From Streptomyces sp. LUP47B (lineage in GTDB: Bacteria > Actinomycetota > Actinomycetes > Streptomycetales > Streptomycetaceae), in assembly GCF_001746295.1 (NCBI RefSeq), contig NZ_MJAH01000001.1, forward strand, positions 1,345,188-1,409,187: 64,000 bases of DNA, in the 5' to 3' direction. The translations under genes were made by a program, and so were the position numbers. Below the pieces are notes generated by a model. The model had not been told where the DNA came from, did no database searches, and saw nothing but the letters and a program-made list of their open reading frames with translations. Position 1 is the first letter of the stretch, and every line of letters starts with the position of its first letter. Below, one piece after another: positions 1 through 64,000 of the stretch.

Positions 1-586
1 CGTTGGCGGCGCACAGATCGAACACCTCGGCCTCGGGGGCCTGCCAGAGCATGGAGTACTGCGGCTGGGAGGAGACGAACAGATCGGGGCCGGCGATGTC
101 GATCGCTGCCCGGATCTGTTCGGGGGGCCACTCGCTGAAGCCGATGTAGCGGGCCTTGCCCTGCTCGACGACCTTCTGGAACGCCTCGACGGTGTCCTCG
201 ATCGGCACGCCGGAGTCGAAGCGGTGTGCCTGGTACAGGTCGACGTGGTCGGTCTTGAGGCGGGTGAGGGAGGCGTCGATCTGCTGGGCGATGTGGGCGG
301 GGGACAGCCCGCTGTCGGCAGGGTCGTCCGACATCGGGAAGTAGACCTTGGTGGCCAGGATGTAGGAGTCACGGGGATGGGCGGACAGGATCTCGCCCCA
401 GGCCGTCTCTGCGGCTCCCCGTCCGTAGGCGTTGGCGGTGTCGAAGAAGTTGATGCCCGCGTCGAAGGCCGCCTCGGTGCAGGCGCGGGTCGCGTCCGCC
501 TCGACGCCTCCGGAGTAGGTGAGCCAGGACCCGAGCGAGATCTCCGAGACGTTCAGGTCCGAGCTGCCGAGTGTGCGGTACCGCAT
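1..586 (-). CDS. aldo/keto reductase, 3' end cut by the window edge
   Basis: NAD(P)H-dependent oxidoreductase of the aldo/keto reductase family, cytosolic; the substrate cannot be told. About 195 N-terminal residues are present, starting MRYRTLGSSDLNVSEISLGSW. The family tetrad is visible: Asp49 and Tyr54 (FFDTANAYG), Lys80 (LATKVY) and His121 (YQAHRFD). The sequence resembles the Kv-beta/YghZ-like branch. The ATG at 586 has a good ribosome site (AAGGAG) about 8 bases upstream. The C-terminal cofactor-binding loop lies outside the window. The next gene, a cytidine deaminase, is also on the minus strand but 118 bases away, so co-transcription is uncertain. Confidence 0.93.
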   Translation of the reverse strand, partial: MRYRTLGSSDLNVSEISLGSWLTYSGGVEADATRACTEAAFDAGINFFDTANAYGRGAAETAWGEILSAHPRDSYILATKVYFPMSDDPADSGLSPAHIAQQIDASLTRLKTDHVDLYQAHRFDSGVPIEDTVEAFQKVVEQGKARYIGFSEWPPEQIRAAIDIAGPDLFVSSQPQYSMLWQAPEAEVFDLCAAN

Positions 587-704
587 GGTTGTCGCTCCTT
601 GTGTCGGGTGGGCCGCCGGCTCCGGGGCAGGCCTTACGAGGCTGCTGTCCACTGGACCGATGACCATGCCACGCTCTCGTCGACAGCGTCGTCAGGGGTC
701 AGTG

Positions 705-1118
705 TCATTCGGCGGCGAGCTGGTGATCGGCCCAGACGTAGCTCTCGGGCAGCAGGTCGGTGATGCGCACGGTCCGGGTGCGGGTGCCTTCGCCGACGAT
801 GACCTCGAGATCGGGGAAGTAGTCGAGAAGGACCTGCCGGCACCGGCCGCACGGTGGAACAACCCCTCGGTCGCGGTCCCCCACGGCGACGATCGTCTCC
901 AGTTCGTAGGCGCCCTGGGCGGCCGCCGCGCCGATGAGGACCAGTTCGGCGCAGGGGCCTCCCGTGAAGTGGTAGGCGTTCACGGCGGTGATGATCCGCC
1001 CGTCGCGGGCACGGGCCGCGGCCGCCATGGTGTGGTTGTCGCCCCGGCAACGCGTGCGAGCGACGTGCGCCGCGGCTTGGACGAGTTCATGATCGACGGG
1101 GTGCGTCTGCGTGGTCAC
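705..1118 (-). CDS. cytidine deaminase family protein
   Basis: Zinc-dependent deaminase of 137 residues, the size of tetrameric cytidine deaminases and blasticidin-S deaminases. The zinc site is visible as Cys56-Ala-Glu58 (GGPCAEL) and Cys90-x-x-Cys93 (PPCGRCRQ). Glu58 is the expected proton shuttle. Likely role is pyrimidine salvage (cytidine to uridine), but a nucleoside-antibiotic deaminase cannot be excluded by sequence alone. Start is GTG at 1118 with a GAAGG-like ribosome site upstream. The gene is transcribed in the same direction as the aldo/keto reductase. Confidence 0.88.
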   Translation of the reverse strand: MTTQTHPVDHELVQAAAHVARTRCRGDNHTMAAAARARDGRIITAVNAYHFTGGPCAELVLIGAAAAQGAYELETIVAVGDRDRGVVPPCGRCRQVLLDYFPDLEVIVGEGTRTRTVRITDLLPESYVWADHQLAAE

Positions 1119-1467
1119 TTCTCTGCCTTCGTCGTTGGTCAGGCGACGTCGACGATATCCGCGGTGGGTCGGCTCCGGGAGTCACGCGCTGGTCGGACCG
1201 GCCACGCCGAGCGGACCGACGCGGCCTCGGTCCGTGCCCTGGCGGACGGCACGGACAGCGCCCGGTCCGGCGTTCGTGAGCACCCTCCGGATCCGAACTC
1301 GGCGCCCACGGCTGCACCCAGCTCCTCGTCATCACCTCGAGACCGGCCTGGTCCGCGCCCGAGAACGACAGGAGTGATCGCCCCGCCCGTCCGCACGAGA
1401 TCACCGCCCCCTACTCTTCCTCTGTTCGAGACGCCACGGACACAGGGGCAAAACGGGGGGAAGCACC
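1119..1467. other. intergenic region between divergent genes, no gene seen
   Basis: About 350 bases separate the deaminase start from the membrane protein start. Open frames here overlap each other in several frames and lack ribosome sites or recognisable domains. The region presumably holds the two divergent promoters, but I could not assign -10/-35 elements with confidence. Confidence 0.5.
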
Positions 1468-2604
1468 ATGACATACCGGCGCGCGGTCATACCGGCCCTG
1501 GTCGGAGGCCTGCTGATCACGTTGTTGCTGTGGTGGGCGGGGGCGAGCGCGCAGGCACTGCAACTGCGCGGCAGCACCAGCGTGTTCGACGTGGACTCCG
1601 TGAACGAACTCCGGCGATGGCTCATGCCCTGGTCGTACGACTCCTCGGCGGCCCTGCCGTCCGACGGATCCCTGGACCCGGGCACGGGTACGGGCGGAGA
1701 CACCCGTTACGCCAGTCTGTACAGCACCGCGATGCAGATCAGATTCGTGGCCGTCTTCGCTTTCTTCCTGGCCGGCGCGTTGCTCCTGCTCCGCAGGATC
1801 CCGCCGACGCGGGGCCGTACACCGGGCACGCTGGTCGCGCTGTGGGCCTGGGGGCCGGTGTCCGCGACCTTGGCCGTGACGGTCTCGGCACCCTGGCTGA
1901 TCGCGTCCCGGGGGCGCGGCAGCTACCGGGTCCTGCCGCAGTTGGCGGGTGTGATCGCCTCGAGCGGACCGGTGCCAGTGTTCGCGGGGCTGTTCACCGC
2001 CCTGCTCACGGTGCTCGTGGCCCGCGTCTCCGCCAAGGGCGCGGAACCACTGCCCCGGCGCGATGTGCCGGCGCGCGCCGCCCGCCTGGCGGCGAGCGTC
2101 GGAACCGCGGTGGTCGCGCTGTCCCTGGTGATCCTGTCGTACCAGTCGGTGGCGGCCTGGATTCAGACCTCGTTCAGCGGCGCCGGCCTGCTGTCCGAGC
2201 CCGGTGACCTGCTGCGCCAATGGCTGCTCCTCGGCGCCTGGGCGGGGCCGTCGACCGCACCCCTCGGACACTGGCTGCTGTACCGGGCCGCCGACGGGCT
2301 CCTGCTGGCCGTGGTGTGGTGGTCACTGCGTCTGCTGCCCGGCCTGCTCACCCGGACCACCGCGCCGGGGATGGCGGTGGGCGCGGTCTGCGCGACCGTG
2401 CTGGGACTGCTCGCGAGCCAGGTCCTGCACATGGCGATCGACGACACCGCCTCCGTGTGGGGTCCCGTGCACATGTTCTCCGCTCTCGGCGGGGGCGTCC
2501 CCGCCGCCCTCACCTTCGGCGTCACGGCAGGACTGGCGGCCTTCGCGACACTGCGGCTGGCCGGGGACCGTGACCCGCTGCCGTCTTCTGTCGTCCCTGC
2601 CTGA
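1468..2604 (+). CDS. multi-pass membrane protein of unknown function
   Basis: 378-residue protein with an N-terminal hydrophobic segment (residues 7-25, LVGGLLITLLLWW) followed by an extracytoplasmic-looking stretch containing MPWSYDSSAALPSDG, then several further hydrophobic segments, roughly seven in all, up to residue 370. I do not recognise a characterised family. The last part (about residues 290-365) is rich in Ala/Gly helices. The ATG has a good ribosome site (GGGGAAG, 5 bases upstream). The methyltransferase start follows 17-20 bases after the stop, so the two may be co-transcribed. Confidence 0.75.
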   Translation: MTYRRAVIPALVGGLLITLLLWWAGASAQALQLRGSTSVFDVDSVNELRRWLMPWSYDSSAALPSDGSLDPGTGTGGDTRYASLYSTAMQIRFVAVFAFFLAGALLLLRRIPPTRGRTPGTLVALWAWGPVSATLAVTVSAPWLIASRGRGSYRVLPQLAGVIASSGPVPVFAGLFTALLTVLVARVSAKGAEPLPRRDVPARAARLAASVGTAVVALSLVILSYQSVAAWIQTSFSGAGLLSEPGDLLRQWLLLGAWAGPSTAPLGHWLLYRAADGLLLAVVWWSLRLLPGLLTRTTAPGMAVGAVCATVLGLLASQVLHMAIDDTASVWGPVHMFSALGGGVPAALTFGVTAGLAAFATLRLAGDRDPLPSSVVPA

Positions 2605-2624
2605 ATCCCTGGCAGCATGCGGTG

Positions 2625-3356
2625 ATGCCTATCAACACCGCCTACGAGGGGGCCCTCGGCGACTACTTCGCCGACAACGCGACCGACGGCCCCTACAACG
2701 CCCACACCGACCGGCCCGCCATGTTCGCCCTGGCCGGTGACGTCACCGGGTTGCGCGTCCTGGACATCGGCTGCGGCGCCGGGCACTACATCACCGAACT
2801 GCGGGCACGAGGCGCGGCCGAAGTGGTCGGCGTGGAGGGCAGCGTGACGCTGCTGGGCCATGCCCGCGACCGCATCGGCGACGACGACGCCGTCACCCTT
2901 CACCATCACGACCTGGAGGACCCACTCGACTTCCTGCCGGACGACTCGTTCGATCTGGTGGTCGTGGCCCTGGTGCACCATCACCTGGAGGCCCGCCGGC
3001 AACTGCTGGCCGAACTGGACCGCGTGCTGCGTCCCGGCGGAACTCTGCTGGTCTCCACGGTCCATCCGACCGCCGACTGGGTCTGGCACGGCGGCTCCTA
3101 CTTCGACGAGGACCGCGTCGAGACGCGTTTCGGGGACAGCGGCACCACGAACTCCCACCGCCGTATGACGATGCAGACCTTCCTGGGCGAACTCCTCGAC
3201 GCCGGCTTCGCGTTGGAACGATTCGTGGAGCCGCGGGCCACGGAGGCAGCCCGCCACGTCGACGAGAGCCGCTACCTCAAGACTCTTCACACACCGTTCT
3301 TCGTCGCTGTCCGCATGCGGAAGAACCAGTCCCCCAGCAGGCCGGGCAGGTCGTGA
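2625..3356 (+). CDS. class I SAM-dependent methyltransferase
   Basis: Small-molecule methyltransferase of 243 residues, of the Methyltransf_11/UbiE-like type. SAM-binding motif I is VLDIGCGAGHY (about residues 45-55), followed by the acidic end of strand 2 (VGVEGS) and motif post-I around HHHDLEDPL. The motif VLRPGGTLLVSTVHP marks the usual strand 5. The C-terminal half (WHGGSYFDEDRVETRFG) resembles methyltransferases acting on small metabolites; the substrate is unknown. ATG 2625 is preceded directly by a GTG at 2622, and either could start translation. It follows the membrane protein closely on the same strand. Confidence 0.85.
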   Translation: MPINTAYEGALGDYFADNATDGPYNAHTDRPAMFALAGDVTGLRVLDIGCGAGHYITELRARGAAEVVGVEGSVTLLGHARDRIGDDDAVTLHHHDLEDPLDFLPDDSFDLVVVALVHHHLEARRQLLAELDRVLRPGGTLLVSTVHPTADWVWHGGSYFDEDRVETRFGDSGTTNSHRRMTMQTFLGELLDAGFALERFVEPRATEAARHVDESRYLKTLHTPFFVAVRMRKNQSPSRPGRS

Positions 3357-3667
3357 TCGCCGACTCCGCGCCCGTGAGTGGTCCGCGGGCCGGAGTTGCC
3401 TACCCGGTGACCGCCGGCCCGGCGTCACGAAGGCGCGTCTTCAGCGTCGGGTCGGGCGCGCTGACACGCTCCTGACTCCTGACCCTGCTCAGCCGCGGCC
3501 ACACCCGCCAGTACGCCCAGCACGGCGGCGCATTGACACCGGCCCGCCCCGAGGCCCAGGCGGATCCACGGCGCCTGCGCCTCCCGCAGGCCTTGACCCC
3601 GCTCCCCCGGCCACGTACAACACTCTCCAGTAGAAAACGTTTACTCTACCGAGAGGCCGGGCTCACC
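3357..3667. other. intergenic region upstream of the GH97 gene
   Basis: No gene is supported here. The only structured element I see is the operator-like palindrome at 3630-3649, just before the GH97 start. The open frame of the GH97 gene extends back to 3533, but that part lacks a ribosome site and sits in front of the twin-arginine signal, so I treat it as non-coding. Confidence 0.5.
3630..3649. promoter_or_regulatory. LacI-type operator candidate upstream of GH97 gene
   Basis: Palindrome centred on the CG at 3638-3639, with AAACGTTT (3635-3642) as its perfect core and AG/CT flanks. It shares the ten bases AAACG-YTTAC with the site at 5712-5727 in front of the LacI-family gene. Central-CG palindromes are the normal LacI/GalR operator type. 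It ends 18 bases before the GH97 ATG, so a bound repressor would block initiation or elongation. Confidence 0.6.
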
Positions 3668-5653
3668 ATGAGAACCACAGAGGACAGGGAAGAGCCTGCG
3701 CGGGACGGAGCCGGCAGCCCGGGGGCGCTGTCACGCAGGGGTGTCCTCAAGGGCACGGCAGTCACCGTCGGCATGGCGGCGGCGGGGGCCGTCACCACGC
3801 AGCCGGTCTACGCCGCCGAAGTACCGGCCGGCACAGGCCAGTCGGCCTGCGCGACCGCGCGCATGGGCGGCAACGCCATCACGATGTCGGTGATCGACGG
3901 AGCGCTACGGTGGTCCGTCGACCACCACGGCAGGACGGTCGTCGACACGTCCGTCCTGGGCCTCGAACTGGGCGACGGGACCGTCCTCGGCAGCGACGTG
4001 ACGGTGAACCGCAACCAGCACGGGACCGCCCGCACCACCTGGAACCCGGTGTACGGACGCAACGCCACCGTCACCGACCACTACCAGGAACAGCGGTGGA
4101 ACCTCCGGGACACCGTCTCCGGAACCCGCTTCGGCGTCCAGATCCGCGCCTACAGGACCGGTGTCGCGCTGCGCTACCTCCTCCTCGACGCAGGCACCGC
4201 CACCGTCGCAGAGGAACTGACCACCTTCGCCTTCCCCGACGACACCACCGTCTACAGCGCCCGCGACGAGGACGCCTACCTCCCCGTGGCGCCGGGCTCC
4301 ATCCCGGTCACCGGCACCTCCACCACGGACAATGGCCCCCTCACCGACCTGCCGCTCACCGCCACCCTCGCGGACGGGCTCATCGCCTGCGTCTGCGAGT
4401 CGGCCCGGCTCGGCTTCCCGCGCCTGATGCTCGGTTCGACCGACGGCCGACCCGGCACCCTGTCCGCCTTCCTGATGGAACACACCGCCCGTGGCACCGG
4501 CCCGGTCGAGCCGGCCGGCACGGTCACGACCCCCTTCGCCACACCATGGCGCGCGGTAGTAATCGGTTCCACCCATGCCGAACTGGTCGACAACGCCGAG
4601 CTGATCCTCAACCTGGCCCCGCCCAACGCCCTGGCCGACACCTCGTGGATCAAGCCGGGCAAGGTCTTCCGCTGCGAGCTCAGTACCGCCGCGGGCCTGG
4701 CGGGAGTCGACTTCGCCGTGGCCCGGGGCCTGGAGTACGTCGAGTACGACGCCGGCTGGTACGGCCCCGAGTTCACGACCACCGACGCGACCGAACCGAT
4801 AGCGGCCATCGACCTCCCGTCCGTCATCTCGTACGCCACGAGCAAGGGCATCGGTGTCTTCCTCTACGTCAACCGGCTCGCGCTGACCGACGCGGACTCC
4901 CTCTTCGGCCTCTACAAGGGCTGGGGCGTCGCGGGCATCAAGCTCGGCTTCATCAACGACGGTACGCGGACGATGACCGACCAGATCACCGACTGGGCGA
5001 GGACGGCCGCCAAGTACCGGTTGCTGATCGACATGCACGACGACGTCCGGCCGTTCGGCTACGAACGCACCTACCCCAACTGGATCAGCCTGGAAGGCGT
5101 CCGGGGCAACGAGCAGTTCCCGACCGCCACGCACAACGTGACGCTGCCCTTCGCCCGCAACATCGGCGGCCCGATGGACTACACCGTCTGCTACGGCCAG
5201 TCACGGGACAAGACGACCAACACCCACCAGATGGCCATGGCCGCGGTGTACTACCAGCCCCTCAACTTCCTCTTCTGGTACGACAAGCCGTCCAAGTACG
5301 CCAACCCGGCGAACTGGCCGGGACTGCCCTGGTTCAACGCCGTCCCCACGACCTGGGACGAGAGCCGGACCGTGGCCGGTTCGATCGGCGAGTACGTGGC
5401 GGTGGCCCGTCGGAGCGGCGACACCTGGTACCTCGGGGCCATGACCAACGAGACCTCCCGGACCCTGTCGATCCCGCTGTCGTTCCTGGGCGGCGGCACC
5501 TACACGGCAACCGTGTACGCCGACGGCACCCCCGGGGCCGCCCCGTACCAGACCCCGGTCGTGGTCAGCACCCGGTCCGTCACCGCGCAGAGCACACTGA
5601 GCGTGGCCATGGCCCCGGCGGGCGGCCAGGCGGTCGTCCTGAAGCCGAGTTGA
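3668..5653 (+). CDS. secreted glycoside hydrolase family 97 enzyme
   Basis: Exported glycosidase, probably acting on alpha-glucosides or alpha-galactosides, 661 residues. A twin-arginine signal lies at residues 22-48 (SRRGVLKG, then a hydrophobic Ala/Gly stretch ending VYA-AE). The N-terminal beta-sandwich, central barrel and C-terminal domain (FLFWYDKPSKY, WDESRTVAGSIGEY) match the GH97 layout. In retaining GH97 enzymes an Asp nucleophile follows the IK motif; here the segment is GIKLGF with Gly427 in that region, suggesting the inverting subgroup. Glu476 and Glu482 in LEGVRGNE are the candidate catalytic glutamates. ATG 3668 is chosen because it directly precedes the Tat signal. Regulation by the adjacent LacI-type gene is likely. 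Confidence 0.88.
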   Translation: MRTTEDREEPARDGAGSPGALSRRGVLKGTAVTVGMAAAGAVTTQPVYAAEVPAGTGQSACATARMGGNAITMSVIDGALRWSVDHHGRTVVDTSVLGLELGDGTVLGSDVTVNRNQHGTARTTWNPVYGRNATVTDHYQEQRWNLRDTVSGTRFGVQIRAYRTGVALRYLLLDAGTATVAEELTTFAFPDDTTVYSARDEDAYLPVAPGSIPVTGTSTTDNGPLTDLPLTATLADGLIACVCESARLGFPRLMLGSTDGRPGTLSAFLMEHTARGTGPVEPAGTVTTPFATPWRAVVIGSTHAELVDNAELILNLAPPNALADTSWIKPGKVFRCELSTAAGLAGVDFAVARGLEYVEYDAGWYGPEFTTTDATEPIAAIDLPSVISYATSKGIGVFLYVNRLALTDADSLFGLYKGWGVAGIKLGFINDGTRTMTDQITDWARTAAKYRLLIDMHDDVRPFGYERTYPNWISLEGVRGNEQFPTATHNVTLPFARNIGGPMDYTVCYGQSRDKTTNTHQMAMAAVYYQPLNFLFWYDKPSKYANPANWPGLPWFNAVPTTWDESRTVAGSIGEYVAVARRSGDTWYLGAMTNETSRTLSIPLSFLGGGTYTATVYADGTPGAAPYQTPVVVSTRSVTAQSTLSVAMAPAGGQAVVLKPS

Positions 5654-5711
5654 CCCTGCACCGGAGGCGGCTGACATCGACACCGGCCGGCCTGCTTCGG
5701 CGACTGACCTT

Positions 5712-5727
5712 CGGTAAACGCTTACCG
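5712..5727. promoter_or_regulatory. LacI-type operator candidate upstream of the regulator gene
   Basis: Inverted repeat CGGTAA-N4-TTACCG, with central bases ACGC. It shares AAACG-YTTAC with the site upstream of the GH97 gene. It lies 39 bases before the first possible start of the LacI-family gene, which suggests autoregulation. Confidence 0.65.
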
Positions 5728-5765
5728 TCTCGGGAGGGTGCCTTCCGACGACGGAACTCACAGGC

Positions 5766-6902
5766 GTGAGCCGGTGCAGTAACGTCGGAGCCGTGACGGA
5801 CGAGGAAGTGGGGCCGGTCGACGCCCAGGTGCCGAAGAGGGCGAAGCGGAAGAGGAAGCCGGCGGACAGGCCCAGCACGATCCGCGACGTCGCCGCGAAG
5901 GCCGGGGTTTCCGTAGCAACCGTTTCCCGGACGTTGGCGGGCAACTACCCGGTGTCAGCGGAGACCAGGGAGCGGGTCATGGCCGCTGTCGACTCCCTCC
6001 ACTACGTCGTGAACGTCCACGCCAAGGCGTTGTCCGGCCGGGTCGCCGGGCCCATCGCTCTTGTCCTGCGTGACATCACCGGCCCCTCCCTCGCCCACGT
6101 GGCGGCGGGGGTGGAAGAGGAGGCCGGCAGCCGGGGCCGCCTCAGCCTGGTGTGCTCGACCAAGGACGACATCAAGCGCGAGGACGACCTGGTCCAGCTG
6201 ATGCGGGAACAACACGCGGCGGCGGTCGTCCTGGTGGGTGGCACCGTGACGGACGACGCGTATCACCGTCGTATGGCCGGCTATGCCAAGGCGCTGGACT
6301 CCGCGGGGTCCCGGCTGGTGCTGTGCGGCAGGCCGCCGCTGCCCGTGGGTGTGCCGGCCACGGTCGTGGACTACGACAACCGCGGCGGCGCCTTCCAGGC
6401 CACCGCTCACCTGCTGACGGCCGGCCACCGGCGGGTCCTGTTCCTCAGCGGCGCGCCGGGCTTCAGCAGCGCGGAGGAGCGGCGCCTCGGCTACCGGGAC
6501 GCGCTGCGCGCTCATGGCGTGCCGTACGCCGATGAGCTGGACACGAACGGGGACTACACCCGCGTCTCGGGTTACCTGCGCACCCGGGAGGCGCTGAGTA
6601 CGGGCGTCGGCTTCACGGCGGTGTTCGCGGGGTCCGACGTGGTCGCGCTGGGAGCGCTGGCCGCCCTGCGCGAGGCCGGTCTCAGCGTCCCGCGCGAGGT
6701 CTCCGTCGTCGGCTTCGACGACGTTCCCTTCGCCGCCGACCTGACCCCGGCCCTCACCACTGTGCGGGTCCCGTACGAGGAACTGGGCCGCACCGCCGTA
6801 CGCCTCGCCCTGGACCGCGAGGTGGGGTTCGCCTCCGACAACCACGTGGTGCTGAGCACGCAGCTCGTGATCCGGGATTCGGTGCGTCCGGCTGCCGATT
6901 GA
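5766..6902 (+). CDS. LacI/GalR-family transcriptional regulator
   Basis: DNA-binding repressor of 378 residues from GTG 5766. The N-terminal helix-turn-helix reads TIRDVAAKAGVSVATVSRTL (about residues 38-57), followed by the LacI hinge region and a periplasmic-binding-protein-like sensor domain (GPIALVLRDI to the C-terminus, including VVGFDDVPFAADLTPALTTV). The basic stretch PKRAKRKRKP before the helix-turn-helix is longer than usual. A second GTG at 5793 is a possible start. Paired operator-like sites before this gene and before GH97 suggest it controls both, with a sugar or oligosaccharide as inducer. Confidence 0.92.
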   Translation: MSRCSNVGAVTDEEVGPVDAQVPKRAKRKRKPADRPSTIRDVAAKAGVSVATVSRTLAGNYPVSAETRERVMAAVDSLHYVVNVHAKALSGRVAGPIALVLRDITGPSLAHVAAGVEEEAGSRGRLSLVCSTKDDIKREDDLVQLMREQHAAAVVLVGGTVTDDAYHRRMAGYAKALDSAGSRLVLCGRPPLPVGVPATVVDYDNRGGAFQATAHLLTAGHRRVLFLSGAPGFSSAEERRLGYRDALRAHGVPYADELDTNGDYTRVSGYLRTREALSTGVGFTAVFAGSDVVALGALAALREAGLSVPREVSVVGFDDVPFAADLTPALTTVRVPYEELGRTAVRLALDREVGFASDNHVVLSTQLVIRDSVRPAAD

Positions 6903-6930
6903 GCGAGCGTCGGTGAGGGATGCGGGAGGT

Positions 6931-6970
6931 GTCGCTCGGCGCCGGGTTCCCTTTGCCGGCGCCGAGCGAC
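6931..6970. terminator. strong hairpin terminator between convergent genes
   Basis: Perfect 15-bp inverted repeat: left arm GTCGCTCGGCGCCGG (6931-6945), ten-base loop, right arm at 6956-6970. It sits between the end of the LacI gene (6902) and the end of the DUF899 gene (6980), so it can serve both strands. No long T tract follows, as is common in high-GC actinobacteria. Confidence 0.85.
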
Positions 6971-6979
6971 GAAGGTACG

Positions 6980-7762
6980 TCAGTGGTGGTGACCGCGTCG
7001 GCCGAGGGTCTGCACCGGGGTCGCGCCGGGGCGGGTCCATTGCGGCACGGGGCGGCCGGTCGGGCCCCACGTGGGGTTCCCCTCCGCGTCGGAGCGCCAG
7101 GTCCAGCAGGCACCGCGCCCCTCGGGCCAGCCCTCGGGGTTGTCCTCCCATGTCTCGCCGCGGCCGTAGGGGGTCATGTCGAGCAGGCCGAGGGAGCCGC
7201 TGACCCGTTCGTTGCCACGGCCCGTCGTGGAGTAGGTGAGGAAGGCGCGATCGCCGTCGCGCAGGTAGCAGGTGAGGTACCCCATGTCCCCTCCGACTGG
7301 CCCGTCCACGCCCCGCACCGAGTACCAGGGCTGGGTGTAGCCCATGAACTCGACGAAGGACGCCACCTCGCCCCACGGGCCCGTGGTCACGACGGCGAAC
7401 GAGACCCCGCGCGCGTTGAGGTAGACGGCGTCCTTCAGGTGCCAGGCCGTGGTGGTGCAGCCCTCGCACTGCCCCTGGTGCGGAGCGCCGTCGTACCACA
7501 TGTGCTTGTAGACCACGAGCTCGTCGCGCCCCTGGAACAGGTCCAGGAACGGCACCGGGCCGTCGGGGCCGACGACCTCGACCGTCCCGTCGAACTCCAC
7601 CATCGGCAGCCGGCGGCGGGCCGCGGCGATGGCGTCGCCCTCGCGGGTGTGGGCCTTCTCGCGGACCAGAAGCTCGTCACGGGCGCTCTGCCAGGTGGCC
7701 AGGTCGACAACGGGCGGGCGGTCGGAGAGCGCGGTGCTCGGGTCGTCCGGCGTGGTGGTCAT
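6980..7762 (-). CDS. DUF899 thioredoxin-like family protein
   Basis: 260-residue cytosolic protein of the DUF899 family, which has a thioredoxin-like fold but an unproven function. Typical segments are visible: LATWQSARDELLVREKAHTR (residues 21-40), a DLF motif, then YKHMWYDGA and CEGCTTTAWHL around residues 85-107, and FAVVTTGPWGEVASF. The CEGC pair sits near where thioredoxin-fold proteins place their redox cysteines, but redox activity is only inferred. The C-terminus is Trp-rich and ends in a His-rich tail (GRRGHHH). ATG 7762 has a GGAGGA ribosome site. Confidence 0.88.
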   Translation of the reverse strand: MTTTPDDPSTALSDRPPVVDLATWQSARDELLVREKAHTREGDAIAAARRRLPMVEFDGTVEVVGPDGPVPFLDLFQGRDELVVYKHMWYDGAPHQGQCEGCTTTAWHLKDAVYLNARGVSFAVVTTGPWGEVASFVEFMGYTQPWYSVRGVDGPVGGDMGYLTCYLRDGDRAFLTYSTTGRGNERVSGSLGLLDMTPYGRGETWEDNPEGWPEGRGACWTWRSDAEGNPTWGPTGRPVPQWTRPGATPVQTLGRRGHHH

Positions 7763-8208
7763 GGGTCCTCCGTGAAGTGTCGTACGGCAGCGTCGTACGG
7801 CTTTCTACGACGTTCTCCGGAACAGACTCCCGACCCGGCCGGAACTCATCGCCGCGAACGAACCGTGACCGTGCTCGCCGCGCCGACGCAGGACGGGGCG
7901 TACAGCCGTCGCCCGCCGACCACACCCCCGGGCCCGACCGGGTCCCGCCGCCGACCCTGGGGCCGGTCGGCCGTGGTGCTACCGGCCCGGCTCGTGGACG
8001 TCGAGCACTCTCTCGTACCGGCACCTGCGGTGCTGCCGAACGTGGCTGTGTCGGCCGCGTTCCCGGACGGGGCGCATCCGAGGCAGAGACGAGCTGAACA
8101 GACCGAGCCCGGGAACCCGCCCGTGCGGGGCGGACTCGGCAGGGTCGGACGCTTCCCGTACCGAATGGCGGGCGCCCTGCACGGCAACAGGTCCAGGTCA
8201 GGTTGGGG
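7763..8208. other. intergenic region with a short direct repeat near the DUF899 start
   Basis: About 445 bases without a supportable gene, despite overlapping open frames on both strands. GTCGTACGGC occurs twice (7779-7788 and 7792-7801), 13 bases apart, just upstream of the DUF899 start. This could be a tandem operator or chance. The remainder holds the 3' flank of arsM; I see nothing else. Confidence 0.45.
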
Positions 8209-9081
8209 TCAGTTCCGGCAGGCGCATCCCGCGGCGCTCTTGGCCTCGCCGGCGGTGACGGACGGGTCGGCCGGCTGCTCGGACGGTGTGCAGCAGCCGG
8301 TGACGCCGCAGCAGGAGTCGTCCGTCGCGCCGGTGATGGGCTTGGTGGCGCGGACGATGGCGGAGTGCATGCCGTCGGCGACCTGGTGGGTCGGGACGAT
8401 CTCGATGCCGGTGAAGCCGGCGGCCGCCAGGCCCGCGCGGTACTCGGCGAAGGACAGCGCTCCCGCGATGCAGCCGACGTAGTCCCCCCGTTCCGCCCGC
8501 TGTTCGGTGGTGAGGGTGTCGTCGGCGACGACGTCGGAGACTCCGATGCGGCCGCCGGGCCTGAGGACGCGGAAGGTCTCGGCGAAGACGGCGGACTTGT
8601 CGACCGACAGGTTGATCACGCAGTTCGAGATCACGACGTCGATCGTGTCCGCGGGCAGCGGGATCGCCTCGATGGTGCCCTTGAGGAACTCCACGTTGGT
8701 GGCGCCCGCCTTCGCCGTGTTGGCCAGAGCGAGGGCGAGCATCTCCTCGGTCATGTCCAGCCCGTACGCCTTGCCCCTCGGTCCGACGCGGCGAGCGGAG
8801 AGCAGGACGTCGATGCCGCCGCCGGAACCGAGGTCGAGGACACGCTCACCCTCGCGCAGTTCGGCCACGGCGGTCGGATTGCCGCAGCCGAGGGAGGCGG
8901 CGACGGCGTCGGCCGGCAGGGTGTCGCGCTCGTCCGCGGCGTACAGGGTGGAGCCGAAGTTCTCGTCGACCTCGACCGGCTCGGGCCCGCAACAGGCGCT
9001 GCCACCCTCGGTCACCTGCACGGCCGCGGCCGCATACCGCTGCCGGACGGACTCACGCAGGTCGATGGACTGCTCACTCAT
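8209..9081 (-). CDS. arsM: arsenite S-adenosylmethionine methyltransferase
   Basis: Methylates trivalent arsenic to mono-, di- and trimethyl forms in the cytosol. 290 residues. SAM motif I is VLDLGSGGG (residues 81-89). Cysteines at the four conserved ArsM positions are visible: Cys30/31 (SACCGPE), Cys66 (SLGCGNP), Cys154 (ISNCVINLS) and Cys204 (GDYVGCIAG). The C-terminus adds a Cys-rich tail (DDSCCGVTGCC and GCACRN) that may help capture arsenic. ATG 9081 has a GGAGGAG ribosome site; a longer frame starting at 9102 would run into the operator. The gene is divergent from arsR, and the palindrome at 9095-9122 lies directly upstream. Confidence 0.95.
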   Translation of the reverse strand: MSEQSIDLRESVRQRYAAAAVQVTEGGSACCGPEPVEVDENFGSTLYAADERDTLPADAVAASLGCGNPTAVAELREGERVLDLGSGGGIDVLLSARRVGPRGKAYGLDMTEEMLALALANTAKAGATNVEFLKGTIEAIPLPADTIDVVISNCVINLSVDKSAVFAETFRVLRPGGRIGVSDVVADDTLTTEQRAERGDYVGCIAGALSFAEYRAGLAAAGFTGIEIVPTHQVADGMHSAIVRATKPITGATDDSCCGVTGCCTPSEQPADPSVTAGEAKSAAGCACRN

Positions 9082-9094
9082 GGCCTCTCCTCCT

Positions 9095-9122
9095 GCTTGC
9101 ATTGATGTTCATCGATGCAAGC
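9095..9122. promoter_or_regulatory. ArsR operator candidate between arsM and arsR
   Basis: Long dyad: perfect 8-bp arms GCTTGCAT (9095-9102) and ATGCAAGC (9115-9122). One mismatched pair follows, then further pairing GAT/ATC, around a four-base centre. Its left edge is 13 bases from the arsM start codon, next to the ribosome site, and its right edge is 35 bases before arsR. One bound ArsR dimer could therefore control both directions. Confidence 0.8.
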
Positions 9123-9157
9123 TTGCGCCTTGAATCGAAAGACGTCAACATAGAGGA

Positions 9158-9532
9158 ATGTCGAAACAAGAGCTTGAGGTGATCGGCCAGGAGGCCGCCT
9201 GCTGCCCGGGCCTGTCCGCCGCGCCGCTGGAGGAGGACCAGGCGGCCGAGCTGGCGAAGGTCTTCAAGGCCCTGGGCGACCCGGTCCGGCTGCGCCTGAT
9301 GTCGATGATCGCCTCGCGCGGACAGGGCGGCGAGGTCTGTGTGTGCGAGCTGACCCCGGCCTTCGACCTGTCCCAGCCCACGATCTCCCACCACCTCAAG
9401 CTGCTGCGCCAGGCCGGACTCATCGACTGCGAGCGGCGCGGCACCTGGGTCTACTACTGGGTGCTGCCCGGCGTCCTGGACAGGCTCGGCGCGTTCCTCA
9501 CCACTGCGCAGCCCGTCGGAGCCGGCGCGTGA
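9158..9532 (+). CDS. arsR: arsenic-responsive ArsR-family repressor
   Basis: Winged-helix repressor of 124 residues. The recognition helix region reads FDLSQPTISHHLKLLRQAGL (about residues 68-87). Candidate As(III) ligands are Cys15-Cys16 near the N-terminus and Cys61/Cys63 (EVCVCEL). The CC pair at 15-16 matches the arrangement described for Corynebacterium glutamicum ArsR rather than the E. coli plasmid type. The ATG sits only one base after a GAGG, too close for normal spacing, so a leaderless or weakly initiated message is possible. The next gene's GTG overlaps the stop codon (GTGA), indicating translational coupling. Confidence 0.93.
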   Translation: MSKQELEVIGQEAACCPGLSAAPLEEDQAAELAKVFKALGDPVRLRLMSMIASRGQGGEVCVCELTPAFDLSQPTISHHLKLLRQAGLIDCERRGTWVYYWVLPGVLDRLGAFLTTAQPVGAGA

Positions 9533-10272
9533 GCGCGCCGCTCGGCCGCCGCGTCGCCGCCGAGGCGATCGGCACCGGGCTGCTGGTGACGGTGGTGGTC
9601 GGCTCCGGCATCCAGGCCGTCGAGCTGTCTCACGACGTCGGTGTGCAGCTGCTCGCCAACTCCATCGCCACCGTCTTCGGACTGGGCGTCCTGATCGCCC
9701 TGTTCGGCCCGGTCTCCGGCGCGCATTTCAACCCCGCCGTCACCCTCGCCGCCTGGTTCACCGGCCGCCGCACTCCGGACGGCCTCACGCTGCGGGACGT
9801 CGCCGCCTACACGACCGCCCAGACCGCGGGTGCGATCGGTGGAGCGATCCTGGCCGACGCGATGTTCGCCGAGCCGCTGGTGAAGTTCTCGACCCACGAC
9901 CGGTGGGCCGGCCACCTGTGGCTGGGCGAGGTCGTCGCCACCGCCGGGCTGATCCTGCTGGTCTTCGGCCTCAGCCGGATCGGACGCGCCGCGCTTGCTC
10001 CGGCCGCGGTGGCCTCCTACATCGGCGCCGCCTACTGGTTCACCTCCTCCACCTCCTTCGCGAACCCCGCGGTGACCATCGGCCGGGCCTTCACCGATAC
10101 CTTCGCCGGGATCGCGCCCGCCTCCGTGGCCCCGTTCGTCGCCGCCCAGTTGCTCGGCGCCGTGGTCGGACTCGGTGCGGTGGCCGCCATCCACGGCTCG
10201 GACACCGCTCCCGCACCCGCCCGCCGCGAGGTCGGCGTCCCGAGCGGCGAGCCCGAGCCCGCCACCTCCTGA
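9529..10272 (+). CDS. aqpS: MIP-family aquaglyceroporin, probable arsenite channel
   Basis: 247-residue membrane channel of the aquaporin family with six hydrophobic segments and both Asn-Pro-Ala motifs (HFNPAVTLA near residue 65 and FANPAVTIGRAF near 175). Overlap with arsR and position before arsC match the Sinorhizobium AqpS arrangement, where arsenite leaves through a channel after arsenate reduction. No ArsB or Acr3 pump is seen next to it. The start is GTG 9529, overlapping the arsR stop by four bases; longer frames upstream run through arsR and are not credible. Assignment to arsenite comes from context. Confidence 0.88.
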   Translation: MSAPLGRRVAAEAIGTGLLVTVVVGSGIQAVELSHDVGVQLLANSIATVFGLGVLIALFGPVSGAHFNPAVTLAAWFTGRRTPDGLTLRDVAAYTTAQTAGAIGGAILADAMFAEPLVKFSTHDRWAGHLWLGEVVATAGLILLVFGLSRIGRAALAPAAVASYIGAAYWFTSSTSFANPAVTIGRAFTDTFAGIAPASVAPFVAAQLLGAVVGLGAVAAIHGSDTAPAPARREVGVPSGEPEPATS

Positions 10273-10305
10273 CCACACCCCGCGCTTCCAGAAGGACCAC
10301 CCACC

Positions 10306-10719
10306 ATGAGCACTCCCGCCCCGCGCCCGTCGGTGCTGTTCGTCTGCGTCCACAACGCAGGCCGTTCCCAGATGGCAGCCGCCTTCCTCACCCATCTCGC
10401 AGGCGACCGCATCGAGGTCCGCTCCGCCGGCTCGGCCCCCGCCGACGCCGTCAACCCGGCCGTGGTCGAGGCGATGGGCGAGGCCGGCATCGACATCTCC
10501 GCCCAGACCCCCAAGGTCCTCACGACCGAGGCCGTCCAGGCGTCCGACGTCGTGATCACCATGGGATGCGGCGACGCCTGCCCCGTCTTCCCCGGCAGGC
10601 GGTACCTCGACTGGCAGCTCGACGACCCGGCCGGACAGGGGGTCGAGGCCGTACGCCCCATCCGCGACGCGATCGAGACCCGCGTACGGGAACTGATCTC
10701 GGAGGTGGCGCCCCGCTGA
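10306..10719 (+). CDS. arsC: arsenate reductase, low-molecular-weight phosphatase type
   Basis: Reduces arsenate to arsenite; 137 residues, cytosolic. The phosphate-binding loop CVHNAGRS (Cys14 to Ser21) gives the nucleophilic cysteine, and MGCGDACPVFPG around residues 85-96 contains the further cysteines. The adjacent LDWQLDDPAG motif is typical of this class. In actinobacteria related enzymes use mycothiol or thioredoxin; which applies here cannot be told. ATG 10306 has an AGAAGGA ribosome site. It is 33 bases after aqpS and clearly in the same operon. Confidence 0.95.
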   Translation: MSTPAPRPSVLFVCVHNAGRSQMAAAFLTHLAGDRIEVRSAGSAPADAVNPAVVEAMGEAGIDISAQTPKVLTTEAVQASDVVITMGCGDACPVFPGRRYLDWQLDDPAGQGVEAVRPIRDAIETRVRELISEVAPR

Positions 10720-10962
10720 CGGCCCGGGCACCACCGCCCGACACCGCGACGGTGCCATACCCCTGAGCACGACGGCCGGCTCCCGGCCGCGCCCGCCCGA
10801 ACCGGCCCACGAGCCGTTCGCCGAACTCGGGCGAGCCGCCCGGTCCTGGGTACCTCACATGGCGCAGCCGGGCAGCGGACCCGTCACACTCGGGCCGCCC
10901 GCCCGCACCCCTGCGGCTTGAAGCCCTGCTCAACGGCTCACGCCGGATCCGTGGACCCGGGA

Positions 10963-11658
10963 TCAGCCGCCGGGCCGGGCCCCCTGGATGTGGAAGTTGA
11001 AGTCGCCGTGGCCGAGCGTGCCGTACAGATGCAGCCAGATCGGCAGGAGCATCTCGACGCCACGCGCGGTGGTGATATCGCCCAGGTCGATGACGCTCGC
11101 TTCGGGCCAGCCGAAGGAGCCCAGCAGTGCCGTGACGGCCTTCTTGGCCCCGGTGTCGTCACCGCTGACGAACACGGTGTGCTCCCCTGCCACGCGAGCC
11201 GGCTCCACCATGACGAAACAGTTCATGGTGTTAAGGGTCTTGACGACCTTCGCGTCGGGAAAGGCCCGCTGGATGCGCTCGCCGAGGCTGTCGGTGTTGA
11301 CCGGATCAAGCGTCGGTTTCCCGGCGGTGAAGCCCAGCGGGTTGGCGACATCGATGAGGACCTTGCCGCCCAGACGGGGTGCACCGGCCGCTTGCAGGGC
11401 ATCGAGGCTGCGCTCGCCCGCGGTGGTGTTGACGACCGTCTCGCCGAAGGCCGCCGCCTTCTCGAAGGTCTCCAGACGCACCTGGCCGTGCTCTGCGTGC
11501 CACTGGGCGAACGGCGGGTTGCCCATGCCGTCGGGTTGGGTGCGGGCGAGAGTGGCCCCGGGATCGCGGGTGCCGATGACGACGTCGTGACCGAGAGAGG
11601 CGAGCTTGCCGGCCAGCGTCCGGCCGACGATGCCGGTTCCGAGGACTGCGTAACGCAT
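10963..11658 (-). CDS. NADP-dependent oxidoreductase, F420-reductase-like fold
   Basis: 231-residue protein with an N-terminal Rossmann dinucleotide motif (AVLGTGIVGRTLA, residues 4-16) and the pattern of the NADP/coenzyme F420-dependent oxidoreductase domain: VVIGTRDP for cofactor discrimination and VIDVANPL, KTLNTMNC and VFVSGDD further on. Related proteins use NADP(H); a role in F420 metabolism is not implied. Start is ATG 11658, with a GGAAGGA ribosome site; the frame reaches back to 11724 without support. It is divergent from the PAS-SpoIIE gene. Confidence 0.88.
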   Translation of the reverse strand: MRYAVLGTGIVGRTLAGKLASLGHDVVIGTRDPGATLARTQPDGMGNPPFAQWHAEHGQVRLETFEKAAAFGETVVNTTAGERSLDALQAAGAPRLGGKVLIDVANPLGFTAGKPTLDPVNTDSLGERIQRAFPDAKVVKTLNTMNCFVMVEPARVAGEHTVFVSGDDTGAKKAVTALLGSFGWPEASVIDLGDITTARGVEMLLPIWLHLYGTLGHGDFNFHIQGARPGG

Positions 11659-11826
11659 GCGAGTGGGTCCTTCCGGGACTCGGGCGAGCGGCCTGGGGGC
11701 CGCGCCCGTGAGAAAACCAACCAAGTCGTTCGCGTCGCGGGATGACGGTAGCTGTCGAGGCGGCGGCCCGTTCCCATCTATCGTGGAAAATCACATCATG
11801 ATGGCTCGTGTCGAGGCAGGCTGCAC

Positions 11827-13056
11827 ATGAGGAAACCGCACATCGATTACGCGGCGGTCTTCCGGGCTCTGCCCGGCATGGTGGCGTTGCTGACGCCCGA
11901 GCTGGTGTACGTCGACGTCAACGACGACTTCCTACGGCTCACCGGTCGCACCCGCGAGCAGTTGCTGACCCACTACATCTTCGACGTCTTCCCAGAGAAC
12001 CCCAATGATTCGGCCGCCGCCGGGATGCGGGAGACGCGGGAGTCGATGCTGCGTGCGGTGGCCACCGGGGAGCGCGACACGATGGCGGTGCTCCGCTACG
12101 ACATCGAGGATCCCCAGCGGCCCGGCCACTGGCAGGAGCACTTCTGGAGCCCCGTCAACGCGCCCGTCATCGGCACCGACGGGAAGGTGAAACTGCTCGT
12201 GCACCGGGTGGAGGAGGTCACCGAACTCATTCGCGCCCGCGGCGGACCGGGCAGCGACAGCCGGGCACGTGTGCTGGAGGCCGAGCTGTACACCCGCGCC
12301 CGGGAGCTCCAGGAGGTCAACGAACGCCTGCGCAAGGCGCACGCCCGCGAACGCGAGGTCGCTCTGGCTCTGCAGGAGGCCCTGCTGCCGGCCTCCGGAC
12401 CCCTCAGCCACCATCAGGCGGCCGTGCGCTACCGGCCCGCCGTCGGCTCCCTGAACGTGTGCGGCGACTGGTACGACCTCGTCGACCTGCCCGACGACCG
12501 TCTCGCGGTGGCCGTCGGAGACGTGGTCGGCCACGGCCTGGCGGCCGCCTGTGTCATGGGTCAGCTGCGCAGCGCCCTGAGCGCCGCCACCCGCGTCGCC
12601 GACGGCCCCGCCCGGGCTCTGGAGGCGCTCGGACTGTACGCCCGCTCCGTCGAAGGCGCCGAGTCGACGACGGCGGCGACGGCCTTCATCGACTGGGGCG
12701 ACCACACCCTCACGTACAGCAGCGCGGGCCATCTCCCGCCCGCCCTGCTCCGCCCCGACGGCACGGTCACCTTCCTGGACCGGGCCACCGACCCGCCGCT
12801 CGGTGCCAGCCTCGAACACACCATCCGCCCGGAGGCCACCACACCCTTCGACGAGGGCGCCACGCTGGTCCTCTACACCGACGGTCTGATCGAGCGCCGC
12901 ACCGAGGACATCGACACCAGCCTGGCGCGCCTGTCCGGCACGCTCACCCACCACCGCCACGCCGCCCCCGAGGACCTGGCCGACGCGCTCCTGGCCGAGC
13001 TGCTCCCACCCACCGGCAACGCCGACGACACCGCTCTCGTCGTCATCCGCCTCTGA
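11827..13056 (+). CDS. PAS-domain SpoIIE-type PP2C phosphatase
   Basis: Signalling phosphatase of 409 residues. Residues 1-130 form a PAS-like sensor (YAAVFRALPGMVALLTPELV, VYVDVNDDFLRLTGRT). A coiled linker follows (residues 150-185, ELYTRARELQEVNERLRKAH), then a PP2C/SpoIIE catalytic domain with CGDWYDLVDLPDDRLAVAVG, DVVGHGLAAAC and SAGHLPPALL. The metal-binding Asp residues (GDWYD, GDVVGHG) are present. Streptomyces carry many such proteins, thought to dephosphorylate anti-anti-sigma factors; the partner is unknown. It converges on the Ser/Thr kinase gene. Confidence 0.92.
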   Translation: MRKPHIDYAAVFRALPGMVALLTPELVYVDVNDDFLRLTGRTREQLLTHYIFDVFPENPNDSAAAGMRETRESMLRAVATGERDTMAVLRYDIEDPQRPGHWQEHFWSPVNAPVIGTDGKVKLLVHRVEEVTELIRARGGPGSDSRARVLEAELYTRARELQEVNERLRKAHAREREVALALQEALLPASGPLSHHQAAVRYRPAVGSLNVCGDWYDLVDLPDDRLAVAVGDVVGHGLAAACVMGQLRSALSAATRVADGPARALEALGLYARSVEGAESTTAATAFIDWGDHTLTYSSAGHLPPALLRPDGTVTFLDRATDPPLGASLEHTIRPEATTPFDEGATLVLYTDGLIERRTEDIDTSLARLSGTLTHHRHAAPEDLADALLAELLPPTGNADDTALVVIRL

Positions 13057-13107
13057 GACGAGCCGGTACCGGCGCATCAGCGCTGTACGGGCCCCCCGGG
13101 AAGGCCC

Positions 13108-14853
13108 TCAGTCCTCGGCGGGCATGACACGGGTCACCTTGCCCTTGGTGTTCGCCTCCAGGTAGCCGGACTGGCTGTACTCGTTGCTGAGATAGACGGC
13201 CATGCCGAGGGGGGTGTCGAAGACGTCGTTGGGCTGTCTCACCAACACGTAACGGCTGTTCGGATGGTCGACGTTGAGTTTCTTGCGGGCCTCTTCCAGG
13301 AGCGCGGGCACCTTGTCCCAGTTGAAGCCGTCGAGGCGGAAGGGCTTGTCGCCGCCGGACAGGGTGCCCTTGATGATGCCCTTCTCCACGCCCTGCCCGG
13401 GACGGTAGGTGTAGGTGTCGTACTTGCTGTCGCTGCCGTTGACCATCAGCTCCGCCGACACGAAGTCCGGGTAGACGCTGAAGTCGCCGAACCTGTCCCG
13501 GCCCGTCTCCAGCTTCAGCGCCTTGATGGCGGTGCGGATGCCGACGGGGGTGAGCAGGTTCGTGGTCGTCGTGTCCTTCGACTGCTGGACGGCCGGGGCG
13601 GCGACCGGGGAGCCGGTCGATCCGGGGGCCGATGTGACGGAGGAGGGGGCGCCGGTGTCCGCCGCGTCCCCCGATCCGCCCGAGTCCCCTCCGAAGGGCA
13701 GCACCCACCACATCAGGACCAGGGCACCGGCCAGCGAGGTCCCCGAGACGCCGAGCAGGACACGCAGCCCCGGCCGGCTCCTACGTCCCGCTCGCACGGG
13801 CGAGGTCACCGGCTGACCAGGTCCTGCGGCGACGGGCGGCGGCCCGAATCCGGCGGGAACGGCCGCGCCCGCCGGAACCGGGGCGCCGGCGAGGGGAGCC
13901 GTGGGCGAGGCGAAGGCCCCCGGGTACGAAGGGGCCGTACCGGCGGACGGCGGGTTCAGCGGGTACGCGGTGGTGGGCCGGCTCCATGCGGTCACCGGAC
14001 CGGCGGATCCCGACTCGATCTCGGCCAGCCGTCGGTCCAGCACGGCAGACGACGGCCGCGCCGCCGGATCGCGTACGAGCACGCTCATCAGTACGTCACC
14101 CAGCGCACCGCCCCGCACCGGCGGCGGCACGTCGTCGTTGAGGACGGCCGCGAGCGTGGCGAGCGTGCTGGCCCGGCGCAGCGGGTGGTGGCCCTCCACG
14201 GCGGTGTACAGCATCATCGCGAGTGACCACAGGTCGGAGGCGGCGCCGCCCTCGTGGCCCGAGATCCGCTCCGGTGCCATGAAGTCGGGGGTGCCGATGA
14301 TGGAGCCGGTGACGGTGAGGCTGGTCGTCTCGCGGATCGCGGCGATGCCGAAGTCGGTGAGGACGGGGCGCCCGTCGGACTTGAGCAACACGTTGGCGGG
14401 CTTGACGTCCCGGTGCTGGATCCCGGCGTCGTGCGCGGCGGCCAGCGCCGCCAGCACGCCCCGGCCGATCCGCGCCGCCTCGGCCGGCGGCATCGCCCCC
14501 CGGGCCAGCCGGTCGGCGAGCGAGCCGCCACTGACCAGCTCCATGACGATCCACGGGTAGGTGCCGTCGCCGCCGTCGACGATGTGGTGGATGGTGACGA
14601 CGTTGGGATGGTCGATCCGGGCCAGTGCCCGCGCCTCGCGCAGCACCCGCTCTCGCAGCACCCGCGCGCTGTCGGGGTCGTACTCGGCGAGGTCCCGGTC
14701 GGGCGGGCGGACCTCCTTGACCGCGACCATCCTGTGCAGCACCAGGTCCCTGGCCCGCCAGACCGTGCCCATCCCACCGCCGCCGAGACGGGCTTCCAAC
14801 GCGAAGCGCCCGTCGACGACTCGTCTGCCGGGGACTTCGTCTGCCTCACTCAT
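13108..14853 (-). CDS. membrane-anchored Ser/Thr protein kinase (PknB type)
   Basis: Hanks-type kinase of 581 residues. Catalytic motifs: Gly-rich loop LGGGGMGTVWRA, VAVKEV lysine, HRDVKPANVLL catalytic loop, DFGIA, and the APE motif (FMAPER). A Pro/Ala-rich linker (residues 280-370) leads to one transmembrane helix (SLAGALVLMWWVLPF, about 380-395) and an external domain of about 170 residues with no PASTA repeats. The external part (ETGRDRFGDFSVYPDFVSAE) may sense an envelope ligand. ATG 14853 is favoured; an upstream in-frame GTG at 14877 is possible, and neither has a strong ribosome site. Confidence 0.93.
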   Translation of the reverse strand: MSEADEVPGRRVVDGRFALEARLGGGGMGTVWRARDLVLHRMVAVKEVRPPDRDLAEYDPDSARVLRERVLREARALARIDHPNVVTIHHIVDGGDGTYPWIVMELVSGGSLADRLARGAMPPAEAARIGRGVLAALAAAHDAGIQHRDVKPANVLLKSDGRPVLTDFGIAAIRETTSLTVTGSIIGTPDFMAPERISGHEGGAASDLWSLAMMLYTAVEGHHPLRRASTLATLAAVLNDDVPPPVRGGALGDVLMSVLVRDPAARPSSAVLDRRLAEIESGSAGPVTAWSRPTTAYPLNPPSAGTAPSYPGAFASPTAPLAGAPVPAGAAVPAGFGPPPVAAGPGQPVTSPVRAGRRSRPGLRVLLGVSGTSLAGALVLMWWVLPFGGDSGGSGDAADTGAPSSVTSAPGSTGSPVAAPAVQQSKDTTTTNLLTPVGIRTAIKALKLETGRDRFGDFSVYPDFVSAELMVNGSDSKYDTYTYRPGQGVEKGIIKGTLSGGDKPFRLDGFNWDKVPALLEEARKKLNVDHPNSRYVLVRQPNDVFDTPLGMAVYLSNEYSQSGYLEANTKGKVTRVMPAED

Positions 14854-15155
14854 GGGCGGGAGCTTAGTTGCCCCCACCGACAGCGATCGCCGCCGCCTGC
14901 ATCACGGACACGAGGCGGCAGGGTCTCGCAATGACCGTTCAGGCAGCGGACGTTCGTCGACGACGTGCCTCATGCGCGCTCTGACAGCGTGCCACTTGGT
15001 GGCGCCGGCCGCTCCCCGACCGGGCACGCTTCTGCTGTACGGCCGTCGGCCCGGTCCGGCGCTCAGGTCGGCCAGGGCGGACTCGCTGCGCGTGCCCTGC
15101 CCTCGCGCGTTGCCGGGCCCGAGCCGACCAGCGGCCGAGGACGCCGTACGGGAGC
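14854..15155. other. intergenic region upstream of the kinase, no gene seen
   Basis: Around 300 bases between the kinase start and the tatA stop codon. Open frames are overlapping and lack domains or ribosome sites. It must contain the kinase promoter; nothing else stands out. Confidence 0.4.
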
Positions 15156-15428
15156 TCAGTGGGCCGGGTTGCCCTCGGCCGTCGTCGGCTGCGCTGCCGT
15201 GGTCTCTCCCGGGACGGACTGGACGACATGCGGGGCGGACTCAGCCGGGGCGGCGCCGGAGGAGTGCGCGGTGCCGTCCTCCTTCATCGCCTTGGCCTCG
15301 CTCTTGAGGATGCGCATCGACTTGCCGAGCCCGCGGGCGGCCTCGGGCAGCTTCTTCGAGCCGAACAGCAAGATGATCATGATCGCCACGATCAGCAGGT
15401 GCCAGGGCTCCAGTCCGTTGCGCAGCAT
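15156..15428 (-). CDS. tatA: TatA/E-type twin-arginine translocase subunit
   Basis: Membrane protein of 90 residues: a short N-terminus, one transmembrane helix ([13 protein letters not shown]), the FG hinge, then the amphipathic helix [20 protein letters not shown] and an acidic/Ala-rich tail, exactly the TatA layout. Start at ATG 15428 is favoured because the AAGAAGGG ribosome site is nine bases upstream; an earlier ATG (15437) lies directly on that site. The TTGCGCAA box at 15448-15475 lies 20-47 bases upstream, where a promoter or operator would be. It may be an extra copy besides a core tatAC locus. Confidence 0.92.
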
Positions 15429-15447
15429 GCCGCACATCCCTTCTTAT

Positions 15448-15475
15448 GGTTGCTAGCTTGCGCAACTGTACAACC
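15448..15475. promoter_or_regulatory. TTGCGCAA box A, upstream of tatA
   Basis: Symmetric 28-base element GGTTG-N5-TTGCGCAA-N5-CAACC. Arms and core are all perfect inverted repeats. It sits between the LCP gene stop (15494) and the tatA start (15428). The same spacing recurs upstream of the LCP gene, and partial copies flank the small ArsR gene. Confidence 0.7.
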
Positions 15476-15493
15476 ACAGGCTTCGTGCCCGCC

Positions 15494-17200
15494 TCAGTCG
15501 TCGGAGTCCTTCTTGTTGGGCGCCGCCGCGTACGCCTGCTCCGGTGTCATCGGGACCCCGTTGAGGGAGACCGTCTTGTAGGGGCTGACCTTGGCGCATT
15601 TCTTGGCCTGGTCGGCGGTCTGGGCCTGCGCGTTGGAGACCGCGGCCTTCGTGTCGGCGGGCGCCGGCGAGGACGAACCGCCCGGAAAGGTGGTGCCGCT
15701 CGTCCAGTCGCTGCCGATCACCAGGGTCAGACCGGTGCCGGTGCCCTCCTCGAGGTGCGAGCTGGACAGCCCGAGCGCCTTGGCGGCCGTCTGCGCCCGG
15801 GCCTTCTGCCCGGTGCCGTAGGTGAGGGTGGTGGTGGTCGCCGGGCTCGGCGCGTTGGCGGTGGTCGTCGCGGAGCTGAAGCCCTGGCCGGTGAGCGCGT
15901 TCGCGATCGCGGAGGCGCGGCCGGTGATCTCGGTGCCGTTCTCGACGGTCACGGCGATCTCGGAGGCGGGTACCGCCGAGGCCGTGGCCGTCGCGGAGGC
16001 CGCCGTGGACTTCTTTCCGGAGCCGGTGCTCAGGGACTGGTCGTCGGCGATGCTGGAGAAGAGGGCCTTGGCACCCGCGCCCACCACGACCCGGTTGGTG
16101 TCGTTCGGATCGGCGCCGGTCTGCATCGTGGTGAAGGTCATCCGCTTGGTGGGGACCTTGTTCACGTCGGCCGCGAGCCCGATCAGCTTCTTGACGCTGC
16201 CGAGACCGTCGTCCACGGTGAGCGCCTTGGTGGCGGCGTCGGCGAGGGCGTAGACCGCGGTGGGGTCGGTGAGCGTGCCCGCGCTCTTGAACTTCCGGAT
16301 CATCGCGCTGAGGAAGATGTGCTGGGAGACCGTGCGGCCGAGGTCGCTGCCGTCCCCGAAGCCGTGGCGGGAGCGGACGAACTCCAGGGCCGCCTCTCCC
16401 TTGAGGGTGTGGGAGCCCATGGAGAGTTTCAGGTGCGAGTAGGTGTCGTACACGTTGTGGTCGACGCACACGGAGACACCCCCGACGGCGTCGGACATCT
16501 TGACCACGCCGGAGAAGTCGAGCTTGACGAAGTGGTCGATGGGGATTCCGGTGAGTTGGTGGATCGTGGCGACCTGGCAGGCGGGACCGTACCGGAGGGC
16601 GCTGTTGATCTGGCCGTAGTAGCCGGACGTGGACTGGCCGCTCGCGGTGTCCTTGCAGGCCGGGACGTCGACCATGGTGTCGCGGGGGATGCTCATGACG
16701 GTGGCGTTGGAGCGGTCGGCGGATATGTGCACCACCATCTGTACGTCCGCGTTGCCGTTTCCGGTCTGCACGCCGGTCTGGGAGCAGCCGCCGCCCAGCT
16801 TGCAGTCCGCCTTGCTGGTCCGGCCGTCCGAGCCCATGACCAGGATGTTGATCGGGGTGCGACCGAACGCGTCAGTCTTCTCCGAACCACCCTTGCCGTC
16901 GAGCGACACACTGTTGATGTTGCCGTTGAGGTGCTGGTAGAACCACCATCCGGCACCGGCCGTGGCCAGGACGAGGACCGCCATACACATCCCGACGATC
17001 TTCAGTACCCGCCTGCCGCGCCGCACCGGCCGGGCCCGGCGACGCGAGCGCTTGCCACCGTGCGAGCGGGCCGCGGCCCGCGTCGCGGCCCGGCCTCCGG
17101 GCCGAGGCGCACCGCCGGGCTCGTCCACCCGCTGCTCCGGCACCCGGCCGGTGCGGCTGCGCGTGGCCTGACCGCCCGGGCCGTCCCACGGGTCGCTCAT
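15494..17200 (-). CDS. LytR-CpsA-Psr (LCP) family cell-wall glycopolymer ligase with LytR_C domain
   Basis: 568-residue membrane enzyme that probably attaches anionic polymers to peptidoglycan at the outer membrane face. A long basic cytoplasmic tail (residues 1-65, rich in Arg and Gly) precedes one transmembrane helix (IVGMCMAVLVLATAGAGWWF, about 68-87). The LCP catalytic domain follows with NILVMGSDGR, the phosphate-binding arginines of MSIPRDTMVDVP, YGQINSA and FVRSRHGFGDGSDLGR. A Ser/Thr/Ala-rich segment links to a C-terminal LytR_C domain (AVTVENGTEITGRASAIANAL). The second TTGCGCAA box lies about 105-130 bases upstream of the ATG. Confidence 0.93.
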   Translation of the reverse strand: MSDPWDGPGGQATRSRTGRVPEQRVDEPGGAPRPGGRAATRAAARSHGGKRSRRRARPVRRGRRVLKIVGMCMAVLVLATAGAGWWFYQHLNGNINSVSLDGKGGSEKTDAFGRTPINILVMGSDGRTSKADCKLGGGCSQTGVQTGNGNADVQMVVHISADRSNATVMSIPRDTMVDVPACKDTASGQSTSGYYGQINSALRYGPACQVATIHQLTGIPIDHFVKLDFSGVVKMSDAVGGVSVCVDHNVYDTYSHLKLSMGSHTLKGEAALEFVRSRHGFGDGSDLGRTVSQHIFLSAMIRKFKSAGTLTDPTAVYALADAATKALTVDDGLGSVKKLIGLAADVNKVPTKRMTFTTMQTGADPNDTNRVVVGAGAKALFSSIADDQSLSTGSGKKSTAASATATASAVPASEIAVTVENGTEITGRASAIANALTGQGFSSATTTANAPSPATTTTLTYGTGQKARAQTAAKALGLSSSHLEEGTGTGLTLVIGSDWTSGTTFPGGSSSPAPADTKAAVSNAQAQTADQAKKCAKVSPYKTVSLNGVPMTPEQAYAAAPNKKDSDD

Positions 17201-17303
17201 CTACCACTCCAGGAAACGGTCGAGCCTCTCAGGCCGGGCCATGGGGTGGGCGGCCGGGCAAGCGCGGCGGTGTACAGGCAGGCCAAGCGGGAACCTCGGC
17301 CTG

Positions 17304-17331
17304 GGTTGCGTAGTTGCGCAATCTAACAAAC
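17304..17331. promoter_or_regulatory. TTGCGCAA box B, upstream of the LCP gene
   Basis: GGTTG-N5-TTGCGCAA-N5-CAAAC, the same architecture as box A with one base different in the right arm. It lies in the 270-base gap between the LCP start (17200) and the 3' end of the ArsR-family gene (17471). Confidence 0.65.
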
Positions 17332-17470
17332 CCCTGGCCCCGCCAGCACGGAGCCCGCCGCATTTCACAGGTGAGAGATCTCATGAGGGAACGCGGCAAC
17401 CTCGCGGACACATTTGCCTTCACCTACGGCGCTTTCCGCACCCCCGACAGCTACCTGGCACAGGGGTGGA

Positions 17471-17827
17471 TCAAGGCCTGCGTGAGACGTTACCGCGCGC
17501 CGCGGCCGGGGCTGTACGGGCCGTGAGCTGGCCGACCATGACGCGGACCACCGTCACGATGTCGGGGTCGTCGACGTAGTAGACCTGCCGTCGGCCCTCA
17601 CGGCGGGAGCGGACGAGCCCGGCGAGTTTCAGCTTGGCCAGGTGCTGGCTGACCGCGGGCAGCGCGCCGCCGACCCGGTCGGCGAGGTGGGTGACATCGC
17701 TCTCGCCCTGGGACAGCGCCCACATGATGTGCAGCCGGGCGGCGGACGCGAGGAGGCCGAACGCGGCGGCCGCCTCCGTCAGCACGTCGGCGGACGGATC
17801 CTCCGAACCACCGGCGAATGTCGCCAC
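17471..17827 (-). CDS. small ArsR/SmtB-family regulator lacking visible metal ligands
   Basis: Winged-helix repressor of about 118 residues from GTG 17827, which has a GGAGGGG ribosome site; the frame continues to 17854. Domain order is helices ending in HIMWALSQGE, then the recognition region LPAVSQHLAKLKLAGLVRSR, then the beta wing GRRQVYYVDDPDIV. No cysteines are present and the C-terminal helix lacks the His/Asp pattern of SmtB/CzrA/NmtR-type metal sensors, so it probably does not sense metal by that site. TTGCGCAA boxes lie about 100 and 190 bases upstream and around neighbouring genes, making it the obvious candidate for the box-binding protein. That link is inference. Confidence 0.85.
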   Translation of the reverse strand: MATFAGGSEDPSADVLTEAAAAFGLLASAARLHIMWALSQGESDVTHLADRVGGALPAVSQHLAKLKLAGLVRSRREGRRQVYYVDDPDIVTVVRVMVGQLTARTAPAAARGNVSRRP

Positions 17828-17926
17828 GATCCCCTCCCGTCCCCGACCGGTCACTGTCGACGCACGTGTGCTGTCTCAGTGTAAGGGCGGCGGGACGCGG
17901 TCCACGAGACCGCCTCCGATTCATTG

Positions 17927-17945
17927 ATTGCGCAATGTAATAAGT
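17927..17945. promoter_or_regulatory. TTGCGCAA box C, upstream of the ArsR-family gene
   Basis: Ten-base palindrome ATTGCGCAAT (17927-17936). The outer TTG and CAA triplets of boxes A and B are each matched at only two of three bases here (TTC, TAA), at the same spacing. It sits in the divergent region between the regulator and the YeaQ-like gene. Confidence 0.55.
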
Positions 17946-18017
17946 GTGTGAAAGAACATCGACGACTTGTCACCAGGCACGGCAGACGTCTTTTCTCCCT
18001 CGCCTCAGTCCTTAAGG

Positions 18018-18035
18018 TTGCGCAATCAGGCAACT
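18018..18035. promoter_or_regulatory. TTGCGCAA box D, upstream of YeaQ/GlsB-like gene
   Basis: TTGCGCAA-N5-CAACT: core plus right arm match boxes A and B, while the left arm is absent. It is 58-75 bases upstream of the GTG of the YeaQ-like gene, a plausible promoter position. Confidence 0.55.
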
Positions 18036-18092
18036 CGAAGTCTCGGATCCGGCGGACTTTCCCCGGCCCCGATCCAACTGGAGGACTACAAC

Positions 18093-18359
18093 GTGGGCAT
18101 CATCGGCTGGATCATCCTGGGTCTGCTCGCCGGAGCCATCGCCAAGATCCTGCTGCCGGGCCGCGACCCGGGCGGCCTGATCGGCACCACCCTCATCGGG
18201 GTCGCGGGAGCGTTCGTCGGCGGATGGCTCTCCTCCCGCTTCCTCGACCGCCCGGTGGAGAGTCACTTCTTCGACCTCTACACCTGGGGCGCGGCCATCG
18301 GCGGCTCCCTGGTGCTCCTGATCGGCTATCGCCTGCTGTTCGGAAACTCGCGGAAGTGA
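18093..18359 (+). CDS. YeaQ/YmgE/GlsB-family membrane protein
   Basis: 88-residue membrane protein of the family once called transglycosylase-associated, now usually listed as a stress-response family. Three hydrophobic segments are visible: IGWIILGLLAGAIAKIL, GLIGTTLIGVAGAFVGGWL and GAAIGGSLVLLIGYRLLF, with the typical LLPGRDPGGL motif after the first. Biochemical function is unknown; it may affect envelope properties. GTG 18093 is chosen for its GGAGGAC ribosome site six bases upstream. A second member of the family lies at 19191-19454. Confidence 0.88.
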   Translation: MGIIGWIILGLLAGAIAKILLPGRDPGGLIGTTLIGVAGAFVGGWLSSRFLDRPVESHFFDLYTWGAAIGGSLVLLIGYRLLFGNSRK

Positions 18360-19190
18360 TCCGAGGGGGGCGGTCCACCGGGCGGGGGCTCAGAGCGACC
18401 GACGGCACAGATACGGCAGGACGCCCCGCTCCACGAGAGCTTGCCGCCCCTGTCCAAGGGCAGCTCGACGCCGCGCCCGCGCACCCCGGCGCAGGCCCGA
18501 ACCGACCAGTGTCCAGAGACTCAAGCCCATAGTGAGGACCGCGAGAAGCGCAACACCCGACCGGCGTTGACCACCGACGCTCCCAACTCCGCGGTCGGCG
18601 CGGCGAGATGCAGTCACTACCCGATGAGCAGGAGAAGGGCCGCCGCGCCGGCCGACACGAGGGTCGCGAGTGCAGCGACGGCGGTCCTCACGGCGCCGAC
18701 GGCGCTGGGAAACCTCGCGCGCGGGGCTCGCCCTCGGTTCCCCGCGGGCCGCCTGGCAGACCCTTCTCTCGGCTGGCGCCCGGCGCTGTCCCGAGCGGCC
18801 GGACAGTCCCGGCACTCGTCATCCCCGGCGGCGGCCATCTCCTGAGTAGCCGAACGTGCGCGAACCTCCAAATGCGCCCCGGCAATTCGCTGCGGTCGCC
18901 TCGGAGGGCCGAGCCGATGTCGCCGCGGTCGAGGGCCGGACACAACGCCCTCTCGAAATCCGCCCGACTGGCGCCCGCCGCCCCGGCTGATGGCCTTCAG
19001 CTGGGCGGGCTCCACGCGCTCCTCGCCGGGATCCGCACGCCCCTGGCCGACCGCGCGGAACTTCCACTCCGGGCCGTTCCGGAGCCTCCTTGAGCGGCGA
19101 GACGTCGCCCAAGCAATGGCCAAGGCTGTGGAGTGTGCGCCCCATCGGCGGGCACTCGTGCGTCACCAACTACGGATGGGGTGACACCGC
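18360..19190. other. 830-base region with no intact gene, possibly degenerate
   Basis: Open frames on both strands are short, overlapping and without ribosome sites. On the minus strand, around 19045-19075, a frame encodes [10 protein letters not shown]. This is nearly identical to [11 protein letters not shown] of the TerD protein at 31905-33116, and suggests a decayed fragment of a TerD-like gene. The same frame ends at 18617 with a hydrophobic Ala/Leu segment (TLVSAGAAALLLLIG). I would treat the region as a gene remnant or non-coding DNA. Confidence 0.45.
19042..19080 (-). pseudogene. possible remnant of a TerD-domain gene
   Basis: Only about ten codons ([10 protein letters not shown]) match the TerD domain consensus seen intact elsewhere in this window. 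The sequence before and after does not continue the domain, so it is at most a fragment. Chance is possible, but nine identical consecutive residues including Trp make it worth checking. Confidence 0.3.
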
Positions 19191-19454
19191 ATGGAGATCT
19201 CAGGCGTGATCAGCGCGATTGTCATCGGCATCGTGATCGGTGTCCTCGGCCGGCTCGTGGTCCCCGGGCGCCAGCACATCGGCATGCTGTGGACGATCCT
19301 GATCGGCATCGTCGCCGCCTTCATCGGCACGGGCATCGCGGCAGGCCTCGATGTCGCCGACACCAAGGGCGTCGACTGGGTCGAGTGGCTGATCCAGATC
19401 GCCGTGGCCGCGCTCGGGGTGGCCGCGCTCAGCAAGGTGAAGGTGCGCCACTGA
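19191..19454 (+). CDS. second YeaQ/YmgE/GlsB-family membrane protein
   Basis: 87-residue membrane protein from the same family as the one at 18093-18359. Three hydrophobic segments (ISAIVIGIVIGVLGRLVV, MLWTILIGIVAAFIGTGIAA, WLIQIAVAALGVAALS) and the LVVPGRQ motif in the usual place. It contains an acidic insertion (DVADTKGVDW) before the last helix. ATG 19191 is preceded by a modest GGGG ribosome site. No TTGCGCAA box is seen in front of this copy. Confidence 0.85.
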   Translation: MEISGVISAIVIGIVIGVLGRLVVPGRQHIGMLWTILIGIVAAFIGTGIAAGLDVADTKGVDWVEWLIQIAVAALGVAALSKVKVRH

Positions 19455-19583
19455 CGGTCCGGCATGTCCGGATGGCGTGCAGATCAGCTCGGGGTCGCCT
19501 GCCGGATCGCGCCGACCAGCCCGATCCGGCGGGCGGCGACCCCCGCCCGGGCGCGGTCGCGCAGGCGGTCCGACCCAGCCCGT

Positions 19584-20549
19584 TCACCCGTCGAACGCCG
19601 CACCGCCCTTGAGTTGGCGCCTCTCTCGGAGCAGGACGGCGACCGGCACGCGGACGCCGTAGCCCACCGCGCGCCTGGTGACGGACGTGCCGGTGTTCTC
19701 GACTCGGCCCAACTGGTGCTCGGCCAGGTCCAGCAGAGCACGCTGCAACGGCCGGAAGCCCGGCACGGTGGAGTCCAGGAGGGCTCGCGAGTCGGTCAAC
19801 GACTTTCTGGTCCTGGCGCAGGTCAGGGCCACCAACTCCTTTACGGCCGAGGTGTCCTGGCCCTGCTCGAGGTCGGCGCGGGTGACCCCGAGGCGGTCCA
19901 GGTCGTCCTGCGGCAGATAGAGGCGCCCTTCGGCCAGGTCGTCGGTGAGGTCGGTCAGGAAGTCCAGGCGTTGCAGACCATCGGCGAACGATCGGCAACG
20001 CGACCGGAAGACCTCGTCACCGCCACCCTCGTACTGCAGGTCCTCGATCAGCATCAGGGCCGGCAGGGCGAGGTGGTCGACGTAGCGCTGGAAGTCGGCT
20101 TCGGTGGCGTGGCCGGTGAAGTGCAGTTCCTCGGTGGTGGCCTTGAGGTAGGTGTGCACCCAGTGATGGGGCAGCCGCCGTGCGGCCACGGTGTGCAGGA
20201 AGGCCCGCAGGACGGGGTCGTCGGCGCGCCCCGACTCCAGCCCCACGGTGACCTGTTCTGACCACGCCCGCCAGCGGGGCAGCCGTTCGTGCAGCGGCCC
20301 CTGGTCGGCGAGGTCGTCGGTCCGCGCCAGGAAGGCGTACGCGGCGACCACGTGCGGGTGCAGTGCCGGAGCCACCAGCAGACGTACGGCGGCGTAGTGG
20401 GCGAGGATTCTGCGGGCGAAGACCCGAGCAGCCGTCGAATAGTCCGCGCGCAGGGCACGGTCCCGCACACCGGCGGCCGTCAGCCTGCGATCCCAACTCG
20501 GCACGTCGTACCGCCCTTTCCTCTCCGACCCGGCCCGCCGGACCGCCAC
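19584..20549 (-). CDS. squalene/phytoene synthase family protein
   Basis: Head-to-head prenyl transferase fold, 321 residues from GTG 20549 (306 from GTG 20504). The two aspartate-rich motifs are visible as ARTDDLAD (about residue 75) and DLTDDLAEGRLYLPQDD (about 200-216). Family members join two C15 or C20 prenyl diphosphates, feeding hopanoids or carotenoids. No other crt or shc/hpn gene is adjacent, so the product is uncertain. An HpnB-like glycosyltransferase lies 10 kb away, but a link is speculative. Confidence 0.85.
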   Translation of the reverse strand: MAVRRAGSERKGRYDVPSWDRRLTAAGVRDRALRADYSTAARVFARRILAHYAAVRLLVAPALHPHVVAAYAFLARTDDLADQGPLHERLPRWRAWSEQVTVGLESGRADDPVLRAFLHTVAARRLPHHWVHTYLKATTEELHFTGHATEADFQRYVDHLALPALMLIEDLQYEGGGDEVFRSRCRSFADGLQRLDFLTDLTDDLAEGRLYLPQDDLDRLGVTRADLEQGQDTSAVKELVALTCARTRKSLTDSRALLDSTVPGFRPLQRALLDLAEHQLGRVENTGTSVTRRAVGYGVRVPVAVLLRERRQLKGGAAFDG

Positions 20550-20630
20550 GGCCCGGTCGGCTACGGCGTCGAATGAGCGGTCGGGGTGACCTTAGCCTCC
20601 TCCCAACTGCGGTTGTGCACCGATGACTTG

Positions 20631-21323
20631 TCAGTGAGTGGAGAGTTCTACGAGGTGCCGGGCCGTGCGAGCGGGATCGACGATCTGGTGGAGGTGTGCG
20701 CCGGGCAAGTGGGCCACCCGCCAGCCGCGTCGGCGCGCCTCGTCGGCAAATCCGTCGTACGGCGGGCCGAACAGCACGTAGGAGCAGGGGTGGTCGTCCC
20801 AGCCGTCGGAGACCGGGATGTGCTGCTCGTAGTAGGACAGGGGCAGAGCGGGCTGCTCCTCCACCACCTTCTGTCGCACCTGCGGATCGGAGAACATGGG
20901 GGCGACGTCTGCCTCGTCCCACCAGTCGGTCCAGCGCGGCAGTCTGCCGTTCACGGCCTTCGGGCGGAGGAACTCCAGCAACTCGGGCGGGGCGACAGGG
21001 GTGGGCCCGGCCCGGGCCGGCAGTGCGGCATCGACGAAGACCGAGGCGGTCACCGCATGGTCGAGGCCCGAGCGGATCGCCGGGAGGAACAGGCCCGCGT
21101 TGCTGTGAGCGACCAGCACGAGGGGGCTGTCGACCGGGACCTCGCGGAGGTCGTCGCGTACGGCGTCGACCACACGGGGCCAGAAGGGCGCAGGGCCGGC
21201 GCCCACGTGCAGGAGGGACGGCACCCTTGCCCGGTGTCCCGCCGCCACCAGGTTTTCGGCGACGGGGCGCCAGGTCGAGGGCCCCACGGACGGACTGTGC
21301 ACGAGAACGAAGACCGGCTGCAT
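20631..21323 (-). CDS. alpha/beta hydrolase
   Basis: 230-residue serine hydrolase. The oxyanion strand FVLVHSPSVGPSTW begins the domain, the nucleophile elbow is VAHSNAG (Ser74) and the catalytic histidine is probably in GAHLHQ near residue 212. The family acts on esters, amides or C-C bonds; nothing points to a specific substrate. The short insertion DWWDEADVAPMF (cap region) is typical of small esterases. ATG 21323 lies 234 bases from the divergent transporter gene. Confidence 0.85.
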   Translation of the reverse strand: MQPVFVLVHSPSVGPSTWRPVAENLVAAGHRARVPSLLHVGAGPAPFWPRVVDAVRDDLREVPVDSPLVLVAHSNAGLFLPAIRSGLDHAVTASVFVDAALPARAGPTPVAPPELLEFLRPKAVNGRLPRWTDWWDEADVAPMFSDPQVRQKVVEEQPALPLSYYEQHIPVSDGWDDHPCSYVLFGPPYDGFADEARRRGWRVAHLPGAHLHQIVDPARTARHLVELSTH

Positions 21324-21557
21324 GGAACGATCCTGTCGCCCACCCCGGCGCAGCCGCGACCGGCTCGGCCGACAGCAGAACGGCCGTACCGACGGTCATG
21401 TCCGGCAGGAGCTCCGCGCCCGCGATGGCACACATGTGGAAACCCCGGATAGCCCACCCCAGAACTATGGTGCGCCGCCACATGTGCCCATGAAATGTGC
21501 GTTCCTACGGTGTGCGCATACCTACCCGTCCCCACCGCACACGAGGAAGTGGCGCAC

Positions 21558-22946
21558 ATGGCCTCAGCAGCATCCGCTCCCCCGACGCCGACCAACCTGA
21601 GGCGCATCGTCGCCGCCAGCCTCATCGGCACCACCATCGAGTGGTACGACTTCTTCCTCTACGGCTCCGCGGCCGCCCTGGTCTTCAACAAGCTGTTCTT
21701 TCCCGACTCCGACCCGCTCGTCGGCACGCTGCTGTCCTTCCTGACGTATGCCGTCGGATTCGCCGCCCGTCCCCTCGGTGCCCTGGTGTTCGGGCACTAC
21801 GGCGACCGGCTCGGACGCAAGAAGCTCCTGGTCCTGAGTCTGCTGCTGATGGGCGGGGCGACCTTCGCCATCGGGCTGCTGCCCACGCACGCCACCGTCG
21901 GCACGGCCGCTCCCGTGCTGCTGACCGTGCTGCGCCTGGTCCAGGGCTTCGCGCTCGGCGGGGAGTGGGGCGGCGCCGTGCTCCTGGTGTCCGAGCACGG
22001 GGACGCGCGGCGGCGCGGCTTCTGGGCCTCGTGGCCGCAGACCGGCGCACCGGCAGGACAACTCCTCGCCACGGGTGTGCTGTCGCTGCTGACCGCCCTA
22101 CTGTCGGACGCCGCGTTCGGCAGCTGGGGCTGGCGGATTCCCTTCCTGCTCTCCGGTGTCCTGGTGATCGTCGGCCTGTGGATCCGGCTGTCCGTCGACG
22201 AATCCCCTGTGTTCAAGCAGGCGTTGGCGCACGCGGAGGCCCGCAAGGCGGCGCGGGACGGCGCGGTCGAGAAGCTGCCGGTCGTCTCCGTGCTGCGGCA
22301 CCACTGGCGCGATGTGCTGGTCGCCATGGGCGCGCGCATGGCGGAGAACATCAGCTACTACGTCATCACCGCCTTCATCCTCGTCTACGCCACCACGTCG
22401 GCCGGAGTCTCCAAGCAGACCGCCCTCAACTCGGTGCTGATCGCCTCGGCCGTGCACTTCGCGGTGATCCCCGCCTGGGGAGCCCTGTCGGACCGCGTCG
22501 GGCGGCGCCCCGTGTACCTGATCGGCGCGGTCGGCGTGGGGCTGTGGATGTTCCCCTTCTTCTCACTCATCGACACCGGTGGCTTCGGCAACATGGTCCT
22601 CGCGGTGACCGTCGGACTCGTGATGCACGGCGCCATGTACGCGCCCCAGGCGGCCTTCTTCTCGGAGATGTTCGCGACCCGGATGCGGTACTCCGGTGCC
22701 TCCATCGGCGCTCAGTTCGCCTCCGTCGCAGCAGGCGCCCCGGCACCTCTCATCGCCACCGCGCTCCTCTCCGACTACGGCAGCTCCACCCCGATCGCCC
22801 TGTACGTCATCGCCGCGGCCGTCCTGACGGTCGTCGCCGTGGGTGTCGCCAAGGAGACTCGCCACCGGGACCTGGCCGACGCCGAGCCGGCCACCGATCG
22901 CGAGCCCGCGGCCAAGTCCCCCGCCGCGGACGCCCGGACCGCCTGA
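21558..22946 (+). CDS. MFS metabolite:H+ symporter (MHS family)
   Basis: 462-residue inner-membrane transporter with twelve predicted helices. Diagnostic MHS features are IGTTIEWYDFFLYG at the first helix, FGHYGDRLGRKKLL in the first loop, the LRLVQGFALGGEWGGAVLLVSEH segment, and LSDRVGRRPVYL in the second half. Family members import citrate, alpha-ketoglutarate, shikimate or similar carboxylates with protons. Neighbouring PucR-type regulator and 3-hydroxybutyrate dehydrogenase suggest a small carboxylate such as hydroxybutyrate; this is inference. ATG 21558 has a GAGGAAG site. Confidence 0.92.
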   Translation: MASAASAPPTPTNLRRIVAASLIGTTIEWYDFFLYGSAAALVFNKLFFPDSDPLVGTLLSFLTYAVGFAARPLGALVFGHYGDRLGRKKLLVLSLLLMGGATFAIGLLPTHATVGTAAPVLLTVLRLVQGFALGGEWGGAVLLVSEHGDARRRGFWASWPQTGAPAGQLLATGVLSLLTALLSDAAFGSWGWRIPFLLSGVLVIVGLWIRLSVDESPVFKQALAHAEARKAARDGAVEKLPVVSVLRHHWRDVLVAMGARMAENISYYVITAFILVYATTSAGVSKQTALNSVLIASAVHFAVIPAWGALSDRVGRRPVYLIGAVGVGLWMFPFFSLIDTGGFGNMVLAVTVGLVMHGAMYAPQAAFFSEMFATRMRYSGASIGAQFASVAAGAPAPLIATALLSDYGSSTPIALYVIAAAVLTVVAVGVAKETRHRDLADAEPATDREPAAKSPAADARTA

Positions 22947-22973
22947 GTCCTGGGCGGTGCCCGAGCTCATCGG

Positions 22974-23000
22974 CCCCCGTACGCTGCGTGCGTGCGGGGG
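22974..23000. terminator. hairpin between the MHS transporter and PucR regulator
   Basis: Left arm CCCCCGTACG (22974-22983), seven-base loop, right arm CGTGCGGGGG (22991-23000), one G-T/A-C mismatch. It lies 27 bases after the transporter stop and touches the end of the convergent regulator gene, so it likely terminates both. Confidence 0.65.
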
Positions 23001-24938
23001 TCAGTGCCGCGTCGGCGCCGCCAACCGGTGCAGTCTCAGAGCGAGTTGGATCTCCAACGCGCGTGCGGGGCTCTGCCAGTCCTCACCGAGCAGGCGGCCC
23101 ACGCGCTCCAGGCGCTGGGCGACGGTGTTCACATGGACGTGCAGCTCGTCCTTGGTCCGGGCCGGGCTCATCCCGCACGCGAAGTAGGCGTCGAGGGTGC
23201 GCAGGAGATCGGTGCCCCGACGGTCGTCGTAGGAGACGACCTGACCGATGGTCCGGTCGACGAAGCCCGCGATGTCCCGGTCACCGGCGAGGAGCAGTCC
23301 GAGGAATCCGAAGTCCTCGGCGGCGGCACCGTCTCCCGAGCGGCCCAGCAGGCGCAGCGCGTCGAGGCAGCGGCGGCCCTCCTCGTAGGCTGCGGCCACG
23401 GCGTCCAGATGGACGACGAGATCGCGGACCGGGCCCGAGGCGCCGACGGTCACCGCCTCGTGGACGGCTGTTCCGAGGTGTCCGGCGGTGCGGCGGGCCA
23501 GTTCGGTGGCCGTGTCCCCGGCGGTGAGGGGCAGCAGCAGCACGGTGCCGCCGTCACGGGCGGCGGCCAGGCCGTGCCGGGTGGCGGCGAGGTGGGAGGC
23601 CGCGGACCACAGGCGTCTGCGGGCGGCCGCCTCCTGGTCGGCGTCGGCCGCGGCGCCGTCGAGACGGGCGGCCAGCACGATGTGGGTGGCGTCGAGGTCG
23701 GCGTCCAGCCGGGCCGCGCGTTCGCGCAGCAGACGAGGATCGCGGTCGCGCGCGTCGAGCAGGTCGTCCAGGAGTTCGCCGCGCACCCGCTGTTCGGCCT
23801 CGGCGGCGGAACGCCTGGCCAGCAGGAGCAGCGAGGTGACCATCGCGGCGCGCTCCAGGGTGCGCTGGTCCACGGGGTCGAGTCCGGGGTGGCCGCGCAG
23901 CACGAGGGCACCGAGGAGTTCTCCGCCGGCGGCGACCGCGGCGATCCAGTCGTCCTTGTGCCGTACGGCGTGGCCTTCGGCCCGGGAGGCCTCCAGCGCC
24001 TCGGTGGGCGCGACCTCGGAGAACTCGACCGTGCCGTCGAGGATTTCGGAGACGGCCGCGGCCACGTCGTGCACCCCGCCACCGCGCAGCACCAGTTCGG
24101 CGAGCCGGTCGTGGACGTCGGAGGCGCGCTCGATGACGCCGCTGTGATCCCGGATGATCTCGTTGGCCCGCTCCAGCTCGGTCAGGGCCGAACGGGTCTC
24201 GGTGAGCAGGTTCGCGGTGTCGATGGCGGCCGCGGCCAGCGCGGCGAAGGAGCCGAGGAGCGCGATCTGCTCCCGCTCGAAGACCCGGGCACGCCGGTCC
24301 GCCGCGAACAGCACCCCGATGACGTGGTGCCCCAGCGTCAGCGGCACGCCGAGGATGGCGACCAGGCCCTCGTCCCGCACGCCCGCGTCGATGGTGAGGG
24401 TGTGTTGGAAGCGGTCGTCCTTGAAGTAGTCGTCGGTGACATAGGGACGGGCGGTCTGGGCGACCAGCCCGCCGAGCCCCTCGCCCATCCCGAGCCGCAG
24501 CTGTTGGAAGCGGGCCGCGACCGAGCCCTCGGTGACCCGCATGTAGGTGTCGCCCCGCGCCGGGTCGTTCAGGCTGAGGTAGGCCACGTCCGTGCCGAGC
24601 AGGGACCGGGCGCGCTGCACGATGGCCCGCAGCACGGCGTCCAGGTCTCTGAGCCCGGCCAGGTCGTGGGCGGTCTCGAACAGGGCGGACAGCTCGGCCT
24701 CCCGCCGGCGTCGGCCCTCCAGCTCGGAGCGCACCCGCAGGGCGACCGCCTTGGCCGCTTCCAGCGCGGCGATCCGCTCGGTGGGCCTTCCCTCGGCGCG
24801 GGCGATCAGCACCGGCTGCTCGTAGGCCTCGGCGGACGCGCCCCTGGCGAGCAGCTCGAGGAAGGGTGCCTCGGCGCTGCCGGCGGGGCGCTCGGCGGAC
24901 TGCAGGTGATCGCTGGACATGCCCACAGGATTGCTCAT
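23001..24938 (-). CDS. GAF-domain PucR/CdaR-family transcriptional regulator
   Basis: 645-residue cytosolic activator. A GAF sensor domain lies at about residues 95-250 (LFETAHDLAGLRDLDAVL, LGMGEGLGGLVA, ILGVPLTLGHHVIGVLFAADR). The middle region is the PucR/GGDEF-like segment (RDGGTVLLLPLTAGDTATEL). The C-terminal helix-turn-helix is DLLRTLDAYFACGMSPARTK, followed by LHVHVNTVAQRLERVGRLLG. Such regulators usually control neighbouring catabolic genes, here the MHS transporter and 3-hydroxybutyrate dehydrogenase. A start at the internal Met7 is also possible. Confidence 0.92.
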   Translation of the reverse strand: MSNPVGMSSDHLQSAERPAGSAEAPFLELLARGASAEAYEQPVLIARAEGRPTERIAALEAAKAVALRVRSELEGRRRREAELSALFETAHDLAGLRDLDAVLRAIVQRARSLLGTDVAYLSLNDPARGDTYMRVTEGSVAARFQQLRLGMGEGLGGLVAQTARPYVTDDYFKDDRFQHTLTIDAGVRDEGLVAILGVPLTLGHHVIGVLFAADRRARVFEREQIALLGSFAALAAAAIDTANLLTETRSALTELERANEIIRDHSGVIERASDVHDRLAELVLRGGGVHDVAAAVSEILDGTVEFSEVAPTEALEASRAEGHAVRHKDDWIAAVAAGGELLGALVLRGHPGLDPVDQRTLERAAMVTSLLLLARRSAAEAEQRVRGELLDDLLDARDRDPRLLRERAARLDADLDATHIVLAARLDGAAADADQEAAARRRLWSAASHLAATRHGLAAARDGGTVLLLPLTAGDTATELARRTAGHLGTAVHEAVTVGASGPVRDLVVHLDAVAAAYEEGRRCLDALRLLGRSGDGAAAEDFGFLGLLLAGDRDIAGFVDRTIGQVVSYDDRRGTDLLRTLDAYFACGMSPARTKDELHVHVNTVAQRLERVGRLLGEDWQSPARALEIQLALRLHRLAAPTRH

Positions 24939-25002
24939 CGCACGCTCACCCCGTCAGGCCTGTGGAAAAGTCCGGGCGGGGCGGCGTACGGCCGGATGCC
25001 GG

Positions 25003-25803
25003 TCAGTGCGCGGTCCAGCCGCCGTCGAGGACGAGCGACGTTCCGGTGACGAAGGACGCCTGCGGGCCGCACAGGTAGGCCACGGCCTCGGCGACCTCCT
25101 CCGGCTCGATGAGCCGCTTGAGCGCGCTGTCCTGGAGCAGCACCTCGGACACCACCCGTTCCTCGGGGATGCCGTGCGCAAGGGCCTGGTCGGTGATCTG
25201 CCGCTCGACCAGCGGTGTTCGCACATAGGCGGGGTTCACACAGTTAGAGGTCACTCCGTGGGGGGCGCCTTCGAGGGCGGCCGTCTTGGACAGGCCCTCC
25301 AGACCGTGTTTGGCGGCCACATAGGCCGCCTTGTAGGCCGAGGCGCGCAGGCCGTGGACCGAGGACACGTTGACGATCCGCCCCCACCCCTGCCCGTACA
25401 TGTGCGGCAGGGCGCCGCGGATCAGGCGGAACGGCGCCTCCAGCATCACGGTGAGCACCGTGTGGAACACCTCGGGCGGGAACTCCTCGATGGGGCGCAC
25501 CAGTTGGAGGCCGGCGTTGTTGACGAGGACGTCGGTGCCCGCGGCGGCGTGCTCGGCGGCGTCCAGGTCGGTGAGGTCGAGCACCAGCGGTTCGACGGTG
25601 CCCGCCAGTCCCGCGGACCGCTCGGTGAGCGCGTCCAGACCGGCCGCGTCCCGGTCGACCGCTCTCACCTTGGCCCCGGCCGCCGCGAGCCGCAGCGCAC
25701 AGGCGCGGCCGATGCCGCCGGCCGCGCCGGTGACGAGGGCGGTGCGGCCGCCGAGGTCGAGCGTGGGAGCGTGGGGGCCCGGGAGGGCGCTGCTGGCGGT
25801 CAT
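25003..25803 (-). CDS. 3-hydroxybutyrate dehydrogenase (SDR family)
   Basis: Oxidises D-3-hydroxybutyrate to acetoacetate with NAD; 266 residues, cytosolic. Short-chain dehydrogenase motifs: TGAAGGIGRA (about 25-34), NNAGLQLV, the serine of NVSSVHG and the YVAAKHG catalytic Tyr/Lys pair. VNPAYVRTPLVERQI and the C-terminal LVLDGGWTAH are typical of the BdhA-like branch. It is downstream of the PucR regulator in genomic order but transcribed first on the minus strand, with 64 bases between them, so both may form one transcript. Confidence 0.88.
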   Translation of the reverse strand: MTASSALPGPHAPTLDLGGRTALVTGAAGGIGRACALRLAAAGAKVRAVDRDAAGLDALTERSAGLAGTVEPLVLDLTDLDAAEHAAAGTDVLVNNAGLQLVRPIEEFPPEVFHTVLTVMLEAPFRLIRGALPHMYGQGWGRIVNVSSVHGLRASAYKAAYVAAKHGLEGLSKTAALEGAPHGVTSNCVNPAYVRTPLVERQITDQALAHGIPEERVVSEVLLQDSALKRLIEPEEVAEAVAYLCGPQASFVTGTSLVLDGGWTAH

Positions 25804-25857
25804 GCTCCGATCCTAGGGAGCGCCCGACCCCCACCACATGTGGTCACACCCCATACT

Positions 25858-26337
25858 TCACTCCGAACTCGTAGAGTCGAACCATGTGGGTGCGTCGGTC
25901 AGGGCCTGCTTGATCCGCTGCAGCCCGAACTCGTTCAGTTCCGGGAGGGCGTCCACCGCGAACCACCCCACCTCCAGCGACTCGTCGTCGTTGACCCGCG
26001 CCTCGCCGCCGACGGCCCGGCAGCGGAACGCGATGTCCATGTACTGGCAGATGTCGCCGTTGACATACGTCACGGCCTTGAGCGCCTGGACGACGATCAC
26101 CCGCTCGACGACGCAGTGCACGCCCGTCTCCTCCTCGACCTCCCGCACGGCACAGGCCGCGGGCTGCTCCCCCGGTTCCGGGATGCCACCGATCACCGAC
26201 CACTTGCCGGTGTCCGAGCGACGGTGGAGCAGCACTCTGCCTTCGTCGTCGAGGACGACGGCGCTGACGCCGGGGAGCCAGAGCAGGTCATGACCGATGG
26301 ACCGGCGCAGGGTGCGGATGAAGTCAGGAGTAGCCAT
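25858..26337 (-). CDS. NUDIX hydrolase
   Basis: Pyrophosphohydrolase of 159 residues. The NUDIX box [24 protein letters not shown] is complete, with the catalytic glutamates in REVEEE. The N-terminal part [27 protein letters not shown] and later [20 protein letters not shown] resemble actinobacterial NUDIX proteins of unknown substrate. The longer frame back to 26556 lies inside the lnt coding region and is rejected. Start ATG 26337 has an AGGAG site and lies 11 bases after the lnt stop, so it is co-transcribed with lnt. Confidence 0.9.
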
Positions 26338-26347
26338 GTCTGCGACC

Positions 26348-27952
26348 CTAACCGCGACGCCCTCGCACTCCGGCGCCGATCGCCCAGCCGAGCCCGCCCG
26401 CGGCGACCAGCACCAGGGCCATTTCCGGCAGGATGCCCAGCCGGGTCGCCGGGGTCTGCGTCGACCGCAGCGGCACCTTCTGCACCAGCGAGTCGGCCAC
26501 GAACATCCCGGTCCTCTGAGTGATCTTCCCGTCCGGCATGATGATCGCGCTGACACCGCTGGTCACCGGCACGGTGACGGTCCTGCTGTGCTCCACGGCA
26601 CGCACCCGGGACATGGCGAGCTGCTGGTAGGTCATCTCGCTGCGGTCGAAGGTCGCGTTGTTGCTCGGCACGGAGATCAGCTGCGCGCCGTCGGTGACCT
26701 CGGAGCGCACGGCCCAGTCGAACGCGGCCTCGTAGCAGGTGACCAGACCGACCTTGGCGTTGGCCATCTGGAACACGCCCGGCTTGGTGCCCCGGCTGAA
26801 GTCCTGGTGGACCATGGTGGTCCAGTTCTTGTTGATCGCGCCGACGAGGGAGCGCAGCGGGAGGTACTCGCCGAACGGCTGGATCTGCCGCTTGTCGTAG
26901 GTGTCGGTGGGGCCCTTGACCGGGTCCCACAGGATCTGCTCGTTGTAGAGCTTGCCGTCCCGTTCGACGACGCCGCCGACGGAGATCGGCGCGTCGATGG
27001 CCTTGGCCGCCTGCTCGATGACCACGGCCGCGTCGGCGTCGGTGAAGGGGTCGACGTCGGAGGAGTTCTCCGGCCACAGCACGATGTCGGGCTTCGCGAT
27101 CTTGCCGGCCTTCACCTCGGCGGCCAGCCGCTCGGTCTCGCGCGCGTGGTAGTCCAGCACGGCGCGCCGCTGGGCGTTGAACTCCAGCCCCGCGCGCGGC
27201 ACGTTGCCCTGGATGGCCGCGACGGTCACGGTGCCGTCCTCGGCCTTGTCGCTCACGAGCGTCCGGGCCGCGAGCGCCCCGACCACCGGGACGGCCACGC
27301 TCAGCAGGGCCACGGCCGCGGCCGGGCGTCGTACGGCACCGGTCCCCCGCCGCTCCGCGACCAGCCGGACGATCTCGTACAGGCCGAACCCGCACAGCAC
27401 GACGGCGAAGCCCAGGACGGGCGTGCCGCCCACCGCGGCGAGCGGCAAGAAGACGCCGTCCGCCTGTCCGAACGCGATCTTGCCCCAGGGAAAGCCGTGG
27501 AACGGCGCACGCGCGCGTGCCGCTTCCGCGGCGATCCACACGGCGGCCGCCCACACCGGTGAGCCCGGCAGCTTGGACACCGCGGCGACGCCGACGCCGA
27601 CCAGCGCGACGAAGATCGCCTCGATCGCCACCAGTGCGAGCCAGGGCCCGGGACCGACCTCGACGCCGGTCCACACCAGCAGCGGCAGCAGGAAGCCCAG
27701 GCCGAAGAGGTAGCCGAGTCCGAAGGCCGCCTTCCAGCCGCGGCCGCGCAGCACCCAGCCGAAGACGGCGAAGGCGGGCACGGCCAGCCACCACAGGGTG
27801 CGTGGCGGGAAACTGACGTACAGCAGCACTCCGGAGAGCGCCGCGGCGGCGGCCGGGACGAGACGGCGGAGCCGGGCGGCCCAGCGGGAGGCGGGCGCGG
27901 ACTGCGGTTCCAGCTGGTCCGACTCGTCCACGGAAGTTGCGGTGACGGTCAC
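26348..27952 (-). CDS. lnt: apolipoprotein N-acyltransferase
   Basis: Third enzyme of lipoprotein maturation; adds an acyl chain to the N-terminal cysteine of lipoproteins. 534 residues, with six or so membrane helices in the first 220 residues and an external nitrilase-like domain. The Glu-Lys-Cys triad is visible as [22 protein letters not shown] and [15 protein letters not shown] final membrane helix ([21 protein letters not shown]) closes the protein. GTG 27952 was chosen since homologues start close to the hydrophobic region; the frame continues to 28081 without support. Confidence 0.92.
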
Positions 27953-28192
27953 TCCGGGAGTGTACGGCCGTTGACCTTGGCGTCGACAGCGCGGTCCGCC
28001 AGGCGGCCGTGGCCCGTGGCCCGGCACCTGAACCGTGATGTGGCCGGGCAACCCCGCGCAACTCGTCCACAAATCGCCCATCAGCCGTTACGGTGTGCCG
28101 AAGTCCTCGGCGTACGGGCCGATCGCGTGCGGACGGCGAGGACCACAGGTCGGGGGACCGGGGTGTCGGGGGGCGGGGTGGGTTCCACGGGG

Positions 28193-29221
28193 ATGACGTC
28201 TGTTGCCGGTTCTTCGGAGGACGGCGACAGACGAAACGTTTCTGACGTGGTGGGCGTGCTGGTGCTCGGAGCCAGTGCCACCTGGTCGCTGATCACCGCC
28301 GCCGCACACGACGGCCGTCCGGAGGGTGTCCTGCTCGCCTTGCTGGCCGTGGCCGCGGGGTATGCCGCCGGCCGGATCTCGGGGGCGCTGCTGCCGGTCG
28401 CCGCCCCTTGCGCCGCCGCCCTGACCGGACTGGGCCTGGCGGTGGTTCTCCCCCACCTGTCGCCGGGCCCCGAGACCGTCGCGCCGCTCGGTCACGCGGG
28501 CGCCGCGGCCGCCCTGCTGACGCTCGCCACCGGCGCCGCGTGCTGCGCCGCCTGGACCACCGGATCGCCCGCCGTGCGGCTCCTGATGCGTCTGATGGCC
28601 GTCGGCATCGCGGTGGCCTCGACCGCCCTGGGGTCGGTCTCCGGGCTGGTCACCTGTGCGGCGGTGCTGCTGTGCTCCCTCGCGGCGGGCCAGATGCCTC
28701 ACCGCGGTCCTGGCATCGCGGGTCTCACCCTCGCCGCGACCGCGGTGACCGGTCTGACCTGGGCGGTGGCCGGGAACGCCGTCCCGGACGGACTCACCGA
28801 GTCGCTGCGCGGCCGGTTCACCCCGCACCGCATCGGCCTGTGGCACGACGCCCTCGGCCTGGCCCGCGAGAACACCGCCCTCGGGGTGGGGCCAGGCCGC
28901 TTCGGCGAGCTCAGCACGACGGCGGCCCAGTCACTGCCGCCCGACGGAAAACCTCACTCGGCACCGCTTCAGATGGCCGCCGAGCAGGGCCTGGTCGGGG
29001 CACTTCTGCTGGGGGCGGCCTTCTGCTGGCTGCTGTACGCGCTGTGGCGCTCTCCCCGCCCCACGCCTGTCGTCCTCACCGCGGGCGCGGCCCTGACGGC
29101 GCTGGCGGCGATCGCCTCGGTGGGCAACGCGCTGAGCTTCACGATGGTGTCGGTGGGCGCGGGGCTCCTGGCGGGTCTGGCGACGGCCCACCCGCTCGCC
29201 GAGGAACAGGCCCCGCAGTGA
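28193..29221 (+). CDS. O-antigen ligase/polymerase-like membrane protein
   Basis: About 342 residues with nine or ten hydrophobic segments. The central external-loop motif ESLRGRFTPHRIGLWHDALG-LARENTALGVGPGRF, followed by HSAPLQMAAEQGLVGALLLG, is the Wzy_C signature of O-antigen ligases and polymerases. A possible role is polymerising or ligating a surface glycan. The protein is shorter than most members. ATG 28193 is a guess; the frame opens at 27971 and other GTG starts exist. No polysaccharide cluster is adjacent, so function is uncertain. Confidence 0.78.
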   Translation: MTSVAGSSEDGDRRNVSDVVGVLVLGASATWSLITAAAHDGRPEGVLLALLAVAAGYAAGRISGALLPVAAPCAAALTGLGLAVVLPHLSPGPETVAPLGHAGAAAALLTLATGAACCAAWTTGSPAVRLLMRLMAVGIAVASTALGSVSGLVTCAAVLLCSLAAGQMPHRGPGIAGLTLAATAVTGLTWAVAGNAVPDGLTESLRGRFTPHRIGLWHDALGLARENTALGVGPGRFGELSTTAAQSLPPDGKPHSAPLQMAAEQGLVGALLLGAAFCWLLYALWRSPRPTPVVLTAGAALTALAAIASVGNALSFTMVSVGAGLLAGLATAHPLAEEQAPQ

Positions 29222-29236
29222 CCGATCGGCCCGGAC

Positions 29237-29785
29237 TCAGCGTCGCGGACTCGTGGCGCCCGGCCGCAGCCGGTCGCGGATGATGCGTACGGCGGACTCC
29301 GCGTCGTCCACGGTGATCGTGAACGTGTGCCCGTCCCACAGTTGGAGGACCACACCCTCACCACGGCGTACGACTACCGCGGTGCCCTTCTCGGGCCGCC
29401 ACCGGTAGCCCCAGCCGCCCCACTGGCGCGGGTTGACGTGGGGCGCGAACTCGGCACCGGCGACATGCGCCAGCGGGATCCGCCGACGCGGCACACCGAT
29501 GTGGCCGCAGCGCACCTCCAGGCACTCCATGTCGACCTTGAGGGCCACATGGACGAAGCCGAGCGTGAGGAAGAGGACCAGCAGTCCGGCCGCGATGCAG
29601 CCGACCACGGACATGACCAGCGGGGCGACGCCCGAGGTCCACGCCGAGTCGACGGCGAGCTCGACGCCGAGCGCCACGATCGCGGCGCCGCCGAGCGCCA
29701 AGAGCCACTGGACCCGGTTGGAGGCGCGACCGGTCCAGACGTCGGTGTGGTGCGAGGTCTGCTCGCCGTGGGGGTGGTCCCTCAT
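29237..29785 (-). CDS. two-helix membrane protein with soluble PH-like C-terminus
   Basis: 182 residues: a charged N-terminus (MRDHPHGEQTSHHTD), two transmembrane helices (WLLALGGAAIVALGVELA and SVVGCIAAGLLVLFLTLGFV), then a beta-rich C-terminal part (RCGHIGVPRRRIPLAHVAGAE, GTAVVVRRGEGVVLQLWDG). The pattern is that of small membrane proteins with a bacterial PH-like domain. Function unknown. Its 3' end is 15 bases from that of the convergent O-antigen-ligase-like gene. Confidence 0.75.
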   Translation of the reverse strand: MRDHPHGEQTSHHTDVWTGRASNRVQWLLALGGAAIVALGVELAVDSAWTSGVAPLVMSVVGCIAAGLLVLFLTLGFVHVALKVDMECLEVRCGHIGVPRRRIPLAHVAGAEFAPHVNPRQWGGWGYRWRPEKGTAVVVRRGEGVVLQLWDGHTFTITVDDAESAVRIIRDRLRPGATSPRR

Positions 29786-29875
29786 GCATATGAGGTTACT
29801 CAGGTTTCGCCGTGCGGGTACCTCGTCGCGGAGAGTGACTGCTCCGGACGGGGGCTCCCCGGCCGTCCGCGGCGG

Positions 29876-30664
29876 TCAGCGGGCGGGTGCGGCCGTGCGC
29901 AGGAGCCGGCCTTCCGCGTAGGCCAGGGCGGGCGCGGGCAGGGCGCTTCCCTCACGTCCGCTCAGCAGCACCGTGAGGGTGCCGGTGGCCGCGGCCTCGG
30001 GCGCGGGCTGCTCGCCGATCCGGCGCAACGCCTGGGCGGCGACCGCTCCGGCGGAGCCGAGCAGGACGAGTGGCGGACGGCCGGGACGCTGTACGGCGGC
30101 ACGGATGCGCTCGGCGACCAGTTCGTAGTGGGTGCAGCCCAGGACGACGGTCGTCACGTCCTCGGGGGTCAGGGCGGCGGCCGCGGCGACGGCGGCGTCG
30201 ATGGCGGCCTCGTCGGCGTGCTCCACCGCCTCGGCGAGGCCGTGGCAGGGCACCTCGGTGGCCGGCACCCCGTCGGCGAACTCCTCGATGAGACCGCGCT
30301 GGTAGGGGCTGCCGGTGGTGGCGGGCGTCGCCCAGACGGCGAAGGGGCGGCCGCCGGACGCCGCGGGCTTGATCGCGGGAACGGTGCCGATGACCGGCAG
30401 CTCCGGTTCGAGGCGGGCGCGCAGCGCGGCCAGGGCGTGCACGGTGGCGGTGTTGCAGCCGATGATCAGGGCCTCGGGCCCGTGGGCGGCGGCGGCCTCG
30501 GCGAGGTTCAGAGCGCGCCCGATGATGTCGTCCGGCGTCCGGGGGCCCCACGGCATGCCGTCGGGGTCGAGGGAGAGCACGAGATCGGCGTCGGGGCGCA
30601 GTCGCCGTACCGCGGCGGTGGCCGCCAGCAGGCCGATTCCGGAGTCCAGGAGCGCGATCTTCAC
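29876..30664 (-). CDS. aspartate/glutamate racemase family protein (MurI-like)
   Basis: 262-residue cofactor-independent racemase. The first catalytic cysteine is in GCNTATVHAL (about residue 70), the second in VVLGCTHYELVAERI (about 180); the N-terminal strand IALLDSGIGLLAA aligns with the usual DSGxGG. It most likely makes D-glutamate for peptidoglycan, but as Streptomyces carry several racemases, the main murI may be elsewhere. GTG 30664 is the start consistent with family N-termini; a longer frame runs through the divergent glycosyltransferase gene. Confidence 0.82.
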   Translation of the reverse strand: MKIALLDSGIGLLAATAAVRRLRPDADLVLSLDPDGMPWGPRTPDDIIGRALNLAEAAAAHGPEALIIGCNTATVHALAALRARLEPELPVIGTVPAIKPAASGGRPFAVWATPATTGSPYQRGLIEEFADGVPATEVPCHGLAEAVEHADEAAIDAAVAAAAALTPEDVTTVVLGCTHYELVAERIRAAVQRPGRPPLVLLGSAGAVAAQALRRIGEQPAPEAAATGTLTVLLSGREGSALPAPALAYAEGRLLRTAAPAR

Positions 30665-30721
30665 CCGGCCACGATAGACGATGTGCCCTTGGGCGCCGGT
30701 CCCGTGGGGCAGACTGCGCGC

Positions 30722-31900
30722 GTGAGCGCCATCGCGTGGACCGCCGCCGTATCCCTCGCCGCCTGGCTGTGGCTGCTGCTCTGCCAGGGCTTCTTCTGGC
30801 GCACGGATGTGAGACTGCCGCCGGAGCGGGATCCGCGGGTCTGGCCCTCGGTGGGTGTGGTGGTGCCGGCTCGCGACGAGGCCGAGGTACTGCCCGCGAG
30901 TCTTCCCTCTCTCCTGGCCCAGGACTATCCGGGCCGGGCGGAGGTCTTCCTCGTCGACGACGGCAGCACGGACGGCACCGGGGAGCTGGCCCGCGAGCTG
31001 GCGCGTCTGCGGGGCGGGCTGCCGTTGACCGTGTCCTCGCCGGGCGAGCCGCCGGCGGGGTGGACGGGCAAGCTCTGGGCGGTGCGCCACGGTATCGGCC
31101 TGGCACGCGCGCGTGATCCCGAGTACCTGCTGCTGACGGACGCCGACATCGCCCACGAGCCGGACAGCCTGCGGCGGCTGGTGGCCGCCGCGCACGCCGG
31201 GGGCTTCGACGTCGTCTCGCAGATGGCCCGGCTGCGGGTGGAGAGCCTGTGGGAGCGGCTCGTGGTGCCGGCGTTCGTCTACTTCTTCGCGCAGCTGTAT
31301 CCGTTCCGCCGGATCGGCAGGAAGGGGGCTCGGACGGCGGCCGCGGCGGGCGGCTGCGTCCTGCTGCGCGCCGAGACCGCCGAGCGGGCGCGGATCCCGG
31401 ACGCCATCCGGCAGGCCGTCATCGACGACGTGGCCCTCGCGCGGGCCGTCAAGGGCGTGGGCGGCCACATCTGGCTGGGCCTCGCCGAGCGGGTGGACAG
31501 CGTGCGCCCCTATCCCCGGCTGCACGACCTGTGGCGGATGGTGTCGCGCAGCGCCTACGCCCAGCTCCGCCACAACCCCCTGCTGCTGCTCGGAACGGTG
31601 GCCGGGCTCGCGCTGGTCTATCTCGTGCCGCCCGTCGCCGTCCTCACAGGTCTGGCTGCGGGGAGTACGGCGACGGTGGTGTCCGGTGCGCTCGCGTGGC
31701 TGGTCATGACGGGGACGTACGTCCCTATGCTCCGCTACTACCGGCAGCCGGTGTGGCTCGCACCCCTGCTGCCGTTCACCGCGTTCCTCTATCTCCTGAT
31801 GACGGTCGACTCGGCGGTGCAGCACTACCGGGGTCGCGGCGCGGCCTGGAAGGGCCGCACCTACGCGCGCCCGGACGCCGTCGCCGGCGAGGAGGGGTGA
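30722..31900 (+). CDS. family 2 glycosyltransferase, HpnB-like
   Basis: 392-residue membrane glycosyltransferase. N-terminal helix (AVSLAAWLWLLLCQGFFW), GT-A domain with VVVPARDEAEVL, VFLVDDGSTDGTGELA and LLLTDADIAHEP, and three C-terminal membrane helices (LLLGTVAGLALVYLV and others). The GWTGKLWAVRHGI segment is characteristic of the hopene-associated HpnB group. GTG 30722 is 57 bases from the racemase start. A hopanoid link is inferred by family only; no shc gene is in the window. Confidence 0.85.
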   Translation: MSAIAWTAAVSLAAWLWLLLCQGFFWRTDVRLPPERDPRVWPSVGVVVPARDEAEVLPASLPSLLAQDYPGRAEVFLVDDGSTDGTGELARELARLRGGLPLTVSSPGEPPAGWTGKLWAVRHGIGLARARDPEYLLLTDADIAHEPDSLRRLVAAAHAGGFDVVSQMARLRVESLWERLVVPAFVYFFAQLYPFRRIGRKGARTAAAAGGCVLLRAETAERARIPDAIRQAVIDDVALARAVKGVGGHIWLGLAERVDSVRPYPRLHDLWRMVSRSAYAQLRHNPLLLLGTVAGLALVYLVPPVAVLTGLAAGSTATVVSGALAWLVMTGTYVPMLRYYRQPVWLAPLLPFTAFLYLLMTVDSAVQHYRGRGAAWKGRTYARPDAVAGEEG

Positions 31901-31904
31901 GGCC

Positions 31905-33116
31905 TCACTTGCGGCCCGGTGTCCAGTTCATGCCCCAGCCGTAGACCTGGTCCACCGTCCGCTGCGGGCTCACCCCGCGGTCGGGCACCAGATAGCGGGC
32001 CTCGCGCTGGACGACCAGGTCGTCGCCGGTGTTGGTGATCAGGGCCAGCGCGCACACGGTCGAGGGCACGGTGCACTCGTCGAGGGAGAAGTCGATCGGG
32101 GCGCCGTGCTGCGGCTGGAGGGTGACCGTGGCGTGCAGGTCGGCGAAGGAACGCGCCCCCTCGTAGATGGTCACGAAGACCAGGATGCGCCGGAAGTCCC
32201 GCTTGTGGTCGAGGTTCACGGTGAGGTTCTCGCCGCTCGCGAGGGCACCGGTGCGGTCGTCGCCGTCGAGGTGGATGTACGGCGGCTGGTGCAGGGCTCC
32301 ATAGGCGTTGCCCAGCGCCTGTACGACTCCCTTGCGGCCGTCGGCGAGTTCGTAGAGGGCGCACAGGTCGAGGTCGAGGTCGGCGTGCATGGCCACCGCG
32401 CGACCGCGCTTGCTGCCCCAGCCCGAGAACTGTTTACGGACTTGCCAGTTGAGGTTCACACGCATCGCGCCCGAGGTGCCGCCCTGTTTGGCGAGGGAGA
32501 CCGAAGGCGCCGACTTGGTCAGCGTGACCTTGGAGAGGCGGACTGGTTGCGCAGGTGGGGCGGGCGGCGGGGCCATGGGTGCTGCCTGCTGGGGTTCGTC
32601 CACGGTGATACCGAAGTCCGTTGCCAGACCTTCCAGTCCGCTGTCATAGCCCTGACCGACGGCACGGAACTTCCAGGCGCCCTGACGGCGATAGAACTCC
32701 CCGAGAACGAAAGCGGTTTCTACTGTCGCACCCGCGCTGTCGAACCGCGCCGCCACTGTTTCCTGAGCGGCGTCCCGTACTTCGACATAGAGGTCCGGGA
32801 TCCGGGCGAAGGTCCCTCCGTCGGCGGAGGCGGCGAGTACGACGGTCTCCACCGACGGCTCCACGCGCGTGAGGTCGACGAGCAGTGTGTCGGTCACCCG
32901 GCCGCCGTCGGTCCGTTTGCCCTCGTGGCGGACGGCTCCAGAGGAGTGCTGCGGCTGGTTGTAGAAGACGAAGTCGGCGTCGGAGCGGACCTTTCCGCCG
33001 ACGAGCAGCAGTGCCGAGGCATCCGCGTCGGGGACTCCCGGTCCCGAGCGCCAGCCCAATTCGACGCGCAGTGCCGTCGTGGGCACCGGAGCGTTCGACC
33101 CTTTCGACATTGACAT
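31905..33116 (-). CDS. tandem TerD-domain tellurite/stress resistance protein
   Basis: 403-residue protein with two TerD domains: the first at about 1-180 ([48 protein letters not shown]), the second at about 220-400 ([52 protein letters not shown]). TerD domains bind calcium and are tied to tellurite and envelope or phage stress. A Pro-rich linker ([16 protein letters not shown]) joins them. Start ATG 33116 follows GGGGGCGG; an ATG at 33128 is also in frame. The stop lies 5 bases from the convergent glycosyltransferase stop. Confidence 0.92.
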
Positions 33117-33406
33117 GTCCGCCCCCATCAGATGTCGGCAGTCCAGGACGCGCCCCGGAGGTCCTTCGAGTTCTACGCGCTCAACCTATTCCCCCGGGGC
33201 ACCGAACACCCATCCCACGGACAGGAAGATCGCCGGTCAACCCTCGGTAACCCTCTGGGAACTCGGCCTTTACACGGATGGGACCTGGATTGGCGTCCTT
33301 TTTTGCCGAGTTCGCTCGCATTGGGGATCCCACGTCACTGCCGACACGGAAAACAACCCTCTTATCGGTCTCCCCAACCAGCACATCGTGGGCTTAACTT
33401 ATTGCC
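33117..33406. other. relatively AT-rich divergent promoter region
   Basis: About 290 bases between the TerD gene and the Tyr/Pro-rich protein. It is visibly lower in GC than its surroundings and contains a run of six T (33299-33304). I could not define promoter elements with certainty. The downstream gene's ATG (33407) has no ribosome site, so its transcript may be leaderless. Confidence 0.5.
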
Positions 33407-33847
33407 ATGACCTCCCCCCGCTCCACTTATGGCGGCGGCTACTACTCCGCCTCCTTCCCGGACACTCCGATCTACGACTCGCTCGTGGCCGAGCGGGGCA
33501 CCCCGCAGATCGCCCCGATCCGGGTCCCTGCCGCGTACGACGTCCCGGCGAGCAACCTGCCCGCGCTTCCGTCCGGGCTGCCCGCTCTTCCCGCGGGTCC
33601 CTCCTACTCCTCCTACAGCTACCCGCAGGCGCAGCAGCCCTCTCCGCTGCAGCAGGCGCCCGGGGCGTACATCCCGCAGCAGGCCGCCGCGCCCCGTGGT
33701 TATCCCGGGCAGCAACAGCAGCAACCGCGTCAGGCCGGCCCCGGCATGGGCACGGGCTACGAGGCGATGCGCCCCGCGGCTCCCCGGCCCGCTCCGGCGG
33801 CTCCCTACCAGGACCCGTACAACAACCAGCAGTACCGCGGGTACTGA
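33407..33847 (+). CDS. Tyr/Pro/Gln-rich protein, Streptomyces-type, unknown function
   Basis: 146 residues. A conserved-looking N-terminus (MTSPRSTYGGGYYSASFPDT and PIYDSLVAERGTPQIAPIRV) is followed by a low-complexity tail rich in Pro, Gln, Ala and Tyr (YIPQQAAAPRGYPGQQQQQP, NNQQYRGY). I recognise this as a widespread Streptomyces hypothetical (probably the DUF6643 group, not certain). No signal peptide or membrane helix. Codon use is typical of real genes here. No ribosome site precedes the ATG. Confidence 0.8.
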   Translation: MTSPRSTYGGGYYSASFPDTPIYDSLVAERGTPQIAPIRVPAAYDVPASNLPALPSGLPALPAGPSYSSYSYPQAQQPSPLQQAPGAYIPQQAAAPRGYPGQQQQQPRQAGPGMGTGYEAMRPAAPRPAPAAPYQDPYNNQQYRGY

Positions 33848-33889
33848 TTCCCCTCCCGGGCTGTCGGTGCCGCCTGGCACGATGGCCTC

Positions 33890-34717
33890 ATGGGGAATGC
33901 GCAGCTGCTGTCGATCCACGTCCATCCGGTCAAGGCGTTCCGGGGTCTGGCACCCCGGGAGGCCGAGGTGGAGCCCTGGGGGCTGGCCGGGGACCGGCGC
34001 TGGGCCCTGGTCGACGACGGGGGAAAGGTCGTCACACAACGACAGCAGCCGCGCCTCGCACTGGCCGCCGCCGAGCTGTTGCCCGGCGGCGGCGTCGTTC
34101 TGTCCGCGCCCGGCATGGATCCGCTGACCGTGCCGGTTCCCGAGCCGGCCGGGACCATCACGCTGGACATCTTCGGGGACAAGGTCGAAGGGGTACCCGC
34201 CGCCGACGCGGCCGCGCACGCGTGGTGCAGCGAGTACCTCGGCGCCCGGACCCGCCTCGTCCACATGGACGACCCCGCCACCCGCCGCCCGGTCGAACCC
34301 GAGTACGCGCTGCCGGGCGAGACCGTCACCTTCGCCGACGGATATCCGCTGCTGCTCGCCTCCGCGGCCTCCCTCGACGCCCTCAACTCCCTGATCGCCG
34401 AGGGCCCGCACGCGGCCGAGGGCCCCCTGCCCATGAACCGCTTCCGGCCGAACGTCGTCGTGGGCGGCACCGACGCCTGGGCCGAGGACGACTGGTCGCT
34501 CCTCGCGATCGGGGACGTGACCTTCCGGGTGGCCAAGATGTGCGGGCGATGCGTGGTGACCACCACCGACCAGGCCGCTGCCGTCCGCGGCAAGGAGCCC
34601 CTGCACACCCTGGGCCGGCACCGCCGCCTCGGCGGCAAGCTCGCCTTCGGACAGAATCTCGTGCCCCGGTCCCGCGGCACGATCGGGGTCGGCGACCCGG
34701 TCAGGATCCTCGAATAG
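33890..34717 (+). CDS. MOSC-domain protein with N-terminal beta barrel
   Basis: 275 residues: a MOSC N-terminal beta-barrel domain (LLSIHVHPVKAFRGLAPREA, GDRRWALVDDGGK) and a C-terminal MOSC domain (NRFRPNVVVGG, ending IGVGDPVRILE). The conserved cysteine in AKMCGRCVVTTTDQ would ligate molybdenum in mARC/YcbX-like N-hydroxylate reductases. Likely role is reduction of N-hydroxylated compounds or sulfur transfer to molybdenum cofactor. The protein lacks an attached 2Fe-2S domain, so an external electron donor is needed. Confidence 0.9.
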   Translation: MGNAQLLSIHVHPVKAFRGLAPREAEVEPWGLAGDRRWALVDDGGKVVTQRQQPRLALAAAELLPGGGVVLSAPGMDPLTVPVPEPAGTITLDIFGDKVEGVPAADAAAHAWCSEYLGARTRLVHMDDPATRRPVEPEYALPGETVTFADGYPLLLASAASLDALNSLIAEGPHAAEGPLPMNRFRPNVVVGGTDAWAEDDWSLLAIGDVTFRVAKMCGRCVVTTTDQAAAVRGKEPLHTLGRHRRLGGKLAFGQNLVPRSRGTIGVGDPVRILE

Positions 34718-34937
34718 ACGGGCAGCGGCTCGACGCGGCTGCGGCGGACAAAGTTCCGTCAAAGATCGACCCGGGCCCCGGCCACGGGAACACCGCCCGG
34801 GTGCCCGCACGTTGGGACTTTCATGAGGAGTTCATGAGAGGACCCGGCCGCAGGTGATTTCGCTCTCTCTTCGGCCGGTCCCGCGCGTGAACGACTCCGC
34901 CGGGGGTTATCACGGAGCGGGAAGGGGGGTGCGGACG

Positions 34938-35543
34938 GTGCGAGCGATCAGCGGACTCTGGCGTTGGCGGCGCAACCCGCTGCGCCGCGGGACCGACCTG
35001 GCCGAGGCCTGGGTGGGCCTGCTGGCCCTGCTGCTGATCCTGGTCGTCGGACCGGTGATCGGGTCCGTCACCGGGGGTGTGGCCCAGGACGCGCTGCAGC
35101 GGTCGGTCCGCGAACAGCAGGATTCCCGCCGGATGGTGACGGCGACCGTGATCCGCAAACTGGACCGCTCGCCGCTGGACGCCGACCCCGAGGCCGCCTC
35201 GGGGCGGGACGTGCGCAGCCGGGTCGTGGCCGACTGGACCGCGCCGGACGGCAGCACGCACAAGGGCACGGTGCTGGCCGCGCTCCAGACCCCGCACCGC
35301 GGAGACCACTTCAGCCTGTGGACCGACCTCCACGGACGCATAGCCGCCCGGCCGCTGGACTCCGCGACTGCCACCACGCACGCAGTCCTCGCGGGCACAG
35401 GGGCGGCACTGCTGACCGCGGGCCTGATCGAGGGCGGCAGGCGGCTCGCCGTCTGGCGCATGGTCCGTCGCCGGTACGCCCGTTGGGACCAGGCCTGGGA
35501 CCGCGCGGGCCCGGACTGGGGCCGCACCGGCACCGGCAGTTGA
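34938..35543 (+). CDS. two-helix membrane protein, Rv1733c-like
   Basis: 201 residues. N-terminal WRWRRNPLRRGTDLAEAW leads into a membrane helix (VGLLALLLILVVGPVIGSVT). A soluble external segment (SVREQQDSRRMVTATVIRKL, HRGDHFSLWTDLHGR) precedes a second helix (AVLAGTGAALLTAGLIEGG) and a basic C-terminus. The layout matches Rv1733c-type actinobacterial membrane proteins of unknown function. GTG 34938 is chosen for GAAGGGGGG at a proper distance; the frame extends to 34854. Confidence 0.75.
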   Translation: MRAISGLWRWRRNPLRRGTDLAEAWVGLLALLLILVVGPVIGSVTGGVAQDALQRSVREQQDSRRMVTATVIRKLDRSPLDADPEAASGRDVRSRVVADWTAPDGSTHKGTVLAALQTPHRGDHFSLWTDLHGRIAARPLDSATATTHAVLAGTGAALLTAGLIEGGRRLAVWRMVRRRYARWDQAWDRAGPDWGRTGTGS

Positions 35544-35654
35544 CGGCCTTACGGCTCTGGTCAACCCACCACCCGCGCGCACGCTACGGTGGACCGGCCG
35601 AGGTTCTTCGGCAGCACAAACCCGCGTACGTCGAGGTGGGGGCACAGCAACGCC

Positions 35655-38090
35655 ATGGCACAGGGCACGGTCCAGGTGACGCACACCGGTACATCGCGGT
35701 GGCGGCGCCGCACAGGTGAGTACGCGTCCCTCGCCGCCGCCCTGGAGGCCGCGGCCGACGGCGACGTGCTCACGGTCGCGCCCGGCACCTACCGGGAGAA
35801 CCTCGTCGTGCAGCGGGCGGTGACCCTGCGCGGCCCCGAAGGATCGCCCGGCTCCGTGCGCATCGCGCCCCTGGACGGGGTGCCGCTGACGGTACGCGCC
35901 TCCGCCGTGGTGCAGGACCTGCACGTGGAGGGCCAGGACGCCGCCGCGCCCGCCCTGCTCGTCGAGGAGGGCACCCCGGAACTCGCCGACATCCGGGTCG
36001 TCACCCGGTCCGCGGCCGGTATCGAGGTCCGCGGCGGAGCCCGCCCGACCGTGCGGCGCTGCACCGTCGACAACCCGGCCGGCATCGGCATCGCCGTACT
36101 GGACGGCGCGGGTGGGGTCTTCGAGGAGTGCGAGATCGTGGCGGCCGGCCAGTCCGGCGTCTCGGTGCGCGGCGGCGCCCACCCGCGCCTGGAGCGCTGC
36201 CGGGTCCACCACACCTCCGGCGCGGGACTGGCGGCCACCGGCGAGAACTCCGCGCTGGAGGCCGTGGGTTGCGAGGTCTACGAGGTCCGCGGCAGCGGCG
36301 TGCAGATCACCGGCCGGGCCACCGCCCACCTCACCGACTGCGATGTGCACCGCACCACCGCCGACGGCGTCACACTCGACACCGACGCGGTGCTGACCCT
36401 CGCCGACTGCCGTATCCACGACATCCCGGAGAACGCGGTCGATCTGCGCTCCCGCTCGGTGCTCACCCTGACCCGCACGACGGTCCGTCAGTTCGGCCGC
36501 AACGGCCTGTCGGTGTGGGACCCGGGCACCCGCGTGGACGCCAACCAGTGCGAGATCTTCGACAGCACCGGCGACTACCCGGCCGTCTGGGTCAGCGACG
36601 GCGCCACCGCCGTGCTCGACTCCTGCCGGGTGCACGACGTGCCGGACGCCCTGTTCGTCCTGGACCGCGGCTCCCGCGCGGACGTCGTCGACAGCGACAT
36701 CTCCCAGGTCCGCAACACGGCCGTGTCGGTGAGTGACGGCGCCACCGCGCAGCTCGACGACTGCCGGATCCGGGACGCGGCGACCGGCGCCTGGTTCCGC
36801 GACCACGGCAGCGGCGGCACCCTCAACAACTGCACCGTGGACGCCACCCAGACCGGCGTGATCGTCACCAAGGGCGCCGACCCGACGATCGAGCGCTGCA
36901 CGGTCGACTCCCCCGCCGAGGCGGGCTTCTACGTGTCGGCGGGCGGCCGCGGCAGCTTCCTGAACTGCCGGGTGACGGGCAGCGGCGGGTACGGCTTCCA
37001 TGTGATAGACGGCTGCCGTACGACGCTCAAGAAGTGCCGCACCGAGCGCTGCGCGCGCGGGGGTTACGAGTTCGCGGACGCCCCGGACGCGGCCGCCGGC
37101 GCGGGTCCCGTCGTCGAGGACTGCACCAGCGACGAGAGCGGGGGCCTGACCCCGCCCGCGGCCCGCGAGACCGCCGTACAGACCGACTCCCTCTCGACCG
37201 GGCTGCTCGGTGCGATCCCGGGGCAGCGGATCACCGAGCAGGAGCCGCTGGTGCTTCCGGCGGAGCCGGAGAAACCCTCGCGCACCTCGAAGGCCGTTCT
37301 CGGCGAACTCGACGCGCTGGTGGGCCTGGACAGCGTCAAGCGCGAGGTGCGGGCGCTCACCGACATGATCGAGGTGGGCCGGCGCCGCCGGCAGGCGGGC
37401 CTCAAGGCGGCGTCCGTCAAGCGCCATCTGGTGTTCACCGGCTCCCCCGGCACCGGCAAGACGACGGTCGCCCGGCTCTACGGCGAGATCCTCGCCTCCC
37501 TCGGTGTCCTGGAGAAGGGCCATCTCGTCGAGGTGTCCCGCGTCGACCTGGTCGGCGAGCACATCGGTTCCACCGCGATCCGCACCCAGGAGGCCTTCGA
37601 CAAGGCGCGCGGCGGAGTGCTGTTCATCGACGAGGCGTACGCGCTGTCGCCGGAGGACTCGGGCCGGGACTTCGGCAAGGAGGCCATCGACACACTGGTG
37701 AAGCTGATGGAGGACCACCGCGAGTCGGTCGTGGTGATCGTCGCGGGCTACACCGCCGAGATGGAGCGGTTCCTGTCGGTCAACCCGGGTGTGGCGTCCC
37801 GCTTCTCACGGACCATCACCTTCAGCGACTACAACCCCGAGGAACTCCTCAGCATCGTGGAGCAGCAGGCCGAGGAGCACGAGTACCGGCTGGCACCGGG
37901 CGCCGCTCAGGCTCTGCTGAAGTACTTCACGGTGCTGCCCAAGGGCCCCGCCTTCGGCAACGGCCGTACCGCGCGCCAGACCTTCGAGGCGATGGTGGAG
38001 CGGCACGCGAGCCGGGTCGCCCAGGTGGACGACCCGACCACGGACGACCTGACCCTGCTCTACGCCGAGGATCTGCCCGAGTCGTCCTGA
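35655..38090 (+). CDS. beta-helix repeat / AAA+ ATPase fusion (EccA/CbbX-like)
   Basis: 811 residues in two parts. Residues 20-490 are right-handed parallel beta-helix repeats, each about 20-23 residues with the shape [16 protein letters not shown] or [16 protein letters not shown]. Residues 545-811 are a CbbX/SpoVK/EccA-type AAA+ ATPase: [20 protein letters not shown], Walker [12 protein letters not shown] (about 596), Walker [12 protein letters not shown] (about 654), sensor 1 VVVIVAGYT and the Arg-finger region [14 protein letters not shown]. No signal peptide, so the beta-helix is cytoplasmic. It may present a substrate-recognition surface for the ATPase. ATG 35655 fits the domain start; the frame opens at 35589. 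Confidence 0.9.
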
Positions 38091-40378
38091 GACCGCGGGC
38101 CCGGTACGTCCGGCTGCAGCCGGCCCAGCAGTTTCGCCCGCTCCTCGGCGAAGACCGGATCGGCCTGATAGTCGGAGTGGCCCAGGATCTGCGCGGGCAG
38201 CGGATGCAGATCGGTACGGCCGTAGGCGAGCGGGTCCTTCAGGGGTTCCCGGTCCACCTCGGGACCGCAGTCGCCGGGCAGCCGGACCGGCCCGCCGATG
38301 GGGTCGGTGAGCCGGTAGAGGTTGCGCCAGCAGTCCACGTCGTGGTGCAGCGCGGTGAGCGCGGCCGGACCGAAGTGGGCCGGGAACCAGCGGCCGTAGA
38401 GGCGCTCCAGCGGGGAACCGTAGGTCAGCAGGGCGACCCGCTTGCGGACCGCCGGCTCCAGCTGCCAGGCCGCGGCGGCCGCGAGCACGCTCCCCTGGGA
38501 GTGGCCGGAGATGACCAGTCGGCCCCGCGTGGCCCGGGTCCAGGTGGCGATCCGCCAGGTCAGGTCCGGTACGGCACGCTCGGCGTAGCAGGGCGGGGCG
38601 AAGGGGTGGGCGGCGCGCGGCCAGAAGGTGCCCACGTCCCAGAGGATGCCGATGGTCCGGCGCGCGGAGGGGTCCTTGTAGGCGCGGCGGCCCCAGGTGA
38701 CGAACAGGATGAAGCCGAGTCCGATCAGCCAGGAGCCGAGGGCCTGCGCGGTCTCGGCGGCGCTCTCGACGAAGGCGTACGCCCCCTCGGCGGCCTTGCC
38801 GGGTGTCTGATGGGAGGTCAGAGCGCCCACGAGCGCTCCGGCGCCGAGGAGCAGGGTGCTGGCCGATGTCACCCCGACCAGACGGGGCCCCCGGTCCGTC
38901 AGCGCCGCCATCGCGCGGGTGCGGGCGATGCGGCGGGTCCGTGCCGCGTCCCTGGGCTCGGCGGGGTACTCGCTTTCCACCGTGCCCAGTTGGTCCCGTT
39001 CGGAGCGCAAGGTGCGCCGGCCGAGCCAGGCGCAGTGCCCCAGCAGCACGACGAGGACCAGCGGGATCACCGAGGCCTGCCAGGTCAGCAGGACCGGCGG
39101 CCCGAGGATGGTCGCGCCGGTACCGTCCAGCCAGTCCGCCACGCGCTGCGACACCCCGCCGGACATCACACCGCCGAGGGCGCAGGCCAGCATCGCCACG
39201 GCCGGTCCGCCGAGGCCCCGCATCGCGGCGCGGGGGTCGGGATGCGTGCGGTACAGCAGGTGGGCGACCACGGCCAGGGCGATGATCAGCAGGCCCTGTA
39301 CGAAGGCGATGCCGCCGAAGGTGGCGTCCCCCGCCAGCCTGCCGTGCGACTCCCACCCGGGCCGCGCCCACCCGGCGTACACCGCGGCGAGGGCGAGCAG
39401 GACGAGCGCGGCGAGCGGCAGACGTCGTACGAGGTGCTGGTCGAGTTGCCGGTCGAGATACCTCTCGCTGCGGCCGCGGCGGCACACCACCCAGACGACG
39501 GCGACCCCGGCGGCGACGAGACCGGCCTCCAGGACCCGGCCGAGCGTGTCGAGCAGTGCGGGGCCGCCCGGTTCGCGGTCGAAGCGGGCCGCCGTGGAAC
39601 TGACCGCCGCGGCGATCGTCAGCAGGCCCGCGGCGGTGTGCGCAGCACGCAGGCGGGCGACCAGACGGCGGCCGTACCAGAAGCCCGGCCGGCCGAGCGC
39701 GGTGCGGCCGTCGTCCGCCTCCGGCCCGCCCTCGCGGGACATGGGCTGTTGCGACTCGTAGGCGCTCCAGGTGCGGTGGGACAGGTACCAGAGGAGGCCG
39801 GTGAGCGCCGCCGGGACCAGGGCCGCGAGCGCGAGGCGCCGGCCCGGCCTGCTCCACCAGCCGTCGTCGGAGATGTCGGGCGACAGGAAGCCCAGCCAGG
39901 AGTGCGACTCGGCACACGCGCGTGTGCCCGCGCACTGCCAGGCCGCGAGGTCCAGGGCGACCTCGCAGGCGGCGGCGACCAGCAGAACCGTCAGGGTCAG
40001 ACCGGCGAGCCGTACCAGCAGGCCGTAGAGACGCACGGTCTTTTTGCGGCCGCGTGCGGTGGGGCGCATCCAGTGGGCGAGGTTGACCACCATGAACGGC
40101 AGTAACAGCAGCCACAGGGCGCGGGTGCCGTTGCCGGAGGTCAGGTTGCACCAGACGTACGCCTCGGGCACCGGGCCGGTACGGCCGTCGCGCTGTCCCT
40201 TCTCGGCGTCGACGTCGTCGGCGCGCCGGAAGACGGCCGCGATGTCGTCGCCGGTGATCCGCACCGTGCGCGGATCGTCGAGCATCTTCTCCGGCGTGGT
40301 GCCGCCCACTCCGTGGACCAGGAGCTCGAGGGCGGTTCCGGATTCTTCTGGCCGGGCGGCCGAGCCGTCCCCGCCCAT
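38060..40378 (-). CDS. multi-pass membrane protein with split lipase-like hydrolase motifs
   Basis: 772 residues. The N-terminus has [19 protein letters not shown], typical of an alpha/beta-hydrolase oxyanion strand. About ten membrane helices follow, then the nucleophile elbow [12 protein letters not shown] around residue 625 and a soluble C-terminus ([20 protein letters not shown]). Thus one hydrolase fold appears to be interrupted by a large membrane domain. ATG 40378 lacks a good ribosome site; GTG 40396 follows GGGGGAA and is possible. The stop codon lies inside the beta-helix/AAA gene's 3' end, a 31-base tail-to-tail overlap. Confidence 0.85.
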
Positions 40379-40686
40379 GGTCGTGACACGTTCCACTGTT
40401 GTCGCACTTCCCCCGTGACGCGCTGTCGGCATCTGTCCGTGCGGGCACAAGGATCTCCGGTCTGCGCGATGCGCACACCCCTCGTCACGGAATCTCCCCG
40501 ATCCGGGTGACGGCCGGCGCCCGGGTGTCACCCCGGTGGCAGGAGCGCGTCGGGGCGGTCGGTGGCACTCCCCGCCGGGGCCCGTGCGAGTATGGGACCT
40601 CCCGCGCGCCAGGGTCGGGCAAAATGTGCTTGTGGGAGAGGGTGCGCAGGGCATGTCGGACGGCAGGCGAAAGGACCGGAGCGTAC

Positions 40687-41517
40687 GTGAGTGAGAATCA
40701 GAACCTCCTCGCGGAGCAGCGGCGCGCCCTGATCCTGGACGAGGTCCGGCGCCGAGGCGGGGTGCGCGTCAACGAGCTGACCCGCAAGCTCGGCGTGTCG
40801 GACATGACGGTACGGCGTGATCTGGACGCGCTGGCCCGCCAGGGTGTGCTGGAGAAGGTGCACGGCGGCGCCGTCCCGGTGGTCGAGGCGAGCACCCACG
40901 AGCCGGGCTTCGAGGCGAAGTCGGGTCTGGAGCTGACCGCCAAGGAGGACATCGCGCGGTCGGCGGCGGAGCTGGTCGCTCCGGGCACCGCGATCGCGCT
41001 GTCGGGCGGTACGACGACGTTCGCGCTGGCCCACCATCTGCTCGATGTGCCCGATCTGACCGTCGTCACGAACTCGGTGCGGGTCGCCGACGTGTTCCAC
41101 GCGGCGCAGCGCACCACGGGGCCCCGTCAGGGCGCGGCCACCGTCGTACTGACCGGCGGTGTGCGCACCCCGTCCGACTCGCTGGTGGGCCCGGTGGCCG
41201 ACCAGGCGATCGGGGCGCTCCACTTCGACGTGCTCTTCCTCGGTGTGCACGGGATATCGGTCGAGGCCGGACTGTCGACGCCGAACCTCGCGGAGGCCGA
41301 GACCAACCGGCGTCTCGTGCAGTCGGCGCGGCGGGTCGTGGTGGTCGCCGACCACACCAAGTGGGGCACGGTGGGCCTGAGTTCGTTCGCCTCGCTGGAG
41401 CAGGTCGACACGCTGGTCACGGACGCGGGGCTGCCGGCCGGGGCGCGCGCGGAGGTCTCCGAGCATCTGCGGCGGCTGGTCGTGGCCGGTGAGTCCGTCG
41501 ACGATACAGACAGCTGA
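40687..41517 (+). CDS. DeoR-family transcriptional regulator
   Basis: 276-residue repressor. The N-terminal DeoR helix-turn-helix is EQRRALILDEVRRRGGVRVN then ELTRKLGVSDMTVRRDLDAL, followed by the family motif LEKVHGGA. The C-terminal sugar-phosphate-sensing domain has GTAIALSGGTTTFALAHHL, VVTNSVRVADV and LFLGVHGISVEAGLSTPN. GTG 40687 has GGAG five bases upstream. Its effector is likely a phosphorylated sugar. No sugar gene is adjacent; the aldolase/SIS operon at 56.7-58.4 kb is a possible target but that is speculation. Confidence 0.92.
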   Translation: MSENQNLLAEQRRALILDEVRRRGGVRVNELTRKLGVSDMTVRRDLDALARQGVLEKVHGGAVPVVEASTHEPGFEAKSGLELTAKEDIARSAAELVAPGTAIALSGGTTTFALAHHLLDVPDLTVVTNSVRVADVFHAAQRTTGPRQGAATVVLTGGVRTPSDSLVGPVADQAIGALHFDVLFLGVHGISVEAGLSTPNLAEAETNRRLVQSARRVVVVADHTKWGTVGLSSFASLEQVDTLVTDAGLPAGARAEVSEHLRRLVVAGESVDDTDS

Positions 41518-41568
41518 CTGGCCGTCAGTTAGGGTGACACTTCCCGTTCGAGGCCAGGGGGTGTGTCC

Positions 41569-42048
41569 ATGGTTCACCAACTGCGTGAGGTGGGGCTCGA
41601 CTTCATCGGGACCGCGCCGGTACGGCTGGTGTTCGCCCAGCAGATGTCCGCCCCGCCGGAGGACGTTCACCGGGCGCTCGCCGAGGACGTACCGGGGTGG
41701 GAGGAATGGTTCTCCGCGGTGACGCTGGCCCGTTCGACCGGGGACGGTTCGACCCGGGAGATCCACCTCAAGGGCGGCGGGCGCTTCCAGGAGACGGTCC
41801 TCGCGGCGAAGGCGCCCGAACTGTACGCCTACCGCGTCGACGTGGCCAACGCTCCCGGTGCCCGCGCCATCGCCGAGGAGTGGCGGCTCACCCCCGCCGG
41901 GGCGGGCACCCACGTGCGCTGGACGTTCGCCGTGGACGGCACGGCGGCCTTCCGCCTCGTCGCGAGGCTCGGGCGCGCCGGCCTGGGACGGGCCTTCCGG
42001 GACGCGGTCCGCACCCTGGACCGGCGGCTCGCGACGCAGGGGTCCTAG
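41569..42048 (+). CDS. SRPBCC-family (polyketide cyclase/START-like) protein
   Basis: 159-residue hydrophobic-cavity protein. Typical strands: VRLVFAQQMSAPPEDVHRAL, WFSAVTLARSTGDGSTREI, RAIAEEWRLTPAGAGTHVRW and the long C-terminal helix LGRAFRDAVRTLDRRLAT. Members bind lipids, hormones or polyketides, or act as Hsp90 activators; no residues settle which. ATG 41569 follows AGGGGG at seven bases; a GTG at 41563 is in frame. The gene begins 51 bases after the DeoR-family gene and may be co-transcribed. A repeat array starts right after its stop codon. Confidence 0.82.
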   Translation: MVHQLREVGLDFIGTAPVRLVFAQQMSAPPEDVHRALAEDVPGWEEWFSAVTLARSTGDGSTREIHLKGGGRFQETVLAAKAPELYAYRVDVANAPGARAIAEEWRLTPAGAGTHVRWTFAVDGTAAFRLVARLGRAGLGRAFRDAVRTLDRRLATQGS

Positions 42049-42596
42049 CCGGGGCGTCCTGGGCGATCGGAGGGGCGTGCCGTGAGGGCCAACCTCTCGT
42101 ACGGTCGGCTATCGGGCTCGGCCGACAGAAGCAGTACGCCCGAGGCGCCCTGAGCCGGGCGTCCGTGAGGGCTCACCGCTCGACCGGCCGCCCACCCGGC
42201 TCCGCCCACAGAAGCACCACGCCCGGGCGCCCCCGGTGCGCAGTACCCGCAAGGGCGCACCGATCGACCAGCCACCCACCCGGCTCGGCCCACAGAAGCA
42301 CCACGCCCAGGCGCCCTGATGCGATCGGAGCGGCAGCACCCGTGAAGGCTCACCGCTCGCCGACCCCCCACCCGGCTCCACCCGCAGAAGCACCACACCC
42401 GGGCGTCCCCGGTGCAATCGGAGCGCAGTACCCGCAAGGGCTCACCACTCGACCGGCCACCCACCCGGCTCGGCCCACAGAAGCACCGCGCCCGGGCACC
42501 CCCGGTGCGATCGGAGCGGCAGCACCCGTGAAGGCTCACCGCTCGCCGACCCCCACCCCGCTCCGCCCACAGAAGCACCACGCCGATGGGCCGCGT
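42049..42596. repeat. six-unit imperfect tandem repeat array between convergent genes
   Basis: Six copies of a unit of about 83-93 bases, each containing CACCCGGCTC-SGCCCACAGAAGCACCACG. The CAGAAG element starts at 42126, 42209, 42293, 42385, 42478 and 42570. Two subtypes alternate in the later units: one with GGAGCGGCAGCACCCGTGAA, the other with CAGTACCCGCAAGGG, so the last four units look like a duplicated pair. Spacing is not a multiple of three and frames differ between copies, so it is not coding. It lies between the SRPBCC and PLP-enzyme 3' ends. Confidence 0.88.
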
Positions 42597-42623
42597 GTGG
42601 CCCGCTCGAGGCGGACGTAGACG

Positions 42624-43769
42624 CTAGTGGCTGTCGGGAGAGACCTGGCCGGGCCACACCCCCGTCTGCAGCAGTGCTGCGATCGCCGTCGTGTACGGCT
42701 CGATGTCCAGGCTCTGCTCGGCCAGCCATGCGTCCGAGTAGTACTTGTCCAGGTACCGGTCGCCGGGGTCGCAGAGCAGGGTGACGACGCTCCCCTGGCG
42801 TCCTTCGGCCACCATCTCGGCGATGATCTTCAGCGCGCTCCACAGTCCGGTGCCGGTCGAGCCGCCCGCCCTGCGGCCGATGGCCCGCTCCAGGGCGCGC
42901 ACGGCGGCCACGCTGGCCGCGTCCGGGACCTTCATCATGCGGTCGATCGCCCCGGGCACGAAGCTCGGCTCCATGCGCGGCCGGCCGATGCCCTCGATGC
43001 GCGAACCGCAGTCGCACGTGACGTCCGGATCGCCGGTGGTCCAGCCCTCGAAGAAACAGGAGTTCTCCGGATCGGCCACACAGATGCGGGTGTCGTGCTG
43101 CATGTAGTGGACGTACCGGGCGATGGTCGCCGAGGTGCCGCCGGTGCCGGCCGTGGCGACGATCCACGCGGGCTCCGGGAAACGCTCCAACTCCAGTTGG
43201 CGGAAGATGGATTCGGCGATGTTGTTGTTGCCGCGCCAGTCCGTGGCCCGTTCCGCGTAGGTGAACTGGTCCATGTAGTGGCCGCCGGTCTCCACCGCGA
43301 GACGGGCCGACTCCTCGTACATCGTGCGCGGGTCGTCGACGAAGTGGCACCGGCCGCCGTGGAACTCGATGAGGCGGATCTTCTCGGCGCTCGTCGTGCG
43401 CGGCATGACCGCGATGAAGGGCACACCGATCAGCTTCGCGAAGTACGCCTCGGACACGGCAGTCGAGCCGCTGGACGCCTCGATCACCGGGCGGCCCCGC
43501 CGGATCCAGCCATTGCACAGGCCGTAGAGGAAGAGCGAACGGGCGAGCCGGTGCTTGAGGCTGCCGGTCGGGTGGGTCGACTCGTCCTTGAGGTACAGGT
43601 CGATGCCCCACATCTCCGGGAGCGGGAAGCGCAGAAGATGTGTGTCGGCCGAGCGGTTGGCGTCGGCCTGGACCTTGCGGACGGCTTCTTTCAGCCAGCC
43701 GCGATAGCCGGTGTCGCTGCGGTCGACATCGAGGGTTTCGCCGGTCCGGGTCTGCTGAGGGGTGCTCAC
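42624..43769 (-). CDS. cds1: PLP-dependent cysteine synthase/desulfhydrase family enzyme
   Basis: 381-residue fold-type II PLP enzyme, similar to mycobacterial Cds1 (L-cysteine desulfhydrase). The PLP lysine is Lys72 in [33 protein letters not shown] binds the cofactor phosphate or substrate, and [15 protein letters not shown] is the glycine-rich loop. The [16 protein letters not shown] segment with two cysteines is typical of this subgroup and absent from CysK. Expected reaction: cysteine to H2S, pyruvate and ammonia. ATG 43769 is preceded by GGAGC; a TATGAT element lies about 57 bases upstream on the minus strand. Confidence 0.87.
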
Positions 43770-44117
43770 GGCGGGGCTCCTAACACTTCGCGCCGACGGC
43801 GCGTCGCGCGGCCGATGGCTCGATCATAGACACCTTCCGCACGCTTCTCACCTGCATAAACACACCTTTGAGAGCCCCAAAGACACCCCTGGGGTCACAT
43901 CGGAAGGCGGCCACGGGGGCGCATTCGGACGAGTGCTCCGGGCGCCCCCGGCGAGATGTCATGCGCACTGGTGCTGGACGCCCGTGGCGGGCAGACTGCA
44001 CCGGACGGGACGGATGTCTCGCACGGGGGCGCACACTGGATCACGACAGGAGCCGGCTCTCGGCCCAAACGGGAGCCACGGGCCGGCACACCCACGCGCA
44101 CAAGGGGGCGGGGCGGC
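43770..44117. other. divergent intergenic region, possible promoters only
   Basis: About 350 bases. On the minus strand TATGAT (43826-43831 in plus coordinates ATCATA) could be the -10 of the Cds1-like gene. A short inverted repeat ACCCC-TG-GGGT lies near 43886-43896. The plus-strand frame of the next gene reaches back to 43956 but has no start signal. Nothing else seen. Confidence 0.4.
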
Positions 44118-44441
44118 ATGGCGGAGCCGGAGTTCACGGCTACGGGCGTGCGGATCGGGAAGAGGCTGCGCTCGCTCACCCGGGCCGGTCAGGTCCGGAT
44201 CAACGACGGCAGACTGGAACTGCTCACCAGTTACGGCAGCGAGATCGACAGCGCGCCCGTACAGGCGGTGCGCGCCTCCAAGCCCTGGTTCGCGGCGGAC
44301 GACCGAGCCCTCGCTGACCTCAACGGCAACCGGTATCTGCTGACCCTGGGCGAGCACGACCCCGCTCCGGGCGAACCGGGGCCGCCCGCCGCACGCCGGT
44401 TCATCGAGGCCGTACGCAGGGCTGCGGGTCGTAGCCGCTGA
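44118..44441 (+). CDS. small conserved actinobacterial protein, unknown function
   Basis: 107 residues, soluble and mildly basic: MAEPEFTATGVRIGKRLRSL, then QVRINDGRLELLTSYGSEID, VQAVRASKPWFAADDRALAD and LNGNRYLLTLGEHD. I recognise no domain. The beta-strand-rich middle resembles a small PH-like barrel, a weak impression. The ATG has GGGGCGG upstream. Codon use is normal. The next gene starts 186 bases later. Confidence 0.72.
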   Translation: MAEPEFTATGVRIGKRLRSLTRAGQVRINDGRLELLTSYGSEIDSAPVQAVRASKPWFAADDRALADLNGNRYLLTLGEHDPAPGEPGPPAARRFIEAVRRAAGRSR

Positions 44442-44627
44442 ATCACCGCGAGTTGCGGTATCCCACCTCCTGAGTCACGCTGATCTCACATCACTCTGGG
44501 TTAACCGGCGATCACGCTGCGAACCAGCCCGCCGGGCACGACAGCAGGCGGCCGTTTTCACGCAGGCACCTGCTGGATCGATCCGAACTCCGTGTTCTTC
44601 CGGACCTCACGTCGGGGAGTCGCAGCC

Positions 44628-45149
44628 GTGATCAGTTATCCGAGCAGGCACTGCACGGTGGAGCTTCAAGCCCTGCCGTCGCGGATCGGCCAGGTCCGCA
44701 GAATCCTTTCTGCGCAGTTGCGCTACTGGCATATGGATCCCCTCATCGACCGGGCCGTGCTCGGTGTGACGGAGCTTTTGACCAACGTCCACCGCCATGC
44801 CCAGCCCGACAAGACGTGCACCGTGGAGATCGAGCTGCTGCTCGACCGGCTCACGGTCTCGGTGCACGACCACGACCCGCGTCTGCCGGTCGTGGCCGAC
44901 CTCAAGGACACCGAGCCGCTCGCCACGTGCGGGCGAGGGCTCGCGATGGTCGCCGCGGTCAGCGAGAGCTGGGGCGTGCGGCCGGACGGCGAGTCGGGAA
45001 AGGCCGTGTGGTTCACACTGCCGACACCCTCCGCCGCGCGGCCCCAGCGGCGGACCGTCCTTGACAAGACCGCGCTCCGGTACGCCGAGGTGCGGGTCGA
45101 AGGCCGCAGGCCCGAACACGCTCCCGCCCGGTCCGCCGTTGCCGGCTGA
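44628..45149 (+). CDS. anti-sigma-type ATP-binding protein (HATPase_c_2)
   Basis: 173 residues, RsbW-like serine kinase fold. N-box ELLTNVHRHA, G1-like VHDHDPRLP and G2-like GRGLAMVAAVSESWGV are visible; WFTLP ends the fold. Streptomyces carry dozens of such genes, generally thought to bind sigma or anti-anti-sigma factors. The C-terminal tail (RRTVLDKTALRYAEVRVEGR) is extra. GTG 44628 has GGGGAG eight bases upstream. No sigma factor or antagonist is adjacent, so the partner is unknown. The SpoIIE phosphatase at 11.8 kb is a conceivable partner class. Confidence 0.9.
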   Translation: MISYPSRHCTVELQALPSRIGQVRRILSAQLRYWHMDPLIDRAVLGVTELLTNVHRHAQPDKTCTVEIELLLDRLTVSVHDHDPRLPVVADLKDTEPLATCGRGLAMVAAVSESWGVRPDGESGKAVWFTLPTPSAARPQRRTVLDKTALRYAEVRVEGRRPEHAPARSAVAG

Positions 45150-45301
45150 CCGGGCGGTGACGACTCCTTCTTTTCGCTCGCTCGCGCCCGCGCACCTCCA
45201 GCGGTGCCGGGTCGACGATCGTGCTCAGCCCTTCGGGCCCGCACGCGTTCGTCGTCCCGGCACCGGCGCGCCCCTCCGGCTCAGCCACGGGCCCTTGCCC
45301 G

Positions 45302-47863
45302 TCACTCGGTGGCGATCGCCCGCAGTACGTCCAGTCGGGCCGCGCGCCGGGCCGGGCGCAGGCCCGCGAGGGCTCCCGCGGCGAGGCCCACCAGGGCCAC
45401 CACCGTGAGTTGCAGGGGTGGCATCGCGAAGGCGAAGGCGCTGTCGCTCGCGCCGTCCGAGGCCTTGACCAGAACCCAGCCGAGGAAGGCGCCGAGGGCG
45501 AGTCCGCCGACCGTGCCGAAGGCGGCGACCAGGACCGACTCCCAGCGGACCATGGCCCGGAGCTGGGACCGGGTCTGGCCCACGGCCCTCAGCAGGCCCA
45601 GTTCGCGGGTGCGTTCGTGGATCGCCAGCGTCAGTGTGTTGGCGATGCCCAGCAGCGCGATGAGGACCGCGAGGGCGAGCAGCGCGTAGACCAGCGTGAG
45701 CATCATGTCGATGCCGCCGGCCGAGGACTGCGCGTACTCGTCGCGGGTCTGCACCTCGGGATCGCCGTACCGCGCCGCCACCCTCTCCACGGCCGCCTTG
45801 CCCGCGCCCGTGCTCACACCGTCCTTGAAGGAGACCGCGACGAGCGTGTCGGAGTCCTGGGTTCGGTGCGGGGCCCAGGCCGCGCGGGTGATGACGTAGT
45901 CCCCCGCCAGCTCGGACTGCCCGTAGACCGCGCGGACCGTGAAGGTGTTCCGCGCGCCGTCGGTGAAGGTGAGCCGGGCCTTGTCGCCGGTCGTGAGGCC
46001 CTGCTTCTCCGCTTCCTTCTCGGTGATGGCGATGCCGTCGGTGCCGAGGTCGCTCAGGGAGCCCCGGACCGTGCCGAGATCGAAGGTGCGCTCCAGTGCG
46101 AGCGGGTCGGTGACGGTCAAGGCCCGCCCCTTGCCGTCGACTTCGGCGACACCGCGACCGAGGCCCACCGCCGTGTCCACCTCGGGCAGTCGCTGGACCG
46201 CTCCGGCGAGCCGTGGGCTGAGGCCGCTGCCGCCCGCGCCGAACGAGGGGGTGCTGACGGCGACATCGCCCGCAAAAGACCGGGACACGGTCTGGTCCAT
46301 GGTGGCCTTCAGGGACGCTCCGAACACCGTGAACAGGCAGACCACGGCCACGCCGATCATCAGCGCGCTCGCGGTGGCGGCCGTCCGCCTGGGGCTGCGC
46401 AGGGCGTTGCGCCGGGCGAGGGAGCCGGTGACGCCGCGGAGCCGGTCGAGGGGGCCACCGATGACCCGCACGGCAGTCGTGGAGGCGACCGGGCCGAGGA
46501 CCACGAACGCGGCCAGCGCCGTTACGGAACCGGCTCCGGCGAGCCAGAGGGACGGCGAGACCAGGACGCCGGTGAGCGTCACGGCCACCGCGAGCGCCGC
46601 CAGTCCCCCGCCGACGACCGCTCGGAGACGGGATGCGCCCGACTGGTCGACGGCCGTCTCGCGCAGTGCGGCGAGCGGTGCGGTGCGGCCCGCGCGTACG
46701 GCGGGCAGCAGCGCGGAGCCCAGGCAGACGATGACACCGACCGCCAGCGGCAGCACCATTGACAGCACGCCGATCACCAAGTCGCCCTCGGGGAAGGGGA
46801 ATCCGATCGCCGGGAACAGGACTTGGAGCCCGGCAGCGATGCCGATGCCGCCCGCGAGACCCGCGGCCGACGCGGTCACCGCGACCACGCTCGCCTCGGT
46901 CAGGGTGGCTGCCGTGACCTGACGGCGGGAGGCGCCGAGGGCTCGCAACAGGGCGTTCTCACGGGTGCGTTGGGCCACGACGATGGCGAAGGTGTTGTGG
47001 ATGGAGAAGGTGGCGACCAGGAGGGCCACGCCCGAGAAGACCAGCAGGAAGGTCGTGAAGATGTCCAGGAACTGGCTGGAGATCATGTCGGTGTTCTCTT
47101 GGGTCGACTCCTGACCGGTGATGGCCTCGACACCCCTGGGCAGCACGGGGGTCAGCCGGTCGACGAGCTCCTGCTGACCGACGCCCGGGCCCGCGCGCAC
47201 CTGGATGCTCGACGCCTCCCCGGGCCCGGCCGTGAGGTACTTCTCGGCGTCGGACACCGTCATGCCGGTGAAGGTCACCTGGGCCATGCCGTCCTCGCCG
47301 CCGAAGGTCGCGAGGCCGACGATCGTCACCTCGACGGGGTCGGGCGTACGCAGGACCGTCGTGTCGCCGATCTTCAGATGGCCCCGGTCGGCGGTGCCGC
47401 GGTTGACGACGACCTCGCCGGACTTCTTCGGTGCCCGTCCTTCGGCGAGTCGGTACGGGTTGAGCTCGGGGTCGTCGATCCAGTTGCCGGCCACGGTGGG
47501 TGGGCCCTGCCCGCCGATGGGCTTGCCGTCGGCGCCGATCAGCTGGCCCGCGCCCTGGATGTCGGGGGCGGCCGCCGCGACACCGGGGACCTGCTCGACG
47601 GTCCTGACCAGATCGGTGTCGACCGGCTCGCGCACCCCCTGGCTCTCCCCCGGCGTGGTGATGGCCCCGGCACTGCGGACCACGGCGTCGGTGCCGCTGG
47701 TCGCGTTGCCGAACATGGTGTCGAAGCCGGCGCGGAGCGTGTCGCCCATGACGAGCGTCCCGGCGAGGAACGCCACACCGAGGAACACCGCGAGGAAGGT
47801 CCCCGCGAAGCGCCGCTTGTGGGCGCGCAGGGAGGACATGCTCAGCCGTACGGAGGCGTTCAT
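45302..47863 (-). CDS. ABC exporter permease, FtsX/MacB type (two FtsX domains)
   Basis: 853-residue membrane permease. Layout: N-terminal helix (FAGTFLAVFLGVAFLAGTLV), a large external domain, three helices (LDIFTTFLLVFSGVALLVAT onward), a further helix set, a second external domain and the final FtsX block (MMLTLVYALLALAVLIALLG). It pairs with the ATPase encoded immediately upstream, whose stop overlaps this ATG (ATGA). Likely substrates are peptides, lipids or antibiotics. The three-gene operon (SHOCT, ATPase, permease) is divergent from a TetR gene. Confidence 0.93.
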   Translation of the reverse strand: MNASVRLSMSSLRAHKRRFAGTFLAVFLGVAFLAGTLVMGDTLRAGFDTMFGNATSGTDAVVRSAGAITTPGESQGVREPVDTDLVRTVEQVPGVAAAAPDIQGAGQLIGADGKPIGGQGPPTVAGNWIDDPELNPYRLAEGRAPKKSGEVVVNRGTADRGHLKIGDTTVLRTPDPVEVTIVGLATFGGEDGMAQVTFTGMTVSDAEKYLTAGPGEASSIQVRAGPGVGQQELVDRLTPVLPRGVEAITGQESTQENTDMISSQFLDIFTTFLLVFSGVALLVATFSIHNTFAIVVAQRTRENALLRALGASRRQVTAATLTEASVVAVTASAAGLAGGIGIAAGLQVLFPAIGFPFPEGDLVIGVLSMVLPLAVGVIVCLGSALLPAVRAGRTAPLAALRETAVDQSGASRLRAVVGGGLAALAVAVTLTGVLVSPSLWLAGAGSVTALAAFVVLGPVASTTAVRVIGGPLDRLRGVTGSLARRNALRSPRRTAATASALMIGVAVVCLFTVFGASLKATMDQTVSRSFAGDVAVSTPSFGAGGSGLSPRLAGAVQRLPEVDTAVGLGRGVAEVDGKGRALTVTDPLALERTFDLGTVRGSLSDLGTDGIAITEKEAEKQGLTTGDKARLTFTDGARNTFTVRAVYGQSELAGDYVITRAAWAPHRTQDSDTLVAVSFKDGVSTGAGKAAVERVAARYGDPEVQTRDEYAQSSAGGIDMMLTLVYALLALAVLIALLGIANTLTLAIHERTRELGLLRAVGQTRSQLRAMVRWESVLVAAFGTVGGLALGAFLGWVLVKASDGASDSAFAFAMPPLQLTVVALVGLAAGALAGLRPARRAARLDVLRAIATE

Positions 47864-48618
47864 GAGGGCACCTCGAAGGCCTTCAGGCGGTCCAGGACCC
47901 GGTCGGCGGTGGGGGATGCCATACGGTCCACCAGGCGCCCGTCGGCGAGGAAGACGACCTCGTCGGCGTGGGCGGCGGCGACCGGGTCGTGGGTGACCAT
48001 GACGACCGTGCGGGCCGTCTGCCGCACGGTCCTGCCGAGGAGGCCGAGGACCTCGCCGCCGGAGCGGGAGTCGAGGTTCCCGGTGGGCTCGTCGGCGAAG
48101 ACGACGTCCGGTCGGCCGGCGAACGCCCGGGCCACGGCGACGCGTTGCTGCTGTCCGCCGGACAGCTCGGCCGGCCGGTGCCGGAGCCGGTCGCGCAGGC
48201 CGACGACCTCGATCAGGGCGTCGATCCACTCCGGGTCGCCCTTGCCTCCCGCGAGGTCCAGCGGCAGCCTGATGTTCTCCTCGACGGTCAGCGTCGGCAC
48301 CAGGTTGAACGCCTGGAAGACGAAGCCGACGCGGTCCCGGCGCAGCAGGGTCAGACGGCGGTCGTCGAGCGAGCCGAGGTCGGTGTCGCCGATGTAGGAG
48401 GCGCCCTCGGTGAGCGTGTCGAGGCCGGCCGCGCAGTGCATGAGGGTGGATTTGCCGGAGCCCGAGGGGCCCATGATCGCGGTGAAGCGGCCGGCCGGAA
48501 AGTCGACGCTCACCCCGTCCAGGGCCCGCACGCCGGTGTCGCCGCTACCGTACACCTTCACGGCGTCGACCACCCGGGCGGCCGGCAGCGTCCTCGTCGA
48601 GACGGTCGTGGCGGTCAT
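47860..48618 (-). CDS. ABC transporter ATP-binding protein, MacB/LolD type
   Basis: 252 residues. Walker A GPSGSGKSTLM, Q-loop FVFQAFNLVPTLTVEENI, signature LSGGQQQRVAVARA, Walker B VVFADEPTGNLDS and H-loop MVTHD are all intact. These features, plus pairing with an FtsX-type permease, identify a MacB-like exporter. Start ATG 48618 overlaps the stop of the SHOCT gene by four bases, indicating translational coupling on both sides. Confidence 0.96.
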   Translation of the reverse strand: MTATTVSTRTLPAARVVDAVKVYGSGDTGVRALDGVSVDFPAGRFTAIMGPSGSGKSTLMHCAAGLDTLTEGASYIGDTDLGSLDDRRLTLLRRDRVGFVFQAFNLVPTLTVEENIRLPLDLAGGKGDPEWIDALIEVVGLRDRLRHRPAELSGGQQQRVAVARAFAGRPDVVFADEPTGNLDSRSGGEVLGLLGRTVRQTARTVVMVTHDPVAAAHADEVVFLADGRLVDRMASPTADRVLDRLKAFEVPS

Positions 48619-48908
48619 GCCGCACCGCCCTTGCCCGCCGTACGGCCGAACTGCTCGTCCAGGACGGACAGCCGGCGCCAGTACTCGTCCTCGTCGATCT
48701 CACCCGCGGCGAAGCGGCGGCCGAGCATGGCGATGGGTGAGTCGCCGGAGGGGCCGGCGTCGGCCATGGCGCGCCACGGTCCACGGCGCCCGCGCCAGAC
48801 GGCGCGGCGCAGGACGGTGACGACGCCGAGCACGACGGCCGCCCAGATCAGCGGGAAGAAGAGGATCCACGGGCCGGGGCCGCCGTCCCAGTTCGCGAGT
48901 GTCTGCAT
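48615..48908 (-). CDS. SHOCT-domain small membrane protein
   Basis: 97 residues: N-terminal membrane helix (WILFFPLIWAAVVLGVVTVL), basic stretch (RRAVWRGRRGPWRAMA) and a C-terminal SHOCT domain (SPIAMLGRRFAAGEIDEDEYWRRLSVLDEQF). SHOCT motifs are short oligomerisation or membrane-associated elements often found beside ABC transporters. It is first in the exporter operon. ATG 48908 has a GGAG-type site in front. Its role, perhaps regulatory or accessory to the exporter, is inferred. Confidence 0.88.
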   Translation of the reverse strand: MQTLANWDGGPGPWILFFPLIWAAVVLGVVTVLRRAVWRGRRGPWRAMADAGPSGDSPIAMLGRRFAAGEIDEDEYWRRLSVLDEQFGRTAGKGGAA

Positions 48909-49034
48909 CTTGAGTCATCTCCTTGATGGGTCCTGCCGTGATGACTCGAGACTGGCTCGGGAGAGGGGGCCGGGTCGTCGTACGGACAGCGGCACCGCGG
49001 ATACCTCCCGGGGAGTACGAGAAGGGCTCGACTT

Positions 49035-49056
49035 CTGTAACTACTAGTATGTACAG
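49035..49056. promoter_or_regulatory. TetR operator candidate
   Basis: Palindrome CTGTA-N3-ACTAGT-N3-TACAG, 18 of 22 positions symmetric. It ends 7 bases before the TetR-family start and about 125 bases from the divergent exporter operon. This is the expected place for an autoregulatory site that could also affect the exporter. Confidence 0.7.
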
Positions 49057-49063
49057 TGCGTGC

Positions 49064-49627
49064 ATGAGCACCTCGGACCGACTGATCGAGTCCACCCGTG
49101 AGCTCCTGTGGGAGCGCGGCTATGTGGGGACCAGCCCCAAGGCGATCCTGGAGCGCGCGGGGGCCGGCCAGGGCAGCATGTACCACCACTTCAAGGGCAA
49201 GCCCGACCTCGCACTGGCCGCGATCCGGCGGACCGCCGAGGACTTGCGGGCTACCGCGGAGGAAGTACTCGGCGGGCCCGGCACTCCGTACGAGCGCGTC
49301 GCGGCGTATCTGCGGCGCGAGCGGGACGTGCTGCGCGGGTGCCCGATCGGCCGGCTCACGATGGATCCGGACGTCATCGCCAGCGACGAACTGCGCGCGC
49401 CCGTCGACGAGACGATCGACTGGATCCGGGAGCGTATCGCCGGGATCGTCGAAGAGGGCAAGGAACAGGGCCAGTTCGCGTCCTGGCTGGACGGTGAGGA
49501 GATCGCGGCGACCGTTCTCGCGACGGTCCAGGGCGGCTATGTCCTCGCCCGTGCGTCCGGCTCGCCCGCCGCGTTCGACATGGGCTTGCGGGGTCTGCTC
49601 TCACTGCTCACCCCACCATCGCCGTGA
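49064..49627 (+). CDS. TetR-family transcriptional regulator
   Basis: 187 residues. N-terminal helix-turn-helix TRELLWERGYVGTSPKAILE then RAGAGQGSMYHHFKGKPDLA, standard TetR. The ligand domain has EVLGGPGTPYERVAAYLRRE and RLTMDPDVIASDEL, resembling the LfrR/YxaF-like C-terminal branch. ATG 49064 was chosen; the frame extends back to 48923 across the operator. The gene is divergent from the ABC exporter and followed on the same strand by the DUF4865/phosphotriesterase pair, 106 bases later. Confidence 0.92.
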   Translation: MSTSDRLIESTRELLWERGYVGTSPKAILERAGAGQGSMYHHFKGKPDLALAAIRRTAEDLRATAEEVLGGPGTPYERVAAYLRRERDVLRGCPIGRLTMDPDVIASDELRAPVDETIDWIRERIAGIVEEGKEQGQFASWLDGEEIAATVLATVQGGYVLARASGSPAAFDMGLRGLLSLLTPPSP

Positions 49628-49733
49628 GGAAGCGACCCGCGCGCTGACGCATCTCGCGGTCGTCGACGACGGCACGACCGCCGCCTGGGGCGCACGTCGT
49701 CCCCGAGGACCACTCCGCCTGAGGAGGCATCCG

Positions 49734-50318
49734 ATGCACGCCATGCAGTACGAGCTCACCCTGCCCGCCGACTACGACATGGCCGTCATCCGCGCCCGGG
49801 TGGCCCGGATCGGGCATCTGCTGGACGACTGGGACGGGCTCGGCTTCAAGACGTACCTGATGCGCGAGCGCGGGGTGAACGGTTCGCCCGTCAACCAGTA
49901 CGCCCCCTTCTACCTCTGGGACAGCGTGGCGGGCATGAACACCTTCCTCTGGGGAGGCGCTTTCCAGCGGCTCAGCAACGATTTCGGGCGGCCGTCGGTG
50001 CGGCAGTGGACAGGTCTGTCGTACGAGGAGGGCGGCGCCGTAGGCCCACCAGCCAGGTCCGCGGTCCGCAGGCGTCAACCGGTGCCCGAGGGAGTGGAGT
50101 TGGGGGACGTGATGGTGGAAGCGGTGGAGGAGACCGAGCGGCTGGCCGGGGAGGACGGTGCCGTGTTCGCGGCGGCCGCTGTGGACACGGCCCGCTGGGA
50201 GCTCGTGCACTTCTCGCTGTGGGCGCACGCATCACCGAAGGCGGACGGTGACCTGTTCGAGGTGCTGCACGTGTCGGCGCCGGGACGGGAACAGCTGCCG
50301 CGGGGGCGTCAGTGGTGA
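49734..50318 (+). CDS. DUF4865 family protein
   Basis: 194 residues. The segments MQYELTLPADYDMAVIRARV, GLGFKTYLMRERGVNGSPVN, QYAPFYLWDSVAGMNTFLWG and GGAFQRLSNDFGRPSVRQWT are typical of DUF4865, predicted to resemble ferredoxin-like dimeric alpha/beta-barrel proteins such as YciI-type or monooxygenase folds. No catalytic residue is identified. The ATG follows GAGGAGG at five bases. The next gene overlaps its stop by four bases, so the pair is translationally coupled. Confidence 0.85.
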   Translation: MHAMQYELTLPADYDMAVIRARVARIGHLLDDWDGLGFKTYLMRERGVNGSPVNQYAPFYLWDSVAGMNTFLWGGAFQRLSNDFGRPSVRQWTGLSYEEGGAVGPPARSAVRRRQPVPEGVELGDVMVEAVEETERLAGEDGAVFAAAAVDTARWELVHFSLWAHASPKADGDLFEVLHVSAPGREQLPRGRQW

Positions 50319-51235
50319 GCGCGGTCGCGGTCCGTACGGTCGCCGGGGACGTCCCCGCCGAGGAGCTCGGCGTGTGCGACGCGCACGACCACCTGTTCTT
50401 CGGCAGCCGCCAACTGCCCGGGCAGGAGCTGCGGAGTGTCTCGGCGGCGCGGGCCGAGCTGACGGCGTTCGCCGCGCAGGGCGGTGGCGCCGTGGTGCAG
50501 TGGACGCCGTACGGGCTGGGGCGGCGGGCCGACGAACTGCCGGCGCTGTCTCGGGAGACCGGCGTGCGGATCGTCGCCGCGACCGGGCTGCACCAGGCCG
50601 TCCACTACGACGACGCCACACTCGGCGGGCTGCGCGGCCGGCTGGCCGACGTGTTCGTCACCGAACTGACCGAGGGCATCGGGCCGTCGGGGGTCCGCGC
50701 GGGGCTGATCAAGGTGGCGGGCGGCTTCCACGCGCTCGACGCGCACGCCCGCTGGACGATGACCGCGGCGGCGCAGGCGCATCACGCGACGGGGGCGCCG
50801 ATAGCCGTCCACCTGGAGCTGGGGACCGGTGCACTGGACGTACTGGAGCTGCTGTGCGGCGAGTTGGGGGTGCCGCCGCAGCGAGTGATCCTCGGGCACC
50901 TCAACCGCTCCCCCGACTTCACAACGCACCGCCAGGCCGCGGCGTCGGGCTGCTATCTCGCCTTCGACGGTCCCTCACGCGCGAACCACGCCACGGACTG
51001 GCGCATGCCCGACGCGGTGCGGGAGCTCGCGGACGCGGGGCACGGCGACCGACTGCTGCTCGGCGGCGACACCACGACCGCGGCGGCCCGCTCGGTCAAC
51101 GGCGGCCCGGGGATGCCGTTTCTGCTGCGCCGGTTGCGGCCGCGGCTCGCGGCCGACCTGGGTGAGGAACTGGTGCGGCGCATCCTCACCGACAACCCCG
51201 GCCGAGCCCTGGCCGTGGAGTGGAGCCGGCCATGA
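50315..51235 (+). CDS. phosphotriesterase-family metallohydrolase
   Basis: 306 residues, TIM-barrel amidohydrolase. Metal ligands: His24 and His26 (CDAHDHLF), the bridging lysine of AGLIKVAGGF, histidines in VHLELG and LGHLNRSPD, and the Asp of LLGGDTTTAAA. Members hydrolyse phosphotriesters, lactones (including acyl-homoserine lactones) or other esters; which applies is unknown. GTG 50315 overlaps the DUF4865 stop. Coupling with DUF4865 and a nearby TetR gene suggests an inducible detoxification or catabolic function, which is inference. Confidence 0.88.
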   Translation: MSAVAVRTVAGDVPAEELGVCDAHDHLFFGSRQLPGQELRSVSAARAELTAFAAQGGGAVVQWTPYGLGRRADELPALSRETGVRIVAATGLHQAVHYDDATLGGLRGRLADVFVTELTEGIGPSGVRAGLIKVAGGFHALDAHARWTMTAAAQAHHATGAPIAVHLELGTGALDVLELLCGELGVPPQRVILGHLNRSPDFTTHRQAAASGCYLAFDGPSRANHATDWRMPDAVRELADAGHGDRLLLGGDTTTAAARSVNGGPGMPFLLRRLRPRLAADLGEELVRRILTDNPGRALAVEWSRP

Positions 51236-51241
51236 CGCCGC

Positions 51242-51508
51242 TCACCGGCAGAACGCGTCGATGTCCTCGGAGAAGGTCGGGAACTCCGCCCGGGCGGTGG
51301 TGACGATGTCCCGGGTGGTGCGGCGCGAGGTGGTCGCGTGGCGTTCGGCGAGCGCGGTCAGCGTCTCGCTCGGAGTGCCTTCGTACTGCTCGAAATCCAC
51401 GACCTCCAAGGGCCCGAGGCCGTCGGCGAGCACCCACAGGAAGTCGGACAGGTTCGCCGCCACCACACCGCGCTCGCCCTCCGAGCCCAGGAACACCACG
51501 GGCTGCTC
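51242..51508 (-). pseudogene. 3' end of an SMI1/KNR4-like gene, 5' part lost
   Basis: About 88 codons, QPVVFLGSEGERGVVAANLS, DFLWVLADGLGPLEVVDFEQ and onward to CR. The start of the SMI1/KNR4-like domain is missing and no ribosome site precedes the first GTG (51499). SMI1-like proteins are often immunity proteins or toxin-system partners. The homology stops at about 51508 and a second truncated gene starts on the other strand there, which points to a deletion joint. Confidence 0.6.
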
Positions 51509-51626
51509 GACGAGGACCCTCCTCGGCTACGCGCCGCGCCACGAACCGGAGACCGCCGTACTGGAGTCGGTGCGGTGGCTGATCGACCACGAGGAGCTGA
51601 AGGTGGCCGGCCCGCTCAGCGCCTGA
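51509..51626 (+). pseudogene. 3' end of an NAD-dependent epimerase/dehydratase-like gene
   Basis: The last 38 or so codons read TRTLLGYAPRHEPETAVLES then VRWLIDHEELKVAGPLSA. The LLGYxPRH pattern is typical of the C-terminus of sugar-nucleotide epimerases. The N-terminal domain is missing and the sequence to its left belongs to the SMI1-like fragment on the minus strand, consistent with a deletion that removed both 5' ends. Confidence 0.5.
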
Positions 51627-51640
51627 CCGGACGCGCGCCG

Positions 51641-52090
51641 CTAGGCCCAGTCGGCGTCCAGGCGTCCCACCCGGGCCACGTTGTCCCGGTCCTCGGCGTC
51701 CTCGCTCGCCTCGGCGGTGAACCAGGCGTCGAGGATCTCCTTGAGGAGTGGCTCGGAGGTGAGGCGGAGGCTGAGGGCCAGGACGTTGGCGTCGTTCCAG
51801 CGGCGGGCGCCGTCCGCCGTGTAGGCGTCCGTGCACAGGGCGGCCCGTACGCCCGGGACCTTGTTCGCGGCGATGGACGCGCCGGTGCCGGTCCAGCAGC
51901 ACACGACCGCCTGGTCGGCCGTCCCCGCGGCCACCTCACGGGCCGCGGCCTCGGAGCAGACGGCCCACTGGGGGTCGGCGCCGGGGCTCAGGGCGCCGTA
52001 CGGCACCACTTCGTGGCCACGCGCGCGCAGTTCGTCGACCAGGGTGCGCGCGACTGGTTCGTCCATGTCCGAGGAGACGGAGATCCGCAT
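51641..52090 (-). CDS. rpiB: RpiB/LacA/LacB family sugar-phosphate isomerase
   Basis: 149 residues, interconverting ribose-5-phosphate and ribulose-5-phosphate or a related sugar phosphate. MRISVSSDMDEPVARTLVDE, the catalytic cysteine in VVCCWTGTGASIAANKVPGV and VRAALCTDAYTADGARRWND are typical RpiB motifs. An Asp-rich insertion (SEDAEDRDN) lies near the C-terminus. It follows the NUDIX gene by one base and is the last gene of a ROK-NUDIX-RpiB operon on the minus strand. Confidence 0.9.
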   Translation of the reverse strand: MRISVSSDMDEPVARTLVDELRARGHEVVPYGALSPGADPQWAVCSEAAAREVAAGTADQAVVCCWTGTGASIAANKVPGVRAALCTDAYTADGARRWNDANVLALSLRLTSEPLLKEILDAWFTAEASEDAEDRDNVARVGRLDADWA

Positions 52091-52091
52091 G

Positions 52092-52814
52092 TCACGAGCC
52101 TACTCGGCGGCTCGCCCAACGGACGACGGGATCCAGGTAGCCCACGTGCGGACCGGCGAGGTCCGGCAGGTCGGCCGGTGAGCCGACGAAGGCGAGCCGG
52201 TCGAACTCCGACGCGCGTCCTCGTGCCGTCTCAGCGGCCACCAGCGCCGTGAAGCTGTCCTGCAGGAAGGAGGCGGGCAACGGCGGCGCCAGGTAGTGGA
52301 CACCGACCTGGCCGTCCTCGCCGTGCGTCACCAGGCACCGGGTGAGGTCGGCGGCCGGGACGTCGACGCCCGTCTCCTCGGCCAGCTCCACGGCCGCGTG
52401 GCGGCGCAGTGCGGGCTCGTCCAGGGGCTCGTCGCCGGTGGGCGGTTCCACCGATCCGCCGGGGAACTGCCAGCGGCCGGGCGCTGAGGTGGACGAGGAC
52501 ATACGGCCCACCAGCACGCGCCCGTCGTGCGCCGGCTGCACCACGCTGACGAAGAGGGACCGCGGGGCGGTGGCGCCCGGGACGCGGCGCAGGGCGAAGT
52601 AGCGATAGGTGACCCGGGACCAGGAGACGAGCAGGCCGTCCGGGGCCTCCCGCGAGAGGCCCGCGCACACCGCCACCGGACCGTCGAAGAGGGCCGGGTT
52701 GGCGAGGACGGCCGCGTCCCACTCGCGGTCCATGGCTGTCCGCAGCTCGGCCGGGACCACCGGGGGCGCCACCTCGACCAGGCGGAGTCCCCCGGCCTCC
52801 AGCAGGTCAGCCAC
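52092..52814 (-). CDS. NUDIX hydrolase with large N-terminal extension
   Basis: 240 residues. The first 95 residues (LLEAGGLRLVEVAPPVVPAE, VTYRYFALRRVPGAT) are an extra domain I do not recognise. The NUDIX box is stretched: GRWQFPGGSVEPP, an acidic insertion TGDEPLDEP, then LRRHAAVELAEETGVDV with the expected EELAEE-type glutamates. Such insertions occur in NUDT9-like proteins. ATG 52814 overlaps the ROK stop by eight bases. Substrate unknown; the operon suggests a sugar or nucleotide metabolite. Confidence 0.85.
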   Translation of the reverse strand: MADLLEAGGLRLVEVAPPVVPAELRTAMDREWDAAVLANPALFDGPVAVCAGLSREAPDGLLVSWSRVTYRYFALRRVPGATAPRSLFVSVVQPAHDGRVLVGRMSSSTSAPGRWQFPGGSVEPPTGDEPLDEPALRRHAAVELAEETGVDVPAADLTRCLVTHGEDGQVGVHYLAPPLPASFLQDSFTALVAAETARGRASEFDRLAFVGSPADLPDLAGPHVGYLDPVVRWASRRVGS

Positions 52815-54051
52815 GGCTCAGTGCCCCCAGCGGATCGTCGAGGACCGGCTGCCACGCCAACTCGGCCGCCCCGACCAGGCTGTTGTGGTCGAGGGTGCAG
52901 GCCAGGATGGGCACGCCGCCGCTCTGCCCCCACAGGCTGCGGTCGGCGACGACGGCGCGCAGACGCGCGGGGTCGGCGTCCAGCAGGGTGCGGTGAAGGC
53001 CGCCGAGGATGATCCGGTCCGGGTTGAGGATGTTCACCAGGCCGGCGAGACCGAGGCCCAGGCGGTCGATGAGGGCCTCGGCGGCGGTGCGGACGGCGGG
53101 ATCGTCGTAGTGGTGCCGGACGAGGTCGTTGGCCTGCTGGAGCAGGGAGAGCTCGGGGCCGGGGGCGAGTCCCGCCGCCGTGAGGAACGCCAGCGGGTCC
53201 GCCTCGACGTCCAGACAGCCCCGGCTGCCGCAGTGGCAGGGGCGGCCCTCGGGGTTCACGGTGAGGTGGCCGACTTCCAGGGCCAGGCCCGAACTCCCCG
53301 TGTGCAGACGCCCGTCGAGCACCAGCGCGCCGCCCACGCCCCGGTGTCCGGTCGCCACGCACAGCAGGTCCCGAGCACCGCGGCCCGCGCCGTGCCGGTG
53401 CTCGGCTAGCGCGGCGAGGTTGACGTCGTTGGCCGCGAAGGCCGGTCCGGTGATGCCCGCGGCACGCACGCACTCGTCGAAGATTCGGCGGACGGGGGCG
53501 CCCGCGGGCCAGGCGAGGTGCAGGGGGTTGAGGGCGAGGCCGTCGGGTTCGGCGACCGCGGACGGCACGGCGAGTCCGGCGCCGACGCAGCGTCTGCCGG
53601 TGGTGCGCAGCAGGTCGGCGCCCGCCTCGACGACGGAGCTGAGGACCTTCGCCGGGTCGGCGTCGACCGTCTCGCAGCCGGGGGCGGTGGCGACGATACG
53701 GCCGCCCAGACCGACCAGGGCGGCCCGGAAGCCGTCGGCGTGGACCTGCGCGGCCAGCACGACGGGACCGTCCTCGGCGACCGCGAGGCGATGCGAGGGC
53801 CGGCCCTGCGAACCGGCGGCCGCGGTGGGCCGGGCGTCGACGCGGATCAGCCCGAGCGCCTCCAGCTCGGCGGCGACCGCGCCCGCCGTCGCCCGCGTCA
53901 CCCCGAGTTCGGCGGTGAGCACGGCCCGGGTGGGCGCGCGGCCGGTGTGCACGAGCTCCAACGCGGGCCCGAGCGCACCGCGCCCCCGGTCCAGCCGCGT
54001 CCTCGAGGTGGTTCCTTCCCCCGCCGGCCGGGGGTCCGCCTTGCCGCTCAT
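52807..54051 (-). CDS. ROK-family transcriptional regulator
   Basis: 414 residues. An N-terminal winged helix (RAVLTAELGVTRATAGAVAA, ELEALGLIRVDARPT) is joined to a ROK sugar-kinase-like domain (VVLAAQVHADGFRAALVGLG, GAGLAVPSAVAEP). The zinc motif is intact: GHLTVNPEGRPCHCGSRGCLDVE (CxCGxxGCxD/E). DLLCVATGHRGVGGALVLDG lies where kinases bind ATP; regulator-type ROKs often lack activity. It starts the operon with NUDIX and RpiB, so its ligand is likely a sugar. ATG 54051 fits. Confidence 0.93.
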   Translation of the reverse strand: MSGKADPRPAGEGTTSRTRLDRGRGALGPALELVHTGRAPTRAVLTAELGVTRATAGAVAAELEALGLIRVDARPTAAAGSQGRPSHRLAVAEDGPVVLAAQVHADGFRAALVGLGGRIVATAPGCETVDADPAKVLSSVVEAGADLLRTTGRRCVGAGLAVPSAVAEPDGLALNPLHLAWPAGAPVRRIFDECVRAAGITGPAFAANDVNLAALAEHRHGAGRGARDLLCVATGHRGVGGALVLDGRLHTGSSGLALEVGHLTVNPEGRPCHCGSRGCLDVEADPLAFLTAAGLAPGPELSLLQQANDLVRHHYDDPAVRTAAEALIDRLGLGLAGLVNILNPDRIILGGLHRTLLDADPARLRAVVADRSLWGQSGGVPILACTLDHNSLVGAAELAWQPVLDDPLGALSRG

Positions 54052-54087
54052 GAGGGCGAGTCTCCCATGATCCGTTCGCGATCGAGC

Positions 54088-54729
54088 TCAGAGCCCGCTG
54101 ACCCGCAGCGTGATGTTCAGCCGTCCCGTCAGCCCCAACTCGGGCGGCGCGGTGCCCGGATGCACACGGGGAACCCCGTGGTACGCGAGTCTCGACGGGC
54201 CGCCGAACACGAACAGGTCACCACTGCGCAGTTCGATGTCCGTGTAGGGCCGGGTCCGGGTCTCCGGGTTGCCGAAGCGGAAGACGCAGGTGTCGCCGAG
54301 GCTCAGGGAGACCACGGGAGCGTCCGACCTCTCGTCGCTGTCGCGGTGCATGCCCATGCGGGCGTCGCCGTCATAGAAGTTGATCAGTGCGATGTCGTAC
54401 GACACCTCCTGCGGACCGAGTGCGTCGCGCACCGCTTCCCGGCCCAGCTCGCCCAGCCAGCGCGGGAAGGGCTTCACTGGTGCCCCGTCGCCGTCGACGA
54501 CCGTGGGGGCGTAGCCGTACGGGTACCAGTGGCGGCCGAGGCAGACCTGCCGCGCGGTCATCGTGCCGCCGCCCGGGGTGCGGACCGTGCGCAGTCCGGC
54601 GGGCGGGCGGGCCCACTCCCGGCAGGCGTCCAGCAGGTCGCGCTGCCGCCGCGGCTCCAGCCAGTCCGGGACGTGCACCGCACCCGGCGCGACCTCCGCT
54701 CGGGGTCGGGGGAACAGCTCGGCATCCAT
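54088..54729 (-). CDS. alkB: AlkB-type 2-oxoglutarate/Fe(II) dioxygenase (DNA repair)
   Basis: 213 residues. Repairs alkylated bases by oxidative demethylation. The iron motif is HRDSDER (His-x-Asp) with a distal His in YHGVPRV, and the 2-oxoglutarate arginine is in GRLNITLRVSGL. The AlkB-specific segment INFYDGDARMGMHRD and nucleotide-recognition loop GRHWYPYGY are present. ATG 54729 is used; an ATG at 54738 is also in frame. It is divergent from the RlmG-like gene (54786), 56 bases away. Confidence 0.93.
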   Translation of the reverse strand: MDAELFPRPRAEVAPGAVHVPDWLEPRRQRDLLDACREWARPPAGLRTVRTPGGGTMTARQVCLGRHWYPYGYAPTVVDGDGAPVKPFPRWLGELGREAVRDALGPQEVSYDIALINFYDGDARMGMHRDSDERSDAPVVSLSLGDTCVFRFGNPETRTRPYTDIELRSGDLFVFGGPSRLAYHGVPRVHPGTAPPELGLTGRLNITLRVSGL

Positions 54730-54785
54730 GGGTTCCATCCTGCCCGAGCGGGCCTGAGCTGCGCCTCCGATAGCCTGGACGCACG

Positions 54786-55940
54786 ATGGACGACCGTATG
54801 ACGACCCCCTGGGGCGAGCTGACACTCACCCGTTTCCCCGAGGACCCGCGTGACCTGCTGCGCGCCTGGGACGCCTCCGACGAGTATCTGCTGAGGCATC
54901 TCGCGGCGGAGGGCGTGGCCCTGTCCGGCACGGTCGTGGTGGTCGGAGACCGCTGGGGCGCGCTGGCCACCGCGCTGGCGCCGCACCGGCCGGTCCAGAT
55001 CACCGACTCCTTCCTCAGCCAGGAGGCGACCCGCGCCAACCTCGAACGCGCCGGCGTCGAGCCCGGCACCGTCCGGCTGCTCACCACACAGGACCCGCCG
55101 CCCGGCCGCGTCGACGTCCTGCTGGTGCGCGTGCCGAAGAGCCTGGCGCTGCTGGAGGACCAGCTGCTGCGGCTGGCGCCCGCGGTGCACGAGGGCACGC
55201 TCGTCGTCGGCACCGGCATGGTGAAGGAGATCCACACCTCGACACTCCAGCTGTTCGAGCGGATCCTCGGGCCGACCCGCACCTCGCTGGCCGAGAAGAA
55301 GGCCCGGCTCATCTTCTGCACACCGCAGCCCTCGCTCGAACGGCCCGCCAACCCCTGGCCGTACGGCTACACCCTCCCGGACGGCATCGGTGCCGCCTCC
55401 GGGCGTGCCGTCGTCAATCACGCGGGCGTCTTCTGCGCGGACCGGCTCGACATCGGCACCCGGTTCTTCCTCCAGCACCTCCCGAAGAGCCGGGGTACCC
55501 AGCGGATCGTGGACCTGGGCTGCGGCAACGGCGTCGTCGGCACGGCGGTGGCCCTGGCCGACCCCGAGGCCGAGGTGCTGTTCGTCGACGAGTCCTTCCA
55601 GGCCGTGGCCTCGGCCGAGGCGACGTACAAGGCGAACGGTGTGCCGGGACATGCGGAGTTCCGGGTCGGGGACGGTCTGGCAGGTGTGCAGGAGGGCAGC
55701 GTCGACGTCGTCCTCAACAACCCGCCCTTCCACTCCCACCAGGCGACGACCGACGCGACGGCCTGGCGGATGTTCGCCGGTGCGCGCAGGGCGCTGCGGC
55801 CCGGCGGCGAACTGTGGGTTGTCGGGAACCGCCACCTCGGGTATCACGTGAAGCTGCGGAAGCTGTTCGGCAACAGTGAACTGGTCGCCGGTGGGCCGAA
55901 GTTCGTGGTTCTCAAGGCAGTGAAGGAGTCGGGTGTCTGA
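54786..55940 (+). CDS. rlmG: RlmG/RsmC-like rRNA guanine-N2 methyltransferase
   Basis: 384 residues with the duplicated methyltransferase layout: a degenerate N-terminal domain (VVVVGDRWGALATALAPHRP) and a catalytic C-terminal domain with motif I VDLGCGNGVVGTAVAL and motif IV NNPPFHSHQATTDATAW. NPPFH is the signature of RsmC/RlmG enzymes, which methylate G1207 of 16S or G1835 of 23S rRNA; RlmG is the closer fit. ATG 54786 starts close to the divergent alkB. The next gene overlaps the stop by eight bases. Confidence 0.9.
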   Translation: MDDRMTTPWGELTLTRFPEDPRDLLRAWDASDEYLLRHLAAEGVALSGTVVVVGDRWGALATALAPHRPVQITDSFLSQEATRANLERAGVEPGTVRLLTTQDPPPGRVDVLLVRVPKSLALLEDQLLRLAPAVHEGTLVVGTGMVKEIHTSTLQLFERILGPTRTSLAEKKARLIFCTPQPSLERPANPWPYGYTLPDGIGAASGRAVVNHAGVFCADRLDIGTRFFLQHLPKSRGTQRIVDLGCGNGVVGTAVALADPEAEVLFVDESFQAVASAEATYKANGVPGHAEFRVGDGLAGVQEGSVDVVLNNPPFHSHQATTDATAWRMFAGARRALRPGGELWVVGNRHLGYHVKLRKLFGNSELVAGGPKFVVLKAVKESGV

Positions 55941-56709
55941 TCCCTCGGTGCGGGACTTCTACGACGCGCTGGCTCCGGACTACCACCGGATCTTCGCGGA
56001 CTGGGACGTCAGCATGGCGCGTCAGGCGGCTGTGCTCGGAGCGCTCGTGCGGGAGGGCCTGGGGCCGGGGCCGCAGCGCGTCCTGGACTGCTCGTGCGGC
56101 ATCGGCACCCAGGCGATCGGACTGGCTCTCGCGGGGCACCGGGTCGTCGGCAGCGATCTCAGTCCGGTGGCCGCCGCACGTGCCGCCCAGGAGGCCGCGG
56201 CTCGCGGGGCGCTGTTGCCGGCCGCCGCCGCGGACATGCGACGGCTGCCGTTCGCGCCGGACGTCTTCGACGTGGTCGTCTGCGCCGACAACTCCGTGGC
56301 TCATCTGCTGACGGCTTCGGACGTCGGGGCCGCGCTCGCGGACATGCGTCGGGTGCTGCGGGACGACGGCCTGTTGCTGCTCACCCTTCGGGACTACGAC
56401 GAGATGCGCCGTACCAGGCCCGCGGCCCCGCCTCCGCAGGTCTCCGAGAACTCCGACGGCCGGGTGATCACCTTCCAGCTGTGGCACTGGCACGAGGACG
56501 GCGAGCGCTACGACCAGGAGCACTTCCAGCTCGTGCCCGGCGGCGGGGACGACTGGGCCGTCCGCGTCCGCCGTACGACCTCCTGGGCGCTGACCCGTTC
56601 ACAGCTGACGGAGTTCGTGACCGCGGCCGGTTTCGTCGACGTGCGGTGGCACGATCCGGCCGCCGGCGGGTTCTACCAGCCCGTCCTCACCGCCCGAGCA
56701 GCAGGATGA
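55933..56709 (+). CDS. class I SAM-dependent methyltransferase
   Basis: 258 residues from GTG 55933. Motif I is VLDCSCGIGTQAIGLAL, an unusual glycine-poor variant (CSCGIG) found in some glycine/sarcosine-type methyltransferases. FYDALAPDYHRIFADWD at the N-terminus and VVVCADNSVAHLL (motif IV) fit that group. Acceptor unknown. The start overlaps rlmG by eight bases (translational coupling); the end overlaps the aldolase gene tail to tail by 23 bases. Confidence 0.88.
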   Translation: MSDPSVRDFYDALAPDYHRIFADWDVSMARQAAVLGALVREGLGPGPQRVLDCSCGIGTQAIGLALAGHRVVGSDLSPVAAARAAQEAAARGALLPAAAADMRRLPFAPDVFDVVVCADNSVAHLLTASDVGAALADMRRVLRDDGLLLLTLRDYDEMRRTRPAAPPPQVSENSDGRVITFQLWHWHEDGERYDQEHFQLVPGGGDDWAVRVRRTTSWALTRSQLTEFVTAAGFVDVRWHDPAAGGFYQPVLTARAAG

Positions 56710-57538
56710 TCCGCCGGGCCGCCTCGATCATGGCGTCCCGCCCGACCCCGAGGTACTTGCGCGAGTCCACCGCCTCGGGGTGAGCCGCCAGGAACTCCCG
56801 GATCGCGCCGGTCATGGCGATGTTCAGCGCGGTGCCGACGTTGACCTTGGCGATGCCGCCCGCGACGGCCGCGGTGAGTTCGTCGTCGCGGACTCCGGAG
56901 GAGCCGTGCAGGACGAGGGGGACGTCCACGGTGGTGGCGAGGCGTTTGAGCAGGTCGTGGTCGAGGGTGGCGGTGCGTTCGGTCATCGCGTGGGCGCTGC
57001 CGACGGCCACGGCGAGGGCGTCCACCCCGGCATCGGTGACGAAGGCGCGGGCCTCGGCGGGGTCGGTGCGGGCGCCGGGGGCGTGGGCGTCCAGCGGGGG
57101 TCGGCCGTGCTTCCCGCCCACCTCCCCCAACTCGGCCTCGACCCAGAGCCCTTGGGAGTGCGCCCAGTCGGCCGCCGCCCGGGTGGCGGCGAGGTTCTCG
57201 GCGTAGGGCAGGTGGGCCGCGTCGTACATCACGGAGCCGAAACCCGCGTCGGCCGCCTGGCGCAGCAGGTCGTCGCTCTGGACGTGGTCGAGGTGCAACG
57301 CGACGGGAACGGCGGCGCGTTCGGCCGCGACGGCGGCGGCGCGGGCGAGCGGGAGGAGGCGGCCGTAGCGGAACCTGACGGCGTTCTCACTGACCTGGAG
57401 GACGACGGGCGCGTCCAGGGACTCGGCGCCGGCGAGGACGGCCTCGACGTGTTCCAGGGTGATGATGTTGAAGGCGGCGACGGCGGAGCGGGTGGCGGCG
57501 GCGCGGGTGACGAGTTCGCCGGTGGTGACCAGGGGCAC
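56687..57538 (-). CDS. class II fructose/tagatose-bisphosphate aldolase
   Basis: 283 residues, zinc aldolase splitting ketose 1,6-bisphosphate. Metal and catalytic residues: AFNIITLEHVEAVL near the N-terminus, VALHLDHVQSDD (His, Asp), VGSAHAMTE and LVLHGSSGV, with KVNVGTALN at the end. Ketose-bisphosphate aldolases of the GatY/KbaY type share this pattern. GTG 57538 has TAGGAGA upstream. It follows the SIS gene by eight bases in one operon; together they suggest amino-sugar or tagatose catabolism. Confidence 0.9.
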   Translation of the reverse strand: MPLVTTGELVTRAAATRSAVAAFNIITLEHVEAVLAGAESLDAPVVLQVSENAVRFRYGRLLPLARAAAVAAERAAVPVALHLDHVQSDDLLRQAADAGFGSVMYDAAHLPYAENLAATRAAADWAHSQGLWVEAELGEVGGKHGRPPLDAHAPGARTDPAEARAFVTDAGVDALAVAVGSAHAMTERTATLDHDLLKRLATTVDVPLVLHGSSGVRDDELTAAVAGGIAKVNVGTALNIAMTGAIREFLAAHPEAVDSRKYLGVGRDAMIEAARRIILLLGR

Positions 57539-57546
57539 GACGTCTC

Positions 57547-58431
57547 CTAGGGGCGGGCGAGGATCACCGAGCGGGTGAGGTGGCGGGGCTGGTCCGGGTC
57601 GAGACCGCGGGCCCCGGCGACCGCGACCGCCAGGCGCTGCACGCGGATCAGTTCGGCGAGGGGGTCGAGGGTGCCCGGCACCCACAGTCCGCCGGTCTCC
57701 CGGACCTGGTCGGCCAGCCCCTCGGGTGCCGTGCCGAGCATCCAGGTGGCGGTGCCCCGGGTGGTGATGCTGATGGGGCCGTGCCGGTACTCCATCGCCG
57801 GGTAGGCCTCGGTCCAGGCGAGGGAGGCCTCGCGCATCTTCAGCCCGGCCTCGTTGGCCAGCCCCACCGTCCAGCCCCGGCCGAGGAAGGTGAACTGCGT
57901 GCACTCGACGAGGCCTTCGGGCAGGGGAGTCATGAGTGCGGTGCGGGCGTCAACTACGACGGCGTCGGTGTGCAGGCCCAGGTGGGCGCGGAGCAGGGTG
58001 AGGGCGGTGGTCGCGAACCTCGTCTGGACGACGGAGCGTTCGTCGGCGAAGTCGAGGACGACGACCTCGTCGGCGGCGGTCATGACGGGGGTGGCGGGGT
58101 CGGCGGTGAGGGCGGTCGTGGGGGTGCGCCCCTTCAAGTGCCCGAGCAGCTCCAGAACTTCGGTCGTGGTGCCGGAGCGGGTGAGGGCGACGACGCGGTC
58201 GTAGGAGCGGCCGTGCGGGAACTCCGACGCGGCGAAGGCGTCGGTCTCGCCCTGGCCCGAGCCCTCCCGCAGCGCCGCCACGGCCTGCGCCATGAAGTAC
58301 GACGTGCCGCATCCGACGATCGCGACCCGCTCCCCGGCCGCCGGAAGCGCGCGGGCGTGCACCGCGGCCTCCGCCGCCGCCCGGGTCCAGCACTCGGGCT
58401 GGCTGGTCAGCTCGTCCTCGACATGAGTCAT
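57547..58431 (-). CDS. double SIS-domain sugar isomerase (AgaS-like)
   Basis: 294 residues with two SIS domains: first AAGERVAIVGCGTSYFMAQ (about 30-50) with VVALTRSGTTTEVLELL; second around GRGWTVGLANEAGLKMREAS and AYPAMEYRHGPISIT. GTTTEV and YRHGP are typical of GlmS/AgaS-type aldose/ketose isomerases and deaminases. It likely supplies the substrate for the aldolase. ATG 58431 has GAGAGG; the longer frame to 58494 crosses the promoter. Upstream lies a -35/-10-like pair. Confidence 0.88.
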   Translation of the reverse strand: MTHVEDELTSQPECWTRAAAEAAVHARALPAAGERVAIVGCGTSYFMAQAVAALREGSGQGETDAFAASEFPHGRSYDRVVALTRSGTTTEVLELLGHLKGRTPTTALTADPATPVMTAADEVVVLDFADERSVVQTRFATTALTLLRAHLGLHTDAVVVDARTALMTPLPEGLVECTQFTFLGRGWTVGLANEAGLKMREASLAWTEAYPAMEYRHGPISITTRGTATWMLGTAPEGLADQVRETGGLWVPGTLDPLAELIRVQRLAVAVAGARGLDPDQPRHLTRSVILARP

Positions 58432-58458
58432 GCCGTACCTCTCTGTCACTTTGATTGC

Positions 58459-58494
58459 TCTTGCAAGATATAGCCATCTTTCGAGCACAAGCAA
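58459..58494 (-). promoter_or_regulatory. promoter with operator-like palindrome for the SIS/aldolase operon
   Basis: On the minus strand TTGCTT (plus 58489-58494) and TATATC (58467-58472) are separated by 16 bases, a fair -35/-10 pair. A ten-base palindrome TCTTGCAAGA (58459-58468) abuts the -10 downstream, where a repressor would block transcription. Which regulator binds is unknown. Confidence 0.5.
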
Positions 58495-58596
58495 GCATTC
58501 ATGCGCAGGAGTGGTGCGCTGGTCTTCCCGCGGTGCGAGGGCCGTTCCCCTGACACTCCGGTCGATCCTGCATAGGCTGATCCGCAGGAGGCTGCG

Positions 58597-60417
58597 ATGA
58601 GCGGATCACCCAGGGATCACACCGGCTACCTGCCGATCGCCGAGCACGGTCTGATCGGCGACCTGCGCAGCGTGGCACTGGTCGGGACCGACGGCACCAT
58701 CGACTGGTACTGCTGCCCGTCCTTCGACGCGCCGAGCGTCTTCGCGTCGATCCTGGACGCGGAGCGCGGCGGCTGCTTCGAACTCGCGGCGACCGTGCCG
58801 GCGCGGACCAAGCAGTTCTACTTCCCCGACACCAACGTCCTGATCACCCGGTTCTACACCGAGGACGGCGTGGGCGAGGTCCAGGACTTCATGCCGGTCG
58901 ACGGCGACACGGTGGAGACCGAGCGGCACCGGCTGATCCGGCGGGTGGTGTGCGTGCGCGGCTCGATTCCGTTCCGGACCCGGGTGGCCCCGCGTTTCGA
59001 CTACGGCGCCCAGCCGCACACGCTCCGCATGGTCGGGGACGTCGCGGTCTTCGAGACCCCCAAGCTGTCGCTGGGCCTGACCGCGACCGTGCCGCTGGAG
59101 ACCCAAGGCCTGGACGCCCGGGCCGACTTCAAGCTCTCCGAGGGCGAGTCCGCGGTGTTCGCGCTGGACCAGGTCGGCGGCGAGGTGACCCCGCGCCGGT
59201 GCGCGCGCACCGAGGCCGAGGAGCAGTTCAACAGCACGGTCTCCTACTGGCGGCACTGGCTGTCCGCCTCCAAGTACCGGGGCCGCTGGCGGGAGATGGT
59301 GCACCGCTCCGCCCTCACCCTCAAGCTGCTCACCTACGCGCCCACCGGCGCCATCGTGGCCGCGCCGACGACGAGCCTGCCCGAACAGCTCGGCGGCGAG
59401 CGCAACTGGGACTACCGGTACGTGTGGGTGCGGGACGCCGCCTTCTGCGTGTACGCGCTGCTGCGGCTCGGCTTCACCAGCGAGGCCGAGGCGTTCATGG
59501 ACTTCCTCATCCGGCACGTCAGCCCGGACGGCCAGGGGCCCTCCGGGCCGCTCCAGATCATGTACGGCATCGACGGCCGTACCGATCTGACGGAGCGTGA
59601 ACTCGGCCATCTGGAAGGGCATCAGGGCTCCGCACCGGTCCGGGTCGGCAACGCCGCCGCCGACCAGCTCCAGCTCGACATCTACGGCGCCCTGATCGAC
59701 TCGATCTACCTCTACGACAAGTGGGCCAAGCCCATCTCCAGCGACCAGTGGGACGATGTGTCCGCGCTGGTGGACTGGGTGTGCGAGAACTGGGACCAGC
59801 CCGACGAGGGGATCTGGGAGACCCGCGGCGGCCGCAAGAACTTCCTGTACTCGCGGCTGATGTGCTGGGTGGCGATCGAGCGGGCGATCCGTATGGCCAA
59901 CCGGCGCGGGCTGCCCGCCGACCTGAACCGCTGGCGGGAGTGCCGCGACACGATCTACCGGCGGATCATGAAGCGGGGCTGGTCGGAGACCCGGCAGGCG
60001 TTCGTCCAGCACGAGGACGGCGATGTCCTCGACGCGGCCGTGCTGATGATGCCGCTGACCAAGTTCATCGCGCCGACCGACCCCAAGTGGCTGTCCACGC
60101 TGGACGCACTGACCGAGGAGCTGGTGTCGGACTCCCTCGTCTACCGCTACGACCCGACGGCGAGCCCCGACGGGCTGCGCGGGGACGAGGGCACCTTCTC
60201 CATCTGCTCGTTCTGGTACGTCGAGGCGATGGTGCACGCCGGCCGGATCGACGAAGCGCGGCTGGCCTTCGAGAAGATGCTCACCTACGCCAACCATCTG
60301 GGCCTGTACGCCGAGGAGATCAGCAACACCGGTGAGCAACAGGGCAACTTCCCGCAGGCGTTCACCCATCTCGCCCTGATCAGCGCGGCCTTCAACCTGG
60401 ACCGGGCCCTCGGCTGA
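58597..60417 (+). CDS. GH15-family trehalase/glucoamylase-like hydrolase
   Basis: 606 residues, no signal peptide, so intracellular. N-terminal beta-sandwich starts YLPIAEHGLIGDLRSVALVG and TIDWYCCPSFDAPSVFASIL; the alpha/alpha barrel has NWDYRYVWVRDAAFCVYALL, the catalytic glutamate candidates in DEGIWETRGG and GLYAEEISN. The pattern is the GH15 group that includes mycobacterial acid trehalase as well as glucoamylases; trehalase is more likely. ATG 58597 has AGGAGG ahead. Confidence 0.9.
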   Translation: MSGSPRDHTGYLPIAEHGLIGDLRSVALVGTDGTIDWYCCPSFDAPSVFASILDAERGGCFELAATVPARTKQFYFPDTNVLITRFYTEDGVGEVQDFMPVDGDTVETERHRLIRRVVCVRGSIPFRTRVAPRFDYGAQPHTLRMVGDVAVFETPKLSLGLTATVPLETQGLDARADFKLSEGESAVFALDQVGGEVTPRRCARTEAEEQFNSTVSYWRHWLSASKYRGRWREMVHRSALTLKLLTYAPTGAIVAAPTTSLPEQLGGERNWDYRYVWVRDAAFCVYALLRLGFTSEAEAFMDFLIRHVSPDGQGPSGPLQIMYGIDGRTDLTERELGHLEGHQGSAPVRVGNAAADQLQLDIYGALIDSIYLYDKWAKPISSDQWDDVSALVDWVCENWDQPDEGIWETRGGRKNFLYSRLMCWVAIERAIRMANRRGLPADLNRWRECRDTIYRRIMKRGWSETRQAFVQHEDGDVLDAAVLMMPLTKFIAPTDPKWLSTLDALTEELVSDSLVYRYDPTASPDGLRGDEGTFSICSFWYVEAMVHAGRIDEARLAFEKMLTYANHLGLYAEEISNTGEQQGNFPQAFTHLALISAAFNLDRALG

Positions 60418-60453
60418 GGAATAGCCGTCGGCCGGTCCCACGTTGCAGCCGGC

Positions 60454-61332
60454 ATGACGACGAACGCGCCGCGGCCCGAGGTCCTGCGATACACCGCCTT
60501 CTCCAGCACTCCCGAGGGCGGCAACCCCGCCGGTGTCGTCCTGGACGCCGGCGCCCTGGACGACGACGACATGCTGGCCATCGCCGCCGAGCTCGGTTAC
60601 TCGGAGTCGGCGTTCCTGACCCCGCCCCCCGAGGGACTGGACGGCCCTGAGGGACGGACGTTCACCATCCGTTACTTCAGCCCCAAGGCCGAGGTGTCGT
60701 TCTGCGGACACGCCACCGTCGCGACCGCCGTCGCGCTGGCCGAGCGGATCGGCCCCGGGGAGCTGGTGTTCGCCACCCGGGCCGGCACCGTGCCCGTGTC
60801 GGTGGGCGAGGAGGACGGGACGGTCAGGGCCACGCTCACCAGTGTCGAGCCGCACGTCGAGGATGTCGCCGAGGCCGACCTCGCGGAGGCGCTCGCCGCG
60901 CTCGACTGGCCGGCCGGCGATCTCGACCCGGCGTTTCCGCCCCGGATCGCGTTCGCCGGCGCCCGCCATCTCGTCCTCGCGGCGGCGACGCGCGCACGCC
61001 TCGCGGATCTGGCGTACGACTTCCCGCGCCTCGAAACCCTGATGCACCGGCTGGACCTGACCACCGTCCAATTGGTGTGGCGGGAGTCGGCCACCGTGTT
61101 CCATGCCCGTGACCCGTTCCCGGTCGGCGGCGTGGTCGAGGACCCCGCGACGGGCGCCGCGGCCGCCGCGTTCGGCGCCTACGCCCGTGACCTCGGCCTG
61201 ATCCCGGAGGACGCCGTCCTCACCCTGCACCAGGGCGAGGACCTGGGCCGTCCCGGCGAACTCACGGTGACCCTGCGCGCGGGCGACCCCCGTGTCCGGG
61301 TCGCGGGCGCGGGGGCTCTCATCGGCCAGTGA
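60454..61332 (+). CDS. PhzF-family isomerase/epimerase-like protein
   Basis: 292 residues, two-lobed diaminopimelate-epimerase-like fold. Catalytic Glu is in GYSESAFLTPP (about residue 51); PEGGNPAGVVLDAG, FCGHATVATAVAL and EDPATGAAAAAFGAYARDLG are family signatures. PhzF isomerises trans-2,3-dihydro-3-hydroxyanthranilate, but most homologues have other or unknown substrates and no phenazine genes are near. It follows the GH15 gene by 36 bases on the same strand. Confidence 0.87.
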   Translation: MTTNAPRPEVLRYTAFSSTPEGGNPAGVVLDAGALDDDDMLAIAAELGYSESAFLTPPPEGLDGPEGRTFTIRYFSPKAEVSFCGHATVATAVALAERIGPGELVFATRAGTVPVSVGEEDGTVRATLTSVEPHVEDVAEADLAEALAALDWPAGDLDPAFPPRIAFAGARHLVLAAATRARLADLAYDFPRLETLMHRLDLTTVQLVWRESATVFHARDPFPVGGVVEDPATGAAAAAFGAYARDLGLIPEDAVLTLHQGEDLGRPGELTVTLRAGDPRVRVAGAGALIGQ

Positions 61333-61489
61333 GCCGCGGGGCGGGCTCGCACCTGAGCGCTCGCCTCCGCGGCCGGCGACGGTGGGCCCGCCCCAGTGGT
61401 GATCCGTACGGCGGCGCTCTGCGCCTCGACCGTGAGGCCCCCGGCGAGACCGCACCCGGCTGCGCCGGATCTGTGTCCGCCCCGAGCGG

Positions 61490-62467
61490 TCAGTGGCCGT
61501 GCTCGCCCGCAGACTCATGGGAAGCCTCTTCTGAGACCTCTCCGGGAGCCGGTCCGGAAGCCTCTTCCTCCGTCGCCGCCGTGCCCGCCCGGACCGTGAA
61601 CGCGGCGGTGTGCACCTTGCCCTCGTGCTTGAAGTCGAGGAAGAGCCGGTAGGTGCCGCTGCTGGGCGCCGTGGCCGTGAAGGAGATGTCCGGGCCGGGC
61701 TCGGTCGAGCCGTCACCGGGTTCGCCGCCCGGGTGGACGTGGAGGTAGGCGAGGTCGCCGGAGCGCAGGGCGACCAGGTGGCCGTACGCGCCGAGATAGG
61801 GCTGGAGATCGGTGACGGGCCTGCCGTTACGGGAGACCGTCAGCTTCAGCTCACGGGCGGCACCGGGGCGCAGGGCTCCGCCCAGCTTCACCTCGTAGCC
61901 CTCGGTCGTGGCCGTGGTGTCCGGCGCCGGCAGGTTCCGCGGCGCGTAGGTGCCCGACACGGCCAGATCCGCGCCGAGGGTGAGGTTCTCGGCGCCCTTC
62001 TTCTCGGGGGTGAAGTCGGCGAAGACCCGGTAGCCGCCCGCGCGGGGCAGCGACACGGGGATTCTCCAGGTTCCGTCGGCGGCCCGGGTGGGGTGCAGAT
62101 GGCGGTAGGTGTTCAGGTCGCGTGAGGCGACGATGAGGTGGAGTTCCTTGTCGTGCTCCCGGCGGAAGGCTGTGACCGCACGGCCGTCTTCGCCCCGGAT
62201 GGCGAAGCGGAGGTCGGCGGTGCGTCCGGCCGCGAGGCGGGGGGTCCGCAGGTCGAGGGTGTAGCCGTTCTCGGAGATCTGAAGGCCGCCGGGCGGGGGC
62301 GACTCATGGCCCGAGTGTCCTGACTCGCCGCCTTCCGTGTGTGCGTCATGGCGGGCGGGTGTCTCGTCCTCGGTCACGGGGCCGACGCCCTGGCCCACGC
62401 CGTAGGCGGTGCCGAACGTCGCGGCCAGTGCGGCGGCGAATGCGGTGATCTTCAGTCCAGCGTGCAT
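61490..62467 (-). CDS. secreted protein of the copper locus, unknown function
   Basis: 325 residues with an N-terminal signal (MHAGLKITAFAAALAATFGT, AYGVGQG). A His/Glu-rich stretch (DAHTEGGESGHSGHESPP) and a His-rich end (SHESAGEHGH) could bind metal. The middle has beta-sandwich strands (LHLIVASRDLNTYRHLHPTR, YRVFADFTPEKKG, GDLAYLHVHPGG) like the FixH/YtkA-like or CopC-type secreted domains. ATG 62467 has GGAGGAG. It is divergent from copA with three CsoR-like boxes between, so copper-regulated expression is likely. Confidence 0.8.
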   Translation of the reverse strand: MHAGLKITAFAAALAATFGTAYGVGQGVGPVTEDETPARHDAHTEGGESGHSGHESPPPGGLQISENGYTLDLRTPRLAAGRTADLRFAIRGEDGRAVTAFRREHDKELHLIVASRDLNTYRHLHPTRAADGTWRIPVSLPRAGGYRVFADFTPEKKGAENLTLGADLAVSGTYAPRNLPAPDTTATTEGYEVKLGGALRPGAARELKLTVSRNGRPVTDLQPYLGAYGHLVALRSGDLAYLHVHPGGEPGDGSTEPGPDISFTATAPSSGTYRLFLDFKHEGKVHTAAFTVRAGTAATEEEASGPAPGEVSEEASHESAGEHGH

Positions 62468-62512
62468 GGCCGGCTCCTCCGGGTCGGTGTGCAGCTCTCG
62501 ATGCACTTCACC

Positions 62513-62529
62513 ATACCCCTGGGGGGTAT
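62513..62529. promoter_or_regulatory. CsoR box 1
   Basis: ATACCCCTGGGGGGTAT, matching the Streptomyces CsoR operator pattern TACCCCC-TA-GGGGGTA. It is 46 bases upstream of the secreted protein's ATG on the minus strand. Confidence 0.8.
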
Positions 62530-62559
62530 CAAGTCAACCGCTCGATTAACTTGCTTCAG

Positions 62560-62576
62560 ATACCCACCGGGGGTAT
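62560..62576. promoter_or_regulatory. CsoR box 2
   Basis: ATACCCACCGGGGGTAT, again the CsoR pattern, in the middle of the divergent region 52 bases before copA. Confidence 0.78.
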
Positions 62577-62595
62577 ACAGGACTCGCGACCTTCC

Positions 62596-62612
62596 ATACC
62601 CCCACCCCGTAT
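62596..62612. promoter_or_regulatory. CsoR-like box 3, imperfect
   Basis: ATACCCCCACCCCGTAT keeps the outer ATAC/GTAT and left C run but has Cs in the right half, so it is a weaker or half site. It is 16-32 bases before the copA start. Confidence 0.5.
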
Positions 62613-62627
62613 CTACAAGGAGCAGCC

Positions 62628-64000
62628 ATGACCACCACCGCAGCAGCCGAGACCGAGCTGGCCATCGGCGGCATGACCTGCGCCTCGTGCGCGGCGCGCA
62701 TCGAGAAGAAGCTGAACCGGATGGACGGGGTCACCGCCACCGTCAACTACGCCACCGAGAAGGCCAAGGTCGCCCACAACGCCGGCGTCTCGGTCCAGGA
62801 CCTGATAGCGACCGTCGAGAAGACCGGATACACGGCCCGGGAACCGGAACCACCCGAGCCGTCCGCACCCGACGAGGAAGAGCCCGACGAACTGCGTTCC
62901 CTGCGCGAGCGGTTGGTGACCGCCGTGCTGCTGGCGGTGCCCGTCGTCGCGATGGCGATGATCCCGGCGCTGCAGTTCGAGTACTGGCAGTGGCTGTCCC
63001 TGACATTGGCGGCGCCCGTGGTGACGTATGCCGGATGGCCCTTCCACAAGGCGGCGTTCACCAATGCGCGGCACGGCGCGGCCACCATGGACACGCTGAT
63101 CTCGGTCGGCACGACGGCCGCCTTCGGCTGGTCGCTGTGGGCGCTGTTCCTCGGGACCGCGGGCATGCCGGGTATGAAGCATCCCTTCGAGCTGACGATC
63201 GCCCGTGGTGACGGCACCGGGAACCTGTACCTGGAGGCCGCGGCCGGGGTCACCGCGTTCATCCTGGCCGGGCGGTACTTCGAGGCCCGCTCCAAGCGCA
63301 AGGCGGGCGCGGCCCTGAAGGCGCTGCTGGAACTGGGCGCGAAGGACGTCACCGTGCTGCACTCGGGCGGGCACGAACAGACCGTCCCGATCACGGAGTC
63401 GAAGGTCGGCGACCGCTTCCTCGTCCGTCCCGGCGAGAAGATCGCGACCGACGGGACCGTCGTCGAGGGCTCCTCCGCCGTGGACGCCTCGATGCTCACG
63501 GGTGAGTCCGTGCCGGTGGAGGTCGCCCCCGGAGACTCCGTCACCGGCGCCACCCTCAACGCGGGCGGACGCCTCGTCGTCGAGGCGACCCGGGTCGGCT
63601 CCGACACCCAACTGGCCAGGATGGCCAAGCTGGTCGAGGACGCCCAGAACGGCAAGGCGGCCGCTCAACGGCTCGCGGACCGGATCTCCGCGGTGTTCGT
63701 GCCGGTCGTCATCGCGCTCGCCCTCGGCACCCTGGGCTTCTGGCTCGGCAACGGCGCCGATGCGGCCGCCGCGTTCACCGCCGCCGTCGCCGTACTGATC
63801 ATCGCCTGCCCGTGCGCCCTCGGACTCGCCACGCCGACCGCTCTGCTGGTCGGGACCGGGCGCGGCGCCCAACTCGGCATCCTCATCAAGGGCCCCGAGG
63901 TCCTGGAGTCCACCCGCAAGGTGGACACCGTGGTCCTGGACAAGACCGGCACCGTCACCACGGGCCGGATGACCCTGCTGGCCGTGCACCCGGCGGACGG
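62628..64000 (+). CDS. copA: copper-exporting P1B-type ATPase, 3' end cut by the window edge
   Basis: Exports Cu(I) using ATP. The first 457 residues are present. N-terminal metal-binding domain [20 protein letters not shown], then membrane helices, the actuator loop [10 protein letters not shown], the transmembrane [12 protein letters not shown] site that binds copper, and the phosphorylation motif [12 protein letters not shown] close to the edge. CPC and the single heavy-metal domain indicate the CopA subfamily. ATG 62628 has AAGGAG. It is divergent from the secreted protein, with CsoR-like boxes between; csoR or copZ may follow beyond the window. Confidence 0.95.

Follow-up and report, generated by a model that had tools for sequence, protein, structure and literature searches.

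Characterised proteins of the ArsR family are mostly repressors. SqrR and BigR carry two conserved sensing cysteines, and the genes encoding CmtR and NmtR are physically linked to a P-type ATPase gene. The alpha-5 zinc ligands of SmtB are D104, H106, H117 and E120. Streptomyces has an ArsR-family protein, SrnR, which is nickel-related. The operator deduced for SqrR is ATTC-N8-GAAT (PMC9774250).

The 64-kb stretch of Streptomyces DNA analysed here (the window) contains a gene for an ArsR-like protein at 17471-17854 and, around it, boxes built on the palindrome TTGCGCAA. Sequence comparison suggests that this protein probably controls a Streptomyces regulon, with the boxes as its operators. The full box is 24 bp long (TTG-N5-TTGCGCAA-N5-CAA) and resolves into two candidate dimer sites, TTGC-N8-GCAA, that overlap at an offset of 8 bp. 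In geometry alone it resembles the SqrR operator, likewise a 4-8-4 inverted repeat (PMC9774250); the half-sites of the box are TTGC/GCAA. The features of the locus are as follows.

15156-15437, minus strand: TatA-like protein, 93 aa (PF02416, 55.7 bits; NF001854, 90.5 bits, cut-off 72)
15450-15473, no strand: box 1, perfect 24-bp form, predicted operator of the tatA-like gene (motif scan and relatives)
15465-15470, minus strand: predicted -10 TACAGT of the tatA-like promoter, abutting TGCGCAA (phase conserved in relatives)
15494-17200, minus strand: LCP (LytR-CpsA-Psr) glycopolymer transferase with a LytR_C domain (PF03816, 152.6 bits; PF13399, 56.3 bits; TIGR00350, 135.4 bits)
17306-17329, no strand: box 2, perfect 24-bp form, predicted operator of the LCP gene (motif scan and relatives)
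17320-17325, minus strand: predicted -10 TAGATT of the LCP promoter, overlapping box 2 (phase conserved in relatives)
17471-17854, minus strand: ArsR-family regulator, candidate box-binding repressor (PF01022 and NF033788 above cut-offs; AlphaFold)
17878-17883, minus strand: predicted -10 TACACT of a second, boxless arsR promoter (hexamer in orthologue upstreams)
17920-17943, no strand: box 3, upstream of arsR, two outer-arm mismatches (motif scan and relatives)
17934-17939, minus strand: predicted -10 TACATT of a candidate box-controlled arsR promoter (relatives' upstreams)
18010-18033, no strand: box 4, predicted yeaQ operator, with core 18018-18025 and TTGC-N8-GCAA at 18018-18033 (motif scan and relatives)
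18013-18018, plus strand: predicted -10 TAAGGT of the yeaQ promoter (phase conserved in relatives)
18093-18359, plus strand: YeaQ/GlsB-type transglycosylase-associated membrane protein, 88 aa (PF04226, 36.4 bits, cut-off 25.3)

An earlier note on this DNA had counted four copies of the palindrome in 2.6 kb and thought chance recurrence unlikely. Exact copies are indeed present at 15458, 17314, 17928 and 18018, with no fifth anywhere in the 64-kb window, and the Poisson probability of at least four in 2568 bp, at the genome-wide rate, is about 8e-10. The note had called the copies before tatA and the LCP gene perfect or near-perfect and the other two partial. The full box has no mismatch at 15450 (tatA side) or 17306 (lcp side), two at 17920 and three at 18010; all four cores are nevertheless perfect, the deviations of the last two being confined to their outer arms. 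Those two boxes had been placed on both sides of the arsR/yeaQ pair. They instead lie between the two genes, one per promoter. The perfect full box occurs at two places genome-wide, both at this locus; near-perfect copies are thus not scattered widely over the genome.

The 11-Mb genome has 51 copies of TTGCGCAA, compared with 93 of the reversed control sequence. When one mismatch is tolerated the window contains 12 copies against 11.4 in shuffles, which is no excess; the exactness of the palindrome therefore matters. Full boxes with up to three mismatches number five in the window, compared with a mean of 0.42 in window shuffles; the fifth, at 10918, is a weak match with three mismatches. Genome-wide this form occurs at 53 places versus 88 for the reversed control, so only the near-perfect form is informative. 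Fifty of the 51 genomic copies were viewed, and 33 of these fall inside a roughly called ORF (a count that wrongly includes box 4). Two places were set aside by eye, as they resemble other palindromes of the GTAAACG type. A paralogous arsR-mgtA locus elsewhere in the same genome also bears TTGCGCAA.

Box placement in relatives was counted in 49 arsR-centred loci (L064-L092 and L123-L142, the latter picked after the boxes had been listed), using distinct upstreams only. The earlier note's expectation that boxes would be conserved upstream of orthologues holds: the box precedes the tatA-like gene in 12/13 upstreams, lcp in 24/25 and yeaQ in 12/13, and it overlaps the predicted -10/+1 region at all three. 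Two types of terD have it in 2/4 and 4/7. It is found upstream of arsR in 11 of 41 cases; the remaining 30 lack it, so arsR autoregulation is not general. A larger set gives 101/105 for tatA, 77/89 for lcp, 18/19 for yeaQ, and 13/26 and 7/17 for terD, but these rates are inflated because some loci were fetched for holding a box. For 80 loci the search pattern included TACAGT, which makes them circular for tatA. A separate set of oriented box counts, unlike this larger set, was preselected for TA upstream.

In the arsR-centred loci the phase between box and -10 hexamer is fixed for each gene. TAnnnT stands at exactly the window phase in all 12 box-bearing tatA upstreams and never in the neighbouring phase; TAnnTT does so in 23 of 24 lcp upstreams, with none in the other phase, and TAnnnT in 12/12 yeaQ upstreams. 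The right arm in TTGC-N8-[GA]CAA is present in every tatA (12/12), lcp (24/24) and yeaQ (12/12) box, in 1/11 arsR boxes and in 0/6 terD boxes. Position differs elsewhere. In the family of a 76-aa ORF, 18 of 19 upstreams contain a box, with TAAA(C/G)T following 3-4 nt downstream; at terD the box lies just upstream of the -35-like element of an ECF-like promoter, GGGAACC-N~16-CGTT. In the two-box intergenic region the boxes are conserved while the flanks diverge (17 sequences, some redundant). Box 3 is kept as TTATTACATTGCGCAA in the six near relatives shown, and its counterpart in other relatives is the terD-side position. A TACACT/TAGACT-like hexamer was seen by eye in most of the arsR orthologue upstreams printed. 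By these alignments the boxes are conserved elements of predicted promoters in Streptomyces relatives. A position matrix made from perfect boxes alone was too strict for the weak sites upstream of arsR and was not used as evidence.

Among 295 Streptomyces genomes, 96 have both a perfect box and an arsR orthologue, 9 have arsR only, 2 have the box only and 188 have neither (Fisher p ~4e-64, with kinship ignored and lists matched by eye). The perfect box is thus present in 98 of the 295, about a third; it is absent from all 20 genomes sampled from eight other genera, and all 80 box-pattern records among the matches listed are from Streptomyces. Six of the nine arsR-only genomes (G019, G047, G175, G191, G264 and G265) have boxes with 1-2 mismatches within ~6 kb of arsR; in G028, G194 and G197 no close box was found. 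The two box-only genomes, in which no arsR orthologue was found, are G168 (95% complete, 6% contaminated) and G221. These two and 28 genomes without arsR or a perfect box made up the arsR-less sample, where TatA proteins mostly look like housekeeping ones. An EPWHL-type TatA occurs without a box in G064 and G012 and with a box in G168; an EPWHL protein of G080 adjoins a TatC-like gene and was left out of the count. The module of arsR, tatA-like gene and boxes tends toward joint gain and loss, so the identity of the binding protein does not follow from co-occurrence by itself.

The ArsR-like protein belongs to the ArsR/SmtB family (PF01022, 36.8 bits, cut-off 22; NF033788, 77 bits, cut-off 55). 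Its AlphaFold model is a winged-helix fold (mean pLDDT 79.6), and the stretch SQHL.KL.LAGLV in the region of the recognition helix hardly varies among 70 orthologues. MarR-family chains also rank high in the structure comparison because both families have this fold. SqrR is the closest solved relative by sequence (E 1.4e-13; 40% identity over 83 residues in the structural alignment), and it shares with BigR and the ArsR-like protein a repressor-type winged helix. Unlike SqrR/BigR, the ArsR-like protein has no conserved cysteine (Cys is missing altogether from 60 of 70 orthologues), it scores 39.8 bits on the BigR model NF040642 (cut-off 155), and its predicted targets are envelope genes. SmtB, CzrA, NmtR and CmtR share its fold and DNA-binding region (SmtB against the family profile, E 2.3e-12; CzrA structural alignment, Z ~12), but the CmtR model NF047906 gives 36 bits, below its cut-off of 150. 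SrnR (7p6f) is a solved structure of the family that is distant in sequence (E 7.6e-7). The earlier note saw no metal ligands in the protein, and the alignment agrees: neither an alpha-3N Cys site nor the alpha-5 Asp/His/Glu set of metalloregulators is present. The SmtB ligands D104, H106, H117 and E120 align with D96, D98, Q109 and the variable residue 112, so that both histidines are replaced.

As with CmtR and NmtR, the gene is linked to one for a P-type ATPase, but the partner is of the Mg2+ class rather than the heavy-metal class of the metal sensors. An MgtA-type ATPase gene follows arsR in 42 of 57 loci, and the two probably form an operon in relatives. The two copies scanned with TIGR01524 (cut-off 610.75) score 665.6 bits (L123, the copy in this genome) and 703.9 bits (L128). 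At the window locus mgtA is not beside arsR. Across 101 partly redundant loci the commonest families include ArsR (58), MgtA (56) and LCP (52); TatA, at 86, is a product of the search pattern. ArsR had been noted as the only regulator at the locus, and it is the sole transcription regulator recognised, by Pfam or by eye, among the 22 most frequent families. The proposal of a local regulon is likewise borne out by motif rarity, conservation and genus-wide co-occurrence with the ArsR-like protein. The MgtA-type ATPase, TerD and the 76-aa ORF as partners, and the overlap of boxes with promoters, go beyond it.

The protein that binds the box is most likely a separate DNA-binding protein acting as a repressor. 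We infer that it is the ArsR-like protein, with a signal tied to Mg2+ or other divalent cations or to the state of the envelope. At the tatA-like, lcp and yeaQ promoters, as at one of the two arsR promoters in the window, the predicted -10/+1 region is covered by a box, so a bound ArsR dimer would block RNA polymerase. A signal would then release ArsR and turn the envelope gene set on. In relatives the regulon would extend through the same box to the promoters of terD and the 76-aa ORF.

It is very improbable that the box is instead part of a sigma-factor promoter class, such as an extended -10 or an initiator. A -10-like hexamer does abut or overlap it at a fixed phase in tatA, lcp and yeaQ, but lcp differs from tatA and yeaQ in this phase by one base, and the box is a palindrome whose presence tracks arsR. 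Its position at the 76-aa ORF and terD also differs from that at tatA, lcp and yeaQ, which fits a separate binding protein and speaks against a sigma-factor motif. Such a protein might be encoded elsewhere and count arsR among its targets, as box 3 upstream of arsR and the two genomes with boxes and no detected arsR could suggest. This is quite unlikely: 30 of 41 arsR upstreams are boxless though 96 of 105 arsR genomes have boxes, box and arsR co-vary across genomes, and the frequent locus families include no other recognised transcription regulator.

That the ArsR-like protein activates at some or all boxes is similarly doubtful. The terD box, just upstream of a -35-like element, is in a position compatible with activation, but at tatA, lcp and yeaQ the predicted -10/+1 is covered, where binding normally blocks initiation, and repression is the family's usual mode. 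Chance clustering of an 8-mer, or functionless copies of a local repeat, would fit the lack of excess among one-mismatch copies; the exact clustering probability makes this explanation negligible, and conservation of the boxes between divergent flanks refutes it.

Under control by an ArsR-type repressor, the trigger may involve magnesium. A more specific and rather unlikely proposal is that the protein senses a hard cation, Mg2+ or another divalent ion like it, through an all-oxygen SmtB alpha-5-type site at D96, D98 and Q109, and so would jointly adjust glycopolymer attachment, export and TerD/MgtA. If true, this would be a Streptomyces magnesium-envelope switch outside the riboswitch and PhoPQ types. 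What ties mgtA itself to the regulon is its linkage to arsR. In the literature searched, with most subscription papers outside its scope, no description of the regulon was found, and no title among the matches presents TTGCGCAA as a Streptomyces operator. The operator and a small regulon (LCP, TatA-like, YeaQ, TerD, 76-aa ORF, ArsR and a Mg2+ pump) are here defined from sequence, and the predicted binding sites and target promoters make the signal of an ArsR protein free of canonical ligands directly testable.

Some minor observations concern neighbouring genes. A Cys-containing ArsR protein encoded at 9158-9532 was set aside as the box binder, there being no box near it. No link of SCO3767/SCO3768 to this locus is claimed. 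The window locus itself showed no ter gene. As regards the Ter (TerB/TerD) stress sets, a TerB gene adjoins arsR in some relatives, and about half of the terD upstreams seen carry the box.

The boxes and their target genes constitute a real, conserved regulon, of a type already known but itself apparently undescribed. At the window locus, boxes of the form TTG-N5-TTGCGCAA-N5-CAA lie at four promoters, those of the genes for a TatA-like protein, an LCP glycopolymer transferase, an ArsR-family protein and a YeaQ-type membrane protein. The palindrome reported four times over in the earlier note holds up: an exact search of the 64 kb finds TTGCGCAA exactly four times, all within 15458-18025 (2568 bp). 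Its recurrence had been called unlikely by chance, and the Poisson probability of four or more copies in 2568 bp is about 8e-10. A motif scan places the copies with perfect outer arms, as claimed, before tatA and lcp:

15450-15473, box with perfect outer arms, tatA side
17306-17329, box with perfect outer arms, lcp side

The other two copies, described as partial, have exact TTGCGCAA cores; it is their outer arms that deviate (2 and 3 mismatches respectively across the 14 specified bases). They do not lie on both sides of the ArsR/YeaQ pair; both sit in the arsR-yeaQ intergenic region, one per gene. Gene order in a Streptomyces canus record is that of the window. A second YeaQ-like small membrane protein (19191-19454; NF007771 E 4.5e-6, below cut-off) is boxless. 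A gene labelled by eye as serine/threonine-kinase-like (13108-14877) adjoins tatA and is present in 7 of 101 extracted loci.

The genome-wide scan proposed earlier finds the perfect extended motif at two places, both at the window locus. In the 10,998,901 bases of the genome, TTGCGCAA is rarer than its reversed control (51 versus 93). With up to three mismatches the extended motif is not above control either (53 versus 88); thus only the near-perfect form is informative. In relatives, sequence comparison shows boxes retained beside the same genes while the flanks have diverged, which bears out the expected conservation upstream of orthologues. Of 295 genus genomes, 98 have a perfect box and 1 has the reversed control. 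An ArsR-like orthologue (best match E <= 1e-30) is found in 105; box and arsR occur together in 96 genomes, arsR alone in 9, the box alone in 2 (G168 and G221) and neither in 188, with genomes matched by eye and phylogeny ignored. Six of the nine arsR-only genomes have 1- or 2-mismatch boxes within about 6 kb of arsR; the other three (G028, G194, G197) have none there. In an order-level sample that overlaps with the genus set, 92 of 293 genomes have the box and 1 has the reversed control; the box is in none of 20 genomes from eight other genera. The tatA box with 20 bases specified occurs in at least 120 stretches of the genome collection; among the matches listed, 80 of 80 records are Streptomyces.

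Placement was counted over distinct genes in arsR-centred loci (L064-L092 and L123-L142). The box lies upstream of 12/13 tatA-like, 24/25 lcp and 12/13 yeaQ genes. TAnnnT abutting TGCGCAA precedes it in all 12 tatA and all 12 yeaQ cases; for lcp the hexamer is one base nearer the box (23/24), and none of these upstreams shows the alternative phase. In loci fetched by a perfect-box pattern, which leaves the hexamer bases free, the phases recur (tatA 26/28, lcp 20/23); chance expectation for either is about 4%. Where tatA and lcp are divergent, a single palindrome bears both -10s. Transcription is predicted to start inside the box; since the predicted -10 overlaps or abuts it at fixed phase, RNA polymerase would have to compete with a protein bound to the box.

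The box could itself be a sigma-factor motif. Its geometry relative to the promoter speaks against this, as it varies among tatA/yeaQ, lcp, a 76-aa ORF family and terD; an independent DNA-binding protein is therefore favoured. In the 76-aa ORF family the box (18/19) is followed by 3-4 nt and then TAAA(C/G)T, of which only TAAA is visible where the view ended at the predicted start. In several members (L134, L179, L217, L228, others) the start codon follows TAAACT by about 6 nt, which suggests a leaderless mRNA; the one member scanned has no Pfam match. Most box-bearing terD sequences printed read box-N3/4-GGGAACC-N~16-CGTT, which we take to be an ECF-like promoter. It lies directly downstream of the box in L095, L104, L112, L140, L141, L213 and other loci, and an ECF sigma factor may be linked to the ArsR regulon in this way.

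The independent binder is likely the ArsR-like protein, probably acting as a repressor. No transcription regulator other than ArsR was recognised in the 22 families met most often at 101 partly redundant loci (ArsR 58, MgtA 56, LCP 52; the TatA count of 86 follows from the search pattern). Its recognition-helix region is almost invariant across 70 orthologues. The 24-bp box can be seen as a pair of overlapping TTGC-N8-GCAA-like sites shifted by 8 bp, one of which is retained complete in the fourth box (18018-18033). This geometry would match ATTC-N8-GAAT, the site deduced for SqrR (PMC9774250), which is the closest solved relative by sequence. In arsR-centred loci, the outer right arm is mostly missing from the boxes of arsR (present in 1/11) and terD (0/6).

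The ArsR-like protein was said to lack visible metal ligands, and it contains no cysteine; nor do 60 of 70 sequences in the family alignment. Opposite the zinc ligands of SmtB stand D96, D98, Q109 and one variable residue; on both counts no soft-metal site is recognised. An oxygen-rich site able to hold Mg2+ is possible; judging by the genes involved, the regulon may respond to the state of divalent cations or of the envelope. An arsenic-type gene set, read by eye at 8209-10719, encodes an ArsM-like methyltransferase, a MIP/aquaporin-like protein, an ArsC-like protein and a further regulator:

9158-9532, Cys-containing ArsR

By exact search, this set has no TTGCGCAA box.

Of 57 loci, some of them redundant, 42 have an MgtA-type ATPase gene downstream of arsR, in the same orientation and no more than 1.8 kb away; both members scanned score above the Mg2+-ATPase equivalog cut-off. 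Most arsR upstreams printed carry a boxless TACACT/TAGACT-like hexamer, and a box is present in 11 of 41, so autoregulation is not the rule for arsR. In the window, arsR has the hexamer as well as a box, and mgtA is absent from its locus. Its box sits where relatives have the terD-side box and is perhaps a remnant after terD loss. The same genome has a paralogous arsR and mgtA locus (L123) with two TTGCGCAA copies, at the end of and after mgtA. Beside this pair, a 108-aa ORF, a T7SS-signal/Ntox24 protein and a 167-aa ORF (L123:10858-13311, C7) occupy the place of tatA in several relatives.
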